Shown: positions 1 to 35,826 of the stretch, one piece after another
Numbering within the stretch: position 1 is the stretch's first letter
How the letters are laid out: each line of letters starts with the position of its first letter
Source: an uncultured Alphaproteobacteria bacterium
GTDB lineage: Bacteria; Pseudomonadota; Alphaproteobacteria; RF32; CAG-239
Direction: 5' to 3'
Assembly: GCA_944392255.1 (NCBI GenBank)
Contig: CALXVY010000015.1
Coordinates: 1-35,826 of the forward strand
Length of the DNA stretch: 35,826 nt
Program-made: the position numbers and the translations under genes
The notes under the pieces: model-generated
What the model saw: the letters and a program-made list of their open reading frames with translations, nothing else
Told to the model about the DNA's origin: nothing
Database searches by the model: none

Positions 1-720
1 TGTTCCGGATATACTCTCGCTACCTGTCCGGCTCATGCAAACTGTACATCTTGTTCTAAACAAACAACCGGTTGTACCGGTGGTGGAACTGTATTTAAAA
101 TAACAGGATGCCAATCCGGATATCACCAGAGTGGTAACACTTGCGTTGCCCACTCTTATACTTGTCCGAGTGGTTATCAAGCCTCTGCTTGTTCTTCTTC
201 TCAAGTACAAACCGGAACAACCTCTAAGAAATGCTCTTGTGGCGCTACTTCCGGTACTTGCTATGCATGCCGAGCTAAGACTTGCGAAGAACAAGGCAAA
301 AAGACTTGTAACGGCTCTTGTATTGCTACTTCAGAATGTTGTGGCGGATGCTCTAGTGGATATAAATGCGACAATGGAAGCTGCATTCTTGCGTGTAGCC
401 CTGAACCAAGTGAAACAAATTGCACATATGGTAGCGGCTCTTGTTCCGATGGTTGTGGGGGGACTAGATTATGCTGTAAAAAATGTCTGGATTGTTCTGG
501 ATATAAAAGAGCAGCTACTAATGTCTGTAATACCCTTTATCCTCAAAGTCCAGAATACTGTATTAATGTTGATGTTTTTTACTCATATTATAATTGCGTA
601 GGTAAAGTCTATAATAACTATCAAATAGACAATTGTGGACAACCGTGTGGCTGGAATTCTTATTGGTCGGGGAAACAATGCTACACACTTACAAATTCTC
701 CTGCACTTCACATTGATTGA
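1..720 (+). CDS. Cysteine-rich, probably secreted or surface protein (3' part only)
   Basis: The first reading frame is open from base 1 to the TGA at 718-720, giving the C-terminal 239 residues of a gene that starts outside the window. About 35 of these residues are cysteines (roughly 15 percent). They sit in short loops such as CSGY, CPSGYQ, CCGGCSSGYKC and CNGSC, separated by Gly, Ser and Thr. This EGF-like or disulfide-knot style suggests an exported protein with many disulfides. The last 60 residues are richer in Tyr and Asn and poorer in Cys (ending around GWNSYWSGKQCYTL), so they may form a separate terminal module. No membrane segment is seen. I do not recognise a named family. The signal peptide, if there is one, lies upstream of the window. 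A different frame at 131-601 is also open, but it encodes an implausible hydrophobic sequence and is an artefact. Confidence 0.75.
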   Translation, partial: CSGYTLATCPAHANCTSCSKQTTGCTGGGTVFKITGCQSGYHQSGNTCVAHSYTCPSGYQASACSSSQVQTGTTSKKCSCGATSGTCYACRAKTCEEQGKKTCNGSCIATSECCGGCSSGYKCDNGSCILACSPEPSETNCTYGSGSCSDGCGGTRLCCKKCLDCSGYKRAATNVCNTLYPQSPEYCINVDVFYSYYNCVGKVYNNYQIDNCGQPCGWNSYWSGKQCYTLTNSPALHID

Positions 721-748
721 TGATTAAATATAAAAGAGGAACAACCTA

Positions 749-777
749 AGCAAGGGTAGAAATACCCTTGCTTTTTA
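749..777 (+). terminator. Rho-independent terminator after the cysteine-rich gene
   Basis: A perfect 10-bp stem (AGCAAGGGTA / TACCCTTGCT) with a GAAA loop is followed by TTTTT. It lies 28 bases after the stop codon. Bases 778-880 show no gene or clear signal. Confidence 0.9.
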
Positions 778-881
778 TTATCTTAATGTTTTTCTCTTAT
801 GAAAAAAAATTTTTCTAGGATTTATTTTCTTGGATTATGAGGTTTTGGTTAATAAGAGTATACCTATATAGCAACAACCAC

Positions 882-911
882 AAAAAAAATAGCTCCTTTT
901 CAGGAGCTATT
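882..911 (-). terminator. Rho-independent terminator after the response regulator gene
   Basis: The stem AATAGCTCCT / AGGAGCTATT at 888-911 has an A-run at 882-889, which reads as T on the minus strand. It lies just past the stop codon of the minus-strand gene at 928. T-runs on the other side could make it bidirectional. Confidence 0.85.
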
Positions 912-927
912 CTTTTTACAAATTATA

Positions 928-1551
928 TTATATCAAACCTATTTTTTGAGCATTAACCAGCGCTTGGGTGCGGTTGGTGGCGTTTAAGGCTTTGAGCATA
1001 GCATTTATATGCAACTTTATGGTGGCTTCGCTTACGCCCATTTCATAAGCAATCTGCTTATTAGACAAGCCTTGAGATATATATTGTAAAACCTCAAATT
1101 GACGAGCGGTTAATTGCCCTTTTCCACTTTCGCTCAGTAAATTCGGCGTATTTAAATTTTCTAAAAGAACTGGCGGTAGATAAGTTCCTCCCTCTAAAAC
1201 AAGTTTCAATGCCGCATTGATGATTTTGGAATCAGAGCGCTTAGAGATATAGCCGCTTATTCCTTTTTCCATAGCTTGGCGAATGATTTTCGTATCTTCA
1301 ATTGCCGACATCACCACAATATGGGCTTCCGGAGCTTTATTTTTTAACATATCTAAACCTTCTTGCCAACTTTGGTCGGGCATATCTAAATCTATTATCA
1401 ATAAATTGGGCTGAGGTTTTGAATCTAACAGCTTTTCTGCCGTTTCATAGCTCTCGGCTTGTAAAATTTGAGCTCCAGAATCTAACTGTTCTAAAGTTAA
1501 CTTTAAGCCATCACGAAATAAGGCATGATCATCGGCAATTAATATTTTCAT
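928..1551 (-). CDS. NarL/FixJ-family response regulator (receiver plus LuxR-type HTH)
   Basis: This 207-residue protein has the standard two-domain layout. The N-terminal receiver domain (about 1-120) shows the acidic pocket D7-D8, the probable phospho-acceptor D54 in IIDLDMP, the switch Ser82 and the conserved Lys104. The C-terminal LuxR/GerE helix-turn-helix (about 145-205) begins LTARQFEVLQYISQG and includes LSNKQIAYEMGVSEATIKLH. It would act as a cytoplasmic transcription regulator controlled by a histidine kinase. No kinase gene is adjacent, so the partner and targets are unknown. The gene follows the dCMP deaminase gene by 36 bases on the same strand with no terminator between, so the two may be cotranscribed. 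A terminator sits directly downstream. Confidence 0.92.
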   Translation of the reverse strand: MKILIADDHALFRDGLKLTLEQLDSGAQILQAESYETAEKLLDSKPQPNLLIIDLDMPDQSWQEGLDMLKNKAPEAHIVVMSAIEDTKIIRQAMEKGISGYISKRSDSKIINAALKLVLEGGTYLPPVLLENLNTPNLLSESGKGQLTARQFEVLQYISQGLSNKQIAYEMGVSEATIKLHINAMLKALNATNRTQALVNAQKIGLI

Positions 1552-1587
1552 CTTTTCCTCTTTTTTAAGAGTTATATATTCTCTTTA

Positions 1588-2055
1588 TTATTTATTTAAA
1601 GGCTCTAATTCAATATATTCCACGCCAGCTTCTTCAAACATTTGACGAGAATATTCCAACTTATCTCGCCAGGTGGCATCTTTGATATCATTTCTTTTTT
1701 CTAATGGGTTTGTTACCACCATTTTGATACCGGATTGAATAATGGCTCGGGCGCAATCGGTACATGGTGTATGTGTCGCATAAAGCACGCAGCCTTTGAG
1801 TGATGTTCCAGTCAAGCAAGCATTGTAAATGGCGTTTCTCTCGGCATGTTCAAAAAAGTCATATTTGGTTGGGCGCTCCATACGTTCGGGCTTGTCATCA
1901 TCAACACCTCTGACCAAGCCATTATATCCCGTGGCTCTAATCTCTCTGTCCGGTCCGACCACAACGGCACCGGTTTTAGTGGAGGTGTCTTTTGACCATG
2001 AAGCCACTAAAAAAGCCACTTCCATAAATCTTCTATGCCATTTTTCCGAAAACAT
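1588..2055 (-). CDS. dCMP deaminase-family protein (ComEB-like)
   Basis: This 155-residue zinc-dependent cytidine/deoxycytidylate deaminase fold protein is probably a dCMP deaminase, which makes dUMP for thymidylate synthesis. The zinc site is complete: H70-A-E72 supplies one ligand and the catalytic glutamate, and P97-C98-T-D-C101 supplies the two cysteine ligands. The N-terminal segment with TKTGAVVVGPDREIRATGYNG is the usual substrate-side motif of this family. The length is typical. The protein is cytoplasmic. The gene lies upstream of the response regulator on the same strand and downstream of a terminator at 2122-2162, so it probably starts its own transcript. A related deaminase activity cannot be excluded from the motifs alone. 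Confidence 0.88.
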   Translation of the reverse strand: MFSEKWHRRFMEVAFLVASWSKDTSTKTGAVVVGPDREIRATGYNGLVRGVDDDKPERMERPTKYDFFEHAERNAIYNACLTGTSLKGCVLYATHTPCTDCARAIIQSGIKMVVTNPLEKRNDIKDATWRDKLEYSRQMFEEAGVEYIELEPLNK

Positions 2056-2121
2056 CTTTTTTCTCCCTTTTGTTTTTTTGTTATTTTAATTAAGATTGTT
2101 CTTATATACAAGAATTTTTTA

Positions 2122-2162
2122 TAAAGCAAAAGCCCTGAAGATTTTTTATCTTCAAGGCTTTT
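2122..2162 (-). terminator. Rho-independent terminator after the 128-residue membrane protein gene
   Basis: The stem AAAAGCCCTGAAGAT / ATCTTCAAGGCTTTT (2128-2162) has one mismatch. On the minus strand it is followed by a T-rich stretch. It begins 7 bases past the stop codon of the gene at 2169. Confidence 0.85.
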
Positions 2163-2168
2163 ATTCTT

Positions 2169-2555
2169 TTACTTAGTCGGTGAGCTTACAAAAATATACT
2201 TATAAAGTAGCGTCATGACTATTGTTATACAAATTGCACCCAGAGCCGGATATATTGGATGCTGAAAATAATTTTCTCCAAAAATAAAAAATATTCCTAT
2301 GTATAAAAAGATGCTCATTTTTCTAAAGTTCAGCAACTTTTTTTCGGAAGCATTCTTGTTTTGAGACATGCGATAACGATTTTTACTTTTGATATACCCG
2401 ATAACACTTACTATCAACATACAAACAGCCACAATCAGCACCAGAGGACCGGTCATTTGCATGCAAACTTTGAATGAGTAACATAACATAGCTATCAAAG
2501 CTAAACCATGTCCTAAAAGCTCTACTCGATCTAAAGATTTTGTTTTCATACGCAT
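2169..2555 (-). CDS. Small polytopic membrane protein, unknown function
   Basis: This 128-residue protein has about four hydrophobic segments: near residues 13-32, 36-56, 80-95 and 100-122. A basic stretch between the second and third (KSKNRYRMSQNKNASEKK) fits a cytoplasmic loop. There is no signal peptide separate from the first membrane segment. I recognise no family motif. The gene has its own terminator and is separated from eno, which is on the opposite strand, by about 150 bases. It appears to be a single-gene unit. The start shown (MRMKTK) could also be the second methionine two codons later. Confidence 0.7.
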   Translation of the reverse strand: MRMKTKSLDRVELLGHGLALIAMLCYSFKVCMQMTGPLVLIVAVCMLIVSVIGYIKSKNRYRMSQNKNASEKKLLNFRKMSIFLYIGIFFIFGENYFQHPIYPALGAICITIVMTLLYKYIFVSSPTK

Positions 2556-2642
2556 AATTTTTTAATAATTAATTACTGTTTTTTTGCATACCTCTTTTTT
2601 CCACACTTGGCAATAAAAATCTTTGAAAAAAGAGTCTAGCTC

Positions 2643-2674
2643 TTGACATTCGGCTTTAAATACCCCACTTTATA
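2643..2674 (+). promoter_or_regulatory. Possible sigma-70-type promoter for eno
   Basis: A perfect TTGACA at 2643-2648 lies upstream of TTTATA at 2669-2674. The 20-base spacer is longer than ideal, so the -10 assignment is uncertain. The eno ribosome binding site AGGAG (2697-2701) follows, with 6 bases to the ATG. Confidence 0.35.
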
Positions 2675-2698
2675 CCCAGTACATTTATATATTTATAG

Positions 2699-3985
<1,287 letters not shown>

Positions 3986-4010
3986 TTTTTCATTTTGATT
4001 TCAACTCCTA

Positions 4011-4043
4011 AAAAGCAGGGTGGATTTTCTCCCTGCTTTTTTT
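4011..4043 (+). terminator. Rho-independent terminator after eno
   Basis: A 10-bp stem AAAAGCAGGG / CCCTGCTTTT with a 10-base loop is followed by more T residues. It lies 25 bases after the eno stop codon. Confidence 0.9.
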
Positions 4044-4107
4044 ATTGCTTTTTTTCTTACTTTTACTTATATTTTGGGCGAAATATTTATCATTAAATTT
4101 TAAGTAT

Positions 4108-4827
4108 ATGGAAAATTATTATTTTTGGTTATCTGCTTTTGGCAGAAAAAAAATTTTGTTACGAACATTTGTAAAATCTTGGAAATGGACACTTCCGGCT
4201 TTGTTAGCTGCCGGATTGGGGGATTTTTTACTACACGATACGCTTAAAGCCGCTCCCTTTAATGCTTTGTTATCTTTATTGACTTCTTTTAGCTTGTTTG
4301 TCGTTGTCAAATATAAAGATAAACTTCAAAAGAAAAATCTTTTTCGGGCAGCTTATACGGCAGCTTCGGCTATCATTCTGTTTTGGATAATGATAAGTCT
4401 CGGGTTGCCGAAATTTGGCATTTTATTAAGTCTGGCTTTGGTTTTGTTTTTCATTTCCCCCGTTCTTAATTATCTGCCGCTTAAGTTATCTAAAGAAAAA
4501 ATAATGCTTCCTATTTGGGCTTTGATAATATTGTCGCTGGTTATTGATTTTATTAATTTGTTTAACGGAGATTTTACTTGTCGTTTTGCTTCGTTTGCCT
4601 TTTGTTTGGGCTTTATGTTATTTAATGCTTTGGAGCTCAAACAAATGGATAAAGATTTGCAATATGGCTTAACAAAAGAAGAAATAAAAAAGATGACGGA
4701 TGATTGGTGCTTCGATATTTCTGTCAATTTCATCGGAATGATTTGTTTTGCTGAGGCGGTCCGTCTGGTGGCAAAAATGATTTCAAATGTTCCGGTCAAA
4801 CAAGAAATTAAAAAAGCTGCTTCTTAA
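4108..4827 (+). CDS. Polytopic membrane protein, possible divergent Bax-inhibitor-1-like (first of three)
   Basis: This 239-residue protein has about seven hydrophobic segments. I chose the ATG at 4108. The longer open frame begins with a TTG inside the T-run of the eno terminator, so it cannot be the real start. The C-terminal pattern is a membrane helix ending LFNALELKQM, a short polar stretch, then ISVNFIGMICFAEAVRLV. This resembles the Bax inhibitor-1/YccA layout (a conserved polar position, a charged linker, then a last helix ending in an Arg-Leu-type motif), but the resemblance is weak. No Shine-Dalgarno sequence is visible. It is the first of three same-strand membrane genes with similar architecture. 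Role unknown. Confidence 0.72.
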   Translation: MENYYFWLSAFGRKKILLRTFVKSWKWTLPALLAAGLGDFLLHDTLKAAPFNALLSLLTSFSLFVVVKYKDKLQKKNLFRAAYTAASAIILFWIMISLGLPKFGILLSLALVLFFISPVLNYLPLKLSKEKIMLPIWALIILSLVIDFINLFNGDFTCRFASFAFCLGFMLFNALELKQMDKDLQYGLTKEEIKKMTDDWCFDISVNFIGMICFAEAVRLVAKMISNVPVKQEIKKAAS

Positions 4828-4844
4828 TGAAACAGCTTTTTTTT
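4811..4844 (+). terminator. Rho-independent terminator overlapping the end of the first membrane gene
   Basis: The stem AAAAAGCTG / CAGCTTTTT extends inward by TTC/GAA and is followed by a T-run. The left arm lies inside the last codons and the stop codon sits in the loop region. Confidence 0.8.
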
Positions 4845-4910
4845 ATTGCTTTTTAGACAAAATTTCATTATATATTCCTTGTCATTGTATAATTATATAA
4901 ATTTAAGCTT

Positions 4911-5624
4911 ATGGAAATTATTGAAAAAAAGAACAAATCTTTTCCTTTTATGGGATTAATTGTGTTTGAAAGTTTGATTATGTTTTTATGTTCTATTCTC
5001 TGCGGAGGTGTTATTTATACCTATTTTCCGCATTGGGTAGATACACAATTTCTTTTCTGCACAAAGGCCAGTATAATAACAATTTGCTTATTTATTTGGC
5101 TTTTACTTTATCCTAAATTTATTTGTTCCAAAGTTTGGGGGTTGATTTTGATTACCTTTTTGGGCGGGATTTTGTTTTCTGTCTTTTTTAGTTATTATGG
5201 AGCAAAATTTTGCCTCATTGGTTCTCTGATATCTTGCTTAATATTTTTTGCCGGTTTGGGTATTTGCAAATGTTGGGCAAAAAAAATGTCCTTATCTCTA
5301 TTTCTCAATTTCTTTGTGGGAATTTTGATTTTGACTTTTTTACATTATATATATACGGCCTACCGTGCTCAAAATATTATAGTCTGCGGCCCATTGTACA
5401 CGGCTTTTGTTATGACTGCTTTGTTGCATCTGGTTTTTGTATTTTCACATAAAAACGAGATTATTCATAAGATTACTTCTTCTAATGAAAAAATGATGCA
5501 AAACAGATATGTTATTTTCTTTTATCTTAATTTGCTGGCTTTGGCTCCTTTCGAAGAAGCATCCCGTACTGTGCTGCTGGCTTTTTTTGCCTTTATTCAA
5601 CTTTTTCTTACTCAAAAACTATAA
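4911..5624 (+). CDS. Polytopic membrane protein, possible divergent Bax-inhibitor-1-like (second of three)
   Basis: This 237-residue, strongly hydrophobic protein has about seven predicted membrane segments after a short charged N-terminus (MEIIEKKNKSF). The segment around residues 164-186 (YTAFVMTALLHLVFVFSHK) and the last helix (YVIFFYLNLLALAPFEEASRTVLL) follow the order of the conserved late helices of the Bax inhibitor-1/YccA family. Sequence conservation is too low for a firm call. It has no Shine-Dalgarno sequence and starts with ATGGAAA like its two neighbours. It is separated from the upstream gene by a terminator, and only 3 bases separate its stop from the third gene, so genes two and three form one unit. 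Confidence 0.72.
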   Translation: MEIIEKKNKSFPFMGLIVFESLIMFLCSILCGGVIYTYFPHWVDTQFLFCTKASIITICLFIWLLLYPKFICSKVWGLILITFLGGILFSVFFSYYGAKFCLIGSLISCLIFFAGLGICKCWAKKMSLSLFLNFFVGILILTFLHYIYTAYRAQNIIVCGPLYTAFVMTALLHLVFVFSHKNEIIHKITSSNEKMMQNRYVIFFYLNLLALAPFEEASRTVLLAFFAFIQLFLTQKL

Positions 5625-5627
5625 ATT

Positions 5628-6362
5628 ATGGAAAACTTTGTTTTAACTAAAAAAGATTGTCGTAATATCTATCTGAAAATCTATTTTTTGATTGTGCAAT
5701 TAGCTCTGCTCAATTTTGTTTTAGCCTATATAATGACCTATGTTGATAATATCAATATTTGGTTTAACGCTTATTCGCCAAAAACACAAGATATTCAAGT
5801 TGCCCCTTGGGTGATTTTGTTGAGCTCTGTCTCTATAGTTTTAGTCATTACTTATTACTTTTGTGCACAATCCGGAGCTGTTTTTAAGATGACATTTATA
5901 AACTTATTAAACATTTTTCTTTCCCTGCAAACTCATATGCAAATGAAACTTTTGGGCTGGAAATTTGTTTTGCTCTGTTTTGGATTTTCTTTATTTTTGT
6001 TAGGGTTGGCAATGTTTGCTGGATCTACTGAAAAAAAAGACTATCGAAAATATTATCCCAAAATGCATTTGTGCTTGGCGATTATGTTTTTTGTTTATCT
6101 TTTGTTTGGTATTGTTAACACATCTATTATTTACTGGATGGATTTGGTTCTAATTGCGCTTGGAGCCTTTTTAACTTTTTTAGAAATTCAAGACTTGCGT
6201 TTTAACCTTCCTAAAGTACGTAGCCAACAACATTTGGATAATCTTCTATATCCTTGTATCATGAATATGTTTGGAAATTTTTTACTGATGAGCTTTTTCC
6301 TAAAAAGTGATAAAATATTTATTAAATTTTTCTCACAGCAAAAATTATCCATCAGAAAATGA
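5628..6362 (+). CDS. Polytopic membrane protein, possible divergent Bax-inhibitor-1-like (third of three)
   Basis: This 244-residue protein has about seven hydrophobic segments. The start is 3 bases after the previous stop, so the two genes are almost certainly cotranscribed and perhaps translationally coupled. The C-terminal third (ALGAFLTFLEIQDLRFNL, polar linker, then PCIMNMFGNFLLMSFFL) mirrors the same region of the protein at 4108 (CLGFMLFNALELKQMDKDL, polar linker, then a last helix). This suggests the cluster arose by duplication. The function is unknown. A Bax-inhibitor-like ion-leak or membrane-protease regulator is only one possibility. A strong terminator follows. Confidence 0.72.
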   Translation: MENFVLTKKDCRNIYLKIYFLIVQLALLNFVLAYIMTYVDNINIWFNAYSPKTQDIQVAPWVILLSSVSIVLVITYYFCAQSGAVFKMTFINLLNIFLSLQTHMQMKLLGWKFVLLCFGFSLFLLGLAMFAGSTEKKDYRKYYPKMHLCLAIMFFVYLLFGIVNTSIIYWMDLVLIALGAFLTFLEIQDLRFNLPKVRSQQHLDNLLYPCIMNMFGNFLLMSFFLKSDKIFIKFFSQQKLSIRK

Positions 6363-6368
6363 TTGCTT

Positions 6369-6402
6369 AAAGCTCTGAATATTTATATTCAGAGCTTTTT
6401 TA
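6369..6402 (+). terminator. Rho-independent terminator after the membrane-protein cluster
   Basis: A 14-bp near-perfect inverted repeat (AAAGCTCTGAATAT / ATATTCAGAGCTTT) is followed by T residues. It begins 7 bases past the stop codon. Confidence 0.9.
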
Positions 6403-6420
6403 TTAGTTGCCTTACAGAAA

Positions 6421-6540
6421 ACCCCGAGTTTACTCGGGGCTGAATGCCAAGGTGTTGGAACAACACCGCTCCACGCCAACGAGCGTGGTCAAACCGTAAG
6501 GTTTGTAGCTGTTATAGAACCCCCAGTTTACTGGGGGATA
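6421..6540 (+). mobile_element. Transposase-less IS200/IS605-like remnant with omega-RNA-like hairpin array
   Basis: Five hairpins lie in 120 bases. They are CCCCGAG-TTTA-CTCGGGG (6422-6439), GGTGTT/AACACC (6451-6467), CCACGC/GCGTGG (6471-6488), AAACC-GTAA-GGTTT with a GNRA-type loop (6491-6504), and CCCCCAG-TTTA-CTGGGGG (6520-6537). The first and last share the core AGTTTACT and the TTTA loop, like the paired subterminal palindromes of IS200/IS605 elements. The inner hairpins ending in a C-rich/G-rich hairpin are reminiscent of the 3' end of TnpB guide (omega) RNAs. No tnpA or tnpB reading frame is present. Its GC content is much higher than the flanks. The resemblance comes from recall of the family and has not been checked by search. 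It could instead be an unrelated structured RNA. Confidence 0.5.
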
Positions 6541-6569
6541 TCTATATATGTAAAAATATCTTTTTTTTG

Positions 6570-6597
6570 TTGTATTTTATTTATATTTTCTTATTCT
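6570..6597 (+). promoter_or_regulatory. Weak candidate promoter for the structured leader RNA
   Basis: TTGTAT (6570-6575) and TATTCT (6592-6597) are separated by 16 bases within a T-rich stretch. Both boxes are poor matches. The start would fall near 6604, just ahead of the structured region. Confidence 0.25.
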
Positions 6598-6603
6598 ATT
6601 TAT

Positions 6604-6809
6604 GGATTATTTATCCAAGGGCGTCGAAACCCTTTAAAATGAAACTGGTCGAGATTGTGCATGCGACCATAAATATTATGCCGATTTCTGCCTTATGGGC
6701 GGATGTCGGTGAATAAAGCGTTCGCTAAATAAGCCGAGCCGCTTGTAGTTTCATTTACGGTTTTCGAACATCCGCCCACCTTTCTTTTTACAGAAAAGTG
6801 GTTTTTTTT
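6604..6809 (+). ncRNA. Structured leader RNA or small RNA upstream of the glycan operon
   Basis: A long broken helix closes this region. GGGCG (6619-6623) pairs with CGCCC (6773-6777). CGAAACC (6625-6631) pairs with GGTTTTCG (6759-6766) with one bulge. AAATGAAACT (6637-6646) pairs perfectly with AGTTTCATTT (6747-6756). Inside lie GGTCG/CGACC (6647-6668), CCGA/TCGG (6681-6709) and AAGCG/CGCTT (6716-6744). GGGCGGATGT (6697-6706) is also a perfect complement of ACATCCGCCC (6768-6777), which competes with the outer stem. A terminator (6776-6809) follows directly, and the next ATG is 27 bases further on. The layout fits a terminator-controlled leader (riboswitch or attenuator) or a stand-alone small RNA. 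I recognise no known class. No convincing protein is encoded here. Confidence 0.5.
6776..6809 (+). terminator. Rho-independent terminator ahead of the GT29 gene
   Basis: CCAC-C-TTTCT (6776-6785) pairs with AGAAA-A-GTGG (6792-6801) with one mismatch, followed by eight T residues. It sits between the structured RNA and the AAGGA ribosome binding site of the next gene. A terminator here, at the 5' rather than the 3' end of a gene, suggests regulated read-through. Confidence 0.75.
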
Positions 6810-6836
6810 GTAATTAATTAAAATAAGGATGTTGAA

Positions 6837-7847
6837 ATGAAATTTTATTCTAAAACTCGATATGGAAATAAATTTATTATTTCTATCTGTGGCATAAAAT
6901 TTAAATATAAAATCAAAAGCAATACTTTCTTAGACAACTTGTTCAAAGAATGGCAAACCGAGTTTCAACCGCTTTTGCTTGAACAAAAATTAAGAACTTT
7001 AATTCAATCTCCCTCTTTGCTCAAAGACGAAAATAAAGAGATATTCTTAGTTTTTGCATCTACTTTAATTGAAAATGATAAAGCTGATGAAGCGAAAGAA
7101 ATTTTATCTAAATATATAAAAAATTATGGCTTAGAAGCAATTTCTTATTATCCTTTGGTGTCTGACTTGGCTTGTAAAATTGGTTACGACGATGAAGAAA
7201 TAAAAAAATGTGCTCACGTTTGGAATATCTTAGAACAAAATCGCATTAATGCATCCCTTGAAAACTATCTTAAAAATAAAAAAATTGCTATTGTTGGAAA
7301 TTCTCCCAATTTGGTTGGCAAGCAAAAAGGAACAGAAATTGATAGTGCTGATACTGTTATTCGCTTTAATAACTTTTCTACACAAAATTTTGAAAAAGAT
7401 TATGGGGTCAAAACCAACATTTGGGTGTGCTGTCAAGCCGGAGATATTATTAATCGTTCCTTAGATGAAATTAATAAAATGGACTATATTCTCTACAATG
7501 TTGATTTAAAACATACTAAGTTGCAACCCAAATGCCTGAACTATATATATCAAAACCTTAAATCCAATACACCCATTTCTTATATCGGGGACGTGTTTAA
7601 AAAAGATCTTAAACAATATGGTATTGTTTATCCTTCCTCCGGATTATCCGCACTTTATCACTTTCATAAATTGTGTCAGCTTTCTAAAAACAATATTTAT
7701 GGCTTTTCTTTTCTGGAAAATTCTACCAACTACTATGATCATTATTTTCAAAAAAGATCTGCTCATAAAATTAAAAAATTTTCTAAAAACGGACATCATA
7801 ATTTTGAATTAGAAAACGTTGTTTTAAGAAATATTTTTGAGGTATAA
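6837..7847 (+). CDS. GT29-type sialyltransferase-like glycosyltransferase
   Basis: This 336-residue protein carries all three hallmark regions of glycosyltransferase family 29. The sialylmotif-L-like segment spans 149-180 (KIAIVGNSPNLVGK, then IDSADTVIRFNNF). The sialylmotif-S-like segment spans 264-291 (YPSSGLSALYHFHKLC, then IYGF). A motif-VS pattern H321-x4-E326 follows near the C-terminus. The N-terminal NKFIISICGIKFKYK resembles a short leader segment seen in several lipopolysaccharide glycosyltransferases, and residues 30-140 are helical and repeat-like. There is no signal peptide, so it probably acts at the cytoplasmic face on a surface glycan. The donor may be CMP-sialic acid or a related nonulosonate, but this is not proven. 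AAGGA lies 7 bases before the ATG. The next gene starts 2 bases after the stop. Confidence 0.85.
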   Translation: MKFYSKTRYGNKFIISICGIKFKYKIKSNTFLDNLFKEWQTEFQPLLLEQKLRTLIQSPSLLKDENKEIFLVFASTLIENDKADEAKEILSKYIKNYGLEAISYYPLVSDLACKIGYDDEEIKKCAHVWNILEQNRINASLENYLKNKKIAIVGNSPNLVGKQKGTEIDSADTVIRFNNFSTQNFEKDYGVKTNIWVCCQAGDIINRSLDEINKMDYILYNVDLKHTKLQPKCLNYIYQNLKSNTPISYIGDVFKKDLKQYGIVYPSSGLSALYHFHKLCQLSKNNIYGFSFLENSTNYYDHYFQKRSAHKIKKFSKNGHHNFELENVVLRNIFEV

Positions 7848-7849
7848 TC

Positions 7850-8797
7850 ATGCTTAAAGCGGCTTTATTAAACGATACGACGCGCGATTTTGGTCATTGG
7901 GGATGTATCCATGTTGTGCAAAATATAAATAATCTTTGTAAACAAAATAATTGTGAAATTGTTTTTTCTGATACGGATTGTCAAGCTGACTTTAATCAAG
8001 CCGAATTTTGCCAAAAAATAAAATCTGCCGATATCGTCATCTTAAACGGCGAAGGTACTCTGCATGATGATGCCGGAACACTCTGGCTCGAAAAGGCAAA
8101 ACTCGCCAAAGAACTTAACAAAAAAGTGTTTTTGGTTAATGCCGTTTGGCAAAATAACCTCCAAAATAAAAAATATTTATCTGTCTTTGACGCTTGTTCC
8201 TTTAGAGAATCTTTTTCTTACCAAGAAGCTATAAAAGATGGTTGTACGAATGCCTTTAACGTTCCTGATTTGTCTTTTTATTCTCTACCCGAATTAAAAA
8301 AACTGGATTATCATCCTTATAAAAATTTAGCAGTTATAGATAGCGTAAAAAAGAATACTACGGCAGAGCTGATTAAAATTTCTAAAAAGGAAAATTGTGA
8401 TTTATTTTTTATGTATCACAAACATTGGCAAAAGCAAAAAAGAAACTGGCGTTATCTTCCGGCTCTTTTTATGCATCGTCTTCATTTTTTGCATTTAGAG
8501 AACGCTGAACAACTCCTTCCATACAAAGCTTTAATTTCCGGACGTTTTCACGCTTGCTGTATGGCTTTAATGCTTAAACTTCCTACTTTTGCCATTGAAT
8601 CAAATACATGGAAAATAAAATCTATGTTTCAAGATGCAAGATTAGATTCTGAATTTATATTTGAAAATCCGCAAAGCGCTTTATCTGCCTATCTAAACGC
8701 TTCCGATGAAACTTTCAAAAAATGGCAAATTAATAGTGCAGATTTTACGGAAGATGCTTATAAAAAAATTCATTCTTTTTGGAATTCTTTATTCTAA
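7850..8797 (+). CDS. Polysaccharide pyruvyl transferase family protein
   Basis: This 315-residue protein has the features of the CsaB/WcaK-type pyruvyl transferase family, which adds ketal pyruvate to sugars of surface polysaccharides. It shows NGEGTLHDD (66-74), close to the family's usual GGG-type loop. Near the C-terminus it has SGRFHACCMALMLKLPTFAIES (starting at residue 230) followed by NTWKI, matching the conserved R-x-H-x-x-I/C-A and nucleotide/phosphate-side motifs. It has no signal peptide or membrane segment. GAGG lies at the end of the preceding gene 7 bases before this ATG, so translation is likely coupled. Together the pair probably decorates a capsule, lipopolysaccharide or exopolysaccharide terminus. 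Some members of this family have other sugar-transfer roles. Confidence 0.85.
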   Translation: MLKAALLNDTTRDFGHWGCIHVVQNINNLCKQNNCEIVFSDTDCQADFNQAEFCQKIKSADIVILNGEGTLHDDAGTLWLEKAKLAKELNKKVFLVNAVWQNNLQNKKYLSVFDACSFRESFSYQEAIKDGCTNAFNVPDLSFYSLPELKKLDYHPYKNLAVIDSVKKNTTAELIKISKKENCDLFFMYHKHWQKQKRNWRYLPALFMHRLHFLHLENAEQLLPYKALISGRFHACCMALMLKLPTFAIESNTWKIKSMFQDARLDSEFIFENPQSALSAYLNASDETFKKWQINSADFTEDAYKKIHSFWNSLF

Positions 8798-8816
8798 AAA
8801 GCGCTTTATTCAAAAT

Positions 8817-8845
8817 AAAAAAGGCACCGAAACGGTGCCTTTTTT
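8817..8845. terminator. Bidirectional terminator between the glycan operon and valS
   Basis: A 13-bp perfect stem (AAAAAAGGCACCG / CGGTGCCTTTTTT) has an AAA loop and serves two converging transcripts. Its A/T flanks give a T-run on either strand. Confidence 0.92.
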
Positions 8846-8862
8846 ATTTTCATTTTTCTTGT

Positions 8863-11508
8863 TTAGAAATTGGCTATTCTTGCCAGAGCTTCTTCAACTT
8901 TTGCTTTGTTTTCCAAAGCTTCTGCCTGACGGCGTTTTTCTTCTTCAACAACCGCTGCCGGTGCTCTTTCTACAAAGCTCGGATTGCTCAACTTCTTAGC
9001 GTAGCCTTCCAAGTTTTTGTTCAAGCTTGCCAATTCTTTATTCAAGCGTTCTCTTTCAGCCGCAAAATCTACAATGCCTTTCAACGGCAACAAGATAACT
9101 GCTTCCTTGAATACGTTTTGAACCATGTCTTTGCTGATTTCAGCATCTTTGGCAAAAGTTTCCAGTTTTTCCAAACGAGCCAAAGAACAAATGATATGGT
9201 TGAAGTTTTGCAAGTTTTCTACAGATTTTGTATTGGCATCTTTCAAAAATACATTCAACTTAGCACCTGCCGGCAAATTCATTGAAGCACGCATTGAGCG
9301 AACGGCGGTAATCAAGTCGATTGCCCAGTCAATATCGTTCAAAGCATTTTCATCTATGGTTTCAGCTTTCGGCCAAGCGGCATGAATGAGTTTAACGCCA
9401 TGCATATCGTAATTGTTATTCCACAACTCGGTGGTGATAAACGGCATAAACGGATGCAAGATAACCAAAATTCTATCCAAAACCCAAGCAAATGTGGCTC
9501 TGGTTTCTTTCTTTGCAGCTTCATCTGCTCCGAACAAAATCGGCTTAATCATCTCAATGTACCAATCGCAGAATGAACCCCAAACAAATTGGTAAACAGC
9601 ATTTGCGGCATCTGAGAAGCGGAAAGAATTTAAGTTATCGGTTACTTCTTTGGTTGCTTGTTTTGCTTTTGCAACAACCCATTTATTGATGGCATAGGTA
9701 ACTTTAGTTTCATCAAAATCTTTTACCAAATTACACTCGTTCATTTCACCGAAACGAGCGGCATTCCACAATTTGGTAGCAAAGTTACGGTAGCCGGCAA
9801 TACGCGGTTCGCTTACATTAACATCACGACCTTGAGTTTCCATCGCAGCCATGAAGAAACGTAAAGCATCGGCACCATATTTTTCAATGGTTTCTATCGG
9901 ATCAACCGTGTTCCCCTTGGATTTTGACATTTTCTGACCTTTTTCATCGCGAACCAAGCCATGGATATAAGCTTTTTTGAAAGGAACGCGCTTCATGGCA
10001 TACATACTCATCATCATCATACGCGCAAGCCAGAAGAAAATAATATCAAAACCGGTTACCAAAACGGAAGTGGGGTAGAAAGTATCCAAGAACTCTGTTT
10101 TATCCGGCCAACCGAGCGTTGAGAAAGCCCATAAGCCAGAGGAGAACCAAGTATCCAAAACGTCTGTTTCTCTTGTTAATTCTTCTCTTTTACCATAAAA
10201 CTTATCAGCTGCAGCTTGAGCTTCTTCTTCATTTTCTTCACAGAAAATATGTCCGTCCGGTCCGTACCAAATCGGCATTTGGTGTCCCCACCACAACTGA
10301 CGAGAGATACACCATGGTTGAATGTTTCTCATCCATTCAAAATAAGTCTTCTCATAAGATTTTGGAACAAATTCCATCTCACCGTTTTCAACAACGCGAA
10401 TGGCTTCTTTGGCTAAAGTCGGTGCATCTACAAACCATTGGTCAGTCATCAAAGGTTCAATAACTACACCGGTTCTGTCGCCATAAGGAATAACCATCGG
10501 GTGGTCTTCAATCTTATCCATCAAGCCAAGTTCGGTCAATTTTTCAATGGTCTTTGCTCTGGCATCCATTGTGGTCATGCCGGCAAATGGGGTATTTTCA
10601 TTCAATGTGGCATCTAAGTTCAAGATGTTTATCATCGGCAAGTTATGACGTTTACCAACCTCAAAGTCGTTAAAGTCATGTGCCGGTGTAATTTTAACCG
10701 CACCGGTACCTTTTTCCGGATCAGCATGCTCATCGGCAATAATCGGAATTACGCGATTAACAATCGGTAAAATACAATTTTTACCAATCAAATGTTTCAA
10801 TTTTTCATTATCTTTTGAAACGGCAACGGCTGTATCACCAAACATAGTTTCCGGACGTGTGGTAGCAATTTGAATATACTGTCCTTCCTCGCCTTCAATC
10901 GGATAACGATAGTAATACATTTTACCAACAGTTTCTTTTTGAACAACTTCCAAATCAGAAACGGCAGTTTGCAATTTAGAATCCCAGTTAACCAATTTTT
11001 TAGCTTTGAAAATCAAACCATCTTTGTACATATGAACAAAGATTTTACGAACAGCACGGCTCAAACCTTCATCCATAGTAAAGCGTTCACGGCTCCAATC
11101 ACAAGATGCTCCCAAACGGCGCAATTGGCGACAGATAGTTCCACCGGATTGTTCTCTCCACTTCCAAACAGTTTCAATGAACTTTTCTCTGCCTAAATCA
11201 TGACGAGAGATACCTTCTTTGGCCAAGTTTCTTTCAACAACCATTTGAGTTGCAATGCCAGCATGGTCGGTTCCCGGTTGCCACAAAACTTTTTTGCCAA
11301 GCATGCGATTATAACGAATGAGAATATCTTGCAAGGTATCATCCAAAGCGTGTCCCATGTGCAAAACACCGGTAACGTTTGGCGGCGGAATAACAATTGA
11401 AAAAGCCTCTGATGATGCTCTCATATCCGGTTTGAAATCGCCACTATTTTCCCAATCGGCATAAATTTTTTCTTCAAAATCTTTCGGGTTATAATTTTTT
11501 TCTAACAT
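8863..11508 (-). CDS. valS: Valyl-tRNA synthetase
   Basis: This 881-residue class I synthetase charges tRNA-Val. The HIGH-type motif is HMGH (50-53) within PPPNVTGVLHMGHALD, and the KMSKS motif is at 526-530 (GQKMSKSKGN). The editing domain is present between them (TTRPETMFGDTAVAV near 216-230, and GTGAVKITPAHDFND near 267-281). The segment DTWFSSGLWAFSTLGWP (452-468) is typical of ValRS, and so is the C-terminal coiled coil (about 810-875, rich in Glu, Lys and Ala) that contacts tRNA. The length is normal. The gene is third in a minus-strand row after tolC and the PopZ-like gene, an arrangement known from alphaproteobacteria. A terminator-like hairpin lies in the spacer before it. Confidence 0.98.
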   Translation of the reverse strand: MLEKNYNPKDFEEKIYADWENSGDFKPDMRASSEAFSIVIPPPNVTGVLHMGHALDDTLQDILIRYNRMLGKKVLWQPGTDHAGIATQMVVERNLAKEGISRHDLGREKFIETVWKWREQSGGTICRQLRRLGASCDWSRERFTMDEGLSRAVRKIFVHMYKDGLIFKAKKLVNWDSKLQTAVSDLEVVQKETVGKMYYYRYPIEGEEGQYIQIATTRPETMFGDTAVAVSKDNEKLKHLIGKNCILPIVNRVIPIIADEHADPEKGTGAVKITPAHDFNDFEVGKRHNLPMINILNLDATLNENTPFAGMTTMDARAKTIEKLTELGLMDKIEDHPMVIPYGDRTGVVIEPLMTDQWFVDAPTLAKEAIRVVENGEMEFVPKSYEKTYFEWMRNIQPWCISRQLWWGHQMPIWYGPDGHIFCEENEEEAQAAADKFYGKREELTRETDVLDTWFSSGLWAFSTLGWPDKTEFLDTFYPTSVLVTGFDIIFFWLARMMMMSMYAMKRVPFKKAYIHGLVRDEKGQKMSKSKGNTVDPIETIEKYGADALRFFMAAMETQGRDVNVSEPRIAGYRNFATKLWNAARFGEMNECNLVKDFDETKVTYAINKWVVAKAKQATKEVTDNLNSFRFSDAANAVYQFVWGSFCDWYIEMIKPILFGADEAAKKETRATFAWVLDRILVILHPFMPFITTELWNNNYDMHGVKLIHAAWPKAETIDENALNDIDWAIDLITAVRSMRASMNLPAGAKLNVFLKDANTKSVENLQNFNHIICSLARLEKLETFAKDAEISKDMVQNVFKEAVILLPLKGIVDFAAERERLNKELASLNKNLEGYAKKLSNPSFVERAPAAVVEEEKRRQAEALENKAKVEEALARIANF

Positions 11509-11571
11509 ATGTCTTTTCCATCTTATCTATAAATTAAAAAACTTGTTTTGAATTCCGGCTATATAAACCGC

Positions 11572-11608
11572 AAAATGCCCTCAACAGAATTTAACCTGTT
11601 TGGGGGCA
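11572..11608 (-). terminator. Terminator-like hairpin between the PopZ-like gene and valS
   Basis: TGCCCTCAACAG (11576-11587) pairs with CTGTTTGGGGGCA (11596-11608) with one bulge. On the minus strand it is followed by TTTT. A second inverted repeat, AGGTCGGCA / TGCCGACCT (11619-11656), overlaps the end of the PopZ-like gene. Together they could separate or attenuate transcription into valS. Confidence 0.5.
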
Positions 11609-11642
11609 ATAAGATTGCAGGTCGGCACACTATAAGGTCAAG

Positions 11643-12926
11643 CTATTTGCCGACCTTTGCCATCACTCGTTCAATCTCTTTTTGAACAGCGGCTTCAACA
11701 ATCGCCGGCAAGTTAGCTTCAAGCCAAGCTTGAGTTTGTTCTCGAATCTCTTTTTGAGCATAAGAAACAATATCTACATTTTTGGTCATTTCTGCATTAA
11801 CTGATGAGGCAACAATACCCTGAATTACACCTTCAACAACTTGTTCAATGGTTTTATTGCCATTACCAAGACTTGTAACCTCAACTGGCAGTTCATCTTT
11901 TTTATTTTCAGCTTGTTCTTGAGGTTGCTCTTGAGCTTTTTCTGCAAACATTTTTGCAAAATTATTAATAATATCAGCCGATACATCCGTAGCATCTGTC
12001 TGATTTGTTTCTATATCTTGCTTTTCCGCATGTTCCTCAAAATCAGATACCTGAGAAGTTGCTTCAATTGAAGCTTCAGCCGGATTGATATCTATTGCGG
12101 GGGCAATCTCCGGTTCAGGTACGGGAGATATTTCCAATATTTTTTCAGCCGGCTCAGAAATATTTTCAATTGGTTCTGCAATATTCTCGATTGGCTCAGG
12201 AATACTCTCTTCTTCAAAATCTGCTAAAATATCTTCTTTTGAGGTATCTGCCTCTTCTTCAACAATATTATTGCCTGTATTCATTATCGAAACAGAATCA
12301 TTTTCTTCTTCTAATATGGGTTCTGATGTGATATCTATTTCATCATTAAACTGTGAAAAATCGGGCAAAGAATCTTCTTCAGACATTTTGATATCTGCGA
12401 CTTCGGTTACTTTATCTTCTTCTATTGCCTGTGATGCTGATTGTAATATATCATCAATATTAAAAGAAAAATCATCTGAATCGGGCATGGTATTTTCAGG
12501 CTCTTGAGCATTTTTCTCATCTAATATTGTATCATTTTCGTAAGATTGAGGCATATCCTCAGTCAAGCCAATATTGATATCTTTATCATCAAAATCTGGT
12601 AATTGAACATCATCAGGAGACAACAATACATCTTCTTGATTGGGCTTTATATCAAAATCAGGACCGGCCTCATCGAATTCAACTTTGGGTGAAGAATCCG
12701 GCAATGCCTCTTCAACAATCATAGATGTCGATAAATCAAAAACATCTTCTTCAGGCTTTTCTTCTTCAGACTTTTCTTCTGGAGAGACAGCTACCGTGGA
12801 GGGTGTCTCTGTCGGAGTGTTTTCCTGCAATGGATTTTCTTCTTGAGAATTTCCTTCTAAAATATCTTTGATTGAAGATAAAATATCTTCCATAGACATA
12901 TCATTCTGTTGTTCTTCAGGAGTCAT
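11643..12926 (-). CDS. DUF2497/PopZ-like polar organising protein with a long acidic linker
   Basis: This 427-residue protein shows the two short conserved ends of the alphaproteobacterial DUF2497/PopZ family. At the N-terminus is MSMEDILSSIKDILEG (10-25). At the C-terminus is the helical block from about 345, ending WLEANLPAIVEAAVQKEIERVMAKV. PopZ self-assembles at the cell pole and recruits chromosome-partition and signalling proteins. Between the ends lie about 300 residues of low-complexity, very acidic sequence rich in Glu, Asp, Pro, Ser and Ile, presumably disordered. Caulobacter PopZ has a much shorter linker, so this is an expanded form. The position between tolC and valS matches the usual alphaproteobacterial order and supports the call. 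GGTGA precedes the start. Confidence 0.82.
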   Translation of the reverse strand: MTPEEQQNDMSMEDILSSIKDILEGNSQEENPLQENTPTETPSTVAVSPEEKSEEEKPEEDVFDLSTSMIVEEALPDSSPKVEFDEAGPDFDIKPNQEDVLLSPDDVQLPDFDDKDINIGLTEDMPQSYENDTILDEKNAQEPENTMPDSDDFSFNIDDILQSASQAIEEDKVTEVADIKMSEEDSLPDFSQFNDEIDITSEPILEEENDSVSIMNTGNNIVEEEADTSKEDILADFEEESIPEPIENIAEPIENISEPAEKILEISPVPEPEIAPAIDINPAEASIEATSQVSDFEEHAEKQDIETNQTDATDVSADIINNFAKMFAEKAQEQPQEQAENKKDELPVEVTSLGNGNKTIEQVVEGVIQGIVASSVNAEMTKNVDIVSYAQKEIREQTQAWLEANLPAIVEAAVQKEIERVMAKVGK

Positions 12927-12980
12927 TATTTTTCACCAAATTTAATTTTACCTAACATACAGCTTAACAATATTTTTTTA

Positions 12981-14357
12981 TTAATCAACAGATATTGATA
13001 ACCATTTGCCTTTTGTATCTTGATAATATTTATCGGCATCATACAATTCAACATCTAATTTCAAATCTGAAGCTGTTAATTTACCCATAGCAAGCAACAA
13101 ATTCAAGCTGGATACATAGTAGTTTCTTCTGGCTTTAACTTCTTCAACATTTGAGTTCAAGAGCTCTTGATAAGCATCTAAAACATCCAAAATTGTACGG
13201 TTACCTAAAGCTTCTTCTTTTTGAACACCATCAAGAGCAATTTCATTGGCTTTTACTTGTTCTTTAATGGATTTGATTTTAGAATCATTAGAAACCATAT
13301 ACTCCCAAGCACTTGAAACCAATGATCTTACTGAACGTTCTGCTTCGAGCAATTTTTCTTGGGATTGCCATTTTAAATATTTACTTTGGCGAATTTCGGC
13401 TCTGTTTTTTCCAGCTTCATATAACGGAACAGTTAAATTCACACCTACTTCAACATTATCTGTTTTGATTTTGGCTTGATTAGAATCCAAATCATTTTCC
13501 GTATTGGTCGCTGAAGCATCTAAGGAAACAGATGGCAATAAAGCTCCTGTATTATACGAAACGTTATAGTTTGCTGCATCAAAAGAGTGTTGTGCCGTTT
13601 TAATGGTATAGTTATTTTCTAAAGCAAAATTCATTGCTTCATCCATTGTTTTGGGCAACATACCTGAAATATCTTTAGGCTCGGTCAGATTTTCCGGTTC
13701 ACTACCAATAACTTCTTTATAAACTGCCTTAGAGGCGGCCAATGTTCCTTCTGATGAAATTCTATCTGAAACGGCTTGAGCATGACGTGCTCTGGCTTGG
13801 GATACGTCTGTTCTGGTTACTTCACCGACGTTAAAACGTTGAATGGTTTCATCAAGACGTTTTTTCAACAATTTTTCGTTATTGGTTTGCAATTTAACAA
13901 TAGCTTGATTTTGCAACACATCCATATAGGCCGTTGCTGCCTCTAAAAATACATTTTGTTCAACGCTATACAAATTGTTTTGTTCTGCTTTAACCGAACT
14001 ATCAGCCTTCTTAACGGCGTTTACGGTTTGAAAACCATTGAAAATAGGCTGAGACAATTTTGCCCCATATGTTGTTGTGTTTCCATCATTTTCCAAATCA
14101 TCAACATTGGGAACGCCTCCTGGATTTTCTGTACTTCCACTTGCTTGAGAATATCCGGCTACCAATGATAATGTTGGTCTATAGCCTGAACGCGCAATAG
14201 CAACATTCTCGTCTACTGAACGAAGATATGCTCTTTGCGCTTGCAATGTCGGGTTAGATTTATAAGTTTCGCTTAAAGCTTCAAAAATTGTTTCTGCCAA
14301 AGCAGGTGTAGAAAAGGCACTTGCCATAAGCAACCCTGCTACAAAAGTTTTTTTCAT
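12981..14357 (-). CDS. tolC: TolC-family outer membrane efflux/secretion channel
   Basis: This roughly 458-residue outer membrane factor has a clear signal peptide (MKKTFVAGLLMASAFSTPALA, likely cleaved before ETIFEAL). The two repeated helical halves of the TolC family are visible. The N-terminal half has ETIFEALSETYKSNPTLQAQRA and the typical ISQ-like KLSQPIFNG segment near residue 105. The C-terminal half has VGVNLTVPLYEAGKNRAEIRQSKY and LDVLDAYQELLNSNVEEVKARRNYY. It would form the trimeric periplasm-spanning exit duct for type I secretion or RND pumps; no inner-membrane partner is encoded here. I chose the second ATG because AGAGG lies 8 bases before it. The ATG two codons upstream (14363) has only a 2-base gap. 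Confidence 0.93.
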   Translation of the reverse strand: MKKTFVAGLLMASAFSTPALAETIFEALSETYKSNPTLQAQRAYLRSVDENVAIARSGYRPTLSLVAGYSQASGSTENPGGVPNVDDLENDGNTTTYGAKLSQPIFNGFQTVNAVKKADSSVKAEQNNLYSVEQNVFLEAATAYMDVLQNQAIVKLQTNNEKLLKKRLDETIQRFNVGEVTRTDVSQARARHAQAVSDRISSEGTLAASKAVYKEVIGSEPENLTEPKDISGMLPKTMDEAMNFALENNYTIKTAQHSFDAANYNVSYNTGALLPSVSLDASATNTENDLDSNQAKIKTDNVEVGVNLTVPLYEAGKNRAEIRQSKYLKWQSQEKLLEAERSVRSLVSSAWEYMVSNDSKIKSIKEQVKANEIALDGVQKEEALGNRTILDVLDAYQELLNSNVEEVKARRNYYVSSLNLLLAMGKLTASDLKLDVELYDADKYYQDTKGKWLSISVD

Positions 14358-14395
14358 TAACATTACCTCTAAATTTATATCTCAAAATTGTTTCG

Positions 14396-14423
14396 ATTAT
14401 ATGTTATTATCATAATTTTGCAA
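14396..14423 (-). promoter_or_regulatory. Sigma-70-type promoter for tolC
   Basis: On the minus strand, TTGCAA (14418-14423) and a perfect TATAAT (14396-14401) are 16 bases apart, about 40 bases upstream of the tolC start. Confidence 0.6.
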
Positions 14424-14549
14424 CGAATTTTATTAAAAAAACTCTAACATATTTAACGATTATTTGTCTCAAATGTTTCATCTTATTAACTATATTTCAA
14501 ACAATTTTTTCTATAACTTGGATAAATCAGTATGTAAGCCAGGGAGGAA

Positions 14550-17018
14550 ATGAAATTGACGAATAGTAATTCTGTTATAATCAATGAGATTGATAAAGCC
14601 CGTCTGAAACTTTCTATTGAGCATTATATCAAATATTTTATCGGTAAACGTACCAGCGAAGTCAATAAAGACGAAGCCTTAAATGCCATTGCTTTGGCCG
14701 TAAGGGAGTTTGCCATGGATAAAATGTATGAAACTATGGCTCGCTATAATAAAGTCAATACCAAAAGAATCTATTATCTTTCCGTAGAATATCTTATCGG
14801 TCGTTCTTTGGAAAATAATCTCCATAACCTTGGATTATATAACATTATGAAGGATATCAAAATTGATGGTATGCCTGATTTTAGCCTACAAGAAATTTTT
14901 GATACAGAATATGATCCAGCTCTTGGAAACGGCGGCTTAGGTCGTTTGGCTGCTTGCTATCTGGACTCAATGGCATCACTTGGTATCCCCGGTTTTGGTT
15001 ACGGAATTAACTATCAGTTCGGACTTTTTAAACAAAAATTTGAAAATGGTTATCAAGTAGAACAAGCCGATAGCTGGCTTGGTGAAGATTCTCCTTGGCA
15101 ATTTGCTCGTCCGGACAGAACCGTCAAAATCCCTATTAAAGGCCAAGTGGAAGTGATTGATGACGGAACCGGTCACAAAAACTTTATTTGGATGAATACG
15201 CAAAATATTTACGGTGTCCCTTATGATTTTCCGATTGTTGGTTATGATGGAAAATCCGTAAACTATCTGCGTTTGTTCTCTGCCAAAACTGACGATGAAC
15301 TTGATATCAATATCTTTAATGAAGGTGGTTATATTGATGCGGTTAAAGATAAAATTGCCACTGAAACAATCTCTAAAGTATTGTATCCGTCCGATGCAGT
15401 CGAATCCGGTAAAAAACTACGTTTGACGCAACAATATTTCTTTGTTTCTTGCGCTATGCAAGATATTATCCGCCGTTTCTTGGAAAAAAGCAATGATTTC
15501 CACAAACTGCCTGATATGGTTTGTATTCAGCTCAATGATACTCACCCAGCCATTGCTATTGCCGAAATGATGCGTCTGCTTGTCGATATTCATGGACAAG
15601 AATGGGAAGATGCTTGGGATATTGTTACTAAGACTTTTGCTTATACAAACCATACTTTGCTTCCTGAAGCCCTCGAAACTTGGCCGGCTCGCATTTTCCA
15701 AGAACTTTTGCCGAGACACTTGCAAATTATCTACGAAATTAACCGTCGTTTTATGGATTTTGCTCGTGAAAAATTTGGTGACAATTCTGAAAAACTTGCC
15801 AAAGTTTCTATTGTTTCCGGTGAAGGAAATAATCAGATTATTCGTATGGCTAATCTGTCAATTGTCGGTTCTTTTTCTGTCAACGGCGTGGCTCAAATCC
15901 ACTCCAATTTGATTAAAACAAAACTCGTTCCTGAGTTTTATGAACTTTGGCCGGAAAAATTCTGCAATGTTACCAATGGTATCACCCCTCGTCGTTGGCT
16001 CCTGCATGCTAACACTGCTTTAGCTGATTTAATTACTTCTAAAATAGGACTGAACTGGGTTACGCATCTTTCTGATTTGCAAAAGTTAGAAGATTTTGCC
16101 GATGATGCAAAATTTGTTAAAAGCTTTGCTGAAATTAAAAAAGCTAATAAAGAAAAACTCGCTAAAATTATCTTCAGAACAACCGGCGTTATGGTTAATC
16201 CCGATAGTATGTTTATCGTCCACGCTAAACGTATTCATGAATATAAACGTCAGTTGATGACCATTTTACAAGTTATCGGCGAATATTTAGCCATCATCAA
16301 AGACAATTATAAACCTCAGCACGCTAAAACTTATATTTTTGCCGGTAAAGCCGCTCCTTCTTATAACTTTGCCAAACTTATTATCAAACTCATCAATAAT
16401 GTTGCCGATGTTGTTAATAATGACCCGATGGTAAAAGATATGATTAAGGTCGTCTTTATTCCTGATTATAAAGTTTCTTTGGCAGAATCTTTAATGCCTG
16501 CTGCCGACTTAAGCGTTCAATCCTCTACGGCAGGTTTTGAAGCCAGCGGAACCGGAAATATGAAATTTGCCTTAAATGGTGCTTTGACTATAGGTACTCT
16601 TGATGGTGCAAATATTGAAATCAGACAAAATGTCGGAGATGAAAATTTCTATCTCTTTGGTTTAACAGAAGAAGAAATCCAATCTCAAAGAGCAACTTAT
16701 AATCCTCGCTCTTTATATGAAAATAATAACTATATTAAACGTATTTTGAATGCTATTAATTCAAATATGTTCTGCGAAAAAGATTATCTCTTGCTCTTTA
16801 AACCCATTTTTGAAGAATTGGTTAATCGCGACTACTTTTTTGTTTTGGCTGATTTGGCATCTTTTGATGAAACAATCAAAAAAGCCGAAGCAGACTTTCA
16901 AGACAAAAAGAAATGGGCGAAAAAGGCAATTATTAATGTGGCTAATATGGGATACTTCACCAGCGACCGTGCTGTGGAAGAATATGCTAAAAATATTTGG
17001 CATATCAAACCCTGTTAA
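14550..17018 (+). CDS. glgP: Glycogen/maltodextrin phosphorylase
   Basis: This 822-residue family GT35 enzyme releases glucose-1-phosphate from alpha-1,4-glucans using pyridoxal phosphate. Lys672 in EASGTGNMKFALNG is the cofactor lysine. Other family segments are YLSVEYLIGRSLENNL, DPALGNGGLGRLAACYLDS, NDTHPAIAIAEMMR, NVTNGITPRRWL and KRIHEYKRQ. The length matches bacterial GlgP/MalP (about 800-820). The gene stands alone, divergent from tolC, with a terminator behind it and no other glycogen genes nearby. The start needs care: GGGAGG (14542-14547) is only 2 bases from this ATG, whereas a TTG at codon 3 (14556) would have an ideal 8-base gap. Confidence 0.96.
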   Translation: MKLTNSNSVIINEIDKARLKLSIEHYIKYFIGKRTSEVNKDEALNAIALAVREFAMDKMYETMARYNKVNTKRIYYLSVEYLIGRSLENNLHNLGLYNIMKDIKIDGMPDFSLQEIFDTEYDPALGNGGLGRLAACYLDSMASLGIPGFGYGINYQFGLFKQKFENGYQVEQADSWLGEDSPWQFARPDRTVKIPIKGQVEVIDDGTGHKNFIWMNTQNIYGVPYDFPIVGYDGKSVNYLRLFSAKTDDELDINIFNEGGYIDAVKDKIATETISKVLYPSDAVESGKKLRLTQQYFFVSCAMQDIIRRFLEKSNDFHKLPDMVCIQLNDTHPAIAIAEMMRLLVDIHGQEWEDAWDIVTKTFAYTNHTLLPEALETWPARIFQELLPRHLQIIYEINRRFMDFAREKFGDNSEKLAKVSIVSGEGNNQIIRMANLSIVGSFSVNGVAQIHSNLIKTKLVPEFYELWPEKFCNVTNGITPRRWLLHANTALADLITSKIGLNWVTHLSDLQKLEDFADDAKFVKSFAEIKKANKEKLAKIIFRTTGVMVNPDSMFIVHAKRIHEYKRQLMTILQVIGEYLAIIKDNYKPQHAKTYIFAGKAAPSYNFAKLIIKLINNVADVVNNDPMVKDMIKVVFIPDYKVSLAESLMPAADLSVQSSTAGFEASGTGNMKFALNGALTIGTLDGANIEIRQNVGDENFYLFGLTEEEIQSQRATYNPRSLYENNNYIKRILNAINSNMFCEKDYLLLFKPIFEELVNRDYFFVLADLASFDETIKKAEADFQDKKKWAKKAIINVANMGYFTSDRAVEEYAKNIWHIKPC

Positions 17019-17036
17019 AAGCCATTACATTCATAA

Positions 17037-17067
17037 AAAACTCCTCTGTTGCAGAGGAGTTTTTTTA
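17037..17067. terminator. Bidirectional terminator after glgP
   Basis: A 12-bp perfect stem (AAAACTCCTCTG / CAGAGGAGTTTT) has a 3-base loop and T-runs on both strands. It lies between converging genes. Confidence 0.92.
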
Positions 17068-17070
17068 TAT

Positions 17071-18852
17071 CTATGCACGAGCCGCACCTTGCATTTGCGG
17101 AAGTATCATATTTTGTCCGGTATCTCTTCTGAAAATATTTTGTCCTGATTTTAATCGGTTCATCATGGCTTTTTCAGATCCAGCAACATCATAATACGTA
17201 TATTTATCCATTTGTGGAACGGATAATTTATCAAATCCTTCAAATGCAACTTTGGACCTAATTGAAGATATGTTTTTCTGAACTTTTTGATATTCTCGAT
17301 TCAAAACCTCTTTTACATCTTTTGATGATGATACACTTTCAAGTTTTTTACGTAAATTTTTATGGGTTACATATAAATTTTTATTATATGATTCAAGGTA
17401 TATTTTCCGTAACTGTTCATCGCTCATGCCTTTCATTTCAGGATTTTTTATATATTCTGCCAACAATTCTACATAAGCTAAACCTGTAGCCATTTCTTTA
17501 ACAGCGTTAGAACCTTGTTTCGGGTCTTTAACTTCATATAAATCCAATGGAATATCGCTTGTATCCAGATAGATTTTGCCTTGTATATTTTTCTCAAAGA
17601 AATTATTAAAGCGCTTGTATTTTTCTTCGCTGTTTTCTACGGCAATTTGAATTTTTAAATTTTTAATCATTTTGATATAGGGATGATTGGGGTTTTTGTC
17701 TTTTTGCCAATCATTAATCAAATCGTTTTCCAATTGTTCGGCAAATGCGGCGTAAAACTCAGCTCTTTTGATAGGGTCATCATTGTTTTCTTTGACCAGT
17801 TTCATCATTGCCGCAAATTCTTTTTCTTTTAATTTTACGCCGGTCGGAACAATCATTCTTTTGGCGCATGAATTCAAGAATTTTCCTTTGAATGCAGCAG
17901 CTGCTTCAAAACGTAAATGTGTTGTTTTTGCCGTTGCGGCTAGGCCTACGGCTTCATCAAAAACCCAGTCCGGTGCATCCCCATATTTTGGTGTTAAAAC
18001 AGAAATTCTTAAATGTGGTTTGCCGTCAACATTTTCAATGATTGCTTTTAATCCGGCATCAAAATTAGGGGTAACTTTTCCGCTTTTATCTGCTTTCGGT
18101 CCTTCCCTTTTTTGATCCGAATCTTTATACCACATCAATTTGTAACCATTTCCCAAATGAACTTTTTTATAGTTATTGGATTGGTCTTTGTGGGTAGCCC
18201 TAACATGTGCCGTAATATATTTATCAATATCATTAACGCTTGGATGTTCTTCTACGGCGGCGGCTTGCTCAGGATTTGAGGTATAAACATTTTTTCTGAG
18301 TTGTTTAGCCATTTGGCGACGAGCTTTTAATGCTTCTTCTTCGCTTAAACCTGTTGTATCTGTTGCAATATTTGAATTGGCTGCTTGTGGAATATGCGGA
18401 GTTTGACTTGCTCCTTGAACAAAACCTGTTTCATAAAGACCGTCTTCGTTCTTTAATTCTTGTTCTGCGGCTTTGGCTGTTTGTTCAAAAGACAAATCTT
18501 TGGCTTGCTCATCAAAGCTTAAACCGGAAACACCCAATTGATATAAATAATTATAGACATTTTTCAGTTCATCTTTACTCAAACCAAATTTGCTGAATGT
18601 GATGTGTCCATGTTCAATGCGGAAATCTACACCATAGGGCAAATGGATGTTATAGCCGGTTTTGCCATTTTCTTTTGTTTTTTCATAAGTTAATTTGTAA
18701 TCTGGATTCCAACCTTCTGAATATTCTTGTAAACGATCTTCCAAGACCTGCATTTGTTCTTCTGCAGTTAAGGTTTCCGGTGTTTCTTCCGGCAAAACAG
18801 AACTATCCGGTTTAATATGAGTAAATAAAAATTTATTTCCGTTATATGCCAT
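17071..18852 (-). CDS. Large soluble protein of unknown function
   Basis: This 593-residue protein has no signal peptide, membrane helix or motif that I recognise. It is hydrophilic and mostly helical. An N-terminal region (about 1-125) contains a mixed segment TGYNIHLPYGVDFRIEHGHITFSKFGLS. A Gln/Ala/Glu-rich linker (about 130-205) follows. A central globular part contains YKLMWYKDSD, LRISVLTPKYGDAPDWVFDEAVGLAA and FKGKFLNSCAKRMIVPTGVKLKEKEFAAMMKLV. The C-terminal part (about 380-560) is a long Lys/Glu-rich helical region. A good promoter (18888-18915) and a GAGG 7 bases before the ATG support real expression. The gene upstream (18939) is also unknown and on the same strand, so the pair may be related in role. 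I propose no function. Confidence 0.75.
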   Translation of the reverse strand: MAYNGNKFLFTHIKPDSSVLPEETPETLTAEEQMQVLEDRLQEYSEGWNPDYKLTYEKTKENGKTGYNIHLPYGVDFRIEHGHITFSKFGLSKDELKNVYNYLYQLGVSGLSFDEQAKDLSFEQTAKAAEQELKNEDGLYETGFVQGASQTPHIPQAANSNIATDTTGLSEEEALKARRQMAKQLRKNVYTSNPEQAAAVEEHPSVNDIDKYITAHVRATHKDQSNNYKKVHLGNGYKLMWYKDSDQKREGPKADKSGKVTPNFDAGLKAIIENVDGKPHLRISVLTPKYGDAPDWVFDEAVGLAATAKTTHLRFEAAAAFKGKFLNSCAKRMIVPTGVKLKEKEFAAMMKLVKENNDDPIKRAEFYAAFAEQLENDLINDWQKDKNPNHPYIKMIKNLKIQIAVENSEEKYKRFNNFFEKNIQGKIYLDTSDIPLDLYEVKDPKQGSNAVKEMATGLAYVELLAEYIKNPEMKGMSDEQLRKIYLESYNKNLYVTHKNLRKKLESVSSSKDVKEVLNREYQKVQKNISSIRSKVAFEGFDKLSVPQMDKYTYYDVAGSEKAMMNRLKSGQNIFRRDTGQNMILPQMQGAARA

Positions 18853-18863
18853 AGATAAGCCTC

Positions 18864-18915
18864 GTACTTTTTTATTAAATTAAGTACATCATAGCATATT
18901 TTGAAATAAAAACAA
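18864..18915 (-). promoter_or_regulatory. Promoter with adjacent inverted repeat for the 593-residue protein gene
   Basis: On the minus strand TTGTTT (18910-18915) and TATGAT (18888-18893) are 16 bases apart. Immediately downstream of the -10 box lies an inverted repeat, GTACTT (18864-18869) and AAGTAC (18882-18887). It could be an operator or an early RNA hairpin. Confidence 0.55.
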
Positions 18916-18938
18916 TCTTTTTTTGACAAAAAAATATA

Positions 18939-19337
18939 TTAATATGTGCGGCTGCTTGCTCTATTTATGGCTGCCACAATCGGCATTTCTCGTTTATTTT
19001 CTTTAATTTCATCGCTCTCATCATTTTGTCTAATTTTGTTATTATCTCGCTTATTTTCATTAAACTCCGACAATAATTTATAATTTCCCATTTTGTCTTG
19101 ATAATACCCTCTTGCGTTTCCATCTGCAAATTTTATCATCAAACTTTTGCCATGGTGGTGCACTTCCGCTATGTCGACATTTTCACCAAATCGTTCGATA
19201 ATACGCATGCTTTCTCCGCCATTGATATATTGCAAAAGAATATTATCTCCACCTTTTTCTTTATGCCAATCTACACTGTTTTCTATTAACTCAACATCAA
19301 GACATCCATCTTGATCCAACTCATAATTTATCTTCAT
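18939..19337 (-). CDS. Small soluble protein of unknown function
   Basis: This 132-residue hydrophilic protein begins MKINYELDQDGCLDVELIEN. I place the start at 19337, where AAGGA lies 7 bases upstream. The longer open frame to 19370 would begin inside the pgk terminator hairpin and is unlikely. The first 85 residues look like a compact beta-rich fold (VELIENSVDW, LLQYINGGESMRIIERFGENVDIAEVHHHGKSLMIKFADGNARGYY). The rest is a charged Asn/Lys/Asp/Glu tail ending in IVAAINRASSRTY. No signal peptide or membrane segment is present. No family is recognised. It lies between the pgk terminator and the promoter of the 593-residue gene. Confidence 0.68.
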   Translation of the reverse strand: MKINYELDQDGCLDVELIENSVDWHKEKGGDNILLQYINGGESMRIIERFGENVDIAEVHHHGKSLMIKFADGNARGYYQDKMGNYKLLSEFNENKRDNNKIRQNDESDEIKENKREMPIVAAINRASSRTY

Positions 19338-19355
19338 ATCTTTTTCCTTATTAAC

Positions 19356-19385
19356 AATAAAGCCCACCAAAAGGCGGGCTTTATT
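19356..19385 (-). terminator. Rho-independent terminator after pgk
   Basis: The 13-bp stem AATAAAGCCCACC / GGCGGGCTTTATT has one mismatch and an AAAA loop. It lies 10 bases past the pgk stop codon. Confidence 0.88.
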
Positions 19386-19395
19386 TTAAGCTTGT

Positions 19396-20607
19396 TTATT
19401 TTTTCAAAACAACTACACCTGGGAGCTCTTTACCTTCCATCCACTCAAGGAAAGCACCGCCCGCAGTTGAAATGTAGCTGAATTTCTTTTCAACTCCGGC
19501 ATTAGCCAAAGCAGAAACTGTATCACCACCACCGGCAACGGTTAACAACTTACCGGCTTGGGTTAATTCGGCTGCATGAGCTGCAACTTCGTTGGTTGCA
19601 GTATCAAACGGTTTCAATTCAAACACACCCAAAGGTCCGTTCCAAACTAAAGTTTTGCATTCATCTAATTTAGCATTGATAGCGGCAATGGTTTTTGCAC
19701 CAACATCCATCAAAATCCAACCTTCTGCCGGAATATGTTCCAAATCAACGGTTTTGTGTTCAGCTTCAGCTTTGAACTCCTTAGAAACGACAACATCAAG
19801 CGGCAAAATGATCTCGCAACCATTAGCTTTTGCTGTTGCCATGATTTCTTTAGCTGTATCAATCATGTCCATTTGAACAAGAGAGTTTGCTTCATTGATG
19901 GTGTCTACACCACTGGCTTTCATAAAGGTATGAGCCATACCGCCGGAGATAACCAATTTATCAACTTTTTTAACCAAGTTGTTCAACAAGTCTAACTTTG
20001 TAGAAACTTTTGAACCACCAACAACAGCCATCAACGGACGTTCCGGATTGTTCAAACCTTTGGACAAAGCATTAACTTCTTCTTCCATCAACAAGCCCAT
20101 AGCAGCTGGCAAATCTTTAGCTGCAGCAACCATGGAAGCGTGAGCGCGGTGAGCGGTTGAGAAAGCGTCAGATACATAAACATCGGCAACTTTAACCAAC
20201 TCTTTGGCAAAAGCTTCATCACCTTTTTTCTCTTCATTATAGAAACGGAGGTTTTCAAGCAACAAAACTTCATCAGCTTTCATATTTTTAACGGCATTTT
20301 CAACTTTTTCGCCAATGCAGTCATCAACAAAAACAACATGTTTGCCCAAAGATTTTTCCAAATCGGCAACGATATGGCTCAAAGAGTTGCGCATATCACC
20401 TTTGCCTTCCGGACGACCAAAGTGAGAAATTACAACAACTTTGGCACCTTTTTCCATCAACAATTTGATGGTCGGAACAGTACGATCAATACGGGCAGTG
20501 TTGGTAACTTTCAAGTTTTCATCAACAGGAACGTTCAAGTCTGCACGAAGCATAACAACCTTGCCGTTCAAATCACCCAAATCTTTAATTGTTTTATATT
20601 CGGTCAT
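19396..20607 (-). CDS. pgk: Phosphoglycerate kinase
   Basis: This 403-residue glycolytic enzyme transfers phosphate from 1,3-bisphosphoglycerate to ADP. The N-terminal substrate domain shows RADLNVP (21-27), SHFGRP (61-66) and the segment DAFSTAHRAHAS. The C-terminal nucleotide domain shows GGSKVSTKL, WNGPLGVFE and the glycine-rich GGGDT (359-363). The length is normal. AGAGGA lies 8 bases before the ATG. It follows gap on the same strand with about 100 bases between, which contain a terminator-like hairpin. The two genes may therefore be partly uncoupled despite their shared pathway. Confidence 0.98.
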   Translation of the reverse strand: MTEYKTIKDLGDLNGKVVMLRADLNVPVDENLKVTNTARIDRTVPTIKLLMEKGAKVVVISHFGRPEGKGDMRNSLSHIVADLEKSLGKHVVFVDDCIGEKVENAVKNMKADEVLLLENLRFYNEEKKGDEAFAKELVKVADVYVSDAFSTAHRAHASMVAAAKDLPAAMGLLMEEEVNALSKGLNNPERPLMAVVGGSKVSTKLDLLNNLVKKVDKLVISGGMAHTFMKASGVDTINEANSLVQMDMIDTAKEIMATAKANGCEIILPLDVVVSKEFKAEAEHKTVDLEHIPAEGWILMDVGAKTIAAINAKLDECKTLVWNGPLGVFELKPFDTATNEVAAHAAELTQAGKLLTVAGGGDTVSALANAGVEKKFSYISTAGGAFLEWMEGKELPGVVVLKK

Positions 20608-20630
20608 TTAAATTTTCCTCTAAAAAAAGC

Positions 20631-20697
20631 AAAATCCCCGCCCCGAGTTTGTTACAAATTGCACAAAGCATTTTGTCCTCGGTATGACGGGGATTTT
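20631..20697 (-). terminator. Large branched terminator-like hairpin between gap and pgk
   Basis: A perfect 10-bp basal stem AAAATCCCCG (20631-20640) / CGGGGATTTT (20688-20697) encloses a second stem CCGAG/CTCGG (20643-20647, 20678-20682) and a weaker upper stem. The minus strand has a T-run at its end. It starts 8 bases past the gap stop codon. It could be a partial terminator or an mRNA processing and stabilising element. Confidence 0.7.
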
Positions 20698-20704
20698 TTA
20701 AGCA

Positions 20705-21812
<1,108 letters not shown>

Positions 21813-21941
21813 GTTAAATCTTGTTTCATTGACAATTTATATCTTTTTTTTACGAAATCTCTTGATTTTTTGTCTATTAATGATATGTGTTAGTTAGATT
21901 TTAATTATATACAAATTATTAACCTAAATATTTTTTGTCTT

Positions 21942-22319
21942 ATGAAAAATTTTACATTGCTTGCAAAAAATTGCGTGGGTTTCACTCCTTCTTCAACAGT
22001 GAATTACATTCAAAAATGCAAACATCCGTCTCACACGGAAAAAGTTTTTGCCGGTTTGTTAAAGTACGTTTTAATGAAAATTAATGAACGTACGGACAAA
22101 AAGCATCGTTGTTACTTGTACGTCCAGCCTAAGAAAAACTGGAGCCCGGCTACATTGGAAGCTTTTGACAAAGCTGAACTTATTTATCATGAAGATTATG
22201 ATAAACAAACAAATATCAGCTTGTATAAGTTCCAAGGTGAGCCAAAGTTCAACTACTTCTTTATCCAAGGGGAGCAACTCGGCGAAAAAATTGAAATTTT
22301 GTTCTTGGAAGAACTCTAA
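21942..22319 (+). CDS. Small soluble protein of unknown function
   Basis: This 125-residue protein begins MKNFTLLAKNCVGFTPSSTVNYIQKC and contains ERTDKKHRCYLYVQPKKNWSPATLEAFDKAELIYHEDYDKQT. No signal peptide, membrane helix or recognised motif is seen. Alternating hydrophobic residues in YLYVQP and FNYFFIQGEQLGEKIEILFLEEL suggest a small mixed alpha/beta fold. No clear Shine-Dalgarno sequence precedes the ATG. It has its own terminator directly behind, shared with a converging nitroreductase gene. The base composition resembles nearby housekeeping genes. I propose no function. Confidence 0.72.
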   Translation: MKNFTLLAKNCVGFTPSSTVNYIQKCKHPSHTEKVFAGLLKYVLMKINERTDKKHRCYLYVQPKKNWSPATLEAFDKAELIYHEDYDKQTNISLYKFQGEPKFNYFFIQGEQLGEKIEILFLEEL

Positions 22320-22337
22320 ATGTTCTTTTTCTAACAA

Positions 22338-22377
22338 TAAAAAAAGCGAGGTTCTTACAAACCCCGCTTTTTTTATT
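22338..22377. terminator. Bidirectional terminator
   Basis: A long A/T-flanked stem (AAAAAAAGCGAGGTT / AACCCCGCTTTTTTT, one mismatch) lies between the converging 125-residue protein gene and the nitroreductase gene. Confidence 0.88.
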
Positions 22378-22388
22378 TGCCTTATTTT

Positions 22389-22919
22389 TTACCATTTTTC
22401 CCAGTGGATGGCATTTTCATTATATCTATTATCCGGTTGTTTGGGTTCTTCTGCCGGATAGCCTAAAACCACAATGGAAAAAGGTTTAATATTTTCCGGT
22501 AAATTGAAATATTCTTTCAAACTTGCCATTGGTCCGGTCATCGGAGAGGCTCCGCACCAGCATCCGCCCAAACCTTTGGCATGAGCGGCAAGAAGCAAAT
22601 TCTCTGTTGCGGCAGAGCAATCAATATCGACATAGCTCCAGCCTTCTTTTTCGCGGCTAAAAGATTTGTCCGTATTTCCGCAAACCAAAATCACAGCCGT
22701 AGCGTTTTCTGCAAACAAAGCTGAACGTTGCATATGGCGAAATTGTTTTAATACTTCCGGATTTTCAATCACTAAAAATTCCCATGGTTGGGTATTGTGT
22801 GCTGATGGGGCATATTGTGCCGCCTTTATCAATTCTTTAATGGTCTCTTTGGAAATTTTTTTAGAGGTATCAAACTTGCGTACGGAACGACGCGTTAATA
22901 AACCATCCATTAATTCCAT
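22389..22919 (-). CDS. Nitroreductase-family flavoprotein
   Basis: This 176-residue protein is of the short FMN-dependent nitroreductase type. The N-terminal FMN-phosphate motif is LLTRRSVRKFD (7-17). The segment AAQYAPSAHNTQPWEFLVIEN (33-53) is the classic second motif. GLGGCWCGASPM (about 115-127) and SIVVLGYPAEEPK (148-160) complete the pattern. These are cytoplasmic dimeric enzymes using NAD(P)H; the natural substrate cannot be read from the sequence. Anaerobes often carry several. AGGAG lies 7 bases before the ATG. It is downstream of the 200-residue unknown gene on the same strand with 63 bases between, and may be cotranscribed with it. Confidence 0.93.
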   Translation of the reverse strand: MELMDGLLTRRSVRKFDTSKKISKETIKELIKAAQYAPSAHNTQPWEFLVIENPEVLKQFRHMQRSALFAENATAVILVCGNTDKSFSREKEGWSYVDIDCSAATENLLLAAHAKGLGGCWCGASPMTGPMASLKEYFNLPENIKPFSIVVLGYPAEEPKQPDNRYNENAIHWEKW

Positions 22920-22982
22920 CAGATTTCTCCTTATATTGTTTTTCTAATATTTTATTTTTACTCAATAAATTCTAATCTTTGG

Positions 22983-23585
22983 TTAATTTACCACTCGAGT
23001 GATGCTCTCAATTCTCGGCAAAACAGAATTTTCAATAATAAAAGCGATTGCTTTTTCTGCCATTTTATCCGTATGCTCCAAAGATTTTGAAACTTCATCT
23101 AAGTCACTTCGGTTTTCCAGTTTTTTCTCCAATGTGGCATAAACACTGGCCAAATCGCTGAGCGAATCTATTACTTCTGCCAAATATGCCGGAATTTTCA
23201 AATCTTGCTTACCGCCCCAAAAACCTTCTACATAGCCCCATTCAATTTGATGATAACGCGCTTGGCAATAAGCTTTCAAATTGTCCTTTTCTTTTTTTAC
23301 AAAAGGTAACTCAATTTTGTTTTCTTTGACTTGCTCAAAAATTTCATCCCATAATCCCATGAAAAATTTGAAAAATAAGTCTGCTTCTTCTTTGGTTTGA
23401 AGACGAGGTTCATGTCCTTGCGGCCAAAATGAAGATATGACATCTGATGGACGCAATTCCAAATTTGGCGAACATATGGCTCCGGCAAAACGCATTTTTA
23501 TCACATCTAACGGTGTCTCACAATTGTAATGTTCCAGAAGTTTTTTAAAGCCTTCATCACCAATATATTTATTTTCACTTTTCAT
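22983..23585 (-). CDS. Soluble helical protein of unknown function
   Basis: This 200-residue, mostly helical protein begins MKSENKYIGDEGFKKLLEHYNCETPLDVIKMRFAG. It contains LWDEIFEQVKENKIELPFVKKEKDNLKAYCQARYHQIEWGYVEGFWGGK in the middle and a charged helical C-terminus. The middle is loosely reminiscent of UPF0149/YecA-type helical proteins, but I would not assign it. There is no signal peptide or membrane helix. The Shine-Dalgarno sequence is weak (GAAGA). The gene is divergent from the lipoprotein gene at 23621, sharing a 35-base spacer, and lies upstream of the nitroreductase on the same strand. Confidence 0.75.
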   Translation of the reverse strand: MKSENKYIGDEGFKKLLEHYNCETPLDVIKMRFAGAICSPNLELRPSDVISSFWPQGHEPRLQTKEEADLFFKFFMGLWDEIFEQVKENKIELPFVKKEKDNLKAYCQARYHQIEWGYVEGFWGGKQDLKIPAYLAEVIDSLSDLASVYATLEKKLENRSDLDEVSKSLEHTDKMAEKAIAFIIENSVLPRIESITRVVN

Positions 23586-23620
23586 TTTAATCTTCTTCGT
23601 TTATATATAAAGCAAATTTT

Positions 23621-24022
23621 ATGTGTAATTTAGTGGAGTTTTGCAAATTGTCCAGCAGAAATTTATTTTTTCTTGTGCTTTTGAGTGCGGTTGTTAATGC
23701 TTGTTCTATCACTGCGCCTTTTGTCGACCGTAGGCGTGAAGCCGGCGCACAAACTCAAGCTGCTCTTTATGTCGGGAAATCTACTTCCACTCATCCTGCC
23801 GTTTGTTACAATGCTTTAACGACTCCTTATGCCGAAGTTTTGGCTCTGGCTAACCAAGAATGCATCAAGCAAAAAACCGGCTCTTATGCCGTGCCGGAAA
23901 AGCAAACATCTTTTACTTGTCGTTTGTTTATCCCTAACCATTTTTATTTCCGTTGTGCCGGTGCAACTCCTCAAAAAGAAAAAGTTGTAGACATTCCAAT
24001 TATGGAAGAAATCAAAAAATAA
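23621..24022 (+). CDS. Small putative lipoprotein
   Basis: This 133-residue protein has an N-terminal hydrophobic stretch (residues 15-27, LFFLVLLSAVVNA) followed by Cys28. This is a lipobox-like site (VNAC), though not a perfect one. The mature part begins with DRRREAGAQTQAALYVGKSTSTHPAVCYNALTTP. That Arg-rich start followed by a VCYN segment looks like a conserved small alphaproteobacterial lipoprotein, but I cannot name the family. Further Cys residues at about 80, 99 and 111 may form disulfides in the periplasm. No Shine-Dalgarno sequence is visible before this ATG, and a start a few codons later is possible. argS follows on the same strand after 74 bases. Confidence 0.75.
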   Translation: MCNLVEFCKLSSRNLFFLVLLSAVVNACSITAPFVDRRREAGAQTQAALYVGKSTSTHPAVCYNALTTPYAEVLALANQECIKQKTGSYAVPEKQTSFTCRLFIPNHFYFRCAGATPQKEKVVDIPIMEEIKK

Positions 24023-24096
24023 ATAATTTGGTTGTATTTCTTGATTTAATTATATAAATTATGCCCAAATCAATTTAAAAATTTAGGAATTTTATA

Positions 24097-25839
24097 ATGA
24101 ACTTATCTCTTGAATATTTGATTAATCAAAAATTGGCTCACGTTTTTCAAACACTCAATTTAGATACAAAATTTGCTACCGTTAAAGTCTCAGATCGCCC
24201 CGATTTGAGCGATTTTCAATGCAATGGTGCTTTGGCTTTGGCAAAATCTGAACGCAAAAACCCGCGTGAAATTGCCACCCAAATTGTCGCTGAACTGCAA
24301 AAAGATGCCGATTTTGCCAAAATTTCTATTGATGGTCCCGGATTTATCAATATTTCATTATCTGATAAGTTTCTCGCTCAGAATATTGATGCTATTGCCG
24401 CCGATAAAAACTTTGGTTGCGCTAAAGTTGAAACACCTCATCGCGTGGTCATGGATTTCGGGGGTCCTAACGTTGCCAAAGCCTTGCACGTTGGTCACTT
24501 GCGTTCGGCTGTAGTTGGCGAATCTATCCGTAGAATTGAAAATTTTGTCGGTAATGAAACCATTTCCGATGTTCACTTTGGCGATTGGGGAACCCCAATG
24601 GGCATGATTTTATCTGAAATCATCCGTCAAGATGGCAACCTTGCAAAAGTTGAAACTTATGACATTAAACAAATTTCCGCTTTCTACAAACAAGCTAACA
24701 TTCGTTGCAAAGAAGACGAATCGGCTAAAGAAGAAGCTCGTTTGATTACCACCAAAATTCAAGATAAAGAACCTGAATTTTATAAAGCATGGCAACACTT
24801 ACGCAAAGTTTCCGTTGATGATGTCAAGAAAAATTATACCGAACTAGATGCTCATTTTGACCTTTGGCTTGGTGAAAGTGATGCTCATGAAACCTGCAAA
24901 GAAGTGGTTAAAATTGCTCAAGAACGCGGTATTTCCGAAGTTGATGATGGTGCTACCATCATCCGACTTGATGAAACAAAAAGCCAACGCCCGCCGGTTA
25001 TTCTCGTTAAAAGCGATGGCGGTTTCGGTTATCAGCTTACCGATATTGCTACTATCAAAATGCGTTATGATGACTTAAAAGCTGATGAAATCATCTATGT
25101 TGTAGACAAGCGTCAGTCCTTGCACTTTGAGCAAGTTTTTGAAGTAGCAGAAAAACTTAATCTTGCGCCGAATGTTAAATTTTTACACATTGGTTTTGGT
25201 ACGGTTAACGGTGCCGACGGCAAACCTTTCAAAACTCGTGATGGCGGGGTGATGAACCTTGAAGACCTTATCAAACTTTCTAAAGATAAGGTTCGCGAAT
25301 CTCTTCCTTTGCCTAATGAAGTTGAAGGCTACGGTGAAAAAGAAATTGAAAAAATGGTCACCCAAATTGCCATGGCAGCCATCAAATTCCAAGACCTTAA
25401 AAACAACATTGCCTCAGGCTACATTTTTGAACTCGAAGATTTTGCCAAATTTGAAGGCAAAACCGGTCCTTATATTCAATATGCCGTAGCGCGCATTAAT
25501 TCTATTATCCGCAAAGCAAATGCTGCCGGAATCAAAGAAGGAAATATCATTATTTCTAACCGCGAAGAAAAAGATTTGGCACTCAAAATTTCTCAGCTCA
25601 GCAACACGATTATGCGTGCACATACCGAGCACGAGCCGAGCATTATCTCTGATTATGTTTACACTTTGGCGCAAACATTCAGCACCTTCTATAATGCTTC
25701 TTCGATTATGAATGCCGAATCTGCAGAACTTGCCGCTTCTCGTCTCAAAATGTCTCGCTTGGTCAGAGATATTTTGGTTCAATTGCTCTATCTGCTTGGT
25801 ATTGAAGCACCCGAAGTCATGCTCAAGCGCGCAAGCTGA
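24097..25839 (+). CDS. argS: Arginyl-tRNA synthetase
   Basis: This 580-residue class I synthetase charges tRNA-Arg. The N-terminal Add1-type domain (about 1-105) is followed by the HIGH-type motif HVGH (131-134) in DFGGPNVAKALHVGHLRSAVVG. The KMSKS position holds KPFKTR (376-381), the usual variant in many bacterial ArgRS proteins. The C-terminal helical anticodon domain includes YAVARINSIIRKA and ends IEAPEVM followed by five extra residues, LKRAS. Synthetases of this type usually end near the Met, so the tail seems to be read from the palindromic element that starts at the stop codon. AGGA lies 9 bases before the ATG. Confidence 0.97.
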   Translation: MNLSLEYLINQKLAHVFQTLNLDTKFATVKVSDRPDLSDFQCNGALALAKSERKNPREIATQIVAELQKDADFAKISIDGPGFINISLSDKFLAQNIDAIAADKNFGCAKVETPHRVVMDFGGPNVAKALHVGHLRSAVVGESIRRIENFVGNETISDVHFGDWGTPMGMILSEIIRQDGNLAKVETYDIKQISAFYKQANIRCKEDESAKEEARLITTKIQDKEPEFYKAWQHLRKVSVDDVKKNYTELDAHFDLWLGESDAHETCKEVVKIAQERGISEVDDGATIIRLDETKSQRPPVILVKSDGGFGYQLTDIATIKMRYDDLKADEIIYVVDKRQSLHFEQVFEVAEKLNLAPNVKFLHIGFGTVNGADGKPFKTRDGGVMNLEDLIKLSKDKVRESLPLPNEVEGYGEKEIEKMVTQIAMAAIKFQDLKNNIASGYIFELEDFAKFEGKTGPYIQYAVARINSIIRKANAAGIKEGNIIISNREEKDLALKISQLSNTIMRAHTEHEPSIISDYVYTLAQTFSTFYNASSIMNAESAELAASRLKMSRLVRDILVQLLYLLGIEAPEVMLKRAS

Positions 25840-25874
25840 CAAACGCAGCGCGTTTGACAAGCTGAGCCAGCTTG
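25840..25874. repeat. Twin AGC-loop palindromes at the argS stop codon
   Basis: Two hairpins stand side by side: CAAACGC-AGC-GCGTTTG (25840-25856) and CAAGCTG-AGC-CAGCTTG (25858-25874). Each has a perfect 7-bp stem and the same AGC loop, and one base separates them. They begin right after the argS TGA. There is no T-run, so they are not a normal terminator. Confidence 0.7.
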
Positions 25875-25893
25875 ACCGCATCAGTTTAATCTC

Positions 25894-26043
25894 TGTGCCT
25901 TGTGGACCGCGATGCTCTTTTTGTTCTGGGCGGAAAGTTTGTGCCTCGTTTAAGCAAAAAACGCGTTTGATTCCATCAGTTAGATGGCCGAGCTGTCCGT
26001 ACCAAGAACAAATATAATTCTTGGCGAATCTTTTGTGCCTTGT
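25894..26043. repeat. Degenerate repeats in the spacer after argS
   Basis: The decamer TGTGCCT(T/C)GT occurs at 25894, 25940 and 26034. The second and third copies are preceded by related sequence (TTCTGGGCGGAAAGTT and TTCTTGGCGAATCTTT). Small hairpins CCATC/GATGG (25973-25987) and CCAAGAA/TTCTTGG (26002-26024) lie between them. No gene is convincing on either strand of 25840-26060. Confidence 0.45.
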
Positions 26044-26066
26044 TCTTGTATAATAGAGTTTGTCAT

Positions 26067-26104
26067 AAAAAAAGCATCGTCTTTTTATTGACGATGCTTT
26101 TTTT
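26067..26104. terminator. Bidirectional terminator upstream of the OmpA-type lipoprotein stop
   Basis: A perfect 15-bp stem (AAAAAAAGCATCGTC / GACGATGCTTTTTTT) with an 8-base loop gives T-runs on both strands. Confidence 0.92.
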
Positions 26105-26122
26105 TATTCTTATTTTCAGCAA

Positions 26123-26761
26123 TTATTGCATATTTATCAAGCTTATCTCTACGCGGCGATTTTGCTCTCTGCCGGCTGCGGTTGCGTTTGAGGCTATCGG
26201 GTTTGATGAACCTAAACCTGCTGCATATACTCTGCCACTGGCAACACCACGCAGACGCAAATATGTCGCAACTGCATTGGCTCTCTCTGCGGATAATTTA
26301 TTGTTGATTGCCGCTGTGCCGGTATTATCCGTATAACCGGTAACCTGTACCTTGGTTTTATCAAACTCATTTATAACTTTGGCAACCGAATCTAACACCG
26401 GTTTAAAGTTTGATTTGATATTGGCTTTATTGGTATCAAAAGTGATATTTCCGGGCATAATCAAAACAATATTATTGCCGTTTTTGGCAACACGAACGCC
26501 TGTTCCTTCCAGTTCTTGGCGCAATTTTCTGGCTTGTAAATCCATATAACCGCCAACACCGGCTCCGGAAACCGCACCAACACCCGCACCTATCAAAGCA
26601 CCTTTTTCTCCGCCTACCAATGCGCCGATACCAGCGCCGGCAGCTGCGCCAATGCCCGTACCCCATGCCGTGTTAGATACTTTGCTCTCTCCGGTATATG
26701 GATCTATGGCACATGCACTTAAAAATGATAAAACCATCAAAATTGATAATATTTTTTTCAT
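26123..26761 (-). CDS. OmpA-family outer membrane lipoprotein (YiaD-like)
   Basis: This 212-residue protein has a lipoprotein signal (MKKILSILMVLSFLSAC, lipobox LSAC with Cys17). A glycine-zipper segment (about 33-73, WGTGIGAAAGAGIGALVGG and GAGVGAVSGAGVGGYMD) inserts into or along the membrane. The OmpA C-terminal peptidoglycan-binding domain (about 95-210) has the typical VTGYTDNTG, LSAERANAVATYL, GLGSSNPIASN and GREQNRRVEI. It would tie the outer membrane to peptidoglycan. The length and domain order match YiaD/Pal-like proteins with a glycine zipper. GGAG precedes the ATG. It is divergent from murE, and its minus-strand upstream region contains a TATAAT without a good -35 box. Confidence 0.95.
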   Translation of the reverse strand: MKKILSILMVLSFLSACAIDPYTGESKVSNTAWGTGIGAAAGAGIGALVGGEKGALIGAGVGAVSGAGVGGYMDLQARKLRQELEGTGVRVAKNGNNIVLIMPGNITFDTNKANIKSNFKPVLDSVAKVINEFDKTKVQVTGYTDNTGTAAINNKLSAERANAVATYLRLRGVASGRVYAAGLGSSNPIASNATAAGREQNRRVEISLINMQ

Positions 26762-26872
26762 TCTCTGCTCCTAAAAAATAAAAATCATTTGAATTATATT
26801 TACTTAGTTTTTATAAAGATTACAACTGTTTTAAAATGATAATGTGTGAATCTTTGTTTTTGAGGAAATTTT

Positions 26873-28312
26873 ATGAAACTGCAACAGCTTTTACAAAATA
26901 CGCAAATTGTTTGCGATAATCCAAATCTGGAAATTTTAGGGATAACTTCCGACTCAAGAGAAGTTCAAAAATGTTTTTTGTTTGCCGTTTTGGATAATGG
27001 TATAACCAACGGAGCTCAATATATTCCTCAAGCCGTTCAAAATGGCGCAACGGTTATTTTGACAAACGAATTACCTCAAAATGTTGCTGATAATGTTTTG
27101 TTTTTACTTTCTCATAACCCCAATAAAGATTTTGGAATTTTGCTCAAAAATTTTTATCATGCACAGCCTCAACATATTGCTGCCATTACCGGTACCAATG
27201 GTAAAACTTCCATTGCCGATTTTGTTCGTCAGATGATTTTTGCCCTCGGTCATAATGCCGCCAGTATGGGAACTCTGGGATTGATTAAAAATGACCAAGC
27301 CCCCCTTCCTTTTAATAATACTACTCCGGGGGCTTCGACAATTCATAAAACTTTGTATGACTTAAAACAAGAAAAGTTTGATTATGTGATTATGGAAACT
27401 TCAAGTCACGGAATTTGCCAATATCGTGTCAGCGGTGTTGATTTTAAGGTTGCCGGCTTTACTAACCTCACTCAAGACCATTTAGATTTTCATAAAACCA
27501 TGCAAAACTATTATGAAGCTAAAAAACTATTGTTTACCGAAATTATGCCCCAAGGCGGAACTGCCGTACTTAATGCCGATGTTCCTATTTTTGAAGATTT
27601 GAAAAATGCTTGCATACAAGCCAAACATAAAGTTATAAGCTATGGACATCAAGGGAAAGATATTCAAATTTTAGCCGAAGAACCTTGCGCTCATGGGCAG
27701 AACATCAAAATCAATTATTTTGGCAAACTTCATGATGTTTTCGTTCCTCTGGCCGGAGATTTTCAGGTTATGAATATTCTCTGCGCTTTGGCTATGACTG
27801 CCGCTCTTACCGGTAAAAAAGAAGAATTGCTTTCTCTCGTGCCGCATATCAAAGGCGCTAAAGGCCGTTTGCAATATATTGGGACAACCCCAAAAGGCGG
27901 CGCCGTCTACGTGGATTATGCTCATACTCCTGATGCAATTGAAAATATATTAACCGCCATGCGTCCTCATACCCAAAATAAACTCCATATTTTATTTGGA
28001 TGCGGCGGGGACCGCGATAAAACCAAACGTCAGATTATGGGGAAATTGGCGCAAGATTTGGCTGACTTTGTTTATGTGGCAGATGATAATCCGCGTACGG
28101 AAAATCCTGAGACTATCCGTCAAGAAATTATGCAAGGCTGCCCGCAGGCTCTAAACCTTGGAGATAGAGAAAAAGCCATTGCTTTTGCTATTGGAAAATT
28201 GGAACAAGGTGATATTCTGCTGGTTGCCGGTAAGGGACACGAAACCGGACAATATATCAACGGCAAAGTATTTCCTTTTAATGATCAGGAAGTGATTGAA
28301 AAATATTTATAA
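26873..28312 (+). CDS. murE: UDP-MurNAc-tripeptide ligase (meso-diaminopimelate adding)
   Basis: This 479-residue Mur ligase adds the third residue to the peptidoglycan stem peptide. The ATP loop is TGTNGKTS (106-113, Lys111). The segment ETSSHGI and the later DYAHTPDAIENIL are family motifs. The DNPR motif (405-408) marks specificity for meso-diaminopimelate rather than lysine, as expected in a Gram-negative. The C-terminal GKGHE is present. The gene lies outside any division/cell-wall cluster, which is unusual because murE normally sits between ftsI and murF. Its 3' end overlaps the end of the opposing ribonuclease J gene by 6 bases. TGAGG lies before the ATG. Confidence 0.97.
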   Translation: MKLQQLLQNTQIVCDNPNLEILGITSDSREVQKCFLFAVLDNGITNGAQYIPQAVQNGATVILTNELPQNVADNVLFLLSHNPNKDFGILLKNFYHAQPQHIAAITGTNGKTSIADFVRQMIFALGHNAASMGTLGLIKNDQAPLPFNNTTPGASTIHKTLYDLKQEKFDYVIMETSSHGICQYRVSGVDFKVAGFTNLTQDHLDFHKTMQNYYEAKKLLFTEIMPQGGTAVLNADVPIFEDLKNACIQAKHKVISYGHQGKDIQILAEEPCAHGQNIKINYFGKLHDVFVPLAGDFQVMNILCALAMTAALTGKKEELLSLVPHIKGAKGRLQYIGTTPKGGAVYVDYAHTPDAIENILTAMRPHTQNKLHILFGCGGDRDKTKRQIMGKLAQDLADFVYVADDNPRTENPETIRQEIMQGCPQALNLGDREKAIAFAIGKLEQGDILLVAGKGHETGQYINGKVFPFNDQEVIEKYL

Positions 28313-29986
28313 ATTTTCGCTTTCTGTCTTGTTCTTTTTGTAAAAATGCATATAAGTCACGGGTTTGATATCCGTGGCTTTATAGACCATTTTTCTGATT
28401 TTGGCGCGGATATATTCTTCTATCTGCGCTTCTTTATAATTGAGCTTGACCACTTCCATCGGCAAAGTTTGCTCAACATTGGACTTTATTTCTTCAGCTA
28501 ATTTTTTGAACTCCTCTTCTTCTAAAATATCAATAGAAGAAATTTGCAAATCTTCCAAATGCCAATTTTCATCAAAAAACACACTGATAAATAATGAGCA
28601 ATTATAAGCAATTCTCTTGCGATTTTTTATTAACTGTGAATTGAGCGATGTTAGTTGATTTCTATCTACACCGATAATATCGGTCGGAATCTCACCGATA
28701 TTTTCAATTTGTCCGTCTTTTAACAGCATCACATCGCCGTTTTTGGCTATGGCTACTTCTTTTACACCACACTCCAAGGCAAATCTTTTTTGGGCGCGGA
28801 TGTTGCGTTTATCTCCATGTACCGGTAAGACGATTTTGGGTTTTAACAGCTCATATAATTTTTTTATATCATCTTTGCAGGCATGTCCCGACGTATGTAC
28901 CAAATATTCTTCACTGGAAATGACTTCAACGCCTGCATCGCGCAGTTTTTCTTGCATTCTTTCAATTTTTTCTTCATTTCCGGGGATAATTTGTGAAGAA
29001 AAGATAATTGCATCTCCTTTTCCTAGAACAATATTTTTATTCTCGCCGTTCACAATTCTGGTCAAACCACTGCGATAATTGGCTTGTGAGCCGGAGCATA
29101 TATATAACATTTTATCAAGCGGAATATCCATGGCTTGCTTGGCTTCCACATAGCTTGGCAAATCTGGCAAATAGCCACATTCTTTGGCAATGTTCAGGTT
29201 TTGAATCATACTCATACCGGCAATCACCGGTGTTCTGTCTGCCGCATGCGCCGCCAAAATCAAACTCTCTAATCTGGCAATGTTGGAGGCAAAACAGGTG
29301 GCAACTAATGTATTTTTAAATTTGGGCACCAACTTAATCAATTCTTGGCGAATCACCGCTTCTGATGGACCGGATACCTCATGGTTCAGGTTTGTCGAAT
29401 CGCCAATATATAAATCTACGCCAATCTTGGAAATTTCTTCCAACCGCGGATAATTTGTTGGCATAAATGGCATTTTTTCATCATCAAAGCGCCAATCTGT
29501 GGCATGAAAAACATTACCATACTTAGTGGTTATAAATAATCCGGCACTATCGGGAAGAGAATGGGCTATCGGTACATATTCCACCGTAAAATTATCTAAT
29601 TTAACTATGTTATTATCGGTTACGGAACACAATTTAACTTCCGTATCCAATTTATATTCCGCTAAACGTCGGCTTATATGTCCTAACGTAAAATCTGCCG
29701 CATATACCGGACATTTTAATTTGGGCCAAACATGGGCAATGGCTCCAAAATGATCTTCATGAGCATGGGTGATGAAAAGAGCTTCTATATCTTCTTGATA
29801 TGGCTCTAAAAAAGAAGCATCGGCAAAGCCTAAATCTATTCCGGGAAAATCATCATTCAAAAAACCATAACCGCAATCTACAACAATGATTTTTCCATCA
29901 ACCGCATAGGCATACATATTGAAACCAACTTCTTCTGCCCCGCCTAATGAAACAAAATATAATCCTTCTTTATTAAAACAATTCAT
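28307..29986 (-). CDS. rnj: Ribonuclease J (metallo-beta-lactamase RNase)
   Basis: This 559-residue member of the beta-CASP metallo-beta-lactamase RNases acts in mRNA decay and rRNA maturation. The metal motif is HAHEDH (74-79). A further ligand lies in VPIAHSLPDSAG, and another histidine lies in the TDWRFDDE region. The beta-CASP part includes ATCFASNIARLESLI and the phosphate-side SGSQANYRSGL. The motif VHTSGHACKDDI and then LPVHGDKRNI follow, before a C-terminal domain (about 440-559). The length fits alphaproteobacterial RNase J. It is last in the row nuoL-nuoM-nuoN-birA-rnj and starts 15 bases after birA, with no strong Shine-Dalgarno sequence. Confidence 0.96.
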   Translation of the reverse strand: MNCFNKEGLYFVSLGGAEEVGFNMYAYAVDGKIIVVDCGYGFLNDDFPGIDLGFADASFLEPYQEDIEALFITHAHEDHFGAIAHVWPKLKCPVYAADFTLGHISRRLAEYKLDTEVKLCSVTDNNIVKLDNFTVEYVPIAHSLPDSAGLFITTKYGNVFHATDWRFDDEKMPFMPTNYPRLEEISKIGVDLYIGDSTNLNHEVSGPSEAVIRQELIKLVPKFKNTLVATCFASNIARLESLILAAHAADRTPVIAGMSMIQNLNIAKECGYLPDLPSYVEAKQAMDIPLDKMLYICSGSQANYRSGLTRIVNGENKNIVLGKGDAIIFSSQIIPGNEEKIERMQEKLRDAGVEVISSEEYLVHTSGHACKDDIKKLYELLKPKIVLPVHGDKRNIRAQKRFALECGVKEVAIAKNGDVMLLKDGQIENIGEIPTDIIGVDRNQLTSLNSQLIKNRKRIAYNCSLFISVFFDENWHLEDLQISSIDILEEEEFKKLAEEIKSNVEQTLPMEVVKLNYKEAQIEEYIRAKIRKMVYKATDIKPVTYMHFYKKNKTESENL

Positions 29987-30001
29987 TTTCTTTTACTTAA
30001 C

Positions 30002-30730
30002 CTACTTTTTATCTATATAAAAAATATCTCCGGCGTAAATTTTTTCAAGTCCGTTTTTTTCTTCTAACAATAATGCACCATTGGTATCTATATCTTTAAA
30101 AATGCCAATCTTTGTTTCTTTTTCTGTATGAACTTCTATTTTTTCACCCAAACCTTTGACATTTCTCAGCCATTTTTCTCTTATTGGCATAAAGCCCTGT
30201 TCTTTTAATATTTGACAGTTTTTATCATATATTTCTACATATTTTTCAAATAAGGTTAATCTATCCGTTTCATAACCTTTATCTTTGAGGCTGGTGGCCG
30301 GATATAATACTCCTGATAATTTTGGTGCGCCGCATAAATTAACGCCTATTCCTATTATTAAATATTTTCCGGCTCCTTTCTCTAATAATATGCCCGAGAT
30401 TTTATTATTTTCGACCAAAACATCATTGGGCCATTTTAATTTGATATCTATCTTGGGAAATATGGCCTGCAAACTTTCCAATAAACTCAATGACACCACA
30501 AAAACTATCTGACCTATTTGTGAAAGTTCTATTTCTTGTATAAATGACATAAACAAATTGCCATCATAGCCAATCCAACTTCGTCCTCTTCTTCCTCTTC
30601 CATTTGTCTGGCGTTGAGCGGTTACAACATATTTACCGCTTTTAATTTCTTGGCTTAAAATTAAGGCCTCGTCATTGGTACTGCCTACTTCTTCTTTTTC
30701 TAACCACTGCCACTGTCCGATTTTTTTCAT
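30002..30730 (-). CDS. birA: Biotin-[acetyl-CoA carboxylase] ligase
   Basis: This 242-residue enzyme joins biotin to the acceptor domain of acetyl-CoA carboxylase through biotinyl-AMP. The biotin/adenylate loop GRGRRGRSW (44-52) and KWPNDVLVENNKISGILLE (99-117) are clear, and the small C-terminal SH3-like domain is present (about 190-242). The N-terminal DNA-binding helix-turn-helix of the E. coli type is absent, so it is a simple ligase and not a repressor. Three bases separate it from the nuoN stop, so it is read from the nuo transcript. In many alphaproteobacteria a pantothenate kinase gene (coaX) follows birA before rnj; it is missing here. Confidence 0.95.
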   Translation of the reverse strand: MKKIGQWQWLEKEEVGSTNDEALILSQEIKSGKYVVTAQRQTNGRGRRGRSWIGYDGNLFMSFIQEIELSQIGQIVFVVSLSLLESLQAIFPKIDIKLKWPNDVLVENNKISGILLEKGAGKYLIIGIGVNLCGAPKLSGVLYPATSLKDKGYETDRLTLFEKYVEIYDKNCQILKEQGFMPIREKWLRNVKGLGEKIEVHTEKETKIGIFKDIDTNGALLLEEKNGLEKIYAGDIFYIDKK

Positions 30731-30733
30731 TTA

Positions 30734-32155
30734 CTACCTCATTATCGGCTTTAACAATAGTTCAAATTGTTCAATAAACAAAGCCGGATTTAAAATTCCT
30801 ACTAAGAAAAAGAGCATATTTATAAATAAACATATATAAATCCGTCTTTCGGTATGGTCAAAATTTTTTACTTTTGCTTCAAAAAACATAATGCGAATTA
30901 TTCTGAAAAAAGCGTTTATCATTAATAGCAATGCCACCATGGATATGATGATTTCTCCATAAGCGCCATTAATCATCAGATTATCCATAACCTGCAATTT
31001 TCCCAGAAAAATAAGCATCGGCGGAGAACCTGCCAACGAAACAATGAAAACCATCAGCAAAACAGAGATATACGGCTTTTGTGAAAACACACCTGAAATG
31101 TCTGTTAATTCTTGTAAATATTCACCATTGCTCTTGAAAGCAAAAAGAACCATATATATTCCCCATATGGTTAATAAATAGGCGGTAAAATAAACAAAAC
31201 TACTGGTAATCCCATTATTATTAAAGGGCAAAATTCCCAATAAAATAAATCCCAAAGAATATATATGGCAATAGCTAAAGAAACGGCGAATATTCTCTTC
31301 TTTTATGGCACTGATTGCACCCCATAATAATGAGAGAATCGCAACAATTTCTATAAATGGCAAATATATTTCTTTGAATTTTGAAAAAACTTCAGTCAAT
31401 AAATAAACTATAACGGCATAGGCCGAAATTGTCGGTATCAAATTGCTTAACACATGCACAGGAAGAATACTCAATCCCGATAATTCTACTCGGCAAAAAT
31501 GGAATGGCGCAATCCCCAACATAAACAATATTGGTAACAATATGCCGGCAAAAGCCATAACATCCAACATCTGAATTTTGTGTTTGGCATAATATGCGGC
31601 TATTTTACTATATTCGGCACTGCCGATTTTTTCTTGAAACCAAATGATGCTCAATACCATTATTAAAAAAAGCAAAAAGGAAAATGCCCTATAGTGTATT
31701 TCTCCCACTTTGCAATCATCATCATCATTTAGTTTTAACAAGAAATATTGTAATATCGTGGCGGCAAAATATCCTCCGACCAAAATTCTTAAATCTACTG
31801 CTGATATCATCAAATTCAAACTTAAGACAAGGCTAATGCCTAAAGCATAATATAATGCTGATGAACGGTTTTTATTCAAAAACCATTTGCATGATAAAAA
31901 GAATATTCCCAAGCTTAAAATATCTAGCAAAACTTTATACAAAGTGGTGTAAGTATCGTTTTGTAAAAGATGCGGAAGCGGAGAACGATTGTAAAAAATG
32001 ATGGTCGATAATATGGAAAATATCAATAATACTTTCACAATCGAATAAAATGTTTTAGCTGTCTTAGAACTTCTATATTGATTGACAAAGGCAATCAAAG
32101 GTAGGGCTAAGACTAAAAATATTTCCGGAGAAAACGTGATGATTTTTGCCAACAT
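30734..32155 (-). CDS. nuoN: NADH:quinone oxidoreductase subunit N, highly divergent
   Basis: This 473-residue antiporter-like membrane subunit has about 14 helices. Family hallmarks remain: PFHFCRVELSG at 217-227 in place of PFHxWTPDVYEG, NIRRFFSYCHIYSLGFIL, and SLAGSPPMLIFLGKL. By eye alignment, key charged positions are lost. The membrane glutamate of helix 5 (in LGLELMSL) falls on Phe130, the helix 7 lysine on Met212 and the helix 8 lysine on Thr242. The later Lys in FLGKL is kept. Gene order and overall length support nuoN, but proton translocation through this subunit looks doubtful. It starts 12 bases after nuoM and ends 3 bases before birA. Confidence 0.82.
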   Translation of the reverse strand: MLAKIITFSPEIFLVLALPLIAFVNQYRSSKTAKTFYSIVKVLLIFSILSTIIFYNRSPLPHLLQNDTYTTLYKVLLDILSLGIFFLSCKWFLNKNRSSALYYALGISLVLSLNLMISAVDLRILVGGYFAATILQYFLLKLNDDDDCKVGEIHYRAFSFLLFLIMVLSIIWFQEKIGSAEYSKIAAYYAKHKIQMLDVMAFAGILLPILFMLGIAPFHFCRVELSGLSILPVHVLSNLIPTISAYAVIVYLLTEVFSKFKEIYLPFIEIVAILSLLWGAISAIKEENIRRFFSYCHIYSLGFILLGILPFNNNGITSSFVYFTAYLLTIWGIYMVLFAFKSNGEYLQELTDISGVFSQKPYISVLLMVFIVSLAGSPPMLIFLGKLQVMDNLMINGAYGEIIISMVALLLMINAFFRIIRIMFFEAKVKNFDHTERRIYICLFINMLFFLVGILNPALFIEQFELLLKPIMR

Positions 32156-32167
32156 TATAATACGCTC

Positions 32168-33607
32168 CTATGCTCCGACAACAAACCATAAAGGCTTAAT
32201 AAACGACATTAATAAAATAAAGCAAATAAACAGCATAAAAATAAATACACCGCGGCTAATATCCTCTCCTTTTTCTGCCGATATGCTGCATTTTTCAGCA
32301 TCTCTTAAGCGGAATAATTCTTTTAACAAAGCCGAAGATACAATAACCAAGGCTAATAACATTATCATACCCATTTTAATATTAACGGCCAGTAAATCGG
32401 ATAAAATTAAAAAATTATTCAAAAATAATGAAGACAATGGCAAACCCACCGCGGCCAATGTCATAAACGAGTAGATGATAGAAATTTTGGGATAAGAACA
32501 GAGCAAGCCATCATCCAAAACGCCCTGCTGCATTTGCTCTTTGGCAATATAATGAGAGAATACTTCCATTGAGGCAACAATAATCAAATAACTGAAAAAT
32601 GAAAAAGCAATGTTCAATAAAATTACCTCATCTCGGGTTAAGATGCCTAGCATATACATAATATAATAAACCGTTATGTAGGAAAAAATTTTGTATTGTC
32701 TGTCTTTGTTGATTAAACCGATTAAGGCAATAAATAGCATAGTTATCACACCGATAATTTGTAATAACAAAATATAATTTCCTAAAATTGCCGGTAATGT
32801 TTTGGGCAAAAAGCGAACAAATCCATATATGCCGGTTAACGGCAAAATCATTGAAATTAAAAATATCATCGGATTTCGTATGCTCGAGTTTACAGATGCT
32901 ATCCAATAATGGAATGGCCAAATTGGTATGCGGGATAATAATGAAATAAATATTGCCGCCCATATGAAATATTCTAAACGGCTATCCAACTTCATGCTGC
33001 TTAATTGCTGAAGTTCTAACATTCCATGTTGATAGTTAAACAAAAGGACCGTTGCGACAAAAAATATGACGCTGCCAACCATGTTATAAAGTAAAAATCT
33101 GTTGATATATTCTTGTCTTTTTACATCTCCAAACATGCCCAATAGCATAAATAACGGTAAGAGCATGCCTTCAAAAAAGATATAAAATGAAAAAATATCT
33201 GCAGACACAAAGAAACCGGTTATCATGCTTAAAAACAGCAAAGACCACACCATCAATGACTTTTGATGTTCCAGATTATTTCTTACGCCGATAAAGCCTA
33301 TAATGAATGCTATATGAATGGCTAATAACAACATTAAGGATAAAACATCTACGCCAAAAACAATATCAATATTGGGATTTTGCATCCAATTATATGTTTC
33401 AACCAATTGTAAGCCGGGCTTATAAACCTCCATGAGCATAAAAATACGCAATATCATCACAATATTGGCGATAACACTAAAAACAGCCACACTAAAAACA
33501 TTGCGTGTTGAACCATCTGACGCTTCTTTGGCAAACAATGTAAATAACATGCCTAAAAACGGAATTGCGATAATTAGTGATAGAATGGAAAATGTATTTA
33601 ACATCAT
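32168..33607 (-). CDS. nuoM: NADH:quinone oxidoreductase subunit M, highly divergent
   Basis: This 479-residue antiporter-like subunit has about 14 helices. The helix 5 glutamate is kept (E146 in FFEGMLLPLFMLLG). The helix 7 lysine is replaced by Arg226 in SRIPIWPFHYW. The usual LPDAHxxAPTAGS is replaced by IASVNSSIRNPMIF. The helix 8 lysine position is Leu257, and the helix 12 glutamate of VGEF is Asn398 in LNNFLIL. It therefore keeps the fold but only part of the proton path. Its ATG overlaps the nuoL stop codon (ATGA, 33604-33607), giving translational coupling. It would sit in the inner membrane arm of complex I. Confidence 0.85.
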   Translation of the reverse strand: MMLNTFSILSLIIAIPFLGMLFTLFAKEASDGSTRNVFSVAVFSVIANIVMILRIFMLMEVYKPGLQLVETYNWMQNPNIDIVFGVDVLSLMLLLAIHIAFIIGFIGVRNNLEHQKSLMVWSLLFLSMITGFFVSADIFSFYIFFEGMLLPLFMLLGMFGDVKRQEYINRFLLYNMVGSVIFFVATVLLFNYQHGMLELQQLSSMKLDSRLEYFIWAAIFISLLSRIPIWPFHYWIASVNSSIRNPMIFLISMILPLTGIYGFVRFLPKTLPAILGNYILLLQIIGVITMLFIALIGLINKDRQYKIFSYITVYYIMYMLGILTRDEVILLNIAFSFFSYLIIVASMEVFSHYIAKEQMQQGVLDDGLLCSYPKISIIYSFMTLAAVGLPLSSLFLNNFLILSDLLAVNIKMGMIMLLALVIVSSALLKELFRLRDAEKCSISAEKGEDISRGVFIFMLFICFILLMSFIKPLWFVVGA

Positions 33608-35271
33608 TTATGTCCCATGTATGCCAATAATGCCATTAAACCAAAGCCCAGCAGAATATATAAAAAATATAGTTTTGCTGAAAAAACATTCAAATGAGAG
33701 ACACCGCGTATCAGTAAATTTGTGGCATTGCTTAACGAGTTAATAATTGTGCGTTCTATTAAGATAAAATCTACCAGCAGCCATAATATTCGTCCCAAAA
33801 TTGTTAACGGCGTGATGATTAAAAAGTCAAAAACTGTTTCAAAAACGTCACTTTCTTGAATAAACTCTTTTTGATATAAATTCTCCATTTTTTTTAACGG
33901 ATAAAACCAAAGCAACGTTATAAATAATATAACTGTGCCAGATAATTCCATATAGTAAGCATCATATTCTTTTTTTGCGAACCATATAATTAAAGCCAAA
34001 ATAGGAATAAGCATGTACCATGCCGGATTTTTTAACAAAGCCATAACACGTTCATCGGCATGACTTTCGCCAAAGAATATTTGACGATATATATGAGCAA
34101 TTACAATTGTTAATAAGAGCAAAAATCCCAAAGTCAAAACATAATTTTGAGAAGCGTAACTAATCAGTATATGATGTGCAAAGGCTAAAAACGCCAAGCT
34201 GAGAAACAGAAAACAAACTTTTAATCCACTGATAAAGTTGCCCATGCTGGAAATATATATCTCATTGGAAGAACTATACGATATAGCATATAAAATAAGA
34301 CCAAATAAGGCTCCTCCCAACAATAGAGTGTTTTCTATGGCGACAAAATCTGTTGAATAAAATAAGAATTCCACCAAACCAAAAACTAATAATATCTGCA
34401 TTAAGCCTATTGCTTTTTCTTTAATATTATCAATCAGCAAAGCATTATAAACACCAGTACATATTGTCAAAACTGTAATTATTTTCAATAATGGCAACGC
34501 ATATGGTGATATTTGTGTCAACGGATAAAATTTTTGTAAAATTAGTAATCCGGACAATGGGGTCGAGCATAATAAAAGATATGTTAAACGGTTGAATTGC
34601 AATACACTTAAATCATAAAGTTGGTTATGAAAAACAAATAAACCCATTTTGAGCCAAACGGCAATAACAAGCAATATGGATACTAAATCTCTATGTGCAC
34701 CCAATTTTGCAAATTTTGGAAGCGCAGATAGCTCTAAGCTACCAATATAGCTATATACCAAACTACAAACACTAAATAAGCTCAAATCTGCCAATAAGTT
34801 ATAAAAAGCATATTTTTTGCGGGCATCCATATCGTTTATAATACAAAAACCCAAAACCGTTATAAAGCAACTACATACCAACAATTGTAATATATTTGTG
34901 GCGCATATAACACCTATAAAAGCGCATAGATTTAAGATGATAAGACTGCAAAATCTTTGCTTTTGCGCTTCTTCGGAAGAAAAAAATGAAATAAACATTG
35001 ATAGCAAAGATATTATATATATCGGAAAGATTTGAATATAATTTTTGGCTGTTGAAGATAAATTTATCTCAACTTGAAGACTCATATATTTTAACCAATC
35101 AAAAGAAAAATACTCAACTTTGCCAGAAAAATAATGTTGGCATAAAAAAAAGAAAAGACCTGACGATAGCGCCAGAGTAAGAAAGCTCAACATTCTTCCG
35201 CTTTTGACTGATGCAAAAATACTTCCTAATGCGCCCCAAGTTGCTAAAATAAATACACTATTTGCAATCAT
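33604..35271 (-). CDS. nuoL: NADH:quinone oxidoreductase subunit L, short and highly divergent
   Basis: This 555-residue protein is shorter than typical NuoL (about 610-650). It is a polytopic membrane protein with the C-terminal amphipathic-helix region and a last anchoring helix (HLNVFSAKLYFLYILLGFGLMALLAYMG). The GWEGVG motif with the helix 5 glutamate is replaced by VCSCFITV (Cys135 at the Glu position). [26 protein letters not shown] is replaced by LFVFHNQLYDLSVLQFNRLTYLLL, although Lys208 remains at the helix 7 lysine position. Identity rests mainly on gene order before nuoM and nuoN. It follows a terminator, so nuoLMN is separated from any upstream nuo genes. Confidence 0.78.
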   Translation of the reverse strand: MIANSVFILATWGALGSIFASVKSGRMLSFLTLALSSGLFFFLCQHYFSGKVEYFSFDWLKYMSLQVEINLSSTAKNYIQIFPIYIISLLSMFISFFSSEEAQKQRFCSLIILNLCAFIGVICATNILQLLVCSCFITVLGFCIINDMDARKKYAFYNLLADLSLFSVCSLVYSYIGSLELSALPKFAKLGAHRDLVSILLVIAVWLKMGLFVFHNQLYDLSVLQFNRLTYLLLCSTPLSGLLILQKFYPLTQISPYALPLLKIITVLTICTGVYNALLIDNIKEKAIGLMQILLVFGLVEFLFYSTDFVAIENTLLLGGALFGLILYAISYSSSNEIYISSMGNFISGLKVCFLFLSLAFLAFAHHILISYASQNYVLTLGFLLLLTIVIAHIYRQIFFGESHADERVMALLKNPAWYMLIPILALIIWFAKKEYDAYYMELSGTVILFITLLWFYPLKKMENLYQKEFIQESDVFETVFDFLIITPLTILGRILWLLVDFILIERTIINSLSNATNLLIRGVSHLNVFSAKLYFLYILLGFGLMALLAYMGHK

Positions 35272-35354
35272 TTTCTTAGACCTTATAAAACAGTTTGTAG
35301 ATTATCAGAAAAAGTGCCGTTTTAAAGTATTTATTAAAGGTTATAAAGAAATTT

Positions 35355-35398
35355 AATAAAAAAGCCTCGGTTCTTTTATAAACCGAGGCTTTTTTATT
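35355..35398 (-). terminator. Strong terminator between the DUF2934-like gene and nuoL
   Basis: A perfect 18-bp inverted repeat (AATAAAAAAGCCTCGGTT and its complement) has an 8-base loop. It lies 15 bases past the stop of the gene at 35414. It means nuoL needs its own promoter, which I could not find convincingly in 35272-35354. Confidence 0.92.
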
Positions 35399-35413
35399 TA
35401 TCTGCCAAAAGAT

Positions 35414-35632
35414 TTATTTTTTCTTTTTTGCTGTTGAAGTTTTATTTGAACTTTTGCTTGCAATAATTTTGCTTGTAGATGCTTTTAAATTGGTTTTGCT
35501 TGCAGAAGCTTTACCAGCCAATTGTTGCAAAGCCAAGTTCCAATTTTGCAAGTCATTACCATTTTGGCAACCTGAATTCAACCAATTGAAATAAGCTGCT
35601 GTACGAATATCATTTTCTGTATAATTTTTCAT
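35414..35632 (-). CDS. Small basic protein with a DUF2934-like N-terminus
   Basis: This 72-residue protein has an N-terminal half (ENDIRTAAYFNWLNSGCQNGNDLQNWNLALQQL) that fits the DUF2934 pattern of an Ile-Arg start, AYxxW, a Gly-containing turn and a second Trp-x-x-A motif. The C-terminal half is a low-complexity Lys/Ser/Ala/Thr tail ending in KKKK, like the tails of small nucleic-acid-binding proteins. GGGAGG lies before the ATG, and a good promoter is seen upstream. Function is unknown; DNA or RNA binding is only suggested by charge. It has its own promoter and terminator, so it is a single-gene unit. Confidence 0.78.
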   Translation of the reverse strand: MKNYTENDIRTAAYFNWLNSGCQNGNDLQNWNLALQQLAGKASASKTNLKASTSKIIASKSSNKTSTAKKKK

Positions 35633-35666
35633 TTTTTCCTCCCAAATTTAATTTGTATAAGAATCT

Positions 35667-35695
35667 TATATACTTAAATCTAAATATTTGATTAA
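35667..35695 (-). promoter_or_regulatory. Candidate promoter for the DUF2934-like gene
   Basis: On the minus strand TTAATC (35690-35695) and TATATA (35667-35672) are 17 bases apart, about 35 bases before the start codon. Confidence 0.45.
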
Positions 35696-35770
35696 CATGA
35701 TATAATTTTTTTTCATTTTATAAAAAAAAATAAATTTACCTCTTTACTGAATCTTTTGCATTTTTACTTA

Positions 35771-35805
35771 GCGCTCCCTTACGGGTTCGAATCCCGAACG
35801 TAATT
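35771..35805 (+). other. tRNA T-arm-like fragment at the window end
   Basis: ACGGGTTCGAATCCCGA (35781-35797) has the loop TTCGAAT and a 4-bp stem, as in a tRNA T-arm. The preceding GCGCTCCCTT could be variable-region sequence. No anticodon arm, D-arm, matching 5' acceptor strand or CCA is present, and upstream sequence is AT-rich. It could be a tRNA 3'-end remnant or attachment site left by an integrating element. Confidence 0.35.
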
Positions 35806-35826
35806 TAGTACAAAAAAAAAAGAACT

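Follow-up and report, generated by a model that had tools for sequence, protein, structure and literature searches.

What kind of RNA lies directly ahead of a sialyltransferase-like gene in the genome of an uncultured alphaproteobacterium, and what it may control, is the question raised by a leader of about 210 nt found in the window (the whole stretch of DNA analysed, 35,826 nucleotides). In the initial annotation, made from the letters alone, the leader was described as having the layout of a riboswitch or attenuator of no recognised class, ahead of a sialyltransferase/pyruvyl transferase operon.

Fold and parts of the leader

The region 6604-6836 has a minimum free energy of -74.1 kcal/mol, compared with -51.5 +/- 4.0 kcal/mol for shuffled sequences (z -5.64, 0 of 200 shuffles as good), and the stepped long-range helix first described there (6619-6646 with 6747-6777) is found at exactly these positions as part of the minimum-energy fold. 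The alternative 10-bp pairing of 6697-6706 GGGCGGAUGU with 6768-6777 ACAUCCGCCC is perfect in the window copy. The rho-independent terminator, also described earlier, is present about 30 nt 5' of the start codon, and a simple scanner overlooked it because of one mismatch; both the stem and the U-run are found again in the aligned relatives, where one pair varies between A-U, G-C and G-U. The two bases that the terminator shares with the long helix are no evident antiterminator, as the overlap with the terminator stem is about the same for either fold, two or three bases only. Four features had been overlooked: the 5' hairpin P0, the competing helices that share strand 6706-6710, the complementarity of GGAUGUU (6827-6833) to AACAUCC (6767-6773), and the multi-copy nature of the leader. 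In P0 the hairpin and its position are kept while the sequence is different in every copy (a stem of at least 6 in 90% of copies vs 15% of shuffled ones). The parts are collected in Table 1.

Table 1. Features of the leader and of the operon behind it, in window positions.
Feature	Positions	Strand	Remarks
P0, 5' hairpin	6604-6616	+	directly 5' of conserved AGGGC
Outer strand of stepped helix, GGGCG	6619-6623	+	pairs with CGCCC (6773-6777 region); 96% of cells paired, nearly invariant
a1	6624-6631	+	pairs with a' 6759-6767; variants always matched to a'
b1 (variable address)	6637-6646	+	pairs with b' 6747-6756; double changes at nearly all pairs
Hairpin H2	6647-6668	+	covaries; 97% of cells paired
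Hairpin HA of state 1 (CCGAUUUCUGCC / GGGCGGAUGUCGG)	6681-6709	+	covaries (helix 6)
sRNA-Xcc1/C4-like core of state 2	6697-6777	+	Rfam RF02221 match, 36.9 bits, 6697-6785
State 2 helices	P1 6697-6706/6768-6777; M 6706-6710/6733-6737; P3 6737-6741/6758-6762	+	b' inside P3 loop
b' (variable address)	6747-6756	+	own vs crossed complementarity; address comparisons
a'	6759-6767	+	matched to a1
AACAUCC	6767-6773	+	partner is either P1 5' strand or ribosome site
Intrinsic terminator	6776-6809	+	from sequence; recurs in relatives with covariation
Ribosome site AAGGAUGUU	6825-6833	+	complementary to AACAUCC
GT29 sialyltransferase-like gene	6837-7847	+	PF00777, E 2.9e-21
Polysaccharide pyruvyl transferase-like gene	7850-8797	+	PF04230, E 7e-13

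Just 5' of the leader lies a 134-bp repeat with two G+C-rich hairpins (6412-6545), of which the genome holds nine more copies at 99-100% identity and one at 73%, and which looks like the end or a short relic of a mobile element. Still further upstream, three consecutive ORFs without a Pfam match (260, 237 and 244 aa; 4045-6362) are closed by a strong terminator-like hairpin at 6369-6398.

The leader family and its two folds

When the leader was used as a query against its own genome, five more strong copies turned up on other contigs, each immediately 5' of a different gene (six strong copies including that of the window), and a covariance model built from 36 copies added one weak copy. A pattern taken from the conserved 3' part found relatives in 16 of 53 genomes, the own genome included, and also matched many named gut Alphaproteobacteria assemblies, which probably correspond to the GTDB order RF32; matches in Neisseria, Comamonas, Nocardia, Bifidobacterium and others were dropped as chance hits because the core was absent, and the viral contigs searched for the core pattern contained none. 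With the covariance model, matches were obtained in 136 of 152 genomes of the own taxonomic family and in 19 of 289 drawn from the class, and single genomes hold many of them (59 in G137, 31 in G109, 30 in G104 and 20 in G105). The leader is a member of a large, apparently unreported family of probable two-state RNA switches in gut Alphaproteobacteria.

A few members stand apart. In L102, an element near the 3' end of its locus, b1 matches one family member and b' another, leaving b1 and b' unpaired, and this copy is possibly a chimera produced by recombination or assembly. Five others (L035, L052, L064, L077 and L097) form a subgroup with the common address AAGCAAT/ATTGCTT, some of them without a clear terminator or adjacent gene, and could be stand-alone or older forms. 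One family copy lies near phage tail-like genes.

In the first of the two folds (state 1), the stepped helix is built in the order GGGCG/CGCCC, a1/a' and variable b1/b'. Among 87 copies, the a1/a' strands were UCGAAA/UUUCGA in 48, UCAGAA/UUCUGA in 38 and UCAAAA/UUUUGA in 1, always matched and never mixed (87 of 87); in the expanded genomes, where more variants occur, all 94 of 94 copies were matched. The complementarity of b1 to the b' of its own copy has a mean of 9.1 nt, compared with 4.2 nt to the b' of other copies. For state 1 in the seed alignment, which was made without structure, 91.9% of cells are paired and 139 double changes were counted vs 47 in shuffled alignments, while in the 94 copies from three expanded genomes, an alignment that was fitted to the structure, the values are 93.8% and 775 vs 211. 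The search for homologues and covariation that had been suggested as a check of the leader was therefore positive on both counts.

The second fold (state 2), which resembles that of sRNA-Xcc1, is nearly invariant in the seed alignment. In a larger set its double-change cells number 73 vs 22 shuffled, and the M helix is paired in 470 of 470 cells, with double changes at all five pairs. The inner P1 pairs are nearly invariant, one of them covarying in another genome (A-U 81, G-C 12), and the third P1 pair is an A.C mismatch in most relatives (29 of 36 unpaired), apparently because this base follows its HA partner, as read from the alignment. The perfect 10-bp alternative stressed earlier is therefore special to the window copy. 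The bases on the 5' side of M also belong to the 3' side of HA, which covaries too. Two mutually exclusive structures are thus both under selection, and by sequence and covariation the leader is one with two mutually exclusive folds, both conserved. This supports the earlier idea of a switch, though with other helices than those emphasised at the time.

Ribosome site, linked genes and addresses

The ribosome-binding region of linked genes has the sequence AAGGAUGUU. The motif GGATGTT is present there in 57 of 83 linked genes, whereas just 2 of 430 remaining ORFs in these loci have it; a stretch of 7 nt or more that can pair with the a'-AACAUCC strand occurs in 73% of linked genes vs 5% of the other ORFs. 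In G109 the 5' strand of P1, the 3' strand of P1 and the ribosome site change in concert (A/U/A in 65 copies, G/C/G in 10), with two exceptions that leave a G-U pair. Energy calculations on the whole transcript place AACAUCC on the ribosome site in four of the six own-genome copies. Most mapped copies have a start codon about 36-56 nt past the anchor, and the linked copies leave little promoter room between terminator and gene; upstream, TATAAT-like hexamers 31-40 nt 5' of the element are weakly enriched (23 seen vs about 13 expected).

A signal-peptide-like start, by a crude rule, was present in 152 of 169 linked ORFs vs 74 of 253 others (Fisher p 1e-37), so that, judged from their sequences, about 90% of the linked genes appear to encode secreted or surface-bound proteins. 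The BspA-type LRR domain is the commonest in a set of 85 different linked proteins (30), outer-membrane barrels, autotransporters and PEGA are also among the commonest domains, and GT29 sialyltransferases number two; lipoproteins, a methylase and glycosyltransferases are likewise preceded by copies. In G137 (L216-L222, L263-L309) many linked genes are paralogues that encode BspA-type LRR surface proteins, and every one of them has an addressed leader of its own. A sensor of sialic acid or glycans was rejected because the other copies precede unrelated genes, and the window operon of GT29 and pyruvyl transferase genes fits the surface theme and not sugar-sensing.

Within a genome, nearly every copy has its own combination of a and b: 54 of 54 copies are distinct in G137, 24 of 25 in G104 and 15 of 15 in G109, although metagenome assemblies may merge or lose identical copies, a caveat for these address counts. 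Among 22 pairs of G109 copies with cores at least 95% identical, 0 share b, and their b strands differ almost as much as unrelated b strands do. In the first set, b was at least 90% identical in 0 of 55 same-genome pairs, compared with 4 of 10 between-genome pairs with near-identical cores. Selection against cross-pairing is the simplest reason for this, since a helix kept for its shape only should not change both strands faster than its surroundings, and such selection implies action in trans. Unlike addresses beside cores that are 95-99% identical would thus imply a trans-acting specificity.

Kinship with C4-type RNAs and proposed mechanism

The remark that no known class is recognised in the leader holds in so far as an Rfam scan of the window gave no match above the cut-off; however, its layout is that of C4, and its core matches sRNA-Xcc1 (RF02221) below the gathering cut-off of 53 bits, with E 5e-5 in a whole-genome search and scores of 31-38 bits in five of the six own copies. 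The consensus fold of sRNA-Xcc1, with P1, hairpin 2 (P2/M) and hairpin 3 (P3), and several conserved motifs are common to both cores. sRNA-Xcc1 has been found upstream of symE in Xanthomonas integron cassettes (PMC12444791), and in H. influenzae it is annotated together with ninG in variable regions (PMC11932112). In 20 of 21 sRNA-Xcc1 loci from other genomes we found an upstream a1-b1 that matches the own b'-a' (crossed pairs 15%), and in 16 of 21 another match located around the following gene's ribosome site (crossed pairs 8%). These loci (L188-L212), with a1-b1 in their leader and a2-b2 at the gene that follows, have the C4 layout, while Rfam describes the family as an sRNA only. The annotated record of phage P1 has the order a1, b1, C4 (b' then a'), a2, b2, icd; compared by eye, its sequence from b1 to the core is similar to the corresponding part of the sRNA-Xcc1 loci. 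Because of this phage P1-like order the sRNA-Xcc1 loci look like C4-type modules, and from its sequence the window element looks like a derived branch of them. Unlike the window leader, the sRNA-Xcc1 loci are mostly without a U-run terminator and use a variable a2-b2 at the ribosome site.

The C4 RNA of phages P1 and P7 (RF01695; also c4-2, RF02944) has in common with the leader the order a1, b1, core b'-a' and target at the next ribosome site, as well as a single transcript and a core whose closing P1 stem begins with GG. The C4 trait that b' and a' of the core are complementary to a1 and b1 of the leader was found in the gut Alphaproteobacteria copies. RNase P cleaves C4, whose b' loop masks the ribosome site (PMC5320573); the GG start and the RCC after P1 are compatible, at the level of sequence, with C4-like processing. 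On the other hand, C4 is a phage immunity locus, while the gut leaders are many chromosomal copies before surface genes, possess HA, an additional hairpin at the 5' end and an intrinsic terminator, and pair with the ribosome site through AACAUCC instead of a full a2-b2; at the ribosome site of the gut leaders no copy of a2-b2 was found beyond AACAUCC (no b2 and little a2). The Rfam C4 model itself (RF01695) gave no match to the leader in the own genome, its best hit being 17.5 bits at another place. Acinetobacter baumannii likewise carries many C4-like sRNAs in one genome (Group 1, 21 copies), with a variable a' loop and reads suggesting RNase P processing (PMC5320573), but they are reported as phage-derived with unknown targets, and not described as adjacent surface-gene leaders with matched a1-b1. 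No paper on a C4-like RNA of Alphaproteobacteria turned up in the open-access library searched. In its proposed mode of action the leader is also similar to the CI RNA of phage P4 (seqA/seqB/seqC) and to IsrK of Gifsy-1, both of them short leader RNAs whose target in trans is the read-through transcript of the same locus, CI changing termination and IsrK changing fold and translation (PMC4825925), although these are single phage or prophage loci, unlike the multi-copy gut leaders.

We consider it probable that the leader is a C4-type self-antisense device that controls access to the start site, and probably terminator read-through, of its own gene, the direction and the trigger being those that we infer. 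In state 1, a1-b1 of the 5' part pairs with b'-a' of the 3' part, HA forms and AACAUCC is free; it would then cover the ribosome site and the gene would be off. In state 2, HA opens, the core (P1, M, P3) forms, AACAUCC is locked in P1 and b' is exposed in a loop; the ribosome site would be free and the gene on. The terminator would stop many transcripts and yield short RNAs, and a predicted RNase P cut just before P1 (6697), as in C4, would release a stable core. The short RNA or core of one locus would then set the state, gene by gene, through the a1-b1 of the same-locus read-through transcript, to which pairing in trans is probably limited, as almost no two copies of a genome have the same a and b. 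Constrained folding favours state 1 by 8 to 24 kcal/mol in the whole leader, and switching would thus depend on co-transcriptional folding, on a partner RNA or on cleavage; for an RNA that lacks the 5' part and stops at the terminator, the P1 fold is best or near-best. Control could also have the opposite sign, since the released core of C4 represses and the short RNA of IsrK activates (PMC4825925).

The same two folds could also work within their own transcript only, with the variable helices drifting by compensation and having no role in specificity. Every pairing is possible within one transcript and is strongly favoured when the whole leader is folded, but we find this unlikely, because near-identical cores carry unrelated addresses changed on both strands, no address is common to two G137 copies, and helices that drift neutrally should not change faster than the element around them.

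Much less probable is the riboswitch for a metabolite or sugar nucleotide, with transcription termination, that was the first idea about this locus. The layout that suggested it is real, as exclusive folds and a terminator are present together with conserved internal loops (GAAUAA/AAAUAA), yet nothing points to a small-molecule ligand: the linked genes have no common metabolic theme (BspA-type LRR proteins, lipoproteins, barrels, a methylase and glycosyltransferases), no dedicated antiterminator is seen, and the variation lies mostly in matched pairing addresses, unlike a ligand pocket. That copies of a repetitive mobile element landed before genes by accident, as the high copy number, the unrelated genes downstream, the copy near phage tail-like genes and the possible chimera L102 might suggest, is hardly credible, given that the copies are diverse, without fixed ends or transposase, that a start codon follows soon after the anchor in most mapped copies, and that the structure and the ribosome site are strongly constrained.

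The self-antisense reading would extend, though here we are tentative, to a genome-wide set of orthogonal address-coded switches, in which dozens of surface genes of one bacterium are each turned on or off independently, the self-matched addresses are selected to differ from all others in the cell, and the states may possibly be heritable or phase-variable. In phages, antisense RNAs of the C4 type are known to serve immunity, and in Acinetobacter they are known as what appear to be leftovers; in uncultured gut bacteria such a device seems to have been recruited to regulate surface and secreted proteins on a large scale. For sRNA-Xcc1, the comparison suggests an identity as the core of a C4-type leader module and not a free-standing sRNA. 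If the address reading is true, the gut bacteria would possess a natural orthogonal RNA code by which many genes are independently controlled and whose address pairs diversify between the copies of one genome.
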